A model generated the notes under the pieces. The model worked only from the letters and a program-made list of their open reading frames with translations, made no database searches and was not told where the DNA came from. Below are positions 1 to 40,590 of a stretch of 40,590 nt of DNA, piece by piece (the stretch's first letter is position 1; every line of letters begins with the position of its first letter). The position numbers were made by a program, and so were the translations under genes. Source of the DNA: an uncultured Opitutia bacterium (GTDB taxonomy: Bacteria; Verrucomicrobiota; Verrucomicrobiia; Opitutales; Opitutaceae); assembly GCA_903830425.1 (NCBI GenBank), contig CAIKTR010000064.1, positions 1 through 40,590 of the forward strand, read 5' to 3'.

Positions 1-1
1 C

Positions 2-1147
2 GCCAAGACCTTCCTCCAGAACGTGGGCGGCTTCCTCTCCTCCCGCGTCGCGGAGGATGAGCTCGTCCGCCGCGGCCTCCGCGCCGCCCGGGAGCCGGAG
101 GAGCTCTTCGCCGGCGACGCCCTCGCCGAGGTGCGCCGCCAGCTCCAGCCCGCCTTCCCCGGCCTCGCCCCGGCCGACCTCGGGATCGCCCAGTGCGGCA
201 TGAACGCGCTCGACGCCGCCTTCCGGGCCCTCGCCGAAATCCAGGCCGCGCGCGGCCGGACCGTCTGGATCCAGCTCGGCTGGCTCTACCTCGACACCAT
301 CGCCCTCCTGCAGAAGTTCACCCGCACGCCCGGCGACTACGTGCACGTCGCCGACGTGTTCGACCTCGCCGCCCTCGACCGGGTCCTCGACCGCCACGCC
401 GGCCGCGTCGCCGGCATCGTCGCCGAGGTGCCCACCAACCCGCTGCTCCAGACCGCCGACGTCCCCGGCCTCGCCGCCCTGGCCCGGCGGCACGGCGCCC
501 GCCTCCTCCTCGACCCGTCCATCGCCTCGGTGTTCAACCTCGACGTCCTCCCCCACGCCGACGTCGTCGCCACCAGCCTGACCAAGTACACCGCCAGCGC
601 CGGCGACCTGACCGCCGGGCTGGTCGCGGTCAATCCGGCGGGGCCGGACGCCGCGGCGCTGCGCGCCGGGCTCGCGGACAAGCTCGAGCCGCTCCCGGCC
701 CGCGACCTCGCCCGGCTGGCCGCCCAGATCGGCCGCACCCGCCCGGTCCTCGCCCGCATGCATGCGAGCGTGCCGCGCGTCGCCGCCTTCCTCGCGTCGC
801 ACCCCGGCGTGCGCGAGGTGTACTGGGCGCTCCACCCGGCGTCGCGGGCGAACTACCTGCGCCTCGCCCGCGCCCCGGACGCGGTCGGGGCGATGATCAC
901 CTTCACCCTGCGCGGACCGCTGGACCGGTTCTACGACCGCCTGCGGCTGCCCAAGGGCCCGAGCTTCGGCCTGGAGACGACCCTGATCTGCCCCTTCATG
1001 TACCTGGCCCACTACGACCTCGTGACCACCGCCGCCGGCCGCGCCGGGCTCGCCGCCGGCGGACTGGATCCGGACCTGCTCCGGCTGTCGGTCGGCACCG
1101 AACCCGTCGACGACCTCATCGCCACCCTGGCCGAGGCCCTGGGCTGA
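2..1147 (+). CDS. Cys/Met metabolism PLP-dependent enzyme (cystathionine gamma-synthase-like), 5' end missing
   Basis: The frame is open to the left edge (A-K-T-F-L-Q-N-V before the first internal GTG at 23), so the true start lies outside the window. The visible 381 residues look like a fold-type I PLP enzyme of the Cys/Met metabolism family. These enzymes make or break C-S bonds in transsulfuration or methionine synthesis in the cytoplasm. The likely PLP lysine is in TSLTKYTAS (AAG at 584-586), preceded by an EVPTNP segment and a strand with LLLDPS that would hold the cofactor aspartate. The C-terminal part (SFGLETTLICPF, then LRLSVGTEP) matches the usual end of the family. A DUF167 gene follows after 2 bp. 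metX and metW lie 35 kb away, so a joint methionine role is possible but not shown by linkage. The exact reaction cannot be told from sequence. Confidence 0.8.
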   Translation, partial: AKTFLQNVGGFLSSRVAEDELVRRGLRAAREPEELFAGDALAEVRRQLQPAFPGLAPADLGIAQCGMNALDAAFRALAEIQAARGRTVWIQLGWLYLDTIALLQKFTRTPGDYVHVADVFDLAALDRVLDRHAGRVAGIVAEVPTNPLLQTADVPGLAALARRHGARLLLDPSIASVFNLDVLPHADVVATSLTKYTASAGDLTAGLVAVNPAGPDAAALRAGLADKLEPLPARDLARLAAQIGRTRPVLARMHASVPRVAAFLASHPGVREVYWALHPASRANYLRLARAPDAVGAMITFTLRGPLDRFYDRLRLPKGPSFGLETTLICPFMYLAHYDLVTTAAGRAGLAAGGLDPDLLRLSVGTEPVDDLIATLAEALG

Positions 1148-1149
1148 CC

Positions 1150-1422
1150 ATGCCGGCCGCGCAGTGCACGCTCGCGCTCAAGGCGATCCCCAACGCCCCG
1201 CGCCACGAGGTCGTGGGCTGGCTCGGCGCGGCGCTGAAGGTGAAGGTCCACGCCCCCGCCCTGGAGGGCCGGGCCAATGACGCCCTCTGCGAGTTCCTCG
1301 CGGACCAGCTCGCGCTGCCCCGCCGCGCCGTCACCGTCGCCCGCGGCGGCAAGTCCCGCCAGAAGCTCGTCCACATCGACGGCCTGGGCCTGGCCGACGT
1401 GAAGGCCCGGCTGGGGGTGTGA
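1150..1422 (+). CDS. DUF167 (YggU-family) small protein
   Basis: This 90-residue protein starts at the ATG 2 bp after the PLP enzyme stop and is probably co-transcribed with it. It shows the DUF167 pattern: an N-terminal strand with LKAIPNAPRHEVVGW, the central KVKVHAPALEGRANDALCEF segment, and the GGKSRQKLVHIDG segment near the end. Length is typical for the family (about 75-110 residues). Members are small cytosolic alpha/beta proteins with no settled function. The start is preceded by ACC, as are many starts here. It is convergent with the MATE gene, with 4 bp between the stops. The family call is from motif recognition and is fairly secure; no role is proposed. Confidence 0.88.
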   Translation: MPAAQCTLALKAIPNAPRHEVVGWLGAALKVKVHAPALEGRANDALCEFLADQLALPRRAVTVARGGKSRQKLVHIDGLGLADVKARLGV

Positions 1423-1426
1423 CCGC

Positions 1427-2800
1427 TCACCCGGCCGGCCGCGGCCCGGCGCCCTGCCCGGGGAGGGCGGCGGCCCGGGTCAGCCGCGCGAAGCGCAGGC
1501 CGAGAAAGACCGCCGCGAACGCCAGGCCGGCCGCCAGCGCCCACCAGATGCCGACCGCGCCATAGCCGCCCCGCACCCCGAGCCAGTAGCCGCCGGGGAT
1601 CGCGACCAGCCAGTACGCCACAAAGGTGATCCCGGCGGGCAGCTTCACGTCGCTCAGCCCGCGCAGGACGGCGGCGCCGATGACCTGGCCGCCGTCGAAC
1701 AGCTGGAACAGGGCCGTGATCACCAGCAGCTGGGTCGCGAGCGCGACCACCCCGGGATCATGCACGAACCAGCCCGCGACCACCCGGCCGGTGCCGAGGT
1801 AGAGCAGCATGAACGCCACCGCCAGCAGCGCGCCCAGGCCGAGCGCCCCGAAGCCGATCGGCCGCAGCCGCGCGTGCTCCCCGGCGCCGACCGCGGCGCT
1901 GATCCGCATGCCCGCCGCCGTCGACAGGCCGAGCAGGAACATGAAGGTCGTGGCGGCGCAGGACAGGGCGATCTGGTGCGCCGCCAGCGGCACCGCCCCG
2001 AGCCAGCCGACCATGATGGCGGCGCCGGCAAACGCGCCGCTCTCAAACAGCAGCATGCCCGCGGCCGGCAGGCCGAGCTGCAGCATCTCCCGCACCCGCC
2101 CGGCCGACAGCGGGGCGAACCACCGCCGCGGGAGCGCGGCGCGCAGCGTCGCGTCGCCGTGGATCCAGCCGAACAGCACCAGCGTGCCGAGCGTGCGCGA
2201 CAGGAGGGTGGAGATCCCCGCCCCGGTCAGGCCCAGCGCCGGCGCGCCGAGGTGCCCGTAGATCAGGACCCAGTTGAGCCCGGCGTTCAGCCCCACCCCG
2301 GCGAGCATGATGAACATCGGCACCCACGGCCGGCCCAGCGCCTCGGCGTACTGCCGCAGGGCGAGGTAGAGCAGCACCGGCGTGAGGGAAGCGCCGATCA
2401 GCCCGTAGAAGGGCTGGACGATCGCGAGGACCTCGGCCGGCTGCTGGAACCAGGCCAGCCGCGCGCCCAGCGCCAGCAGCAGCCCGGTTTCCACCACGCC
2501 AAAAGCCAGCGCCAGCGCCAGCCCGTGCCGGAGGTATTCGCCGCACTCGCCCGCCCGGCCGGCGCCGCGCGCCCGCGACACCAGCACCGCGACCGGCAGC
2601 ATCAGCCCGATCCCCAGCACGTAGAAGACGCCAAAGACATTGCCCCCGAACGCCGAGGCCGCCAGCGGCACCGTGCCGGTGTGCCCGATCATCACGCTGT
2701 CGGTCACCCCCATCAGCATCTGGCTCACCTGCCCGACGATGATCGGGAGGGCCAGGGTGAGCGTCGGCCGGAGCTCGCGGAGATAGGGGTGGGACGGCAC
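1427..2800 (-). CDS. MATE-family multidrug/cation efflux transporter (NorM-like)
   Basis: The 457-residue protein has about 12 hydrophobic segments and the MATE layout: an N-terminal LALPIIVGQVSQMLMGVTDS segment with the VMIGHTG motif following, and a second half beginning near residue 240 with LGLPAAGMLLFESGAF. Family members export drugs or metabolites across the inner membrane in exchange for Na+ or H+. Length fits NorM-type proteins. The start is GTG at 2798-2800, since the next methionine (near residue 28) would remove the first helix. No Shine-Dalgarno is visible. The gene is divergent from the multi-pass membrane protein at 2898, and the 97-bp gap carries an 18-bp palindrome that could serve either side. 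Substrate is unknown. Confidence 0.93.
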   Translation of the reverse strand: MPSHPYLRELRPTLTLALPIIVGQVSQMLMGVTDSVMIGHTGTVPLAASAFGGNVFGVFYVLGIGLMLPVAVLVSRARGAGRAGECGEYLRHGLALALAFGVVETGLLLALGARLAWFQQPAEVLAIVQPFYGLIGASLTPVLLYLALRQYAEALGRPWVPMFIMLAGVGLNAGLNWVLIYGHLGAPALGLTGAGISTLLSRTLGTLVLFGWIHGDATLRAALPRRWFAPLSAGRVREMLQLGLPAAGMLLFESGAFAGAAIMVGWLGAVPLAAHQIALSCAATTFMFLLGLSTAAGMRISAAVGAGEHARLRPIGFGALGLGALLAVAFMLLYLGTGRVVAGWFVHDPGVVALATQLLVITALFQLFDGGQVIGAAVLRGLSDVKLPAGITFVAYWLVAIPGGYWLGVRGGYGAVGIWWALAAGLAFAAVFLGLRFARLTRAAALPGQGAGPRPAG

Positions 2801-2879
2801 GCGCCCAAGGGAGGCGGAGAAGGAACCCGCTTCAAACAGATTCCGGCAACGGCGAATTTGCCTGACAGCCCCCCCGATT

Positions 2880-2897
2880 CCCGGCTTTCAAGCCGGG
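2880..2897. promoter_or_regulatory. 18-bp palindrome abutting a GTG start
   Basis: CCCGGCTT (2880-2887), a TC centre, and AAGCCGGG (2890-2897) form a perfect 8-bp inverted repeat that ends at the base before the proposed GTG at 2898. A CTGACA element at 2862-2867 lies upstream and could be a -35 box, but no good -10 is seen. The repeat could be an operator shared with the divergent MATE gene, or a hairpin at the 5' end of the mRNA. It also warns that the start at 2898 may be wrong. Confidence 0.4.
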
Positions 2898-4271
2898 GTG
2901 GAAGCCGCCGCCCCCCGACCGACCCCGCCCCCGTGGGAACGCTGGGCCCTGCGCCTGCTCCTGCTCGCCTTCGTCCTGGCCGGGCTGAACCACATCCGGA
3001 CCCAGACGGTCTACGGGCAGGACTTCCTGCTCCACTCCACCAGCACGGAGCAGCTGCTCGCCCACCCCGACCAGTGGTTCCCGCAGGATTTCACCAACCG
3101 GCCGCTCGTGTACTGGGTCGGCGCCGCCAGCCACCTGATCCTGCCCGGCGCCCGGGTGTGGGAAATGGCCGCCCTGATCTTCATCGCGCTCAACACGCTC
3201 GCCCTCCAGCTGCTGCACGCCACCACCCGGCGCGGCCTCCGCTCGCCGGCCCTCCGGCTCGCCACCGTCGCGCTGGCGGCGTTTCTCCCCGCCACCCAGG
3301 TCGGCGGCATCGTCTACGCCGCCGACGCCGTGTGCCAGCTGCCCTTCGCCCTCGCGGTCTGGAGCCTCCTGCACAGCCTGGAGGCGCCGACGTCCCGGGC
3401 GCGCCTGGGCTACGCCCTGCTCGCCGGCCTCGCCCTGGTCCTGGGCGACTTCGCCCGCTTCACGTTCCTCGCGCTGCTCCCCGCGACCGCCGTCGTCCTC
3501 GGCCTCGCCTGGCGCTGGCGGCGGATCACCGGGCGGCAGGCCGCGGCCATCGGCAGCCTCGCGCTGCTCCTGCCCGCCCTGCTCGCCGGCTGGATCCAGC
3601 TCCGCGCCCAGCGCCAGTTCGCCGGCCAGGTCCCGCACCACACCTTCAACTGGGACGGCACCGGCGAGCTGTCCTGGTCCAGCCTGCTGTGGGTGAAGCG
3701 GGCGGATGTCCGCCTGCTCGACGCCCCGATCTACTGGGAGTCCCAGCTCGTCGCCGGCCAGCCGCAGTACGTCCTGCTGGTCAACAACCGCTACAGCTAC
3801 CCGGCGCTGCTGCACCTCAGCGTGTTCACCGACGTCCTCGACTACGCCAACGCGGGCCAGCTCGACGACGGCGCGATCCGGCCGGAACCGCAGCAGACCC
3901 TGGCCCGCTGGTCCGTGCGCCTCGGGCTGCTCATTTCGGTTCCGGCGCTGCTCGCCGTCCTTGCGTTTCTGGTGCGCACCGCGGCCGCCCTGTGGCGCCC
4001 CGCCCTCGCGCCCAGCACCGGCGTCCTCCTGTGGGGCACGTTCGCCCTCGCCTGGTACCTGCCGATCGCCCTCACCCTGCCCTTCGTCTCTCACGCCTAC
4101 GAATGGGGCTACTGGCTGTCGCGCCTCATCCTGCCGGCGCTGTGGGGCTTCGCCGTGGTGCTGTTCGCCACCCTCGACGAGCTGCTCCCGGCCCGCCGCT
4201 GGCTCCGCGGGCTCCTCGCCGCCGCCGTGGGCGCCCAGGCGCTCCTCCACCTCCGCTGCTTATGGTATTGA
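2898..4271 (+). CDS. multi-pass inner-membrane protein, possibly a GT-C-type glycosyltransferase
   Basis: The 457-residue protein has roughly ten hydrophobic segments, starting with one at residues 17-32, and a large hydrophilic loop around residues 235-300. A short acidic loop after the first helix (TVYGQDFLLHSTSTEQLL) and a following DFTNRPLVYW resemble the first periplasmic loop of GT-C glycosyltransferases, which use lipid-linked sugars. That link is weak and I do not name a family. The start is GTG because no ATG occurs before residue 90. Unlike most genes here the codon is not preceded by CC, and a palindrome abuts it, so the start is uncertain. A small anchored protein follows 31 bp downstream and may be co-transcribed. 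Substrate and pathway are unknown. Confidence 0.75.
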   Translation: MEAAAPRPTPPPWERWALRLLLLAFVLAGLNHIRTQTVYGQDFLLHSTSTEQLLAHPDQWFPQDFTNRPLVYWVGAASHLILPGARVWEMAALIFIALNTLALQLLHATTRRGLRSPALRLATVALAAFLPATQVGGIVYAADAVCQLPFALAVWSLLHSLEAPTSRARLGYALLAGLALVLGDFARFTFLALLPATAVVLGLAWRWRRITGRQAAAIGSLALLLPALLAGWIQLRAQRQFAGQVPHHTFNWDGTGELSWSSLLWVKRADVRLLDAPIYWESQLVAGQPQYVLLVNNRYSYPALLHLSVFTDVLDYANAGQLDDGAIRPEPQQTLARWSVRLGLLISVPALLAVLAFLVRTAAALWRPALAPSTGVLLWGTFALAWYLPIALTLPFVSHAYEWGYWLSRLILPALWGFAVVLFATLDELLPARRWLRGLLAAAVGAQALLHLRCLWY

Positions 4272-4302
4272 AGTCCGGCCCGCGCCGGGGCCAATAAGCG
4301 CC

Positions 4303-4623
4303 ATGCGCAAAACGCACCTGTGGCTGGTGGCCGTGGTCGGCTTGGGCGTGCTGCTGGGTTTCTGGTGGCACCGCCGGTCGGCCCGCGTCCCGGCTCCCGC
4401 AGCCCCCGCGGCCGCCCGGCCCGCGCCACCCGCCGAGGTGCCCATCCAGGACCGGCAGGCCATCGATTTCTCCAGCGGCCGGCCGGTGGTGAACGCTTCC
4501 GCGGCGGAACAGGCCCGGCTCGCGGCCGCCGAACAGGAAATGGCGGACGCCGCCCGGCACATCCGCTTCGACCCGACCCCGCCGCCGCCGGCCGAGCCGG
4601 CTCCGGCCCGGCCGAAACCCTAG
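4303..4623 (+). CDS. small single-pass membrane-anchored protein, unknown function
   Basis: The 106-residue protein starts with MRKTHLWLVAVVGLGVLLGF, a short basic end and one hydrophobic helix. It then has a WHRR stop-transfer cluster, an Ala/Pro-rich linker, a central part with DRQAIDFSSGRPVVN and an Ala/Glu helix, and a Pro-rich tail. The layout suggests an N-in, C-out anchored periplasmic protein. I do not recognise a family. The ATG at 4303 is preceded by CGCC. The upstream membrane protein ends 31 bp before, so the two may form an operon. It is convergent with the cluster ending at 4634. Codon use matches its neighbours, and the in-frame DNA before the ATG overlaps the upstream gene, so this start is the reasonable one. 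Confidence 0.65.
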   Translation: MRKTHLWLVAVVGLGVLLGFWWHRRSARVPAPAAPAAARPAPPAEVPIQDRQAIDFSSGRPVVNASAAEQARLAAAEQEMADAARHIRFDPTPPPPAEPAPARPKP

Positions 4624-4633
4624 GCCGGGGCGC

Positions 4634-5587
4634 TCACTTCGCGCCCGTCAGCATGTCCTCCGCCAGCGCCAGCGCCGTGGCTTCGGTGATCTCGCGCACC
4701 TCAAAGTTTCGCACGATGCGGCCCGCCTGCGCGTCCTTGCCCAGGATGTCGGCCGCGCTGGCCTGGCCCACGATCGCGGCATCCTTCAGCCGGATGGCCG
4801 TGGCCTGGATGTCCGGCACCGCATAAGTCTGGTCGCCGGCGAGGCCCGCCACCGTCAGGGAGCGGCTCGTGATGAGCACCTCGATCGCAAGGTCCGCGAT
4901 GCCGGCCAGCGCCGCCCGGTCCTTCGCCGCCTGGTCGCTCGTGCCGGTCAGCCGGCCGGGCGCGTCGCCCAGCAAGGCGGTCGCGGTGGCCTGGTCGGCC
5001 AGCCGGGCGCCGCCATTCCGGAACACCCGCCCAAAAAGCCGCTCCACCTCGCGCACCGTCTGCTGGTCCGCCACGGTGGGCGGGGTCCCGCCCTGCAGCA
5101 CATAGGTGTTCTCGCCCGAGGTCTTCGTGGTCTCGCTCGCCACGGTGCCCTTGCCGGTGGCGGCCGCCGGGGCGCCGCCCGCCGGGCCGTTGACGGCGAC
5201 ATTGATCTGGGTCTGCGCCGAAGCGCCCGCCGGGGGCGCCTCCAGGTCGCTTTTCACCGTCGCGCGGGTGGTTTCATCCTGCTCGGTGCGGCGCGTCAGC
5301 TTGAGGCCGGACGCCGCGTCGACGAGCGCGCGGTTCACGTAGATCACGATCCGCGGCGACGGGTAGGCCACGCGAAACTTATCGATGATGGCCTGAGCCG
5401 CTTCCGGCGCCACCAGCGAGGAGGCCGGACCGTAGAGGCGCTGGCTCTCCGCCGGCGGGGCCGCCAGGGTGGCCGGGAGCGCGGGGGCGGACGAGACCGG
5501 GACGGGCGGCTCGGGCGCCGGGCTGGACGGCTGGGCCAGTCCGGGCGCGGCGAGGGCCGCCGATAAAATCAGGAGGCGGGCGTTCAT
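4634..5587 (-). CDS. secreted protein with a CsgG/LpoB-like fold (inferred), last gene of lipoprotein cluster
   Basis: The 317-residue protein has a signal peptide (MNARLLILSAALAAPGLAQP), a Pro-rich linker to about residue 50, then an alpha/beta domain. That domain includes SPRIVIYVNRALVD, a helix with REVERLFGRVFRNGGARLAD, and a late block IADLAIEVLITSRSLT followed by a strand with VPDIQATAIRLKDA. The order (strand giving a protein name-like PRIVIYVNR, helix with GARLAD, ADLAIEVLI strand, then IRLKDA) resembles CsgG/LpoB-type outer-membrane accessory proteins. This is inference from pattern only. The cysteine of a lipobox is absent, so it is probably periplasmic rather than lipidated. It starts 12 bp after the YcfL-like gene and closes the five-gene cluster. 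It may be a specialised partner of the LpoB-like protein. Confidence 0.7.
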   Translation of the reverse strand: MNARLLILSAALAAPGLAQPSSPAPEPPVPVSSAPALPATLAAPPAESQRLYGPASSLVAPEAAQAIIDKFRVAYPSPRIVIYVNRALVDAASGLKLTRRTEQDETTRATVKSDLEAPPAGASAQTQINVAVNGPAGGAPAAATGKGTVASETTKTSGENTYVLQGGTPPTVADQQTVREVERLFGRVFRNGGARLADQATATALLGDAPGRLTGTSDQAAKDRAALAGIADLAIEVLITSRSLTVAGLAGDQTYAVPDIQATAIRLKDAAIVGQASAADILGKDAQAGRIVRNFEVREITEATALALAEDMLTGAK

Positions 5588-5599
5588 GGGGACGGGAGA

Positions 5600-6022
5600 C
5601 TAGCGGGCCTGGCGGACGCGGATGGTGTATTTTTTGGCCAGCGCGTTCATCGCGGTGAAACGCACGGCCTCGGTGGAGTTCTCGGCCAGGATGAGCGTCT
5701 GGAACGGCGTCTCGTCCCCGGTGGTGAAGCCCTGCTCGTCCTTGAAGACGCAGTTGACCTGGACCTGGATGCGGCGCGTCTCGCGGTTCTTCACGTTGGC
5801 GACGACCTCGATGCGCCCGTCGGGCAGCGTGCGCTCCTGCAGGCCGGTGCAGGTGACGGACACCTGGGTGGGCTGGTCGAGCAGCACGAATTTCTCGGTG
5901 TTCTCAACCGTGTATTTCGTCGTGTCCTGGGGCGTGAACGGACCGGGGGCGGTCGTGCAGCCGGCGAACAGCGCGAGCAGCAGGGCCGTCGCGGCGAGAG
6001 TGGTCAGGGACTTGGTCTTCAT
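5600..6022 (-). CDS. YcfL-like lipoprotein (DUF1425 family)
   Basis: The 140-residue precursor has a lipoprotein signal with LFAGC, giving lipidated Cys at residue 22. The mature domain has an N-terminal VSVTCTGLQERTLPDGRIEV segment, then VVANVKNRETRRIQVQVNCVF with an immunoglobulin-like beta pattern, and ends with a strand KKYTIRVRQ. This matches YcfL proteins, which in enterobacteria are encoded beside lpoB. The sequence context is the same here: LpoB-like gene, COG3014-like gene, then this one. Its function is unsettled even in model species; the beta-sandwich suggests protein-protein contacts at the outer membrane. It starts 24 bp after the gene upstream and ends 12 bp before the next one. 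The ATG is preceded by GACC. Confidence 0.85.
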   Translation of the reverse strand: MKTKSLTTLAATALLLALFAGCTTAPGPFTPQDTTKYTVENTEKFVLLDQPTQVSVTCTGLQERTLPDGRIEVVANVKNRETRRIQVQVNCVFKDEQGFTTGDETPFQTLILAENSTEAVRFTAMNALAKKYTIRVRQAR

Positions 6023-6046
6023 GGTCAGGAGGGGTGAGACTGCAGG

Positions 6047-7294
6047 TCAGCGGTAAAGTTCGCTAAGAAATAGGATGGTGTCGCGGGGGGCGGCCTCCAC
6101 CACCAGCGTAAGTTGCCGGGTGAGACTGTCGAGCCGGCGCCCGTCTGCATCAAAAAAATCCAGCGTGGCGGGATGCTCCCCCGCCGGCAGGCTCAGGGCG
6201 GCAAAACTGAGCCGCTGCGGCAGGTTGTCCCACTGCCGGGTGTCGGCCTGCGGCGTGGTGGCGGCCGCGGCGAGCTTGCTGAGCAGGCCGATCGCGCCCA
6301 AGGCGATCGCCGTGTTCTCCGCGCCGCGGCTGTAGCTGCCGTCCGTGCGGCGGGCCCGGTCCGCCGCCACCGCTGAGCCCGCGAGCGCCAGGCTCCCCAC
6401 GGTGTCGGCCGTGCCCTTGAACACGGCCTTGTTGCCGAGGATGTGGTCCATCACCCGGCCGCCCCGGGTCATGGCCTGAAAGCTGAGGTCGTCGTACGCC
6501 GGCAGCGGCAGCGTCTGGCCGGCCACCGTGAGCGCAGCCGCATGGACGGGCGAGTCGACCGCCGCAAAGCGGAGCTGCTCGCCGTACGGGCCCGCGGCAT
6601 ACTTCCGGGGACCCTGGCCGAATTCGGCAAAGACCAGCACGTTCGCCGCCGCCGCGTACGGCGGCAGCGGGAGGCCTCCCGGGGCATTGGCCTGGGCCCG
6701 GGCCCAGGCTGCGGCGCCGTCGGCCGCCAGCCGCGCCGAGGCCAGCCCCTCGAGGTAGTCGAGCAGCACGTAGTCGCCGCGGTGCGTCGCCTCATCCGCG
6801 TCGCTGTCAATCAGCTGGCCCGAGCGGAAACACGCGCGGGCGTTGTCCGGCTGGCCCTCGCGCCAATAGAGCAGCCCGCGGTAATAGTAGGCCATCACGC
6901 GCTCGTAGGGTTCGCCGATGAAGATCTTGCCGCTCTCGGCGCCAAACAGGCTGCGGGCCTGGCGCGCCTCCGCCGAGTTCGTGATGATCCCGCCCATCCG
7001 CAGCAGGGCGTCGTCCAGCTTGTCGCGGGCCTCGTCCCAGTTGCCTGCGCGCAGCGCCGCCGCCGCGATGCGGTAGTTCCAGAGCACCCGGTCCTTCTCC
7101 GGGGCGGCCGCCCGCGCGGCGTTGCCATCCACCACCGGGTCGCCGGTGGCCGCCGCCGCCGCCGGGCCCGGCGGGGTCGCACACCCTCCGCCCGCCAGCA
7201 GCGCGGCCAGCAGGGCCAGGGAGCAACCGGCGCGACGGAGCCGGTTTCTCGGCCACGGCCCGGAGGCCGGCAATTCAGGGCGAAGGCAACGCAT
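6047..7294 (-). CDS. COG3014-like outer-membrane lipoprotein with TPR-like region
   Basis: I start this 415-residue protein at the ATG whose codon is at 7292-7294, because the reading frame continues upstream as Arg-rich non-coding-like sequence and this ATG gives a proper signal: a basic stretch, LALLAALLAGGGC, then a Thr/Pro linker. The first half of the mature protein is helical and TPR-like (WNYRIAAAALRAGNWDEARD, then YYYRGLLYWREGQPDNARAC), and the second half is beta-rich with a low-complexity Gly/Ala hydrophobic part. Architecture and neighbours match the COG3014 lipoproteins found beside lpoB and ycfL in gamma-proteobacteria. No biochemical role is known for these to my knowledge. The -3 residue of the lipobox is Gly, which is atypical, so lipidation is likely but not certain. 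It probably works at the outer membrane with the cluster partners. Confidence 0.8.
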   Translation of the reverse strand: MRCLRPELPASGPWPRNRLRRAGCSLALLAALLAGGGCATPPGPAAAAATGDPVVDGNAARAAAPEKDRVLWNYRIAAAALRAGNWDEARDKLDDALLRMGGIITNSAEARQARSLFGAESGKIFIGEPYERVMAYYYRGLLYWREGQPDNARACFRSGQLIDSDADEATHRGDYVLLDYLEGLASARLAADGAAAWARAQANAPGGLPLPPYAAAANVLVFAEFGQGPRKYAAGPYGEQLRFAAVDSPVHAAALTVAGQTLPLPAYDDLSFQAMTRGGRVMDHILGNKAVFKGTADTVGSLALAGSAVAADRARRTDGSYSRGAENTAIALGAIGLLSKLAAAATTPQADTRQWDNLPQRLSFAALSLPAGEHPATLDFFDADGRRLDSLTRQLTLVVEAAPRDTILFLSELYR

Positions 7295-7325
7295 GGACCG
7301 GGGCCGCGCCGGGGCGCGGCGCGCG

Positions 7326-7958
7326 TCAGCGGTAGGCCGCGTCCTCGAGCCCCTGCTTCTTGATCTCGGCGGAGTCCTCCCACACGATCTCGCTCGTGCG
7401 CGCATCAATCAGCTGGAAGCTGTAGAGCACATAGTCGCTCACGCCGGCCGAGGCCTTGGTGGTCATGCCCGCCAGCTTGCCGGTCAGGAAATAGTCGGCC
7501 CCCCGGAACTCGGTGACGTTCGGGTCGGAACTGGCCGTGACCTGGCCGTTCTGCTTCAGCGCGCGCTCCCGCTCCAGCGTCGCCATGCGGTCGCGGGCCA
7601 GGAAGCGCACCTTGCCGAGCGACTGTTTGTTGAGCTCGATCCGGAGGCGGTCGTTGAAGATGTCCTTGTTGATCGGGAACCGCGTGTCGTTGACGATCGG
7701 GTCGAGCACGATCCGCGGCGGCGTGGCGGCATGGGCGATCTCGGCGATCGCGAGGATGCTGCGGGCCATCTTGTCCGTCACGGCCACCAGGTCCTGGGAC
7801 TCGACGCCGGTGCCGGCGACGAAGCCGCGTTCATCGGGCTTCAGCTCGGTGACGGGCACGCCCGAGGGGTTCTGCACGCCTTGGGACACGCAGCCGGCCA
7901 GCAGGGCCGCCACCGCGCCGAGGCCGGCCAGGAGGGTAAAACGAATGGAGGTATTCAT
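7326..7958 (-). CDS. lpoB: LpoB-like penicillin-binding-protein activator lipoprotein
   Basis: The 210-residue precursor has a clear lipoprotein signal with LLAGC (Cys 23). After a short linker it has the LpoB domain: DKMARSILAIAEIAHAATPP, PRIVLDPIVNDTRFPINKDIF, DRLRIELNKQSLGKVRFLAR, then ADYFLTGKLAGMTTK and the final YVLYSFQLIDARTSEIVWED block. In E. coli, LpoB crosses the periplasm from the outer membrane and activates the peptidoglycan synthase PBP1B. In this organism the linker is short, so the reach or partner may differ. Length is close to the family norm (about 200). It lies second in the five-gene cluster, 28 bp after the glycine-zipper gene. The ATG has CC before it. The symbol is given by similarity and gene neighbourhood, not by experiment. 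Confidence 0.87.
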   Translation of the reverse strand: MNTSIRFTLLAGLGAVAALLAGCVSQGVQNPSGVPVTELKPDERGFVAGTGVESQDLVAVTDKMARSILAIAEIAHAATPPRIVLDPIVNDTRFPINKDIFNDRLRIELNKQSLGKVRFLARDRMATLERERALKQNGQVTASSDPNVTEFRGADYFLTGKLAGMTTKASAGVSDYVLYSFQLIDARTSEIVWEDSAEIKKQGLEDAAYR

Positions 7959-7986
7959 GGATGGGTGAAAGGGACCGGGCGCCGGA

Positions 7987-8622
7987 TCAATTGCGGCCGA
8001 AGAGCGCGTTCGCCGACGTCATCGGGGTGGCGGGCGCGGCCGGGGCGGCCGGCGCCGGGGTCACGGCCGGGGCCGGCGGCGGGGCGGAGACCACCGTCCG
8101 GGTCGCGGACTCCGCCGGGGGTCGGGCCTGGTGATCGGCGAGGGCGCCGAGCAGCAGGCCCGCGCCGGCGCCGTAGGCCGCGCCGCGCCAGGCGTTGTGG
8201 CCCAGGCTGCCGCTGTTGTTCCCGAGGATGGCGCCCGTCAGCGCACCGAGCAGCAGCCCCTGGGTCGCGTAAGAGGACCGGCCGGCGCCGACCTCGTCGG
8301 CGTAAATCGGCTCATGGTAATAACTGACAGGGACCTCCCGGTAAACGTAGGCGCGCGGATAGTAGGATGACGGGACCGGCACCCGCGTGGCCATGCGCTG
8401 CAGGTAATAGTGGTCCGCGGCCGCGCCGAACAGCAGTCCCGCCCCGACGCCATAACCCGCGCCGCGCCAGGCGCTGTGGCCCAGGCTGCCGCTGTGGCGC
8501 CCGATGAGGGCGCCGGTCATGCCCCCGAACACCGCCCCGGAGGCGGTTCTCGGGCCAAACACCTGGGCCGACGCCGGCGGCAGCGCGAGCAGGGCCAGAC
8601 AGAGAGTGAGGGCGGTTTTCAT
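7987..8622 (-). CDS. glycine-zipper envelope protein with two internal repeats
   Basis: The 211-residue precursor has a signal peptide (MKTALTLCLALLALPPASAQ). It then shows two near-copies of a glycine-zipper unit, residues about 27-62 and 121-155, each with GALIG/GAILG, then SGSLGHSAWRGAGYG or SGSLGHNAWRGAAYG, and a GAGLL turn. They are joined by a Tyr/Pro-rich stretch (SSYYPRAYVYREVP) and followed by a Pro/Ala tail. Glycine zippers pack helices in membranes or in lipid-bound proteins, so this could be an outer-membrane-associated protein. The DNA of the two units is also clearly alike, so a duplication within the gene is likely. It is first in the cluster with lpoB and is preceded by a 15-bp palindrome 5 bp from the ATG. 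Function unknown. Confidence 0.8.
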   Translation of the reverse strand: MKTALTLCLALLALPPASAQVFGPRTASGAVFGGMTGALIGRHSGSLGHSAWRGAGYGVGAGLLFGAAADHYYLQRMATRVPVPSSYYPRAYVYREVPVSYYHEPIYADEVGAGRSSYATQGLLLGALTGAILGNNSGSLGHNAWRGAAYGAGAGLLLGALADHQARPPAESATRTVVSAPPPAPAVTPAPAAPAAPATPMTSANALFGRN

Positions 8623-8627
8623 GGTCG

Positions 8628-8642
8628 TTCAGGAATCCTGAA
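8628..8642. promoter_or_regulatory. 15-bp palindrome before the envelope cluster
   Basis: TTCAGGA-A-TCCTGAA (8628-8642) is a perfect 7-bp inverted repeat around one base. It lies 5 bp upstream of the ATG of the glycine-zipper gene at 8622 on the minus strand. It could be an operator controlling the five-gene lipoprotein cluster, or a hairpin in its 5' leader. A TTGAAA at about 8670 on the minus strand may be a -35 box, but the matching -10 is poor. No other copy was noticed in the window. Confidence 0.4.
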
Positions 8643-8707
8643 GGACAGGACCGCCGGCGCAAGGTTTCAAGAATTACGTCACCCGCCGCCGCCGCGGATG
8701 ACGGAAG

Positions 8708-11700
8708 TTACTTCGCGCCCGCGGGTTCTCCGGCCGGCAAGGCGGACCGGGCCGCCTGCCGCCGGCGCCGCAGCGCCGACGTGAACCGATCCATGTAGAC
8801 GTAGATCACGGGGGTGATGTAGAGCGTCAGCAACTGCGAGACCACCAGGCCGCCCACCACCGCCAGGCCCAGCGGCCGGCGCGAATCCGCCCCGGCCCCG
8901 AGCCCGAGGGCAATCGGGATCGACCCGGCCAGCGCCGCGCAGGTCGTCATCATGATCGGCCGGAAGCGCACCAGACACGCCTCGACGATCGCCTGCTCGG
9001 CACTGAAGGCCGCGCCCTGCGCGTGCTCCTTCGCGATGGCAAAATCAATCATCATGATGGCGTTCTTCTTCACGATGCCGATCAGTAGGATCACCCCGAC
9101 ATAACCCATGATGTTCAGCTCCTCCCGGAAGGCCCAGAGCGTGACCAGCGCGCCAAAGCTGGCGGCGGGCAGGCCGGAGAGAATCGTGAGCGGGTGGATG
9201 AAGTCCTCATAGAGGATGCCCAGCACGATATAGATGACGATCACCGCCGTGAGCAGCAGCAGGCCCATCCCCCGCAGCGACGAGGCGAACGCCTGCGCCG
9301 CGCCGACAAAGCTGTAGCTGACCGTCGCCGGCAGGGTCTGGCGCGCCAGCGCCTCGATCGCCGCCGTCGCGTCGCCCAGCGCCACGCCGGGCTTGAGGTT
9401 GAACGACAGCGTCACCGCCGGCAGCTGGCCGAGGTGCGCCACCGTCAGCGGCCCGACGCCGCGGCGCAGGGTCGCCACGGTGTCGAGCGACACCAGCTTC
9501 CCGCCGCGGGACCGCAGGTAAATGAGCGAGAGCGCCGACGCGTCGCGCTGAAACTCCGGCGCCACCTCCATAATGACGTAATACTGGTTGGTCGGCGTGT
9601 AGAGGGTGGAGACCTGCCGGGTGCCGAAGGCGCTGTAGAGCGCGTCCTCCACCTGCTGCGGCGTGATGCCGAGCGTCGCCGCCCGGTCGCGCTGGATGTC
9701 CACCCGCAGCTGCGGGCTGGTGATCAGCAGGTCGGTGTTGACGTCGGTCAGCTGCGGCAGGCGGCGGAACCCCTGCTCCAGCGCCCCGGCCGCGGCGTAC
9801 AGCTCCGGCAGGTCGCTGCCCGTCAGCGTGAATTGGTAGAGCGCCTTGGTCAGCTGGCCGCCGATCCGGATCGCCGGCGGCACCTGCGGATAGGCGCGCA
9901 GCCCGGGAATGACCGCCAGCTTCTGCCGCAGGTCGCTGACGATCCACGCGATCGCGGGCCGCTCCGACCGCGGCTTCAGGCGCATGAAGAGGCGGCCCTG
10001 GTTGGACGTCGAGCTGATGCCGCCGCCCCCGCCCCCCATCGCGGACATGAAGGCGTCGACATACGGCTGCTGCGCGACAATCGCCGCCGCCGCCTGCTGG
10101 TGCCGCACCATTTCCTCAAACGAGATGTCCTGCGCCGCCTCCGTGAACACCAGCACGATGCCCGTGTCGTCCGTCGGGATGAAGCCCTGCGGCAGGACCT
10201 TCACCAGCCCGACCGTGAGCACGGCCATCAGGCCCGCCACCCCGAGCACCACCAGCCGGTGCCGGAGGCTGACCTGCAGCGTCCGCGCATACAGGCCGTG
10301 CAGCCGCGCCCACTGGCGCTCGCTCCACTCGTAGAGCCGGCCGTGCGCCGAGCCCGCCGCCGGACCGCCGTGCCCGTGCGGCTGCAGGAAGCGGCTGCAG
10401 AGCATCGGCGTCAGCGTCAGCGAAACCACGCCGGACACCAGGATCGCCGCCGTGATCGTCACCGCAAACTCGTGCAGCAGCCGGCCGAGGATCCCGCCCA
10501 TGAACATGACCGGGATGAACACCGCCACGAGCGACAGCGTCATCGAGAGGATGGTGAAGCCGATCTCCCGCGAGCCCCGGAACGCCGCCTCGCGCACCGG
10601 CAGGCCGCTTTCGATGTGCCGCACGATGTTCTCGAGCATCACGATCGCGTCGTCGACCACGAACCCGACGCACAGCGTCAGCGCCAGCAGCGACAGGTTG
10701 TCCAGCGAGTACCCGAAGAAATACATCACGATGAACGTGCCGAGCAGCGCCATCGGGATCGCCACGCTCGGGATCACCGTCGCCCAGACCGACCGCAGGA
10801 AGAGGAAGATCACCAGGACCACGAGGGAGATGGAGAGGAGCAGGGTGGTCTGCACGTCGTGCACCGAGTCGCGCACCGCCTCGGAGGCGTCGCGCAGCAC
10901 GCTCAGGCTCACCGCCTCGGGCATCTGCCGCGCGAAGAGCGGGAGCAGCGCGCGCACGCGGCCGACCACCGCGACCGTGTTCACCCCGGGCTGCTTCTGC
11001 ACCGCCAGCACGACCGCCCGCGCCAGGTCGAGCTTTCCCGCCGGGTTCCGCTCGCCATACCAGTTCGCCACCCGCGCGTCCTGCACGCTGTCGATCACCT
11101 GCGCCAGCTCGCCGAGGCGGACCGGGGCCCCGCGGCGGTACGCCACCACGATGCCGGTGAAGTCGCTCGCGCTCGCCAGCTGCCCGCTCGCCAGGATCTG
11201 CACCGTCTGGCGGTAGCCGTCCAGCAGGCCCGTCGGCTGGTTGATGTTGTGCGCGCTCAGCGCCGTGCGCACCTCGTCCAGCGTGATGCCCCGGCTGGCG
11301 AGCAGCCGGGGGTCCAGCCGCACCCGCAGCGCGTATTTCTGCGCGCCGAACACCTGCACCTGCGACACCCCGTCCACCGTCGAGATCCGCTGGGCCAGCA
11401 TCGTCTCGGCGTACTCGTCCACCACCGACAGCGGGAGGGTCGGCGAACTGAGCGCGAGGTAGAGCACCGGCTGGTCGGCGGGGTTGGTCTTGCGGAACGA
11501 GGGCGGCGCCGGCATGTCGTTCGGCAGGCGCCGCTGGACCGCCGCGATCGCGGCCTGCACGTCCTGGGCCGCGGCGTCGATGTTGCGCTCCAGCGCAAAC
11601 TGCAGCGTGATCGACGTGCTGCCGGTGCCGCTCGTCGAGGTCATCGAGTCGATGCCGGAAATCGTCGAGAACTGCTGCTCCAGCACCGTGGCGACCGCGC

Positions 11701-11881
11701 TGGCCATCGTCTCGGGGGTCGCGCCCGGCAGGCTGGCGCTGACCACGATCGTGGGAAAGTCGACCGTGGGCAGGTCGCTCACCGGCAGGAGCCGGTAGGC
11801 CATCAGGCCGAAGAGGCAGAGCGCGGCGGTGAGCAGCGTCGTCATCACCGGCCGGCGAATGCAGAGTTCCGGAAGATTCAT
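8708..11881 (-). CDS. RND-family efflux transporter, MdtB/MdtC-like
   Basis: This 1057-residue inner-membrane pump has the full RND layout of twelve helices and two large periplasmic loops. The proton-relay pair Asp-Asp lies near residue 410 in LCVGFVVDDAIVMLENI. The second half holds GIVKKNAIMMIDFA, which is the MdtB/MdtC-type version of this motif rather than the AcrB type. Residue spacing and length match the family. RND pumps export drugs, dyes, detergents or metabolites with a periplasmic adaptor and an outer-membrane channel. The adaptor gene precedes it by 11 bp, and marR precedes that, so the three form an operon. No TolC-type gene is in the operon, so the channel must come from elsewhere. 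Substrate cannot be predicted. Confidence 0.95.
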   Translation of the reverse strand: MNLPELCIRRPVMTTLLTAALCLFGLMAYRLLPVSDLPTVDFPTIVVSASLPGATPETMASAVATVLEQQFSTISGIDSMTSTSGTGSTSITLQFALERNIDAAAQDVQAAIAAVQRRLPNDMPAPPSFRKTNPADQPVLYLALSSPTLPLSVVDEYAETMLAQRISTVDGVSQVQVFGAQKYALRVRLDPRLLASRGITLDEVRTALSAHNINQPTGLLDGYRQTVQILASGQLASASDFTGIVVAYRRGAPVRLGELAQVIDSVQDARVANWYGERNPAGKLDLARAVVLAVQKQPGVNTVAVVGRVRALLPLFARQMPEAVSLSVLRDASEAVRDSVHDVQTTLLLSISLVVLVIFLFLRSVWATVIPSVAIPMALLGTFIVMYFFGYSLDNLSLLALTLCVGFVVDDAIVMLENIVRHIESGLPVREAAFRGSREIGFTILSMTLSLVAVFIPVMFMGGILGRLLHEFAVTITAAILVSGVVSLTLTPMLCSRFLQPHGHGGPAAGSAHGRLYEWSERQWARLHGLYARTLQVSLRHRLVVLGVAGLMAVLTVGLVKVLPQGFIPTDDTGIVLVFTEAAQDISFEEMVRHQQAAAAIVAQQPYVDAFMSAMGGGGGGISSTSNQGRLFMRLKPRSERPAIAWIVSDLRQKLAVIPGLRAYPQVPPAIRIGGQLTKALYQFTLTGSDLPELYAAAGALEQGFRRLPQLTDVNTDLLITSPQLRVDIQRDRAATLGITPQQVEDALYSAFGTRQVSTLYTPTNQYYVIMEVAPEFQRDASALSLIYLRSRGGKLVSLDTVATLRRGVGPLTVAHLGQLPAVTLSFNLKPGVALGDATAAIEALARQTLPATVSYSFVGAAQAFASSLRGMGLLLLTAVIVIYIVLGILYEDFIHPLTILSGLPAASFGALVTLWAFREELNIMGYVGVILLIGIVKKNAIMMIDFAIAKEHAQGAAFSAEQAIVEACLVRFRPIMMTTCAALAGSIPIALGLGAGADSRRPLGLAVVGGLVVSQLLTLYITPVIYVYMDRFTSALRRRRQAARSALPAGEPAGAK

Positions 11882-11892
11882 GGCGGGGGCCG

Positions 11893-13050
11893 TTAGGGTT
11901 TCTGGGCGGCGCCGATCGGCGCGCCGGAGAGCTGGCGCGCCTCGGCCCTGACGCCGGGCAGCAGCCGGAGCTGGCCGTCCGTCACCACCGTCTCGCCCGC
12001 CGCCAGGCCGGTGGTGATCAGCGTGTCGTCGCCCGCGGTGCGCGCGACCTGCACCGCGCGCAGCTCCACCGTCGCATCCCGCTTGAGCACGTAGATCGTC
12101 GCCCCGGTCTGGCTGTTCAACACCGCGGTCGACGGCACCACGATGGCCCCGGGGTCGACCCCCATGCGCGTGACCACGTACACAAACCGCCCGGGCCAGA
12201 ACGCGAGGTCCTGGTTCGGGAAGACCGCCTTGAGCGTGACCATGCCCGTGGTCGGGTCGATGGTGTTGTCGATGAAGACCAGCCGCCCGTCCGTCCGCGT
12301 CACCCCGCTGGTGCGCTCCGTGGCCGTCACCGTGGCGCGGCCCGCGGCCAGGGCGGCGCGGATCTCGTTCAGGGCGCTCTCCGGGACCGCGTAGGTGACC
12401 GCGACCGGCGCGAGCTGGTTGATGGTGACCAGGGTGAAGTTGCTGTCGTTGGCCTTCACCAGCGCGCCTTCATGCAGCAGCCGCTGGCCCGTCCGGCCCG
12501 CGATCGGCGCCCGGATCTCGGTGTAGCCCAGCTGCAGCTCGGCGTTGGCCACGGCCGCCTCCTTGGCCTGCGCCTGCGCCTGGGTCGTCTCCGCCTTGGT
12601 GACATACTGGATGTATTCCTCCTTCGAGACGACCGCCTGCTGGTCGAGCCGCTGGTAGCGGGCGAGCTCCGCCCGCGCCTGCTCCGCCAGCGCCCGGGCG
12701 TTGGCCAGGTCCGCCCGCGCGCTGCGCAGGCTGTTCTCGAACGGGCGGCGGTCCAACGTGAGCAGCAGGTCCCCCGCCTGCACCTCGTTGCCCTCCTCGA
12801 AATTGACCTGGGCAATCACCCCGTCGACCTGCGACTTCACGCTCACCGTGCGCTGCGCCTGCACCGTGCCGATCGCCTCGATCTGGCGCGGGACGTCCCG
12901 CTGCACCGCCACGGCGGTCTGCACCGGGACGGCCGGGGCCGCGCCGGCCCCGCGGTTCGCCGCGCGGCCGCAGCCGGCGCCGGCCAGCAGCACGGCACCC
13001 AGCAGCGGCAGGAAAAACTGGGGGGATAAGGGGCGGGAGTTAGTTTTCAT
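11893..13050 (-). CDS. RND efflux periplasmic adaptor subunit (membrane fusion protein)
   Basis: The 385-residue protein has a signal region ending LLAGAGC with a possible lipobox (Gly at -3 makes lipidation uncertain). It then shows the adaptor layout: biotinyl-lipoyl hairpin halves (QRTVSVKSQVDGVIAQVNFEEG and, after the coiled hairpin, YTEIRAPIAGRTGQRL), a coiled hairpin with repeated Ala/Gln/Glu at about residues 100-150, a beta-barrel and a membrane-proximal domain. These proteins link the RND pump to the outer-membrane channel. It overlaps the end of marR by 11 bp and ends 11 bp before the pump gene, indicating tight translational coupling. The ATG at 13050 has G at -1, one of the few exceptions to the CC-ATG pattern, which may reflect the overlap. 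Confidence 0.93.
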   Translation of the reverse strand: MKTNSRPLSPQFFLPLLGAVLLAGAGCGRAANRGAGAAPAVPVQTAVAVQRDVPRQIEAIGTVQAQRTVSVKSQVDGVIAQVNFEEGNEVQAGDLLLTLDRRPFENSLRSARADLANARALAEQARAELARYQRLDQQAVVSKEEYIQYVTKAETTQAQAQAKEAAVANAELQLGYTEIRAPIAGRTGQRLLHEGALVKANDSNFTLVTINQLAPVAVTYAVPESALNEIRAALAAGRATVTATERTSGVTRTDGRLVFIDNTIDPTTGMVTLKAVFPNQDLAFWPGRFVYVVTRMGVDPGAIVVPSTAVLNSQTGATIYVLKRDATVELRAVQVARTAGDDTLITTGLAAGETVVTDGQLRLLPGVRAEARQLSGAPIGAAQKP

Positions 13051-13513
13051 CGGGACGTTGTTTGGCGGTGGCCTCCATCCGGAGGAGATTGGTTTTGACG
13101 TGCAAGAGGTCGTGGATCAACGCGGTGCGACGCGCAGCCGAAAGGCCGCTCAGGTACGCCTCGCGCAGCGGCCCCGCCGCCGCCTCCAGCCGCAGCGTCA
13201 TGCGCTCCGCCTGCGGCGTCAAATGCAGGCGGTAGGCCCGCCCGTCCCGCGGATCGTCGCGGCGCTCGATCCAGCCGGCCTGTTCCAGCCGGTCGGCCTG
13301 CCGGCTCACCGTGATCCGCTCCATCTGCAGGCTCTCCGCGAGCTCGCTCTGCGTGCACCCCGGCTGCCGGGCCAGATGATAGAGAAAAAGCCACTGGGCG
13401 CGCGTGAGCCGCAAGCCGCGGACCCGCCGCTCAAACTCCTTCCGCGCCAGCCGGCTGATGTCGCCCAGGATGAACCCGAGGTGCCGGTCAAAGCGGGACG
13501 GACGAATCACCAT
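13040..13513 (-). CDS. MarR-family transcriptional regulator of the efflux operon
   Basis: The 157-residue winged-helix protein shows the MarR pattern: an N-terminal dimer helix (LGFILGDISRLARKEFERR), the helix-turn-helix LARQPGCTQSELAESLQMERITVSRQADRLEQAGW, and the wing ERRDDPRDGRAYRLHLT with the conserved Asp-Pro-Arg-Asp-Gly-Arg. These dimeric regulators usually repress their own operon and are released by small aromatic or drug-like ligands. It is first in the marR-adaptor-RND operon. A palindrome lies between its likely -35 and -10 boxes, so autorepression is expected. The -10 (TACTAA) is 8 bp from the ATG, so the mRNA may be leaderless or nearly so. The ligand is unknown. Confidence 0.93.
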   Translation of the reverse strand: MVIRPSRFDRHLGFILGDISRLARKEFERRVRGLRLTRAQWLFLYHLARQPGCTQSELAESLQMERITVSRQADRLEQAGWIERRDDPRDGRAYRLHLTPQAERMTLRLEAAAGPLREAYLSGLSAARRTALIHDLLHVKTNLLRMEATAKQRPDEN

Positions 13514-13521
13514 GGGAGTAA

Positions 13522-13550
13522 TTAGTAAGCAGGCTTACTTTCGCTGGCAA
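13522..13550 (-). promoter_or_regulatory. marR promoter with embedded palindromic operator
   Basis: Reading the minus strand, TTGCCA (13545-13550) and TACTAA (13522-13527) are separated by 17 bp, a normal sigma-70 arrangement. The inverted repeat AGTAAGC-AG-GCTTACT (13524-13539) fills most of the spacer and covers part of the -10 box. A 7-bp-arm palindrome in this place is typical of MarR operators, so binding would block polymerase. The ATG of marR begins 8 bp after the -10, implying a very short or absent 5' leader. No second copy was noticed nearby. Confidence 0.75.
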
Positions 13551-13556
13551 GGCTGC

Positions 13557-13581
13557 GTCAAAAATTCCGGGGGAGACCCCC
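13557..13581 (-). terminator. terminator-like hairpin on the minus strand, upstream of marR
   Basis: On the minus strand, GGGGG-TCT-CCCCC (13569-13581) is followed by GGAATTTTTGA, that is, a strong short stem and a run of five T. No minus-strand gene ends here: the gene to the right (13695) is on the plus strand. It may stop antisense or stray transcripts before the marR promoter, or end a small RNA. It could also be chance in GC-rich DNA. Confidence 0.35.
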
Positions 13582-13694
13582 AAGAACCCGCGCCGCCCCG
13601 GATCGCCGGCGCCGCCCGCCGGTCGCTAAAATCTGGCAATTGCACCCAAATCGATGCATGCTGTCTCTCCCTCAGACACCTCGGGTCCACTCTC

Positions 13695-14345
13695 ATGCGC
13701 CGCCTCGCCTCCTGCTCCCTGTTTTTCCTGCTGACCTGCCCCTCCGGCCTCCTCGCCGCCGAGCCGGCCGAGGTGTCCGCGCTCCGCGCCAAGGCGGAAA
13801 AGGGCAACAGCCTCGCCCAGTACAATCTCGGCCTCGCCTACTCCCAGGGCCAGCTGGTGACCGTCGATCTGCCGGAGGCGTTTGCGTGGCTAACCTTGGC
13901 GGCGGAAAACGGCTCGACCGGCAACGCCCTCGACCGCGTGCTCGGCGGCCTCACCGATGAGCAGCTCGCCGAGGGCCGCCGCCGGCTCGCGGCCCACCGC
14001 ACCGTCCTGTCCGGCCGCCCCACCGGGGCCGCCGCCGGCCGCCCCCCCGCCCGCCGACCCGCCAACCGCGGTTTCAGCCTCACCCCCATGTCCGACGCTC
14101 CTTCCGCCGAGCCCGACTCCTCCCCCGCCGCCCCCGTGACCCGGCCCCCGGAATCCACCGGCCTCCTCCTCCCGGCCCGGCCGGAGGCGCTCGGCCCGGG
14201 CCCGTTGCCCGAGGCCCGGGGCGAGCTGACCCAACTCCGCGACGAACTTGCCCAGGCCCAGGAACGCCTCCGGGAGCAGGCCGCAACCATCGCCAAACTT
14301 CAGGCCGAACTCGCCCGTCAGGCCCCCGCGCCGCCCCGCCCGTAA
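13695..14345 (+). CDS. secreted Sel1/TPR-like protein with short C-terminal coiled coil (trio gene A)
   Basis: The 216-residue protein begins at the ATG at 13695 with a signal peptide (MRRLASCSLFFLLTCPSGLL, cleaved near AAEP). Residues about 22-95 hold a Sel1/TPR-like unit: KAEKGNSLAQYNLGLAYSQG, then PEAFAWLTLAAENGS. An Arg/Pro/Ala-rich linker follows, and the last about 45 residues form a coiled coil (GELTQLRDELAQAQERLRE, ending ELARQAPAPPRP). The N-terminal region is closely matched by the next gene, which suggests duplication. It lies divergent from marR with a 181-bp gap that includes the marR promoter. Sel1-type repeats mediate protein contacts; a periplasmic scaffold role is likely but unproven. 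Start choice is based on the signal peptide; upstream in-frame codons are not protein-like. Confidence 0.78.
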   Translation: MRRLASCSLFFLLTCPSGLLAAEPAEVSALRAKAEKGNSLAQYNLGLAYSQGQLVTVDLPEAFAWLTLAAENGSTGNALDRVLGGLTDEQLAEGRRRLAAHRTVLSGRPTGAAAGRPPARRPANRGFSLTPMSDAPSAEPDSSPAAPVTRPPESTGLLLPARPEALGPGPLPEARGELTQLRDELAQAQERLREQAATIAKLQAELARQAPAPPRP

Positions 14346-14415
14346 CGCGCCCGCCCCGGACCGGCCGGGATTCGCGTGTTGAGTAGACAGCCAGAACCCC
14401 TACTGATTCCTCGCC

Positions 14416-17400
14416 ATGTTTTCGACCGCCCGCCTCGCCCAGCTGCTGCTGCTGCTCGTCTCGGCCTGCCGGCTCCTGGCCGCCGAGCCCGCGGAAATCG
14501 CCTCACTCCGGTCCAAGGCCGAAAGAGGCAACGCCGTCGCGCAATATAACCTGGGCCTCGCCTACGCCTCCGGACAGCTGCTGCCCGCGGACCTGCCCGA
14601 GGCTTTGGCCTGGCTCACCCTCGCCGCGGAAAACGGCTCCACCGGCAAGGCGCTCAACACCGTCCTGGGCAGCCTCACCGACGCCCAGCTCGCCGAGGGC
14701 CGGAAGCGGCTCGACACCTACCGGGCCACCCTCGCCGCCCAGGCCAAGACCCTGCCGGCCGCGCGCGGCACCTCCGCCAAATCCGGCACCCGCATCTTCA
14801 GCCTCAATTCGGTCGCCGCCCCCTCTCCTCCCCCGCCACCCGCCCCGATAACGCGGCCCCCGGAGCCCACCTCCCCCGCCCCAGCCGCCGCGCCCGGCAC
14901 GGCGGAACTGGCCTCCCTCCAGAACGACCGCCGCCAGCTCAGCGAGGAACTCGCGGCCTCCTGGCAGGAGAACACCCAGCTGAAGAAGGAGCTGGAACGC
15001 ACCCAGACCTTGCTCGCCGAGCAGCCGGCCCGGCTCGCCCAGGCCGCCGACGCCAAGGCCGGCGCCCCGCTCGCCGCCGCCCAGGCGCAGCTGGCCGAGC
15101 TCCAGGCCAAGTGGACCGCCGCCGAGACGGCGCGGACGACGCTCGCCGCGGAAAAATCCGCGGCCGACCAGGCCGTCGCCAACCTCACCGCCGAAAAGGC
15201 GACACTCGCGGGCCAGCTCGCCCAGGCTCGCTCCGCTCCGGCTGACACCCAGAAGGAAGCGCTGGCGACCAAAACGGTCGCGCTGCAGGCGGAGCTCGCG
15301 GCCGCGCGCCAGGCCGCGGCTGACGCCCGGCAACAGCTGGCCGCCCGCGACGCCCAAACCCAGGCCGCCGCCACCACCCTCGACGCCGCCCGCCAGCAAG
15401 CCGCCGCCACCGCGGCCGACAAAACCAAGGCGGAATCCGCCCTCGCCGCCGCCACCGCCGTCGCGGAATCCGCCCGGACCGAGTTGGCCGCCCAGCTCGC
15501 CGCCGCCACCGCGGCCGCCGGTCAATCCGCCGCGCAACTGGGGGAACTCCAAGCGGAGCACACCCGCCTGAAGGCGCAGCTCGCCGCCACGGAATCGGCC
15601 CGCGCCGCGCTCGCCGCGGAGCAAGCCGCCGCCAACCGCACGCGCACCCAGCTCGCCGCCGAGAAGGAACAGCTCGCCGCGCAGCTGGCCCAAGCGGGCG
15701 CCGCGGCCGGCAGCGAGACGCAACGCCGGGCCGAGCAGGCCGCCCAGGAATCCAGCGCGCAGGTCGCGACCCTCAAGACGCAGGTACAAACGCTCGAGGC
15801 CGCCCGCACCGCGGCCCAGGCCGACCTCGCCAAGGAGCGGCAGACCCACGCCGCCACCCAGAAGGACCTCACCCAGGCCCGCGCCCGTCTGGCCGAGCTG
15901 ACGACCGCCGCCCGCCAGGCCACCGAGGCGGCCCAGGCCCGCGCCACGGCCCGCGCCACGGCCAGCGCCACGGCCAGCGCCGCCGAGCTGGCCCAGATCA
16001 CCAGCCAACGCGACGCGGCCGAGTCGGCCCGGACCCAGGCCGCGGCCGCCGCCGCGGGCTCCGCCCGGGAAATCGCCGCGCTCACCCAGCAGCTCGTCGC
16101 CGCCACCGCCGCCGGCACGGACGCCCAAACCCGCGCCACCCAAGCCGCGGACCAGCTCCGCGCCCTCCAATCCGAGACGGCCGCACTCCAGGCCCAGCTG
16201 GCCGCGAAGACCGCTGCCGCCGCGGCAGCCGATCAAGCCTCCGCCCGGCTCAAGGAACTTCAGGCCGAACTCACCCGTCTGAAGACCCAGCTCGCCGCCG
16301 GCGAATCCGACCACACCGCCCTGGCCGCGAAAAATTCCTCCGACCAGCAGGCTCTCGCGACCCAGCTCGCCCAGGCCGTCGACCAGGCCCGCGAGCGACA
16401 GGCCGCCTTGGCCGCCCTGCAGGCCGAACTCGCGGCCGCCCGCGCGGCCATGGACGACTCCCGGCAAAAACTCGCCGCCAGCGAATCCACCCGCAGCGAG
16501 CTGGCCAATCAGCTCGCCCCGCTGCGGGTCCAGTTGCAGGCGGCCCAGGCCGCCGGCGAATCTTCCCGCGGCCAGGCCGAGGCCGGCTTGGCCGCCCAGG
16601 CCGACCTCACCAAGGAGCGGCAGGCCCACGCGGCCACCCAGGCGGACCTCACCCAGGCCCGCGCCCGTCTGGCCGAGCTGACGGCCGCCACCCCCGCCGC
16701 CGCCAAGTCCGCCGAGGAACTCGCCGCCGCCCAGCAGGAACTCCGGACCACCCGGGAGCAGCTGTCCGCGGCCGCCGCCGCGGCCACGACCCAGGCCGCC
16801 GCACTCGCCGCCGCGCAGCAGGAAGCCGCCCGCGCCCGGACCGACCTCGCCGCCACCGCCGGGCCCCTGGCCCAGCTCGCGGCGCAGCAGGCGCAGGCCG
16901 CCGAACTCCGGACCAAGCTGGAGACCGTCGAGGCGGCCCGCGCCGCCCTGGCCACCCAGGCCAGCGCCGCCGCCGACCAGCTCACCCGCCAGGGCGCCCA
17001 GGTGCAGTCGCTCGAGGGCGAGCGGACCGCCCTGCAGCAGCAGCTCAAGACCGCCCAAGCCGCCCCCGTCGCCGCCGACCCGGCCAAGGCCGAAGCCGAG
17101 GACAAGCTCGCGCAGGCGCTGCGCAGCTACACCGTGCTGCAGGGCGAGAACGAGGCGCTCAAGACCGGGGCCGAAAAAATCGCCGCCGAGAAATCTGCGC
17201 TGGAGGGCCAGCTCGCCGCCCGCAAGGCCGCCGCCGAGGCCCTCCAGGCCCAGGTGGCCGGCGCGGCCGCGCAGGCCGCCCAGGCCAGCTCCGACCGCGA
17301 GCAGCTCCGCCAGAGCCAGGCCCAGGCTGCCGACGCCGGGCGCCGGGCGACCGAGGCCCAGAATTCCAACCGGGTGCTCGCCGAGGAAAACACCCGCCTG

Positions 17401-17754
17401 AAGGCGACCATCGCCAGTGTCTCCCAGACCGTCGGCCGCATCACCGCCGCCCCGGCCCCCGCCGCCAACCCGCCCGCCCCCGCCCGCCTCATGGGCACCC
17501 CCCCGACCGGACCCAACTCTCCCACCCGCCCCGGCACCCCCCAGGCCCTCGCGGCCACCACCCCGCCCGCGCCTCCCGCGCCGCCCCCGCCCGTCACGCG
17601 CACCCACGTCGTCGCCCCGGGTGACACCCTCGGAAAAATCTCGCGCCAGTATTACGGCACGCAAAACCGCTGGCCCGATATCCTCGCGGCCAACCGCAGC
17701 GTCCTTCGCGACGAGCGCAGCCTCGTGGTCGGGCGCACGCTCCGGATCCCGTAG
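14416..17754 (+). CDS. giant secreted Sel1 + Ala-rich coiled coil + LysM protein (trio gene B)
   Basis: This 1112-residue protein has, in order: signal peptide (ends near LLAAEPAE), a Sel1/TPR-like unit at about residues 25-95 that is nearly the same as in gene A, a Pro/Ala linker, about 850 residues of Ala/Gln/Glu/Lys heptad-rich coiled coil, a LRSYTVLQGENEAL block near residue 900, a Pro-rich linker, and a final LysM domain (THVVAPGDTLGKISRQYYGT and a closing LVVGRTLRIP). LysM binds peptidoglycan glycan chains, so the protein is probably tethered to the wall with a very long rod in the periplasm. The coiled coil holds an internal 90-bp repeat and a 12-bp tandem repeat. It lies 70 bp after gene A and 70 bp before gene C. 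Ala-rich segments this long are unusual and may be expression-sensitive. Function unknown. Confidence 0.85.
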   Translation: MFSTARLAQLLLLLVSACRLLAAEPAEIASLRSKAERGNAVAQYNLGLAYASGQLLPADLPEALAWLTLAAENGSTGKALNTVLGSLTDAQLAEGRKRLDTYRATLAAQAKTLPAARGTSAKSGTRIFSLNSVAAPSPPPPPAPITRPPEPTSPAPAAAPGTAELASLQNDRRQLSEELAASWQENTQLKKELERTQTLLAEQPARLAQAADAKAGAPLAAAQAQLAELQAKWTAAETARTTLAAEKSAADQAVANLTAEKATLAGQLAQARSAPADTQKEALATKTVALQAELAAARQAAADARQQLAARDAQTQAAATTLDAARQQAAATAADKTKAESALAAATAVAESARTELAAQLAAATAAAGQSAAQLGELQAEHTRLKAQLAATESARAALAAEQAAANRTRTQLAAEKEQLAAQLAQAGAAAGSETQRRAEQAAQESSAQVATLKTQVQTLEAARTAAQADLAKERQTHAATQKDLTQARARLAELTTAARQATEAAQARATARATASATASAAELAQITSQRDAAESARTQAAAAAAGSAREIAALTQQLVAATAAGTDAQTRATQAADQLRALQSETAALQAQLAAKTAAAAAADQASARLKELQAELTRLKTQLAAGESDHTALAAKNSSDQQALATQLAQAVDQARERQAALAALQAELAAARAAMDDSRQKLAASESTRSELANQLAPLRVQLQAAQAAGESSRGQAEAGLAAQADLTKERQAHAATQADLTQARARLAELTAATPAAAKSAEELAAAQQELRTTREQLSAAAAAATTQAAALAAAQQEAARARTDLAATAGPLAQLAAQQAQAAELRTKLETVEAARAALATQASAAADQLTRQGAQVQSLEGERTALQQQLKTAQAAPVAADPAKAEAEDKLAQALRSYTVLQGENEALKTGAEKIAAEKSALEGQLAARKAAAEALQAQVAGAAAQAAQASSDREQLRQSQAQAADAGRRATEAQNSNRVLAEENTRLKATIASVSQTVGRITAAPAPAANPPAPARLMGTPPTGPNSPTRPGTPQALAATTPPAPPAPPPPVTRTHVVAPGDTLGKISRQYYGTQNRWPDILAANRSVLRDERSLVVGRTLRIP
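15814..15903 (+). repeat. 90-bp direct repeat, copy 1 (in gene B)
   Basis: This segment recurs at 16594-16683, exactly 780 bp (260 codons) downstream, with about five base differences. Both copies encode QADL(A/T)KERQ(T/A)HAATQ(K/A)DL followed by TQARARLAELT. The frame is kept. It indicates duplication or gene conversion within the coiled coil. Confidence 0.85.
15937..15984 (+). repeat. 12-bp tandem repeat, four units (in gene B)
   Basis: Four 12-bp units of the form GCC-CGC/AGC-GCC-ACG/GCC follow each other, coding ARATARATASATASAA. Units one and two are identical, and units three and four differ from them by an Arg-to-Ser codon change and a final base change. In-frame slippage would lengthen or shorten the coil by four residues. 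It lies between the two 90-bp copies. Confidence 0.8.
16594..16683 (+). repeat. 90-bp direct repeat, copy 2 (in gene B)
   Basis: Second copy of the segment at 15814-15903, in the same frame, with about five base differences. Recombination between the copies would delete 260 codons without shifting the frame, so coil length could vary among strains. Confidence 0.85.
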
Positions 17755-17824
17755 GAGCGCGGCCCGCCGCCGGCCGCCGGCGCGAAAGATTGCCTCGGGC
17801 CCAATTCCTTCCATCCTGCCGCCC

Positions 17825-18556
17825 ATGAGCTCCCATCCGCTCCGTGTCGCCCTCGCCCTCGTGTCCCTGCTTGCCGGTGCCGCCCGGGCCCACGGCCAGG
17901 CGGCCGCGCCCAAAGCCGCGCCCGTCGCCCCGCCCCAACCGGCCGCTCTCCTCACTCCCGCCGCCACCGTAACTCCTGCGGCCACCTTGACTCCTGCAGC
18001 CACCGTGGCTCCCGCCGCTCCCGCTCCCGTGGCCGCGCCTGCCGCTCCTGCCGAGTCCCAGGACAGCGCCGAGGCCAAGCTCGCGATCGTGCTGCGCAGC
18101 TACACCCTGCTGCAGGCGGAAAACGAGCAGCTCCAGGCCGCCCAGGAAAAACTGCTCGCGGAAAAATCCGCCCTCGCGGCCGAGCTCGCCGTGGCCAAGG
18201 ACGCCCTGCCGCTCGCCGCGCAGGCCGTCGGGCTGCACGACCAGCTGCGCCGGACCCAGGACCAGCTCGCCGCGCTTTCCCTCGAGAACAACCAGCTCCG
18301 GACCCGTCTCACCCTCGGCACCTCCTCCTCGGGGTCCGTCATGCCGTCCCCGACTTACCCCGGCAGCGCCCCTGCCGCCGCCCCGGAGGCCCCCGCCGCG
18401 CGCACGCATGTCATCGTGGCCGGCGACACCCTCACCAAGATTTCCGTCCGGTACTACGGCACGCCCAACCGCTGGTCGGAAATTCTCGCGGCCAACCGCG
18501 AGGGGCTGAACGACGAGAAGAGCCTCGTCGTCGGCCGCACCCTGCGGATTCCCTGA
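17825..18556 (+). CDS. secreted LysM protein with short coiled coil (trio gene C)
   Basis: The 243-residue protein begins at the ATG at 17825 with a signal peptide (VALALVSLLAGAARAHG), then an Ala/Pro/Thr linker with a repeated TPAAT unit. A block at about residues 80-110 (EAKLAIVLRSYTLLQAENEQ) matches the LRSYTVLQGENE block of gene B. A short coiled coil and a Pro/Ala linker follow, then a C-terminal LysM domain (THVIVAGDTLTKISVRYYGT, ending LVVGRTLRIP) that is nearly the same as in gene B. It probably binds peptidoglycan in the periplasm. It is the third gene of the trio, 70 bp after gene B, and ends 3 bp from the convergent phosphatase. The parts it shares with B but not with A make B look like a join of A and C. 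Confidence 0.85.
   Translation: MSSHPLRVALALVSLLAGAARAHGQAAAPKAAPVAPPQPAALLTPAATVTPAATLTPAATVAPAAPAPVAAPAAPAESQDSAEAKLAIVLRSYTLLQAENEQLQAAQEKLLAEKSALAAELAVAKDALPLAAQAVGLHDQLRRTQDQLAALSLENNQLRTRLTLGTSSSGSVMPSPTYPGSAPAAAPEAPAARTHVIVAGDTLTKISVRYYGTPNRWSEILAANREGLNDEKSLVVGRTLRIP
17951..18007 (+). repeat. 18-bp tandem repeat, three units (in gene C)
   Basis: Three successive units code LTPAATV, TPAATL and TPAATV, followed by a degenerate APAA. The DNA units share most bases (ACT-CC/T-G-CC...-ACC-G/T-T-...). They form the flexible linker between signal peptide and coil. The differences at third positions suggest age or selection, not recent slippage. Confidence 0.75.
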
Positions 18557-18559
18557 GGC

Positions 18560-19270
18560 TCAGGCCGCGCGCTGCAGGAGAAACGGCGCCGCCTCCGCCC
18601 GGCATTTTTCGAGGCCGGCGCGGTACGCGGGGCTTTTCCGCAGCGCCGCCACGATCGCCTCGGCGAGGAGGCGCCCCCCGACCAAGTCGCTCGGGTAGTG
18701 CACGCCCCCCACGACCCGCCCCCAGGCCGCCTGCTGCGCCCGGGCGCGCAGCGCCGCCTGCCGGTCCGGAAAAATATCCCCGAGCACGGCGGCCCAGACG
18801 TGCGCCTGCATGGCGTGCCCGCTCGGGTAGGAGCCGCTGTCGGACAGCTCCACGCAGGGCTGCACCGCCGGGTCGGCGCGCGGCGGGCGGGGCCGCGGGA
18901 AAATTCCCTTCGCGCCCTTGCCGGCGGCAAACATGTCCTCGGTCACCCGCCGGAGAAACTCCGCGGTCACCGGCAGGTTCTCCCGGGTAAACCAGGATCC
19001 CAGCACGCTCGCATGGTTGAAGACCTGATCCTTCTCGATGAGCTTGGCCCAGGCCACGTCCGCCGGCGTGCGCGCCGCCTGCACCTGGCGCACCGTCTCG
19101 AGATCCCCGAGCGCAGCCACCGAGCCCGCGGCCGGCGGCGGGGGTAGCACCGCGGGCAGGTCAATCGCCCCGGGCGGAAGGAAGGATCCGCCGCCGCCGG
19201 CCGCCTGCACCGGCGTCAGGACCAGCAGACCACCAAGCAGGACCGTGACCAGCGCCGGGACTTTTTTCAT
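18560..19270 (-). CDS. PAP2-type acid phosphatase (class A non-specific acid phosphatase-like)
   Basis: The 236-residue precursor has a signal peptide (KVPALVTVLLGGLLVLTPVQA). The catalytic signature is complete: KGIFPRPRP (K-x6-RP), SGSYPSGHA with the PSGH motif, and GRVVGGVHYPSD with the general R-x5-H-x3-D form. These secreted enzymes release phosphate from many esters in the periplasm; related PAP2 proteins act on lipid pyrophosphates, but the signal and lack of several helices favour the soluble class A type. Length (236) fits. It is convergent with the LysM gene C and divergent from the cyclophilin gene. The 113-bp gap to cyclophilin should contain both promoters. The start ATG is preceded by GCC. 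Confidence 0.88.
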   Translation of the reverse strand: MKKVPALVTVLLGGLLVLTPVQAAGGGGSFLPPGAIDLPAVLPPPPAAGSVAALGDLETVRQVQAARTPADVAWAKLIEKDQVFNHASVLGSWFTRENLPVTAEFLRRVTEDMFAAGKGAKGIFPRPRPPRADPAVQPCVELSDSGSYPSGHAMQAHVWAAVLGDIFPDRQAALRARAQQAAWGRVVGGVHYPSDLVGGRLLAEAIVAALRKSPAYRAGLEKCRAEAAPFLLQRAA

Positions 19271-19383
19271 GGCGGCACCGTGGCAGGTTTGACGGGCGGA
19301 CGGAACCAGATATTCCTCCGCCGCCCCGTCGCCCGGCGAGTTTCATTGTCCCGCCGGCCCCACCGTCCCAGCCTCTCCCCGCC

Positions 19384-20523
19384 ATGAGATCCTTCTGCGC
19401 GCTCCTCGCCCTGCTCGCCGCCGGCGCCGCCAGCGGCGCGGTTCAACCGCCCCCGGCCGGGGACCTGCCCGACGGGCTCTACGCGGAGTTCGTCACGCCG
19501 CGCGGCGTCCTCACCGCCGAGCTGTTCTACCAGCAGGCGCCGCTGACCGTCGCCAATTTCGCGGGCCTCGCCGAGGGCGCCCTCGGCCCGAAGCCGGGCG
19601 TCCCGTTTTTCTCCGGGCTCACCTTCCACCGCGTCGTGCCCAACTTTGTCGTGCAGGGCGGCGATCCGCTCGGCACCGGGGAGGGCGGGCCCGGCTACCT
19701 GTTGGCCGACGAGTTCGTGCCCGGCCTGCGGCACGACGGCCCCGGCATCCTCTCCATGGCCAACAGCGGCCCCGACACCAACGGCTCGCAGTTCTTCTTC
19801 ACCCTCCGCGAGGTCAACCGCCTCAACTACCTGCACAGCGTCTTCGGCCGGGTCGTCCGCGGGGGCGATCTCCTGCCGCTGCTCCAGGCCGGCGACCGGA
19901 TGACCGCGGTGCGCCTCCGGCGCGTCGGGGCGGCCGCCCAGGCCTTCCGCACCGACCCCGCCGCCCAGGCCGCCCGCGCGGCCCAGGCCAAAAAATACGC
20001 CGCCGCCCGGGAGCCGGGCCCGGCCGCGCACTTCGACGACCCGGACCGGCTCCTGCCCGCCGAGCCGCCGCGCGCCCGCGCGTTCCAAGTCAAGCTGGCC
20101 AACTTCGAGCGCGCCACCGGCCGCAAAATCTACGCCCGGCTCCGCGACCGGTTCACGCCCGAGACGCCCGACCAGCGCCCGGCCCTGCTCGCGGGGTCGA
20201 TGGCCCGGCAGCTCGGACTCGGCCCGGACGCCGTGTTCGCCGTCTATTTTTCCGACCGGGACGAATGGGCGCTGTGGATCGGCGAGGACCGCCTGGCCCA
20301 GTTCGCGGGCCCGGCGGCCGGCCACCGGCGGCTGGCGGGCGGCGACCTGTTTCGCGCGAAACAGGCCTTCCTCAACGCGGCCAAGGACCAGGCCGAGCGG
20401 GCCGCCGCCGACTACGTCCGGCACTCGGCGCCCGGCCAGCCGCTCACCCCGGCGCAGCTGCTCAAGTTTGAGGTCGACGCCGTGCTCGATGCGCTCCTTT
20501 TCAAGTTTGAACCCCACCCCTGA
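19384..20523 (+). CDS. secreted cyclophilin-type peptidyl-prolyl isomerase with TPM-like C-terminal extension
   Basis: The 379-residue protein has a signal peptide (residues 1-19), then a cyclophilin domain at about 30-175 with FHRVVPNFVVQGGDP, the GPGYLLADEF strand, SMANSGPDTNGSQFFFT and HSVFGRVV. These are the substrate-binding residues of the family, so it should isomerise proline bonds in periplasmic proteins. The domain is followed by a 200-residue extension, Ala-rich at first, then a block (RKIYARLRDRF, later GPDAVFAVYFSDRDEWALWI) that resembles a TPM domain (long loop, then VLLLVA-like strand and DR motif). That second call is tentative. The M20 gene starts 4 bp after it, so the two are likely one operon. 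The start is set by the signal peptide. Confidence 0.87.
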   Translation: MRSFCALLALLAAGAASGAVQPPPAGDLPDGLYAEFVTPRGVLTAELFYQQAPLTVANFAGLAEGALGPKPGVPFFSGLTFHRVVPNFVVQGGDPLGTGEGGPGYLLADEFVPGLRHDGPGILSMANSGPDTNGSQFFFTLREVNRLNYLHSVFGRVVRGGDLLPLLQAGDRMTAVRLRRVGAAAQAFRTDPAAQAARAAQAKKYAAAREPGPAAHFDDPDRLLPAEPPRARAFQVKLANFERATGRKIYARLRDRFTPETPDQRPALLAGSMARQLGLGPDAVFAVYFSDRDEWALWIGEDRLAQFAGPAAGHRRLAGGDLFRAKQAFLNAAKDQAERAAADYVRHSAPGQPLTPAQLLKFEVDAVLDALLFKFEPHP

Positions 20524-20527
20524 CCCC

Positions 20528-21874
20528 ATGTCGCTCCGTCCCGCCCTGCTCCTCGCCCTGCTCCTCCCCGCCCTCGCGCCGGCCGCCGCCCCGGCGGTGC
20601 GCGACCTCGTCACCGCGCGCGTCGCCGCCGACTATCCCGCGCTCCTCGCCTTCTACACCGACCTCCACCAGCACCCGGAGCTCTCCTTCCAGGAGGTGCA
20701 GACCTCCGCCAAGGTCGCCGCCGCGCTGCGCGCCGACGGGTTCACGGTGACGGAGCGGTTCGGCGGCTACGGCGTGGTTGGCGTCCTGGCGAACGGGCCG
20801 GGGCCGACCCTGCTGCTGCGCACCGACCTCGACGCGCTGCCCGTGGCGGAGGAAACCGGCCTGCCCTACGCCAGCACCGTCCGCGCCCCCGACCTCTCCG
20901 GCCGCGAGGTGCCGGTCATGCAGGCCTGCGGCCACGACGTGCACATGACGGTGTTCACCGGCGCGGCGCGGGTCCTCGCCGGCCTGCGCGACCGGTGGTC
21001 CGGCACGCTCGTCCTCGTCGGCCAGCCCGCCGAGGAGCGCGGCGCCGGGGCCCGGGCCATGCTCACCGCCGGGCTCTACCGGCAGTTTCCCAGGCCCGAC
21101 TTCGCCGTCGCCCTGCACGACAGCGCCACCCTCCCCGCGGGCAGCCTCGGCACGGTGGAGGGCTTCGCCATGGCCAACGTCGACACCGTCGAGATCACCG
21201 TGCGCGGGATCGGCGGCCACGGCGCCTACCCGCACGCCACCAAGGACCCGGTCGTGCTCGCCGCGCAGATCGTCGTCGCCCTCCAGACCATCGTGAGCCG
21301 GGAAACCCGGCCGATCGACCCGGCCGTCGTCACCGTCGGCTCCATCCACGGCGGGACCAAGGCCAACATCATTCCCAACGAGGTGAAGCTCCAGCTCACG
21401 CTCCGCTCCTACTCGGACGCCGTCCGCGCCCACACCTTGGCGGCGGTGCGCCGCATCTGTCGCGGCACGGCCCTCGCCGCCGGCCTGCCCGACGAGCTCG
21501 CGCCGATCGTCACCGTGGTCGCCGACGACTCCGTCGCGGCCACCTACAACGACCCGGCGCTCACCCGCCGCGTCCATGGCACTCTGGCCGGCTGGTTCGG
21601 CGCGGACCGCGTGCGCCGCATCGACGCCGAGATGGGCGGCGAGGACTTCAGCGAGTTTGGCCGCACGACGGACCACGTGCCCCTTTGCCTGTTCCGGCTG
21701 GGCGCCGTCGATCCCGCCAAGGTCGCCGAGAGCCAGCGCACCGGCTCCCCGCTGCCTTCCCTGCACTCCAGCAAGTTCGCCCCGCTGCCGGAACCCACGC
21801 TCACGACCGGCGTGGCGGCCCTCACCGCCGTGGCCCTCGACCTGCTCGCCCGACCGGCCGTATCCACTCCCTGA
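20528..21874 (+). CDS. secreted M20-family amidohydrolase/peptidase
   Basis: The 448-residue protein starts at the ATG at 20528, with a signal peptide up to about residue 22. It matches M20D amidohydrolases: QACGHDVHM (Cys134, His136 and His139), the catalytic PAEERG (Glu169/170), the GGHGAYPHATKDPVV dimerisation-lid segment, GGTKANIIPNEV, and EMGGEDFSEFG near the end. The first metal site uses the C-x-H form typical of hippurate- and aminoacyl-amino-acid hydrolases. It should hydrolyse N-acyl amino acids or small peptides in the periplasm. It lies 4 bp after the cyclophilin gene. A long AT-rich region follows, so it is probably the last gene of that operon. The natural substrate is unknown. 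Confidence 0.9.
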   Translation: MSLRPALLLALLLPALAPAAAPAVRDLVTARVAADYPALLAFYTDLHQHPELSFQEVQTSAKVAAALRADGFTVTERFGGYGVVGVLANGPGPTLLLRTDLDALPVAEETGLPYASTVRAPDLSGREVPVMQACGHDVHMTVFTGAARVLAGLRDRWSGTLVLVGQPAEERGAGARAMLTAGLYRQFPRPDFAVALHDSATLPAGSLGTVEGFAMANVDTVEITVRGIGGHGAYPHATKDPVVLAAQIVVALQTIVSRETRPIDPAVVTVGSIHGGTKANIIPNEVKLQLTLRSYSDAVRAHTLAAVRRICRGTALAAGLPDELAPIVTVVADDSVAATYNDPALTRRVHGTLAGWFGADRVRRIDAEMGGEDFSEFGRTTDHVPLCLFRLGAVDPAKVAESQRTGSPLPSLHSSKFAPLPEPTLTTGVAALTAVALDLLARPAVSTP

Positions 21875-21909
21875 TCATTCCTCCAGTTGAAATTAGCTAC
21901 TTTTAACCC

Positions 21910-21939
21910 TTGGCACGTTCTGCGAACTTCTACTACATA
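21910..21939 (+). promoter_or_regulatory. possible sigma-70 promoter of the pilin gene
   Basis: TTGGCA (21910-21915) and TACATA (21934-21939) are 18 bp apart, with an alternative CATAAT two bases later. Transcription would start near 21947, giving a leader of about 155 nt. The nearby TGGCAC resembles a sigma-54 element but its spacing to GC is two bases short. Confidence 0.4.
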
Positions 21940-22046
21940 ATGCTTTGAGGATACAGTGGCTTAAGCGAGAGCGCTGCCGGACTCGCTTCCAGCCACACCC
22001 CACCCGACATCGTAATTCTACGTATCGACCAATTTTTACGGGAGTT

Positions 22047-22063
22047 TAGACAAATTTAGTCTA
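22047..22063 (+). repeat. small inverted repeat in the pilin leader
   Basis: TAGAC (22047-22051), a 7-nt AAATTTA loop and GTCTA (22059-22063) form a short perfect inverted repeat about 40 bp before the pilin start. It could be a regulator site or an mRNA hairpin. The arms are only 5 bp, so chance is possible in this AT-rich stretch. Confidence 0.4.
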
Positions 22064-22102
22064 TCTTGTCACACGCTCAAATACCGTAGCCCAAGCTGCT
22101 TA

Positions 22103-22450
22103 ATGAAACCCCACTCCGCCAAAGGCTTTACGCTGGTCGAGATCATGATCGTCGTGGTCATTATCGGCATGCTGGCGGCGTTGGCGATTCCGGGGTTTCA
22201 GAAGATCCGGAGCGCCTCCCAGGACAAGGCCGTGATGAGCAATGCGCGGCAGCTCGCCGCCGCCACCGACCAGTACATGATGGAGTTTGGCCGCTCCACG
22301 GTTTCGATCGGCATGCTCGTGGGCCAGACCAATTACGTGAAGAACCTCGATCTCGTCGCCAACGAGATCTATCCGACGACCTACGTGGCCGGCACGCCGA
22401 TCACGGTGCTGGGGATCGCCGGCGCCCGGACGATTACCTACGGGCTGTGA
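22103..22450 (+). CDS. type IV pilin-like / pseudopilin protein
   Basis: The 115-residue protein begins MKPHSAKG then FTLVEIMIVVVIIGMLAALA, a prepilin peptidase site: cleavage is expected after Gly8, with methylated Phe and Glu5 of the mature chain conserved. The first hydrophobic helix is standard for pilins and type II secretion pseudopilins. The remainder has an ARQLAAATDQYMMEFGR helix and a short beta part, with no disulfide cysteines. The short length fits GspG-like or minor pilins rather than a major PilA of other phyla, but similarly short pilins occur in Verrucomicrobiota. Its ATG is preceded by TTA, not CC, and the 228-bp AT-rich leader upstream is unique in this window, so regulation is probably different. 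No other pilus gene is nearby. Confidence 0.85.
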   Translation: MKPHSAKGFTLVEIMIVVVIIGMLAALAIPGFQKIRSASQDKAVMSNARQLAAATDQYMMEFGRSTVSIGMLVGQTNYVKNLDLVANEIYPTTYVAGTPITVLGIAGARTITYGL

Positions 22451-22454
22451 CGGT

Positions 22455-22478
22455 CCGCCCGCCCCGAGCGTCGGGCGG
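22455..22478 (+). terminator. possible terminator hairpin after the pilin gene
   Basis: CCGCCCG (22455-22461) and CGGGCGG (22472-22478) form a 7-bp stem with a 10-nt loop, 5 bp after the pilin stop. It is followed by GGCTTAG, so there is no real T-run. It may be a weak intrinsic terminator or a stabilising mRNA 3' hairpin. Confidence 0.4.
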
Positions 22479-22590
22479 GGCTTAGCCTGCCGATCCTGAC
22501 CGGCGCTACGCCGGCCTTCCTTGGTTCGGTGCCCCTGACCGGCACACTTGCACCGCGGCCCCAAACCCGGCACGGTCCCGGACACCGCCC

Positions 22591-23124
22591 ATGCGCAACA
22601 CGGTCTACCTCTTCCTGCTCGGACTCATCCTGCTCACGCTCGCCCTCGTCGTGCGCTCCGGCCTGCTGGCCCGCAAGGAGCCGGGCCGGCCGATCAACGC
22701 CGCCATGCGCGAGGCCATGTCCGAGGAGGCCCCGCAGCTCAGCGAGACCGACGCGGCCCTCATCCGGCAGAAATACGGCAACGCCCGCCGGCTCCACTCG
22801 GGCCTGCTCTACGTCGAGCGCGCCCCCGGCACCGGCGGCTCCACCCCGCGCAGCGGCCAGGAAGTCATCGTCCACTACGACGGCCGCCTGCTCGACGGCA
22901 CGCCGTTCGACAGCTCCTACCGGCGCGGGGCCCCGTTCACTTTCCGGCTGGGCACCGGCATGGCCATCCAGGGCTGGGACGAGGCGTTCCTCACCATGAG
23001 CAAGGGGGAGAAGCGCACGCTCATCATTCCCTATTGGCTCGCCTACGGCCTGAGCGGCCGGCCGCCGAGCATCCCGCCACGCGCCACGCTGGTGTTTGAG
23101 GTCGAGCTCATCGACATCCGCTAG
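22591..23124 (+). CDS. membrane-anchored FKBP-type peptidyl-prolyl isomerase
   Basis: The 177-residue protein has one N-terminal membrane helix (VYLFLLGLILLTLALVV, residues 5-21), then an acidic helical linker, and an FKBP domain from about residue 80. Visible active-site parts are VIVHYDGRLLDGTPFDSSY, the FRLGTGMAIQGWDEAF loop and GEKRTLIIPYWLAYG, ending VFEVELIDI. These match the hydrophobic pocket of FKBP proteins. It probably catalyses prolyl isomerisation on the periplasmic side of the inner membrane. It follows the pilin gene by 140 bp on the same strand and is convergent with the GH20 gene. Together with the cyclophilin at 19384, the window holds two exported PPIases of different folds. 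The ATG is preceded by CGCCC. Confidence 0.9.
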   Translation: MRNTVYLFLLGLILLTLALVVRSGLLARKEPGRPINAAMREAMSEEAPQLSETDAALIRQKYGNARRLHSGLLYVERAPGTGGSTPRSGQEVIVHYDGRLLDGTPFDSSYRRGAPFTFRLGTGMAIQGWDEAFLTMSKGEKRTLIIPYWLAYGLSGRPPSIPPRATLVFEVELIDIR

Positions 23125-23180
23125 CCCGGCGACCACCGCCCGGCCCCCCCACTCGGGGAGGTCCGGCGGCCCGCCCGCCT

Positions 23181-24773
23181 TCAGGCGTGCGGCACCATCG
23201 GAATGGCGGCGGGCAGCGTGGCCTGCCGCGGACGGCGGTAGTTGACGCCCAGCCGGTCCAGCCGCGCCAGCAGCCAGGGGAGCCGGCGGCGGAAGTCGGC
23301 GTAGTCCTTCCGCGCCACCGGCGACCACACGACCTCGGCCAGCGCGCTCAGGCGCGGAAAGGCCCGGTGCTCGACCACGGGCAGGCTCGGCATGCGCTCG
23401 CGCCACAACTGGCCCTGCGCCCCCAGCACGCGCCCATGATGCGCCGGCTCGAGCTCCGCCGGGATGGGGTCGAACGCGTAGACTTTCTCCAGCCCGGTCT
23501 GCGCCCCAATCGCGCCGCCCTCCTCCTCCGCCGTGCCCTCCGAATAGTCAAAATACGTGTGCGAGGTCGGCGCCATCACCACGTCGTGCCCGAGGCGCGC
23601 GGCCTCGATCGCCCACTTCACGTCGCGCCACGCCATCATCGCCGCGCCGGGGGCGAGGCCGCCCTCCTGGATCTCGTCCCAGCCGATCAGCCGGCGGCCG
23701 TGCTGCGTCAGGAAATTCTCCGTGCGGCGGATGAACCAGCTCTGCAGCTCGTGGCCGTCCTGGAGCTGGTTCGCCTGCATGAACGCCCGGGTCGTGGGCG
23801 ACGCCTCCCACTGGTCCTTCATCGCCTCGTCGCCGCCGATGTGGACGAACTTGCTCGGAAACAGCGCAAGCACCTCGGTGAACACGTGGTCCAAAAACGC
23901 GAGCGTCTCCGGCTTCGGCGCATAGGTCTCGGGGAAAATCGCCCAGCGCGACTGCACCTTCGGCGCGTAGCCGGGCGCGTCGGTGTTGCCGAACTGCGGA
24001 TAGGCCGCCAGCGCCGCCGAGCTGTGGCCCGGCAGCTCGATCTCCGGCACCACCGTGATGAACCGCTCCGCCGCGTAGGCCACGACCTCGCGGATTTCCT
24101 CCTGGGTGTAGAACCCGCCGTGCGGGATGTCGTCGAGGTTGGGTTCGTCGCCCACGCGGACCGTGCTGTCGCGCCACGCGCCGACGCTCGTCAACTTGGG
24201 ATATTGCTGGATCTCAATGCGCCAGCCCTGGTCGTCCACCAGGTGCCACTGGAGGACGTTGAGTTTGTGCAGCGCGAGGGTGTCGAGGTACTGCTTGACC
24301 TCGGCCACGGGCGAAAAATGCCGGCTGACATCGAGCAGCGAGCCGCGCCAGCTGAAGCGCGGCCGGTCCTCGATCTCCAGGGCGGCCACGGTCAGCCCGC
24401 CGCCGCCCGCCCGCCAGCCGAAGCGCTCGAGGTCCGGCGGCAGCAGCTGCCGCAGCGTCTGCGTCCCGTAAAACACGCCCGCCGCGCCGCCGCCGCGGAT
24501 CGACACGCCCCCGGCCGTGACCGTCAGCAGGTAGCCTTCCGCCCCGAGCTTCGCGGTGAGCGCGGGATCGACGCGGAGCGCAATGAGGTTGCCCCCCGCC
24601 GGCGCCGACTCCGCCGCCGCGACGCCCAGCAGCTTGGCCAATTGCCCCGCCACGCCCCGCAGCGAGGCCTCGCCGCCGGTCGCGACCACGGTGTGCGCCG
24701 TGAGCGGAAAGGGCGCGCCACCGGTCAGGCGGCACGAAACTGGGATCGGGATGATGCGCGGGGTTTGGCTCAT
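23181..24773 (-). CDS. beta-N-acetylhexosaminidase, glycoside hydrolase family 20
   Basis: I place the start at the ATG at 24773 (MSQTPRIIPIPVS); an in-frame TTG four codons upstream is less likely. The 530-residue protein has the GH20 N-terminal beta/alpha domain (about 1-125, with GTQTLRQLLPP at its end) and the (beta/alpha)8 catalytic domain with RGSLLDVSRHFSP, LNVLQWHLVDDQGWRIEI and HIGGDEAMKDQ, giving catalytic Asp315-Glu316. It should remove terminal GlcNAc or GalNAc by substrate-assisted catalysis. No signal peptide is seen, so it may be cytoplasmic, which fits recycling of amino-sugar oligosaccharides or use of imported ones. It precedes the YgjP gene region on the same strand, so the two are not obviously linked. 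The C-terminal part ends with an Arg-rich stretch and no carbohydrate-binding domain. Confidence 0.93.
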   Translation of the reverse strand: MSQTPRIIPIPVSCRLTGGAPFPLTAHTVVATGGEASLRGVAGQLAKLLGVAAAESAPAGGNLIALRVDPALTAKLGAEGYLLTVTAGGVSIRGGGAAGVFYGTQTLRQLLPPDLERFGWRAGGGGLTVAALEIEDRPRFSWRGSLLDVSRHFSPVAEVKQYLDTLALHKLNVLQWHLVDDQGWRIEIQQYPKLTSVGAWRDSTVRVGDEPNLDDIPHGGFYTQEEIREVVAYAAERFITVVPEIELPGHSSAALAAYPQFGNTDAPGYAPKVQSRWAIFPETYAPKPETLAFLDHVFTEVLALFPSKFVHIGGDEAMKDQWEASPTTRAFMQANQLQDGHELQSWFIRRTENFLTQHGRRLIGWDEIQEGGLAPGAAMMAWRDVKWAIEAARLGHDVVMAPTSHTYFDYSEGTAEEEGGAIGAQTGLEKVYAFDPIPAELEPAHHGRVLGAQGQLWRERMPSLPVVEHRAFPRLSALAEVVWSPVARKDYADFRRRLPWLLARLDRLGVNYRRPRQATLPAAIPMVPHA

Positions 24774-24873
24774 GGGAGAAAGCAAAGCCTGTCATTGCGC
24801 CCAGGCTCCGGACGGAAGCAATCCCTCACTTGGCCTCCGGTTTCCGGGCCGCCGGGTCGCGCCGGCCGCCTCC

Positions 24874-25656
24874 TCACAGCCCCAGCAGGCTGCCGTTGCG
24901 CTTGATCCAGCGCTCCGCCTCGCGCCAGTCGGGGCACACCTCCTCCACCCGCGCCCAAAAGCGGTCCGAGTGGTTCATCTCCCGGAGGTGCATCAGCTCG
25001 TGGTAGATGATGTAGTCGCGCACCCGCTCCGGGGTCTGCACGAGGCGCCAGTTGAGCGAGACCGTGCCGTTCGCCGAGCAGGAGCCCCAGCGCGAGCGCT
25101 GGTTGCGGACCGTCACGAGCTTCACGTCGACCCCGGTCACCGCCGCCAGTTCCCAGGTGCGCGCCGGCAGCTCGATCTTGCCGCGCCGCGCAAAGTGGGC
25201 CTCCAGCGTCGGCCGCAGGTCGCCGTCGAAGCTCGGCACCCGGAAGACGTCCGCCCCCAGGCAGACCTGCGGGCGGGCCGGCTCCGGGCCGGTGAGGAAG
25301 CCGGACGCCAGCCCGGCCTCCGGCGCGGCCTGCGCCCGGCGCAGGAGGGTCAGCTCGCCGCGCCACAGCACATGCGTGCCCAGGGTCCAGCACTCCGCGC
25401 CCCGCGGCCGGCGGGCCTGCCGGACGCGCGCCCGCTCGAGCCAGTCGGCGTGCTGCGCCACAAAGCGCTCCGCCTCGCGCACCGAGCCGCGCACCGGGAT
25501 CACCGCCACCGCCGTGCCGTCGCGCCGCAGGGTCAGCCGGTAGTTGTGCGCCCGGGGGCGGCGCTCAAAGACGACGCCCCCCGCCGCCGGCGGCGGCGAC
25601 CCGGCCGGGACGGGGGCGGCCAGCCCGAATAAATCCTGCTGCCCCAGGCTCGTCAT
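24874..25656 (-). CDS. YgjP-like metallopeptidase (M48/DUF45 family)
   Basis: The 260-residue protein ends with the DUF45 domain: VRNQRSRWGSCSANGTVSLNWRL, then the zinc site IIYHELMHLREMNHSDRFW (HELMH and the later His). The N-terminal half has PVRGSVREAERFVAQHADWL, a typical beta/helix part of the family. Members are soluble zinc-binding proteins; E. coli YgjP is linked to protein or peptide handling but its role is unsettled. Length is normal. The start ATG at 25656 has C at -1. It is upstream of GH20 on the same strand with a 100-bp gap, and downstream of the YfcE-type gene by 88 bp, so a minus-strand run of three genes is possible, but different functions make co-regulation doubtful. Confidence 0.87.
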   Translation of the reverse strand: MTSLGQQDLFGLAAPVPAGSPPPAAGGVVFERRPRAHNYRLTLRRDGTAVAVIPVRGSVREAERFVAQHADWLERARVRQARRPRGAECWTLGTHVLWRGELTLLRRAQAAPEAGLASGFLTGPEPARPQVCLGADVFRVPSFDGDLRPTLEAHFARRGKIELPARTWELAAVTGVDVKLVTVRNQRSRWGSCSANGTVSLNWRLVQTPERVRDYIIYHELMHLREMNHSDRFWARVEEVCPDWREAERWIKRNGSLLGL

Positions 25657-25744
25657 GCGCGGCCGGGGGGGATCCGGCGCCCCGCCGGAAGGCGGCGCGG
25701 CGCCCGGCCGGACCGGGGCGGTGTCACGGGAGTTGCCATCCGGG

Positions 25745-26179
25745 CTAGACTCGCACGAGTTCCCAGCTCGTCAACTTTCCGCGCGCCACCGTCAGCCAGG
25801 CAAAGCTCGCCGCGACGCCGCGGGGCCGCGTGATGCAGCCCGGGTTGAGCCAGCGCACGCCGTCGCGCAGCTCGTCGCGCGGCACATGCGTGTGGCCGTG
25901 CAGCACGGCCGCCACCCCCGCCGGCGCCCGGGCCGGCGGGACATGCTCCAGCCAGCAGGCCACGCCGCCGCGCTCGAGGGCCAGGGTCTCCGGCCACGCC
26001 TCGTGCAGGTCGCAGTTGCCCCGCACCACCTGCAGCGGCGGGCCCAGCCGCGCAAATTCCTCCAGCAGCTCCGGCGCGCAGACGTCGCCCAGGTGCCAGA
26101 TCTCGTCCGCCTCCTTGAGCCGCCCCGGCAGGGACGGCGGATAGCGGTCATGGGTGTCGGCAAAAACCGCGATGCGCAT
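25745..26179 (-). CDS. YfcE-family metallophosphoesterase
   Basis: The 144-residue protein starts at the ATG at 26179, where the frame changes from anti-sense-like to real protein: MRIAVFADTHDRY. All metallophosphoesterase motifs are visible: FADTHD (D-x-H), LGDVC (GD), VRGNCD (GNxD) and HGHTHVP (GHTH). The small single-domain form matches YfcE/YfcE-like proteins that hydrolyse phosphodiesters using two metal ions, for example Mn2+. It lies divergent from the Y-family polymerase with 138 bp between start codons. A longer frame runs upstream but is antisense to the polymerase gene, so I reject it. The cellular substrate is unknown. Confidence 0.9.
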   Translation of the reverse strand: MRIAVFADTHDRYPPSLPGRLKEADEIWHLGDVCAPELLEEFARLGPPLQVVRGNCDLHEAWPETLALERGGVACWLEHVPPARAPAGVAAVLHGHTHVPRDELRDGVRWLNPGCITRPRGVAASFAWLTVARGKLTSWELVRV

Positions 26180-26282
26180 GGCAGGAGGGGTCAGGCAGGA
26201 AGGGGCGGGAGGCAACCACGGAAGCCGGTCCGGCGGGCGCCCGTCAAGACCGGGGATCCGGGGAGGCCCGATTCCTTTTCCC

Positions 26283-26310
26283 GTGACAGCCCCCCGCCCC
26301 GGCGGAGAAT
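26283..26310 (+). promoter_or_regulatory. possible promoter of the Y-family polymerase gene, leaderless
   Basis: GTGACA (26283-26288) and GAGAAT (26305-26310) are separated by 16 bp, and the GTG start codon is 7 bp after the second. This would make the mRNA start at or next to the codon. No LexA-type box (CTGT-N8-ACAG or similar) was noticed in the gap, so SOS control is not shown. A similar TGACAGCCCCC stretch occurs before the gene at 2898. Confidence 0.4.
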
Positions 26311-26317
26311 CCCCCGC

Positions 26318-27622
26318 GTGCTCCGCGCCCTCGCCATCGACTTCAACTCGTTCTTCGCCTCGGTCGAGCAGCAGGACCGGCCGGAGCTGCGCGGCCAGCC
26401 GGTGATCGTCGTGCCGGTGCTGGCGGAGACCAGCGGATCCATCGCGGTCAGCCTCGAGGCCAAGCAGCGCGGCCTGCAGCGCAACGTCCGCGTCGGCGAG
26501 GCGCGCCAGCAGTGCCCCGGGCTCATCGTCGTCGAGGCCCGGCCCGAACTTTACATCCAGTACCACCGCCGGCTGAAGGCGATCGTCGAGTCCCTCGTGC
26601 CGGTGAAGAAGGTCCAGTCGATCGACGAGCTGGAGTGCGAGCTGTCCGGCGACCTCGCCGAGCCGGGCCGGGCGCGGCGGCTGGCCGAGGAGATCCGCCA
26701 GAAAATCTACCGCGACGCCGGCCGCTGCCTCCGCTGCTCGATCGGCCTCGGGCCCAACTGGTTCATCGCCAAGCTCGCCTCCGACCTCCAGAAGCCCGAC
26801 GGGCTCGTCCTGCTCGACACGGCCGACCTCCCCGAGAAAATCCTGCACCTCCGCCTGGGCGAGTTCACCGGCATCGGCCCGAACATGGAAAAGCGGCTGC
26901 GCGCCGCCGGCATCGGCAGCGTCGCCGAGCTCTACGCCGCCAGCAGCGCCCGCCTCCGCGCCGTCTGGGGCGGCGTCGAGGGGGCGCGCTTTCACGACTG
27001 GCTGCACGGCGGGGTCCAGGAGCGCGCGGCCCCGCGCGCCGCCTCCGTCGGCCACAGCCAGGTGCTGCCGCCCGCCCAGCGCCACGGGGCCGCCGCGCTC
27101 GCCGTCCTGCACCGCCTCCTGCAGAAGGCCGCGATGCGCCTGCGTCACGACGGTTTCTACGCCGGCGCCCTGCAGCTCGCGGTGAGCTACCGCCACGGCC
27201 CCGAGTGGCAGGCGGACCTGCATTTCAACGAGACCCAGGACACGCTCCACTTCACCCACGCGCTCAACGAGCTCTGGTCCCGCCGGCCGGCGGCGCACCA
27301 GCCGCTCGCGCCCCAGCAGGTCGGCGTCATCCTCCACCGGCTGCTCCCCGCCACCCTGCACACCGGCGACCTCTTTGCGGGCGCGCAGGAGGCCAGCCGC
27401 ACCCGGCTGCTCGGCGCCGTCGACACGCTGAACCAGACCTTCGGCAAGAACTCCGTCTATTTCGGCGGCGCCCACGGCGCCACCGGCTACGCCCCGCTGC
27501 GCATCGCCTTCACCCGCATCCCCGAGCCCGAGGTCGAGGAGATCGACGCCGCGCGCCAGCGCCGCGTCCGGCCCAAGCCGCCGGCCCCGCGGCCGGAACC
27601 GGAATCGGACGGGACGGATTAG
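26318..27622 (+). CDS. Y-family (DinB/ImuB-like) DNA polymerase
   Basis: The 434-residue protein starts at the GTG at 26318 (no ATG is near). It carries the Y-family catalytic residues: AIDFNSFFASVEQQ with Asp8, and QSIDELECEL with Asp103-Glu104 at the usual distance. It also shows RNVRVGEARQQCPGL (finger region), LGEFTGIGPNMEKRL (HhH thumb) and a little-finger domain to about residue 400, with a Pro/Glu-rich tail. Y-family polymerases copy damaged DNA with low fidelity. NVRVG replaces the GIRSGM of DinB, so it belongs to a group more like ImuB or environmental Y-family members, yet both acidic residues are intact, so it should be active. No imuA or dnaE2 is adjacent. No clear clamp-binding motif is visible. 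Confidence 0.9.
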   Translation: MLRALAIDFNSFFASVEQQDRPELRGQPVIVVPVLAETSGSIAVSLEAKQRGLQRNVRVGEARQQCPGLIVVEARPELYIQYHRRLKAIVESLVPVKKVQSIDELECELSGDLAEPGRARRLAEEIRQKIYRDAGRCLRCSIGLGPNWFIAKLASDLQKPDGLVLLDTADLPEKILHLRLGEFTGIGPNMEKRLRAAGIGSVAELYAASSARLRAVWGGVEGARFHDWLHGGVQERAAPRAASVGHSQVLPPAQRHGAAALAVLHRLLQKAAMRLRHDGFYAGALQLAVSYRHGPEWQADLHFNETQDTLHFTHALNELWSRRPAAHQPLAPQQVGVILHRLLPATLHTGDLFAGAQEASRTRLLGAVDTLNQTFGKNSVYFGGAHGATGYAPLRIAFTRIPEPEVEEIDAARQRRVRPKPPAPRPEPESDGTD

Positions 27623-27685
27623 GCTCACCCCGCCGGCGCTTTCGCCGCGGGATTCCGGCGCCCCCCGAGCCGCCCGGGCCGCGCG

Positions 27686-27726
27686 GCCGGCGCGTGGAAA
27701 ACTCCGCGCCGGCGCCGGCGTTTTTT
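27686..27726 (+). terminator. intrinsic terminator after the Y-family polymerase gene
   Basis: GCCGGCGCG (27686-27694), a 10-nt loop with GGAAAAC, and CGCGCCGGC (27705-27713) form a 9-bp stem. Seven bases later come six T (27721-27726). It lies 64 bp after the polymerase stop and 40 bp before the GH35 start, so it separates the two transcription units. The T-run is displaced from the stem by a GCCGGCG, so an alternative stem is possible. Confidence 0.6.
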
Positions 27727-27766
27727 GGCGTGTCGCCGCCGCCGCCCCGGCTCACGCTGGCGGCGC

Positions 27767-29578
27767 GTGAAATCCCCGAATCGCGATTCCCCCTCCCGGC
27801 TGGTGGTGCGGCGGGCGGGCTTTGAGCTGGCGGGCCGGCCCTTCCAGTTCCGGTGCGGCGAGCTCCATTTCTCGCGCATCCCCCGCCCCTACTGGCGCCA
27901 TCGCCTGCAGATGCTGCGCGCCCTGGGCCTCAATGCGGTGAGCCCGTACATCTTCTGGAGCGTCCACGAGCCGGCGCCGGGACGGTTCGAGTTCCGGGGC
28001 GACGCCGACGTCGCCGCATTCGTCCGCCTCGCGGCCGCCGAGGGGCTCAAGGTGATCCTGCGGCCCGGCCCGTACGTCTGCGCCGAGTGGGACTTCGGCG
28101 GGCTGCCGCCCTGGCTGCTGGCGACGCCGGACCTGCGGGTGCGGTGCAGCGACCCTCGTTATCTCGCCGCCGCCGGCGCCTGGCTGCGGCGGCTCGGCCG
28201 CGAGCTCGCCCCGCTGCAGAGCACGCGCGGGGGCCCGATCATCCTCGTGCAGGTCGAGAACGAGTACGGCAGCTACGGCGACGACCGCCGCTACCTGGGC
28301 TTCGTCCGCGACACGCTTCGCTCCTCCGGCTTCGCGGTGCCGCTCTTCACCTGTGACGGGCCCGACGCGTTCCGGCGCGGCGCCGTGGCGGGCGCCTTCC
28401 CGGTCGCGAACTTCCCGCTGGATCCCGCCGGCGCCTTCCGGAAGCTCCGCCGGTTCCGGGCGGACGCCCCGCTGGCCTGCGGCGAATTCTACCCGGGCAC
28501 GTTCGACCACTGGGGTAAGCCGCACAATTGCGTGCCGCCCGCGCGGACCGACCAGGTTGTCGGCTGGATGCTCGCGCACGGCGCGTCGTTCAGCCTCTAC
28601 ATGGCCCACGGCGGCACCTCGTTCGGCTTCTCCGCCGGCGCCAACACCGGCCCCGACGGCGAGTATCTCGCGGCCGTGACGAGCTACGACTTCGGCGCGC
28701 CGATCGACGAGACGGGCCGGGTCACCGGGAAGTTCCGCCGGCTCCGCGCGCTGATCCAGCGCCACGTCCCCGGGCCCCTGCCGCCGGTGCCGCCGCCGCC
28801 CCGCCCACTCATCACGGTGCCCCGCTTCCGGCTGACCGCGTCCGCCGCCCTGCTCGACCACCTGCCCGCGCCCAAGCGCGACGTGCAGCCGCGGCCGATG
28901 GAAGCCTACGGCCAGAACTACGGCTTGATCCTCTATCGCTCGCGTCTCTGGGCCGGCGCCGCGGGACGGCTGACGGTGCGGGACGTCCACGACTACGGCC
29001 TCGTCTACCTCGACGGGCGGCGGGTCGCGACGCTCGACCGCCGGCTCGGCCAGAACCGCGTCGAGCTGGGCGCGCGCCGCCGCGACCAGCAGCTCGACCT
29101 CCTGGTCGAGGGCATGGGTCGCGTGAACTACGGGCCGCACCTGCTCGACCGGAAGGGCATCACGCAATGGGTCGAGTTTCCCGTGCCCTATCCGGCCGGC
29201 GTCGTGATGGGCTGGGAAATCTTCAACCTGCCACTCGACGCCGCCCAGCTGCGGCGGCTCCGCTGGCGGCGGACGGCCGGGCGCGGCCCGGCGTTCCACC
29301 GCGGCACCTTCCGCCTGTCCACGCCCGGCGACACCCATCTCGACCTGCGCGGCTGGCGGAAGGGCCACGTGTGGGTGAACGGCCATCACCTCGGCCGCTT
29401 CTGGCACATCGGCCCGCAGCAGACGCTCTACGTCCCCGGCTGCTGGCTGCGCCGCGGCCGCAACGAGGTCATCATCCTCGACCTCGAGCGCGCGGGCCGG
29501 GGCAGTGTGGCGGGCCGGGCCCAGCCCGTGCTCGACCGCGACGCCCGCGGCCGGCGGACGGTGGCGTGGCACGAGTAG
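27767..29578 (+). CDS. beta-galactosidase, glycoside hydrolase family 35
   Basis: I take the GTG at 27767 (MKSPNRDSPSRL) because the frame upstream runs through the terminator; the ORF from a TTG at 27725 is less likely. The 603-residue protein has the GH35 catalytic barrel: RGFELAGRPFQF-like beginning, ELHFSRIPRPYWRHRL, ILRPGPYVCAEWDFGGLP, QVENEYGSYGDD with acid/base Glu166, and GEFYPGTFDHWG with nucleophile Glu240. A beta-sandwich jelly-roll region follows (KGHVWVNGHHLGRFWHIGPQ), which is the common C-terminal part. The enzyme removes terminal beta-galactose. No signal peptide is seen, so the site is likely cytoplasmic. It stands alone between the polymerase gene terminator and GGT, so no pathway context helps. 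Confidence 0.92.
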   Translation: MKSPNRDSPSRLVVRRAGFELAGRPFQFRCGELHFSRIPRPYWRHRLQMLRALGLNAVSPYIFWSVHEPAPGRFEFRGDADVAAFVRLAAAEGLKVILRPGPYVCAEWDFGGLPPWLLATPDLRVRCSDPRYLAAAGAWLRRLGRELAPLQSTRGGPIILVQVENEYGSYGDDRRYLGFVRDTLRSSGFAVPLFTCDGPDAFRRGAVAGAFPVANFPLDPAGAFRKLRRFRADAPLACGEFYPGTFDHWGKPHNCVPPARTDQVVGWMLAHGASFSLYMAHGGTSFGFSAGANTGPDGEYLAAVTSYDFGAPIDETGRVTGKFRRLRALIQRHVPGPLPPVPPPPRPLITVPRFRLTASAALLDHLPAPKRDVQPRPMEAYGQNYGLILYRSRLWAGAAGRLTVRDVHDYGLVYLDGRRVATLDRRLGQNRVELGARRRDQQLDLLVEGMGRVNYGPHLLDRKGITQWVEFPVPYPAGVVMGWEIFNLPLDAAQLRRLRWRRTAGRGPAFHRGTFRLSTPGDTHLDLRGWRKGHVWVNGHHLGRFWHIGPQQTLYVPGCWLRRGRNEVIILDLERAGRGSVAGRAQPVLDRDARGRRTVAWHE

Positions 29579-29631
29579 GCGGCGCGCACCTTTAGGCCTG
29601 CGCTCGCCGCCAATTCCCTCACGCTGGCCCC

Positions 29632-31359
29632 ATGACACCCCGGTTCCTGGCCGCCCTGGCGGCCGCAGTCCTGTGCTCCACCGCCGCGGTCGCCCAGATT
29701 GACCGCGTCAACGGCCGCGCCTTCGCGACGCGCTCCGTGGTGATCGCCCAACACGGCATGGTCTGCACCAGCCAGCCGCTCGCCACGCAGATCGGCCTCG
29801 ATCTACTGCAGGCCGGCGGCTCCGCGGTGGACGCCGCCATCGCCGCCAACGCCGCGCTCGGGCTGATGGAGCCCACGGGCAGCGGCCTCGGCGGCGACCT
29901 GTTCGCCATCGTCTACGAGGCGAAGACCCAGCGGCTCTACGGCCTGAACGCCTCCGGGCGCTCGCCGCTCGGGCTCAGCTACGAGCAACTGCAGGCCGAG
30001 CTGGCCAAGGCCGGCAGCCCCACGCACATCCCCCCGCGCGGTTTCCTGCCGATCTCCGTGCCGGGCGCGGCCAGCGGCTGGTTCGAACTGCACGACCGGT
30101 TCGGCCGCCGGCCGATGAAGGAGGTGCTCGCGCCGGCGATCCGCTACGCGGAGGACGGTTTCCCCCTCACCCAGTACATCGCCGGCCAGTGGGCGAACAA
30201 CGTCGCCCTGGCCCGCGCGGATAAATTGCCCGGCGCCTTCCTCGCCACCTACGCCCCGGGCGGGCACCTCCCCGCCGAGGGCGAGATCTTCCGCAATCCC
30301 GCGCTGGCCCACACGCTGCGGCTCCTGGCCGAGCAGGGCCGCGACGCCTTCTACCGCGGCGAGATCGCCGACCAGATCGACGCCTTCATGCGCGCGCACG
30401 GCGGCTTTCTGCGCAAGGCGGATCTCGCCCAGCACACCGCGACCTGGGTCGAGCCGGTCGCGGTCAACTACCGCGGCTACGACGTCTACGAGCTGCCGCC
30501 CAATTCCCAGGGCATCGCCGCGCTCCAGATCCTGAATCTCCTCGAGGGCTACGACCTCCGCGCGATGGGCTACAATTCCCCCGACGCCCTGCACACGATG
30601 ATCGAGGCCAAGAAGCTCGCGTTCGAGGACCGCGCGAAGTTCTACGCCGACCCCGCCTTCGCCCGGATCCCGCTGGCCGGCCTGCTCTCGAAAAAATACG
30701 CCGACCAGCGGCGGCCGCTGATCGATCCCCGCCGCGCGGCCGCCACCTACGATGCCGGCCACCCCGCCCTGCAGGAGGGCGACACCATCTACCTCGCGAC
30801 CGCCGATGCGGAGGGCAACATGGTCTCGCTCATCCAGAGCAACTACCGCGGCATGGGCTCCGGCATCACCGTGCCGGGCCTCGGCTTCACCTTCCAGGAC
30901 CGCGGCGAACTCTTCGCCCTCGAGCCCGGCCACGCCAACGTCTACGCGCCGGGCAAACGCCCGTTCCAGACGATCATCCCGGCGTTCGTCATGAAGGACG
31001 GCCAACCCTGGCTGAGCTTCGGGGTCATGGGCGGCGCGATGCAGCCGCAGGGCCACGTGCAGATTCTCACCAACCTGATCGACTTCGGCATGAACCTCCA
31101 GGAGGCCGGCGACGCCGCCCGCTGGCAGCACGACGGCTCCTCCGAGCCGACCGGCGAAAAGATGCGCACGGGCGGGTTCGTGCAGCTCGAGACCGGCGTG
31201 CCCGCCGAGAGCGTCCGAGCCCTCGTGCAGCGCGGCCATGACGTGCGCGCCGGCAACGGGGGATTCGGCGGCTACCAGGCGATCCAGTGGGACGCGAAAA
31301 ACCACGTCTACCGCGGCGCCAGCGAGAGCCGCAAGGACGGCTGCGCCATGGGCTACTGA
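29632..31359 (+). CDS. ggt: gamma-glutamyltransferase
   Basis: The 575-residue protein starts with a signal peptide (residues 1-21, ending AVAQ), so it is periplasmic. It has the typical large-subunit region (GMVCTSQPLATQIGLDLLQAGG, PTGSGLGGDLFAIVY, and SGRSPLGLS), and then the autoprocessing site: GDTIYLATADAEGNMVSL, where Thr385 is the expected catalytic nucleophile after self-cleavage. The following SNYRGMGSGITVPGLGFTFQDR and GVMGGAMQPQGHVQ match the small subunit. The enzyme hydrolyses or transfers the gamma-glutamyl group of glutathione or similar peptides. The start is preceded by GCCCC. It is followed after 37 bp by a dehydrogenase gene on the same strand. A role in glutathione or polyglutamate turnover is likely, but which is unclear. 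Confidence 0.93.
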   Translation: MTPRFLAALAAAVLCSTAAVAQIDRVNGRAFATRSVVIAQHGMVCTSQPLATQIGLDLLQAGGSAVDAAIAANAALGLMEPTGSGLGGDLFAIVYEAKTQRLYGLNASGRSPLGLSYEQLQAELAKAGSPTHIPPRGFLPISVPGAASGWFELHDRFGRRPMKEVLAPAIRYAEDGFPLTQYIAGQWANNVALARADKLPGAFLATYAPGGHLPAEGEIFRNPALAHTLRLLAEQGRDAFYRGEIADQIDAFMRAHGGFLRKADLAQHTATWVEPVAVNYRGYDVYELPPNSQGIAALQILNLLEGYDLRAMGYNSPDALHTMIEAKKLAFEDRAKFYADPAFARIPLAGLLSKKYADQRRPLIDPRRAAATYDAGHPALQEGDTIYLATADAEGNMVSLIQSNYRGMGSGITVPGLGFTFQDRGELFALEPGHANVYAPGKRPFQTIIPAFVMKDGQPWLSFGVMGGAMQPQGHVQILTNLIDFGMNLQEAGDAARWQHDGSSEPTGEKMRTGGFVQLETGVPAESVRALVQRGHDVRAGNGGFGGYQAIQWDAKNHVYRGASESRKDGCAMGY

Positions 31360-31396
31360 GGCGCGGGCCTCGAACCCACCCGACTCCACCGCCACC

Positions 31397-32386
31397 ATGA
31401 AAACATCGTGCCTGCTGTTTACGGCCCCCGGCCAGGTCACGCGGGACGAAACGGAAATCCCCGACCCGGGCCCGGGTGAGGTCCTCCTGCGGACGCTGTA
31501 CTCCGCCGTCAGTCCCGGCACGGAACTCCGCGTGTTTGCGGGCCGGCAGGGCCGGATGCCCGCCTTTCCCGTGATTCCCGGCTACACCGCCACCGCCGAG
31601 GTGCTGGCGGCCGGTCCGGGCGTCTCCCTCACGCCCGGCACCCAGGTGTTCGCCCCGGGCGGCAGCCGGCGGTGCCGCCACGCGGTGTGCTGGGGCGCGC
31701 ACGTGGCGCATTCCGTGCGCGCCGCCGCCGACCTCTTTCCCCTGCCGGCGGGAGTCGGGCCGCTGGCGGGCAGCCTGACGAAGCTCGCCGCCATCGCCTA
31801 CCATGGGCGGCACGGCAGCGGCGGGCAGCCCGAGGAGACCGTCGCGGTGATCGGGCTCGGCCCGATCGGGCTGCTGGCGGCCCGCCTGCACCAGGCCGCC
31901 GGCGCCCGGGTGTTCGCCGCCGACCGCGATCCGGCTCGGGTGGCGCTCGCCCGGGCCGGCGGCCTCACCGCCGTCCTCATCGCGGATTCGCTCGCGGCGG
32001 ACCTCGCCCCCCTGCTGGGCGCGGGCGCCGACGTGGTGGTGGATGCCACCGGGGTCGCCGCGGTGCTCAATGAGGCCATCGCGCTGGGCCGGCCGCCGTC
32101 CCCGGACGATCCCCGCCACCGTTCGGCCCGCATCGTGGTGCAGGGCAGCTACGCCGACCCCGTGGCGCTCCGCTACGAGACCTGCGCCCGCGGGGAGTCC
32201 CAGCTGCTGTTTCCCCATGATCACCAGCCGCGCGACGTGGCGGCGGTGCTCGACCTCCTGGCCGGCCGCCGGCTCCGGGTCGACGACCTCCTTTCACTGG
32301 TGCTCGCCCCGGGGGAGGCGGCCGCCGGCTACGCCCGCCTGCAGGAACACGCGGCGGTGCTCGTGGCCTTCGATTGGAGCCGCTGA
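31397..32386 (+). CDS. medium-chain zinc-type dehydrogenase lacking the catalytic zinc ligands
   Basis: The 329-residue protein has the medium-chain dehydrogenase order: an N-terminal GroES-like domain (GEVLLRTLYSAVSPGTELRV, IPGYTATAEVLA) and a Rossmann domain with VAVIGLGPIGLLAARLHQAAGARVFAADR. The usual catalytic-zinc ligands are missing: the Cys of the first motif is Ser/Pro (SAVSPGTE) and the GHE motif is PGYTAT. This form is typical of BchC-like and related dehydrogenases that do not use zinc at the active site. NAD(P)H should bind at GLGPIGL. The substrate is unknown; it could reduce or oxidise a sugar or isoprenoid-like alcohol. It lies 37 bp after ggt on the same strand, and 124 bp before rpmH, so it may be co-transcribed with ggt. 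Confidence 0.87.
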   Translation: MKTSCLLFTAPGQVTRDETEIPDPGPGEVLLRTLYSAVSPGTELRVFAGRQGRMPAFPVIPGYTATAEVLAAGPGVSLTPGTQVFAPGGSRRCRHAVCWGAHVAHSVRAAADLFPLPAGVGPLAGSLTKLAAIAYHGRHGSGGQPEETVAVIGLGPIGLLAARLHQAAGARVFAADRDPARVALARAGGLTAVLIADSLAADLAPLLGAGADVVVDATGVAAVLNEAIALGRPPSPDDPRHRSARIVVQGSYADPVALRYETCARGESQLLFPHDHQPRDVAAVLDLLAGRRLRVDDLLSLVLAPGEAAAGYARLQEHAAVLVAFDWSR

Positions 32387-32457
32387 AGGGCCGGGCCGGC
32401 GGGGGTTCCCGTCATTCCGGCGGTTTTCCGGGGTTCCAAGGCGGCCAAATCACGCCC

Positions 32458-32478
32458 TTGACACCCCCGGGGGCGTCA
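32458..32478 (+). promoter_or_regulatory. -35-like TTGACA overlapped by a 20-bp dyad, upstream of rpmH
   Basis: TTGACA at 32458-32463 is a consensus -35 box. It overlaps a 20-bp inverted repeat TGACACCCCC / GGGGGCGTCA (32459-32478) with one mismatch. No clear -10 follows at 16-18 bp (the sequence is CACTTC), so the promoter is uncertain. Alternatively the dyad is a terminator of the dehydrogenase gene, followed after about 15 bp by CTTTTTC. Either way it is the only candidate signal in the 124-bp gap before rpmH. Confidence 0.5.
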
Positions 32479-32510
32479 GGCACTTCTGACCCTCTTTTTC
32501 TTCAAAAGCC

Positions 32511-32648
32511 ATGAAACCTACATTCCGCCCGCACCGCAAGAAGCGCGCCCGCAAGATCGGTTATCGCGCCCGCATGGCCACCCGAGGCGGCCGCAAGGTC
32601 ATTAAGTCCCGCCGGCTCAAGGGTCGCAAGCGCCTCACGGTCGTCTGA
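32511..32648 (+). CDS. rpmH: 50S ribosomal protein L34
   Basis: This 45-residue protein is very basic: [20 protein letters not shown], then [20 protein letters not shown], ending RLTVV. It matches L34, which contacts 23S rRNA in the large subunit. The order rpmH-rnpA-yidD-yidC is universal in bacteria. The length (45) is normal. The ATG at 32511 is preceded by AGCC, without a Shine-Dalgarno, which is notable for a highly expressed ribosomal gene. The RNase P protein gene begins 29 bp after it. In many bacteria dnaA and oriC lie just upstream; here a dehydrogenase does, and I saw no DnaA box. Confidence 0.97.
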
Positions 32649-32677
32649 GACCGCTCGCAGCCGCGAGCCGTGGTCCC

Positions 32678-33043
32678 ATGCGCTTCCGTCCTGAGCAGCA
32701 CCTGCGCCGCCCAGGCGATTTTCGCGCCGTCCGCGAGTCGGGCCGCCGCCTCGACTGCGGCGCCTTCACGCTCTGGCATTTTTCCCGCGACCCCGCCGCC
32801 GTCCCGGCCGCCCTCCCCCGCGTCGGGGTTGTCGCCTCGATTGCCTCCGTGGGCGCCGCGGTGCAGCGCAACCGCGCCAAGCGCCGCCTGCGCGAGGTTT
32901 TCCGCCAGCACCAGGACCTCGTCCCGGCCGGCTCCGACCTCCTGCTCGTGGCCCGCGCCGCGGTCAACCGGCTCGCCTACCCGGCCCTCGTCCAGAAGTT
33001 CACCGCCGCGTGCCGCCAGCTCCCCCGCCCGCCCCATGCCTGA
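32678..33043 (+). CDS. rnpA: ribonuclease P protein component
   Basis: The 121-residue basic protein has the family pattern: an N-terminal part with RRPGDFRAVRESGRR, the middle FTLWHFSRDP strand region, RVGVVASIASVGAAVQRNRAKRR with the diagnostic RNR motif, and a C-terminal DLLLVARAAVN strand. It binds the catalytic RNA of RNase P and matures the 5' end of tRNAs. The ATG at 32678 is preceded by TCCC and lies 29 bp after rpmH. Its last 8 bp overlap the start of yidD. The RNA subunit gene (rnpB) is not in this window. Confidence 0.97.
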   Translation: MRFRPEQHLRRPGDFRAVRESGRRLDCGAFTLWHFSRDPAAVPAALPRVGVVASIASVGAAVQRNRAKRRLREVFRQHQDLVPAGSDLLLVARAAVNRLAYPALVQKFTAACRQLPRPPHA

Positions 33044-33359
33044 GCGCCCGTCCCTCCCCTCCCGCCTGGGTCGCCTGCCCGCCCAGGCCGCGCTCGGGCT
33101 GCTCTGGCTCTACCAGCGGACGCTCTCGCCCGCGCTGCCGGCGATCTTCGGCGCCGCCTGCGGCTGCCGGTTTTCGCCGAGCTGCTCCCACTACGCCGCC
33201 GGGGCGATCCGCACGCACGGCCTGCTCGCCGGCGCGCTCCTCGCCGTCTGCCGGCTCGTGAAGTGCACCCCGCTGCATCCGGGCGGGTTTGACCCCGTGC
33301 CCGCCCGCCTGAAATTTTCCTGCGTCAGCGTCACCAAGGCCACTCCGGCCCGCGGCTGA
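33036..33359 (+). CDS. yidD: membrane protein insertion efficiency factor YidD
   Basis: The 107-residue protein starts at the ATG at 33036, overlapping rnpA by 8 bp, as in many genomes. It holds the YidD signature: LLWLYQRTLSPALPAIFGAACGCRFSPSCSHYA (amphipathic helix and the Cys-rich CRFSPSCSHY), then [28 protein letters not shown]. These cytoplasmic membrane-associated proteins assist the YidC pathway. The N-terminal 20 residues are a loose extension. yidC starts 30 bp after it. The gene order rpmH-rnpA-yidD-yidC supports the call. Confidence 0.96.
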   Translation: MPERPSLPSRLGRLPAQAALGLLWLYQRTLSPALPAIFGAACGCRFSPSCSHYAAGAIRTHGLLAGALLAVCRLVKCTPLHPGGFDPVPARLKFSCVSVTKATPARG

Positions 33360-33389
33360 CCGCTCCTCCCCCTCCCTCGCGACCTTTTC

Positions 33390-35150
33390 ATGGACAAAAA
33401 GAACACCTTCATCGGCGGCCTGCTCATCGTCGCCGCGTTCGCCAGCCTGTACCTGGGCCAGAAATTCGCCCCGCCGCCCCCGCCCGCGCCGGCCCGCCCC
33501 GCCGTCGTCGCCCCGGCCGACCCCACCGCCGACACGGCGTTGCTCCCCGCCGCCGCCCCGGCGCCGTCCGCCGTCACCGCCCTGACCGCGGCCCCCGCCC
33601 AGGCGACGGTCACCACCCTCGAGAACGCCTACCTCACGGTGCACTTCACGGACTTCGGCGGCGCCATCCGCGACATCGCCCTGCGCAAGTTCCCCGCCGA
33701 GCTGAAGCACCCCCAGCCCTACCTCTTCAACGCGCGGCATGCCGACCCGATGCTCGCGCTTGTCGACTACCCGGGGCTCGACCGCCACACCGCCTTCCAG
33801 CTCGTCTCGCAGACCGCCACCGAGATCATCTACCGCGCCGTGCTCGGCCAGCAGGTCGAGGTCACGCGCCGCTACACCCTCGTCGCCCAGCCCGACGACC
33901 AGCACGACCCCTACCAGCTCCGCCACGAGACCACCCTGCGCAATCTCACCGACAAGCTGGTGCCGCTCTCCCGGATCGCGCTCAGCCTCGGCACCATCGC
34001 CCCGGTCAACGACACGGTCTACGGCCAGCGCGTCGCCACCGGCTACTCCAACGGCCAGGACCAGACCTTCATCAACCGGACCGCGCTGGAGGGCGGCAGC
34101 GGCTTCTTCGGCATCGGCGCCAGCGAGCCGAAGGCCGGCGTGACCAGCGGCGGACCGATCGCCTGGGCGTCCATCGACAACCAGTTCTTCACCGGCATCC
34201 TCACGCCCGACCAGCCCGGCGTGGGCCTCACCACCCAGCGCGTCAAGTTGCGGCCCACCGCCCCGGACGACCAGAAGAGCGCCTACGGCCTCGCCGGCGC
34301 CGCGCAGTTCGACCTCCGGCCGCTCCCCGCGCACGGCTCGTCGACCCTCGCGCTCAGCTTCTACGTCGGCCCGAAGGAGTACCGCCGGCTCTCGAACTCC
34401 GCCGTCTTCAAGGTCGACCAGGACAAGGTCATGCAGTTCGGCTTCTTCAAGTTCTTCAGCCAGATCCTGCTCACCCTCATGACCTGGGTCCACCAGTGGC
34501 TGCCGAACTGGGGCCTCGCGATCGTGCTCACCACCCTGATCCTGAAGATCGTCTTCGTGCCCTTCACCATCGCCGCCTCGCGCTCGGCCAAGCGCATGCA
34601 GAAAATCCAGCCCGAGATGCAGGCGGTCCGGGAGAAGTTCAAGGACAACCCCCAGAAGATGCAGGCCGCGACGATGGAGCTCTTCAAGCAGCACAAGGTG
34701 AACCCGCTCGGCGGCTGCATCCCCATCCTGATCACGATGCCGTTCTTCTTCGGCTTCTTCACCATGCTGCAGAGCGCGGCCGAGCTGCGGTTCGAGCCGT
34801 TCCTGTGGGCGACCGACCTCGCCGCCGCCGACACCGTCGCCCACGTGTTCGGCCTGCCCATCAACATCATGCCGCTCCTCATGGGCGCCACCATGGTCAT
34901 CCAGATGCGCCTCACCCCGCAGCCGTCGGTGGACAACGCCCAGGCCAAGATGCTCAAGTTCATGCCCTATATCTTCATCCTCTTCTGCTACTCCTTCTCC
35001 TGCGCCCTGGCCCTCTACTCCACCATCAACGGCCTCTTCACCATCGGCCAGCAGCTCGTCATCAACCGCATGAAGGACGACGGCGACCCGGCCGCCGCCG
35101 CCGGCGCCGATGGCCTGAAGAACGTGACGCCGGCCAAGAAGCGGAAGTGA
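33390..35150 (+). CDS. yidC: membrane protein insertase YidC (Gram-negative long form)
   Basis: The 586-residue protein has a first membrane helix (GLLIVAAFASLYLGQ), a Pro/Ala linker, a large periplasmic beta domain (about residues 75-340) and five C-terminal helices. Visible parts are NWGLAIVLTTLILKIVFVPF, the ASRSAKRMQKIQPEMQAVRE cytoplasmic hairpin with the conserved basic residue, the LGGCIPILITMPFFFGFF segment, and a final TINGLFTIGQQLVINR. It inserts inner-membrane proteins alone or with SecYEG. The long periplasmic domain shows a Gram-negative host. It follows yidD by 30 bp and ends with a terminator-like hairpin, so the run rpmH-rnpA-yidD-yidC ends here; jag and mnmE, common next genes, are not present. 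Confidence 0.97.
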   Translation: MDKKNTFIGGLLIVAAFASLYLGQKFAPPPPPAPARPAVVAPADPTADTALLPAAAPAPSAVTALTAAPAQATVTTLENAYLTVHFTDFGGAIRDIALRKFPAELKHPQPYLFNARHADPMLALVDYPGLDRHTAFQLVSQTATEIIYRAVLGQQVEVTRRYTLVAQPDDQHDPYQLRHETTLRNLTDKLVPLSRIALSLGTIAPVNDTVYGQRVATGYSNGQDQTFINRTALEGGSGFFGIGASEPKAGVTSGGPIAWASIDNQFFTGILTPDQPGVGLTTQRVKLRPTAPDDQKSAYGLAGAAQFDLRPLPAHGSSTLALSFYVGPKEYRRLSNSAVFKVDQDKVMQFGFFKFFSQILLTLMTWVHQWLPNWGLAIVLTTLILKIVFVPFTIAASRSAKRMQKIQPEMQAVREKFKDNPQKMQAATMELFKQHKVNPLGGCIPILITMPFFFGFFTMLQSAAELRFEPFLWATDLAAADTVAHVFGLPINIMPLLMGATMVIQMRLTPQPSVDNAQAKMLKFMPYIFILFCYSFSCALALYSTINGLFTIGQQLVINRMKDDGDPAAAAGADGLKNVTPAKKRK

Positions 35151-35173
35151 GCCGGTGTTCCGGCTTAAGTTTT
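35150..35173 (+). terminator. intrinsic terminator after yidC
   Basis: AGCCGG (35150-35155), loop TGTT, and CCGGCT (35160-35165) form a 6-bp stem with a 4-nt loop, directly after the yidC stop. TAAGTTTT follows, an imperfect T-run. It probably ends the rpmH-yidC transcript before the YebC gene. Confidence 0.65.
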
Positions 35174-35258
35174 AGCCCGTAAGTTTCCCGCCTCCCGGCG
35201 CCCTCGACCAGCCTCCGCCTGAACCTGATTCCGCTTCACCCTTACCCCCACCCCACCC

Positions 35259-36011
35259 ATGGCCGGCCATAACAAGTGGTCCAAAGTCAAACGCGCGAAG
35301 GCGATCACCGACTCGCGCAAGGGCAAGGTGTTCTCGCGCCTCTCGCGCGAAATCACCCTCGCCGCCAAATCGGGCGGGGGCGACCCCGCCGGCAACGCCC
35401 GCCTCCGCACGCTGCTGCTCAAGGCGCGCGACGCCAACATGCCGGTCGAGAACGTCGACCGCGCCATCCAGAAGGGCACCGGCGAGCTGCCCGGCGTCGT
35501 GTTCGAGGAGATGACCTACGAGGGCTACGGCCCCGGCGGCGTCGCGTTCGTCGTCAAGGTCACCACCGACAACAAGACCCGCGCCGCCCAGGACGTGCGC
35601 TCCGCCTTCGCCCGCCACGGCGGCAACCTCGCCAGCACCGGCGCGGTCTCCTTCCAGTTCCTCCACGCTGGCCAATTCCTGCTCACCCGCGAGAAAACCA
35701 CCGAGGACGCCCTGCTCGAAATCGCCCTGGAGGCCGGCGCCGACGACGTCGTGACCAGCGACCAGGGTTATGAGGTGCGCTGCAACGTCCACGCCTTCGA
35801 CCGGGTGGCCCACGCCCTCGAGCACCAGGGGCTCAAGCCCGACAGCGCCGAGATCGCCTACCTTCCCCTCAGCACCGTGCCCGTGACCGAGGTCGCGACC
35901 GCCCGCACCCTGCTCAAGCTCCACGACTACCTCGAGGAGATCGACGACGTGCAGGCCGTCTATTCCAACGAGGAAATGGACGAGGCCCTCGCCGCCGCCG
36001 CCCAGGCCTAG
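35259..36011 (+). CDS. yebC: YebC/PmpR-family transcriptional regulatory protein
   Basis: The 250-residue protein begins MAGHNKWSKVKRAKAITDSR, a hallmark of the YebC family. It then shows FSRLSREITLAAKSGGGDP, ARDANMPVENVDRAIQKGTG, the YEGYGPGGVAFVVKV strand and the RAAQDVRSAFARHGGNL segment. Members are three-domain proteins. Some act as transcription regulators (PmpR), and others have been tied to ribosome function at proline stretches, so the role is not settled. Length is normal (about 240-250). It lies 108 bp after yidC, past a terminator, with its own likely promoter in the gap, and 98 bp before metX. The ATG is preceded by ACCC. Confidence 0.96.
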   Translation: MAGHNKWSKVKRAKAITDSRKGKVFSRLSREITLAAKSGGGDPAGNARLRTLLLKARDANMPVENVDRAIQKGTGELPGVVFEEMTYEGYGPGGVAFVVKVTTDNKTRAAQDVRSAFARHGGNLASTGAVSFQFLHAGQFLLTREKTTEDALLEIALEAGADDVVTSDQGYEVRCNVHAFDRVAHALEHQGLKPDSAEIAYLPLSTVPVTEVATARTLLKLHDYLEEIDDVQAVYSNEEMDEALAAAAQA

Positions 36012-36046
36012 CCCCGCCGGGTCCCCGGGACGGGCCGCCCCCGCCC

Positions 36047-36059
36047 TGTCATAATGACA
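36047..36059. promoter_or_regulatory. 13-bp palindrome upstream of metX
   Basis: TGTCAT-A-ATGACA (36047-36059) is a perfect 6-bp inverted repeat with one central base, 50 bp before the metX start. The centre includes CATAAT, which could be a -10 box, but no matching -35 was seen. It is a candidate operator for a methionine regulator. No other copy was noticed. Confidence 0.45.
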
Positions 36060-36109
36060 TCCGCGATGCTTGTCTCGCGCCCGTCCGCCGCAATGATGGC
36101 GCCTCTCGT

Positions 36110-37294
36110 ATGACCGACCCCGAGGAACACGAGCCCGTCTCCCGCCCCTTGGCCTCCGGCGAGGTGGGCCTCGTCGCGCCGCAGGACTTCACCTGCCCCG
36201 GACCGTTCACCTTCAAGAGCGGGCAGGTCCTCCCCGGCTTCACCCTCCGCTACGAGACCTACGGCCAGCTCAACGCCGCGCGCGACAACGCCATCCTGGT
36301 CTGCCACGCGCTCAGCGGAGACCATCATTGCGCCGGGGTGCACGCGGCCGACGACCGCAAGCCCGGCTGGTGGAACAACCTGATCGGCCCCGGCAAGGCC
36401 GTGGACACCCGCCGCTTCTTTGTTGTCTGCGCCAACGTCCTCGGGGGCTGCGTCGGCTCCAGCGGCCCCTCGTCCGTCAACCCCGAGACCGGCCGGCCCT
36501 ACGGCATCAGCTTTCCCTTCGTCACGATCCTCGACATGGTGCGCGCGCAGAAGCTCCTGCTGGACCACCTCGGGGTCACCGCGCTGCACGCCACCCTCGG
36601 CGGCTCGATGGGCGGCATGCAGGCGCTGCTGTTCGCGATCGAGTTCCCCGCCTACACCCGCCGCGTGCTCGCCATGGCCACCACCGCGCGGGAAAGCGCC
36701 CAGGCCATCGCCTTCAACGAGGTCGGCCGCCAGGCGATCATGCAGGACCCGGACTGGAACCACGGCGACTACCCCAAGGGCGGCGGCCCCCGGGTCGGCC
36801 TCGCCATCGCGCGCATGATGGCCCACATCACCTACGTCTCCGACGCCTCGATGGACCGCAAGTTCGGCCGGCGCAAGAAGACCACCGCCGACGGCGAGAG
36901 CTACACCTTCGACGTGCAGTTCGAGGTCGAGGGCTACCTGCGGCACCAGGGCCAGACGTTCATCAACCGCTTCGACGCCAACTCCTACCTCTACATCACG
37001 CGCGCCCTCGACCAGTTCGACCTCGCGCACGCCTACGGCTCGCTCGCCGCCGCCTTCGCCCCGGTGCAGGCCGAGTCCCTCGTCGTCGGCTTCACCAGCG
37101 ACTGGCTCTTCCCGCCCGAGCAGAACCGCCAGATCGCCCTCGCCCTGCTCCGCGCCGGCAAGCGCGCCAGCTACGCCGAGCTCGCCACCGACCTCGGCCA
37201 TGACTCGTTCCTCCTCGAGTCCGAGGAGCTCTACACCCTGATCCGCGGCTTCCTCGAGCGCAGCCACACGCCCGCCGTGGACTTCTCCATCTGA
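36110..37294 (+). CDS. metX: homoserine O-acetyltransferase
   Basis: The 394-residue alpha/beta-hydrolase-fold enzyme carries the MetX signatures: LRYETYGQLNAARDNAILVCHALSGDHH, GPGKAVDTRRFFVVCANVLGG, the nucleophile elbow GGSMGGMQAL with Ser166, SDWLFPPEQ with Asp331, and LGHDSF with His364. It acetylates (or succinylates, in some members) homoserine with acyl-CoA in the first committed step of methionine synthesis. The exact acyl donor is not fixed by sequence alone. metW starts 2 bp after its stop, a classic pair. A 13-bp palindrome lies 50 bp upstream. The ATG at 36110 is one of the few starts without C at -1. Confidence 0.95.
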   Translation: MTDPEEHEPVSRPLASGEVGLVAPQDFTCPGPFTFKSGQVLPGFTLRYETYGQLNAARDNAILVCHALSGDHHCAGVHAADDRKPGWWNNLIGPGKAVDTRRFFVVCANVLGGCVGSSGPSSVNPETGRPYGISFPFVTILDMVRAQKLLLDHLGVTALHATLGGSMGGMQALLFAIEFPAYTRRVLAMATTARESAQAIAFNEVGRQAIMQDPDWNHGDYPKGGGPRVGLAIARMMAHITYVSDASMDRKFGRRKKTTADGESYTFDVQFEVEGYLRHQGQTFINRFDANSYLYITRALDQFDLAHAYGSLAAAFAPVQAESLVVGFTSDWLFPPEQNRQIALALLRAGKRASYAELATDLGHDSFLLESEELYTLIRGFLERSHTPAVDFSI

Positions 37295-37296
37295 CC

Positions 37297-37902
37297 ATGA
37301 CCCCGCTCGTCGAAAAGCGCACCGTGGACATGCAGATCATCGGGGAATGGGTGACCCCGGGCTCGCGCGTGCTCGACCTCGGCTGCGGCCGCGGCGCGCT
37401 GCTCGACTACCTCGTGCAGACCAAGGAGGTCGCCGCCCTCGGCGTGGACCTCGACTTCGCCCGCGTCACCGCCGGCGTCGCCCGCGGCCTCTCCATCTAC
37501 CAGGGCGACATGACCGCCTGCATGCGGCAGTTTCCCGACCGGCACTTCGACCGCGTCATCTGCTCCCGCACCGTGCAGGAGCTCGACGACCCCGCCGGCG
37601 TCATCCTCGAGGCGCTGCGGGTCGGCCGCGCGCTCACTGTCGGCTTCGTCAACCACGGGTTCTGGAAGAACCGCGTCGACGGCCTCCTGCGCGGCCGCAA
37701 GGTGCGCAACGCCGTCTACACCACCGAGTGGTTCGAGAGCCGGCCGGCCAACCCCGTCACCATCGCCGACTTTGAGCACTTCTGCGCCGCCAAGGGCATC
37801 ACCCTCACCCGCCGCGTCCACCTGCGGGGCGACTGGCGCACCCCCTGCCGCGTCTGGCCCAACCTCTTCGCCGGCTACGCCCTCTACGACCTGGCGCGGT
37901 GA
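37297..37902 (+). CDS. metW: methionine biosynthesis protein MetW
   Basis: The 201-residue protein is a class I SAM-methyltransferase fold: DMQIIGEWVTPGSRVLDLGCGRG (SAM-binding glycine loop), AALGVDLDF, and FDRVICSRTVQELDD. It starts at the ATG 2 bp after metX and is co-transcribed. In proteobacteria and others metX-metW pairs are common, and MetW has been shown to support MetX activity in some species; the methyl-transfer reaction, if any, is unknown. Length is normal. A GC-rich gap of about 100 bp follows before the aminotransferase gene, so it probably closes the operon. Confidence 0.95.
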   Translation: MTPLVEKRTVDMQIIGEWVTPGSRVLDLGCGRGALLDYLVQTKEVAALGVDLDFARVTAGVARGLSIYQGDMTACMRQFPDRHFDRVICSRTVQELDDPAGVILEALRVGRALTVGFVNHGFWKNRVDGLLRGRKVRNAVYTTEWFESRPANPVTIADFEHFCAAKGITLTRRVHLRGDWRTPCRVWPNLFAGYALYDLAR

Positions 37903-38001
37903 GCCTCGCCCCGGCCGACCGGCCGGCCGCCGGCCGCCGGAATTAGCCCGACCGGCCTCTTGAATGATTCCCGGCGGGCCCCATGCTCCGCCCCCATCAC
38001 C

Positions 38002-39528
38002 ATGAGCCTCGAGGACTACTTTGCGCCCTTCCGGGCCAACATCATCGGCATCGACCAGGACTTTGAGTCGCCCTATGGCCGGCAGCGCATCCTCTACGCC
38101 GACTGGACCGCCAGCGGCCGCATGTTCCGGCCGATCGAGCAGATGATGAGCGGGGAAATCGCGCCGTTCGTGGGCAACACCCACACCGAGACCTCCGTCA
38201 CCGGCACCACCATGACCCAGGCCTACCGCGAGGCCCTGCGGATCATCAAGCAGCACGTCCACGCGTCCCCCGCCGACGCCATCATCTGCTACGGCTCCGG
38301 CATGACCGGCGTCGTGAACAAGTTTCAGCGCATCCTCGGCCTGCGCGTCCACGAGAAGTTCAGCCACCAGGTGCAGGTCCCCGCCGCCGAGCGCCCCATC
38401 GTGTTCGTCACCCACATGGAGCACCACTCCAACCAGACCTCGTGGATCGAGAGCATCGCCGAGGTGCGCGTGATCAACGCCACGCCCGACGGCCTGGTCG
38501 ACCTCGACCACCTCGCCGCCCTGCTCGAGCTCTACCGGTCGCGCCGCGTGAAGATCGCCGCGGTCACGAGCTGCTCCAACGTCACCGGCCTCCTCACCCC
38601 CTACCACGCGATCGCCGGCCTCCTGCACCGCGCGGGCGGCCGATGCTTCGTGGATTTCGCGGCCAGCGCGCCCTACATCGCGATCGACATGCACCCGGCC
38701 GACCGGCCCGACGAGCACCTCGACGCGATTTTCTTCTCGCCGCACAAGTTCCTCGGCGGCCCGGGCACCAGCGGCGTGCTCGTGTTCAACAAGCAGCTTT
38801 ACACCAACCGGGTGCCCGACAACCCCGGCGGCGGCACCGTCGACTGGACCAACCCCTGGGGCGGGCACAAGTATTTCGACGACATCGAGGCCCGCGAGGA
38901 CGGCGGCACCCCCGGCTTCACCCAGGCGATCCGCACCGCGCTCTGCATCCGGCTGAAGGAGTCCATGGGCGTGGAGCCCATCCGGCAGCGCGAGCGCGAG
39001 CTGCTCGCGCTGGTCTGGGACCGGCTCGCGGCGCTCCCGGGCCTGCACCTGCTGGCCGACGCGCACCGGGACCGCCTCGGCATCGTCTCGTTCTACCTCG
39101 ACGGCCTCCATTTCAACCTCGCCGTGCGCCTGCTCAACGACCGCTACGGCATCCAGACCCGCGGGGGCTGCTCCTGCGCCGGCACCTACGGCCACTTCCT
39201 GCTAAACGTCACCCCCGCGCACTCCAAGCTCATCACCGACCAGATCAGCCGCGGCGACCAGACCGAGAAGCCCGGCTGGGTGCGCCTGTCGCTGCACCCC
39301 ACCACCACCAACGCCGAGGCCGAGCGGCTGGTCGCGGCCATCACCGCGCTGGCGGCGAACCACCGGGAGTGGGCCCGCGACTACACCTACCACCCCGCGA
39401 CCAACGAATTCACCCACCGCGCGGAGACCGGGGCGATCGGCCGCCGGGTCCAGCGGTGGTTTGGCGAGTTCGGCCAGGCCGCCACCGCCACCGCCTGGGA
39501 GCCCCGGGGGCTCGGGTACGAGATCTGA
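38002..39528 (+). CDS. class V aminotransferase-fold protein (cysteine desulfurase-like)
   Basis: The start is set at the ATG at 38002 (MSLEDYFAPFRANIIGIDQD); an upstream TTG at 37960 is less likely. The 508-residue protein has the class V PLP fold: IVFVTHMEHHSNQTSWIES, AVTSCSNVTGLLTPYHAIAG, CFVDFAASAPYI and FFSPHKFLGGPGTSGV with the PLP lysine at 249. A segment RGGCSCAGTYGHFLL (Cys390 and Cys392) takes the place of the RSGxHCA loop of SufS-type desulfurases. That makes a sulfur-transfer role plausible but unproven. It is longer than SufS by about 100 residues, with extra parts at both ends. It follows the metX-metW pair by about 100 bp on the same strand and is convergent with arsR (13 bp). 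It may also be an aminotransferase of another kind. Confidence 0.88.
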   Translation: MSLEDYFAPFRANIIGIDQDFESPYGRQRILYADWTASGRMFRPIEQMMSGEIAPFVGNTHTETSVTGTTMTQAYREALRIIKQHVHASPADAIICYGSGMTGVVNKFQRILGLRVHEKFSHQVQVPAAERPIVFVTHMEHHSNQTSWIESIAEVRVINATPDGLVDLDHLAALLELYRSRRVKIAAVTSCSNVTGLLTPYHAIAGLLHRAGGRCFVDFAASAPYIAIDMHPADRPDEHLDAIFFSPHKFLGGPGTSGVLVFNKQLYTNRVPDNPGGGTVDWTNPWGGHKYFDDIEAREDGGTPGFTQAIRTALCIRLKESMGVEPIRQRERELLALVWDRLAALPGLHLLADAHRDRLGIVSFYLDGLHFNLAVRLLNDRYGIQTRGGCSCAGTYGHFLLNVTPAHSKLITDQISRGDQTEKPGWVRLSLHPTTTNAEAERLVAAITALAANHREWARDYTYHPATNEFTHRAETGAIGRRVQRWFGEFGQAATATAWEPRGLGYEI

Positions 39529-39541
39529 GGGCCGCCGGCGC

Positions 39542-39874
39542 TCAGCGCGCAAACACGCCCGCCTGTTTGGCCAGCTGCTTTTCCAGGCTGCCGCACACCA
39601 GCTCGCACAGCTGGAAGATCGACGGGTCGGCAATCGCGTAGAAGACCTGCAGCCCGTCCTTGCGCCGCGTCAGCAGGTGCGCGTGCGCCAGCGTCTGGAG
39701 GTGCCGCGAGACATTGGCCTGCGTGCCGCCGGTCCGCCGCACCAGCTCGCCCACGCTCTGCTCCCCGCCGAACAGCGCGTGCAGCAGCCGCAGCCGCATC
39801 GGCTCCGCCAGCACGCCAAAGCGGCGCGCAATCAGGACCAGGGCATCGGCGTTCAGCACACGGGGGGATTTCAT
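39542..39874 (-). CDS. ArsR-family regulator with a CxxxC in the last helix
   Basis: The 110-residue winged-helix protein shows the ArsR layout: VLAEPMRLRLLHALFGGEQS, the DNA-reading helix with GGTQANVSRHLQTLAHAHL, a wing LLTRRKDGLQVFYAIADP, and a last helix IFQLCELVCGSLEKQL with Cys90 and Cys94. These are its only cysteines. In ArsR proteins such residues bind metals or react with persulfide or thiol stress; the CxxxC pair in the last helix differs from the two-site pair (one Cys in an early helix, one in the last) of BigR/YgaV, so the signal is not known. It is divergent from the DUF2892 gene over a 74-bp gap with a palindrome, as in ygaV-ygaP. It should repress itself and the neighbour. 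Start ATG has G at -1. Confidence 0.9.
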   Translation of the reverse strand: MKSPRVLNADALVLIARRFGVLAEPMRLRLLHALFGGEQSVGELVRRTGGTQANVSRHLQTLAHAHLLTRRKDGLQVFYAIADPSIFQLCELVCGSLEKQLAKQAGVFAR

Positions 39875-39906
39875 CGGGGAGCGGTTCGGGGCTTGACGGC
39901 GGATAA

Positions 39907-39936
39907 TTTATATGAGCATATGCTCATATAGTACAA
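39907..39936. promoter_or_regulatory. ArsR operator: 22-bp perfect palindrome in a divergent promoter
   Basis: Positions 39909-39930 form a perfect 11-bp-arm inverted repeat with core GAGCATATGCTC. On the minus strand TTGTAC (39931-39936) and TATAAA (39907-39912) are 18 bp apart, and the palindrome fills the spacer and overlaps the -10. On the plus strand a TTGACG at 39893-39898 may be a -35 for the DUF2892 gene, placing the palindrome at the -10. Binding of ArsR here would shut both directions. The AT-rich core stands out in this GC-rich DNA. Confidence 0.8.
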
Positions 39937-39948
39937 GCCCAAACTCCC

Positions 39949-40179
39949 ATGAAAATCGAATCCCTCATCCGCGTCCTGGCCGGCGGCATGGTCCTGCTCA
40001 GCGTGGCCCTGGCCCACTTTGTCAGCCCGTGGTGGCTGCTGCTCACCTGCTTCGTCGGGCTCAACCTGATCCAGTCGGCCTTCACCGGCTTCTGCCCTCC
40101 CTCCCTGCTCCTGCGCTGGCTCGGCTGGCTCGGCGACGACGGGGTGATCCACTGGGGCGGCCGTCCGCCCGCCGCCTGA
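39949..40179 (+). CDS. DUF2892 (YgaP membrane-domain-like) small inner-membrane protein
   Basis: The 76-residue protein begins MKIESLIRVLAGGMVLLSVA and has two membrane helices (residues about 7-23 and 28-46), joined by a short loop. The second helix contains NLIQSAFTGFCPPSLLLRWL, with the Gly-Phe-Cys-Pro motif typical of the DUF2892/YgaP membrane domain. In E. coli this domain is fused to a rhodanese and sits under an ArsR regulator (YgaV); here it is free, and no rhodanese is in view. It probably works in sulfur transport or detoxification, but this is inference from the neighbour. The ATG is preceded by TCCC and lies 18 bp downstream of the ArsR palindrome, which should control it. Confidence 0.85.
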   Translation: MKIESLIRVLAGGMVLLSVALAHFVSPWWLLLTCFVGLNLIQSAFTGFCPPSLLLRWLGWLGDDGVIHWGGRPPAA

Positions 40180-40199
40180 TCCCCCCGCCCGCGCCGGCC

Positions 40200-40382
40200 A
40201 TGCCCCCCCGCCTCGCCCACTTCGTCCTCCTCGTTCTCGGGGGCGCCGCCCTCGGCGCGCTGCTCGGCTACTACGGGTCGTGCACCGCGGGCACCTGCCC
40301 CCTCACCTCCACCTGGTGGCGCGGCGCCCTCTATGGCGGCGGTCTGGGCCTGTTCGCCGCCCTCTCCCACCGCACCGGCTGA
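40200..40382 (+). CDS. DUF6132-like small membrane protein with CxxxxC
   Basis: The 60-residue protein starts at the ATG at 40200, 20 bp after the DUF2892 stop. It has two hydrophobic parts (HFVLLVLGGAALGALLGYY and WRGALYGGGLGLFAAL) around GSCTAGTCPLTST. The Gly-x-Cys-x4-Cys-Pro-(L/I)-Thr-Ser loop is the mark of DUF6132 proteins, which have no assigned role to my knowledge. The two cysteines would sit at the membrane surface. Its place after DUF2892 in an ArsR-controlled run suggests a thiol or metal related role. The start is preceded by GGCC. Family call is by motif and moderately sure; the gene is too short for easy detection. Confidence 0.72.
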   Translation: MPPRLAHFVLLVLGGAALGALLGYYGSCTAGTCPLTSTWWRGALYGGGLGLFAALSHRTG

Positions 40383-40426
40383 AGCCCGGCATCCCGCCCG
40401 CCCGCCCCCTTTTTTATTTTTCGCCC

Positions 40427-40590
40427 ATGCGCCCCGCCCGCCGCCTGCTCCTCACCGCCCTCCTGCTCGTTCCCGCCGCCCTGCCCGCCGAGGTCTGGAC
40501 CCTCGACCGCGCCGTCGCCACCGCGCTGGAGCGCAACCCCGACGCCCGCGCCGCCCGCGCCCGGGTCGACGGCGCCCAGGCCCTGGTCCA
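40427..40590 (+). CDS. TolC-family outer-membrane efflux protein, 3' end missing
   Basis: The ATG at 40427 (preceded by CGCCC) opens 54 complete codons to the window edge. It shows a signal peptide (RRLLLTALLLVPAALPAE) and then WTLDRAVATALERNPDARAA, the first helix pattern of TolC/outer-membrane factor proteins. These form the channel of tripartite pumps. Upstream is a T/A-rich stretch (40410-40421) that may hold a -10 element 6 bp before the ATG. It follows the DUF6132-like gene by 44 bp, so it may belong to the ArsR-controlled run and lead a metal or drug efflux operon beyond the edge. Only the N-terminus is seen, so the family call is moderate. Confidence 0.75.
   Translation, partial: MRPARRLLLTALLLVPAALPAEVWTLDRAVATALERNPDARAARARVDGAQALV

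Follow-up and report, generated by a model that had tools for sequence, protein, structure and literature searches.

The gene that we call B, encoding a signal peptide, a Sel1 domain, a long Ala-rich coil and a LysM domain, is on sequence comparison a widespread core gene across the Opitutaceae. We put at roughly one half the probability that its product is a length-tolerant, peptidoglycan-bound, exported periplasmic scaffold with a Sel1 docking end, partnered by C, the product of the next gene. Domains, the heptad coil with its preserved register, selection, conservation and the lipobox pattern were computed here, starting from a stretch of 40,590 nucleotides (the window) from a genome that is 95% complete and split over 254 contigs.

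Domain architecture of A, B and C

A, B and C are genuine genes, all on one strand (Table 1), separated by gaps of 70 bases each; in four loci A runs into B with a 4-base overlap. A scan of both strands for sigma-70-type promoters returned no site, and none of the eight terminator-like sites found lies on the plus strand.

Table 1. Features of the A-B-C cassette and of the lpoB/ycfL neighbourhood in the window
Feature	Position	Strand	Remarks
ycfL-like lipoprotein gene (DUF1425)	5600-6022	-	Conserved neighbour
TPR protein gene between the lpoB and ycfL genes, COG3014-like	6047-7135	-	
lpoB-like gene (peptidoglycan-synthase activator family)	7326-7958	-	Pfam LpoB 69.6 bits; conserved neighbour outside the cassette
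Gene A	13695-14345	+	216 aa; signal peptide, Sel1 domain, Pro/Ala-rich linker, short C-terminal coil
Sel1 domain of A	13761-14009	+	Model A1 match 135.5 bits; Pfam Sel1
Short coil of A, about residues 173-210	14211-14324	+	Weak TolA_bind_tri match, below cut-off
Gene B	14416-17754	+	1112 aa; signal peptide, Sel1, disordered linker, Ala-rich heptad coil of about 840 residues, linker, LysM
Sel1 domain of B	14485-14736	+	Model A1 match 138.6 bits; AF2 pLDDT 84-96 (blocks, residues 31-110)
Coil of B, residues 163-1005	14902-17430	+	3.5-residue periodicity; AF2 near-continuous helix; dN/dS 0.23-0.38
LRSYT coil block of B, common to C	17083-17250	+	B/C sequence comparison
LysM tail of B	17587-17751	+	Model A2 109.3 bits; Pfam LysM
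Gene C	17825-18556	+	243 aa; signal peptide, Ala/Pro-rich linker, 86-residue helix with LRSYT block, LysM
Coil helix of C, residues 80-165	18062-18319	+	AF2; pLDDT blocks 86-96 up to residue 160
LysM tail of C	18389-18553	+	Model A2 106.8 bits

The layout and the LysM end given in the preliminary description are borne out by Pfam: Sel1 is matched as a single stretch in both A (E 3.9e-9, 37.2 bits) and B (E 1.1e-7, 32.6 bits; cut-off 30.7), and LysM in both B (E 1.2e-7, 32.0 bits) and C (E 1.4e-8, 34.9 bits; cut-off 20.9). Export signals, likewise described before, are recognisable by eye in all three proteins, and the N-terminal signal is the only hydrophobic stretch of B, again as judged by eye. 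The window's B carries a lipobox-like VSAC. The shared ends are clearly homologous by alignment, A matching B at 57% identity across 130 residues (E 3e-42) and C matching B at 40% across 237 gapped columns (E 1e-33). To call them almost the same, as had been done, is an overstatement, since identity is 69% in the 85-residue Sel1 domain of A and B and 70% over the C-terminal 56 residues of B and C.

In the AF2 model of B the Sel1 and LysM ends are well scored and joined by a near-continuous helix (overall pLDDT 65.6, pTM 0.29). A Foldseek search with this model gave no match at E≤0.001, the top ones being Sel1 proteins, Kbp (YgaU) and unrelated coils. Kbp, a potassium-binding protein, is also the closest solved LysM by sequence profile in the PDB, which leaves wall binding by the LysM of the cassette uncertain. 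SMC-type matches of B were treated as coil noise. We rejected a phage origin, tail proteins included, as PHROGs matches reach no further than the LysM end in B and C and the Sel1 part in A. A defence origin was rejected too, PADLOC offering nothing beyond a weak match between the coil of B and LmuB (E 4.5e-5).

B is the core of the locus

In a 387-genome sample of the phylum, Sel1-model matches of at least 95 bits occur in 23 of 37 Opitutaceae genomes and in 0 of the 350 others (counts read off the sorted list, where the next match scores 65.8 bits). All but one of these 23 have a LysM-model match in an open frame of equal length on the same contig; in the remaining genome the match lies close to a contig end, with a stop within the frame. 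We analysed the best 80 of 321 loci, with counts resting on an in-house gene caller that can miss starts: 63 have Sel1 and LysM in one gene, 11 have a Sel1 gene without LysM (several of them cut by contig ends or split) and six have no called Sel1 gene. The 63 comprise 11 loci assigned by eye to the window's genus and 52 others, taken together irrespective of genus.

The order A-B-C is kept in the window and in 9 of its 11 relatives in the genus (0/52 elsewhere), so the condition that would have refuted the preliminary description, a three-gene order conserved nowhere else, does not hold. A was seen upstream of B in the window's genus only, and all 12 genus members retain B, one of them in a coil-less form. 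A C-type gene directly follows B in just 26 of the 63 loci, so C is not always required, at least not in an adjacent position. Nor is the LRSYT-type block a universal docking motif, since a loose pattern for it is found in 16/63 B proteins and 23/38 LysM-only genes. Once frames whose starts had been called too late were extended upstream, 21 of 22 C-type partners from outside the genus (17 loci) revealed a lipobox and, after it, C-x-[YFL]-[VI]-H; inside the genus a lipobox is present in 0/10.

On this distribution the earlier picture of B as a fusion-like product of its neighbours is the wrong way round. The widespread core is B itself; A upstream of it was seen in the genus alone, and C-type partners found elsewhere are lipoproteins. 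Identities also led us to reject B as a recent fusion of A and C: they are equal within and between genomes, so neither concerted evolution nor a recent fusion is indicated (A-B: 59.3% same genome, n=10, and 59.2% different genomes, n=110; B-C: 69.6%, n=11, and 67.8%, n=121). In the Sel1 tree the ten A rows form one clade (91/92), nested in a 17-row clade with B rows of the genus; with a midpoint root and 12 open inner branches, derivation of A from a B-type Sel1 domain is only suggested. The Sel1 tree does not contain A of genome G008 and several B rows of the family, and row G035_B of the LysM tree is a C sequence identical to G035_C1; the genus identity figures are unaffected by either.

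The coil of B keeps its heptad register while its length drifts

The long Ala-rich coil attributed to B is upheld by a 3.5-residue hydrophobic period in the middle of the protein, with a peak of 4.12 where 200 shuffles did not exceed 2.45 (a control run on the window's B alone), and the period is 3.45-3.5 in all 15 B proteins tested. No regular long repeat was seen inside the coil. It contains alike stretches, with 31/40 residues identical at offset 260.

Across the 63 loci B is 496-2002 aa long, one 167-aa coil-less form excepted, and the coils of 15 relatives, if straight, are predicted to span 75-257 nm, a more than threefold spread. Of 173 coil indels of 5-80 aa, 52 are multiples of 7, where 24.7 would be expected (p 8e-8, the events being partly non-independent); the share is 15.0% among 432 indels from simulated pairs aligned with the same program. 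We conclude that the heptad register is kept while length drifts. Two short forms were left out of this test, the B of 167 aa and, at locus L184, a B of 496 aa; the twin of the latter from genome G026 was included. A stricter set (at least 70% identity) is small, with 7/26 multiples of 7, and large indels separating the closest relatives (101, 108 and 209 residues, among others) do not fit multiples of 7. Three close pairs of relatives give coil dN/dS values of 0.23, 0.29 and 0.38. The coil of B is a heptad coil under purifying selection. Given the lone 167-aa B without it, the coil may be dispensable, or else that contig may be faulty.

Comparison with known systems

We found no description of a giant Sel1-coil-LysM protein in the open-access papers searched. 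FimV-type LysM scaffolds resemble B in that a single long envelope protein unites LysM with coiled coil. FimV spans the inner membrane and extends into the cytoplasm, and nothing of the kind is seen in B. Kbp consists of BON and LysM, and is not known to contain Sel1 or a coil. CpoB (YbgF), which works with TolA/Pal and PBP1B-LpoB in E. coli, is likewise periplasmic and combines a coiled coil with a helical-repeat domain, and an lpoB-like gene lies near the cassette. The repeats of CpoB are C-terminal TPRs, and it is not known to have LysM or a giant coil; at E 1, Pfam lists no TPR family in A, B or C. We rejected membership of the CpoB/YbgF family, the coil of A matching TolA_bind_tri at E 0.011 and 16.2 bits, below the cut-off of 30.1.

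PodJ of Caulobacter is like B in having coiled coils and a Sel1 domain, the latter possibly touching peptidoglycan (PMC9926476). That account gives the order as coil, transmembrane segment and periplasmic Sel1, whereas in B Sel1 precedes the coil and the whole protein, LysM included, is apparently exported by its N-terminal signal. Francisella DipA shares the layout of A (Sec signal, Sel1-like repeats, short coil); at 353 aa it has no giant coil, unlike B, and LysM, which B and C carry, is not mentioned in the description consulted (PMC3694160).

A candidate periplasmic scaffold and its alternatives

In the scaffold model we infer export, wall binding, B-C association, orientation and role. 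B would be exported and soluble in the periplasm, its C-terminal LysM holding peptidoglycan and its N-terminal Sel1 domain docking a partner protein. The Ala-rich coil would form a self-associating rope along the wall, or fold back on itself, rather than a rod of measured length across the periplasm. C would probably associate with B via the shared coil block. Outside the genus, in loci that have a C-type partner, this is a lipoprotein, and its pairing with the coil of B would anchor a membrane (probably the outer membrane) to the wall. Within the genus C lacks the lipid anchor, and the extra Sel1-only protein A would serve as a second docking subunit.

An unlikely alternative, though one deserving consideration, is that B regulates peptidoglycan synthases, Sel1 acting like the TPR of CpoB to tune an LpoB-activated synthase while LysM and coil merely localise the protein. 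ycfL/lpoB/TPR-type genes are present in 39 of 63 loci, always on the strand opposite B and divergent to the locus. Both a Sel1-bearing B (Sel1 E 2e-16 or better; in G027 split in two) and an LpoB match are found in 14 of 57 surveyed genomes, at most 10 kb apart in ten of the 14, and in an eleventh, G014, lpoB stands beside a LysM/coil pair without Sel1. CpoB moreover binds PBP1B, although in E. coli there is no direct binding between LpoB and CpoB according to the same paper (PMC4458516). Against a regulator, only 3 of the 12 genus members have an LpoB match, while all have B, and in the window's genome neither UB2H (PF14814, E≤0.001; a divergent domain could escape, and the genome is 95% complete) nor TolA_bind_tri (PF16331, E 0.001) is matched.

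Taking the scaffold further, B might polymerise in the periplasm, giving long filaments that encircle the cell along the wall much as an intermediate-filament network would, but in exported form. Cross-links would be the lipoprotein C-type or, in the genus, the Sel1-only A, and length would drift freely since only the heptad register must match; we think this quite improbable.

Length plasticity is usual in stalks, a point for reading B as a cell-surface or secreted fibre that LysM anchors in the wall and that projects outside, Sel1 being its outer tip. DipA, with its signal-Sel1-coil layout, is reported to be surface-exposed (PMC3694160). In none of A, B and C do Pfam and NCBIfam find a domain for surface export or adhesion, and we hold a fibre to be distinctly doubtful.

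The rod or spacer suggested in the preliminary description may survive in part, as a rod along the wall or a folded bundle. A straight spacer that crosses the periplasm and fixes how far the outer membrane lies from the wall agrees with LysM at one end and the near-continuous helix, yet the straight lengths and their spread among relatives make it highly improbable in a periplasm about 15-30 nm wide. It also sits poorly with the lack of a consistent lipobox in B: a lipobox-like pattern is present in only 3 of 63 other B proteins, and we rejected B as a lipoprotein.

That GC-rich low-complexity DNA has been misread as protein has next to no probability: a long antisense ORF (14503-18078) does run opposite the cassette, but it looks like a GC-rich shadow, since a codon model favours the plus-strand genes and the coil dN/dS is low, and the kept heptad register and conserved ends and order also argue against an artefact.

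If the scaffold reading of B is true, part of the Opitutaceae envelope would be a giant exported coil exceeding the width of the periplasm, with a lipid-anchored or soluble partner. Coils of up to about 1700 residues between conserved ends, together with one coil-less form, would offer a natural series for studying the role of periplasmic coils. Envelope biologists would also gain a defined gene open to experiment, in many cases close to an lpoB/ycfL operon, from a phylum that has been little studied.

Domain architecture and coil of the cassette proteins

The three genes (216, 1112 and 243 aa) share their domains pairwise: A and B both score over the Pfam cut-off for Sel1, as do B and C for LysM. 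In pairwise alignments A is 57% identical to B over 130 residues, and C is 40% identical to B over 237 columns. The domain layout given in the preliminary description holds; calling the shared ends almost the same was too strong, the Sel1 domain alone being 69% identical between A and B and the LysM domain alone 70% between B and C.

Features of the cassette and its surroundings (signal sequences identified by eye)
Feature	Positions	Strand	Description
ycfL-like (DUF1425), TPR and lpoB-like genes	5600-7958	-	upstream of cassette
RND pump, membrane-fusion protein, MarR regulator	8708-13513	-	upstream of cassette, after the lpoB genes
Gene A	13695-14345	+	signal sequence, one Sel1 domain, Pro/Ala-rich linker, short coil
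Gene B	14416-17754	+	signal sequence, Sel1 as in A, linker, ~840-residue coil, LysM tail
Antisense open frame	14503-18078	-	1191 aa, spans B; shadow of GC-rich, Ala-rich coding DNA
Gene C	17825-18556	+	signal sequence, linker, one 86-residue helix, LysM of B's type

The coil of B is real. Its hydrophobic periodicity peaks at 3.5 residues, far over 200 shuffles, and the maximum lies at 3.45 or 3.5 in all 15 B proteins analyzed, that of the window included (the shuffle control covers the window's B). AlphaFold2 models an almost unbroken helix with small gaps over residues 163-1005, and the Sel1 (26-112) and LysM (1062-1111) ends score well within a model of modest overall confidence (mean pLDDT 65.6, pTM 0.29); the model of C has the signal, a disordered linker, a single helix (80-165) and LysM (mean pLDDT 73.2). 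The dN/dS of the coil, 0.23, 0.29 and 0.38 for three pairs of close relatives, shows that it is under selection as protein.

Delimited by one fixed rule, the coils of the 15 proteins measure 502-1732 residues, or 75-257 nm when straight. Across the 63 B genes (Sel1 and LysM in one gene) found among the best 80 of 321 loci, whole proteins span 496-2002 aa with a median of 1200, and one exception of 167 aa. This is the B of the relative G008 (L083:7204-7707, the L117 locus), in which Sel1 is fused straight to LysM without a coil, whether by natural deletion or through faulty assembly. In 22 protein pairs of at least 60% identity, 52 of the 173 indels in the coil that are 5-80 residues long are multiples of seven, versus 24.7 expected (p = 8e-8), and the same pairs give no enrichment for multiples of 4, 5, 6, 8, 9 or 11. 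The excess is not made by the aligner, since only 15.0% of 432 indels in simulated random-indel pairs put through the same aligner are multiples of seven. Two points weigh against the excess: a stricter set, with 7 of 26, is small, and none of the large indels that separate the closest relatives (101, 108 and 209 residues) is a multiple of seven. It seems from these alignments that selection favors heptad phase and not length.

Conservation of gene order

The three-gene order is kept in the genus: among the 63 B loci (best 80 of 321), A-B-C occurs in 9 of the 11 from same-genus relatives (G001-G011), the exceptions being L119, without A, and L127, which stops ahead of C. At the other 52 loci, a Sel1-only gene lies upstream in none and downstream in two, while a C-type gene directly follows B in 16. 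Thus B is the core gene, C-type partners are common, and an upstream A is seen only in the genus. At four loci the frames of A and B share four bases, which supports joint translation.

Once frames were lengthened upstream, 21 of 22 non-genus C-type genes (17 loci) carried a lipobox followed by a signature (C, any, Y/F/L, V/I, H), against 0 of 10 in the genus. Outside the genus these partners are probably lipoproteins. The genus is thus set apart twice, by a C without lipid anchor and by the presence of A; that either compensates for the other is a guess.

Neighboring genes

A ycfL, lpoB or TPR-type gene accompanies B in 39 of the 63 named loci (best 80 of 321), always on the opposite strand, and a glycerol kinase gene (identified by eye) lies at most four genes upstream in 36. 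Of the 11 relatives from the genus, 8 carry the latter at the position of 13513-13695 (in one as a 104-aa piece); it is absent in the window. The RND pump/MarR block that separates the cassette from the lpoB genes occurs in a subset of relatives only.

Sel1-bearing B and LpoB co-occur in 14 of 57 surveyed genomes, within 10 kb of each other in 10; in an eleventh (G014) lpoB adjoins a LysM/coil pair that lacks Sel1. G007, G017 and G018 have both without such proximity. Within the genus LpoB is matched in 3 of 12 members and B is kept in all 12 (coil-less in G008), and a domain profile search of the window's genome found no UB2H. Both results count against a functional tie of B to LpoB.

Distribution across the phylum

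In a 387-genome sample of the phylum, the window's family accounts for all Sel1-model matches of at least 95 bits, with 23 of its 37 genomes versus 0 of 350 others; among the matches listed, the next scores 65.8 bits and those outside the family reach at most 60.9, and weaker cases outside could be missed. In 22 of the 23, the same contig also carries a LysM-model match, in an open frame as long as the Sel1 frame; in the exception, G400, the match is close to a contig end and its frame is interrupted by a stop. The 80 named contigs (best 80 of 321) are labeled as Opitutaceae and its genera, Opitutae/Opitutia, or by phylum only. By these matches the B family, of putative envelope proteins, is real and restricted to the window's family.

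LysM-model matches in frames of ~250-340 aa recur through the phylum, and L109:4887-5771 encodes a ~300-aa LysM protein whose start resembles a lipobox and whose N-terminal half looks like helical repeats. Many of the loci L102-L106, L107, L108 and L110-L115 hold, 3' of genes that by eye are tatC- and prfB-like, a second giant family that is related (multi-Sel1, coil, LysM); the window's genome seems to have it divided over two contigs, at the right ends of G000:C36 (L107) and G000:C116 (L108).

A possible wall-bound scaffold

We consider it about an even chance (roughly 0.5) that B is a wall-bound coiled-coil envelope scaffold. B would be exported via Sec and bound to the wall by LysM, its Sel1 domain would dock a partner protein, its coils would self-associate along the wall, and C would join B through its coil. 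The domains, the coil and their conservation are directly supported; the remaining steps we infer.

FimV and Kbp have pieces in common with the cassette proteins, but their defining features differ. As far as the available text of the respective papers goes, the same is true of CpoB (PMC4458516), PodJ (PMC9926476) and DipA (PMC3694160), DipA being the only close-looking protein among the literature matches listed. A CpoB-like regulator is an unlikely identity for B, and a surface fiber an improbable one. The periplasm is only ~15-30 nm wide, and with phase kept and length free this favors a self-associating rope over a ruler or radial spacer. A radial spacer, whose straight length would far exceed that width and drifts between relatives while the heptad register is kept, is very improbable.

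Searches of the open-access literature yielded no paper on a Sel1 and LysM coiled-coil family of Verrucomicrobia, on periplasmic, peptidoglycan-related LysM proteins of Opitutus or on LysM coiled-coil proteins linked to LpoB and CpoB. By title and abstract opening, neither of the two papers retrieved for Opitutaceae and LysM concerns this family, which is, as far as searched, undescribed there. As a wall-bound scaffold, the B family would be a variant of wall-bound coiled-coil scaffolds restricted to one bacterial family.
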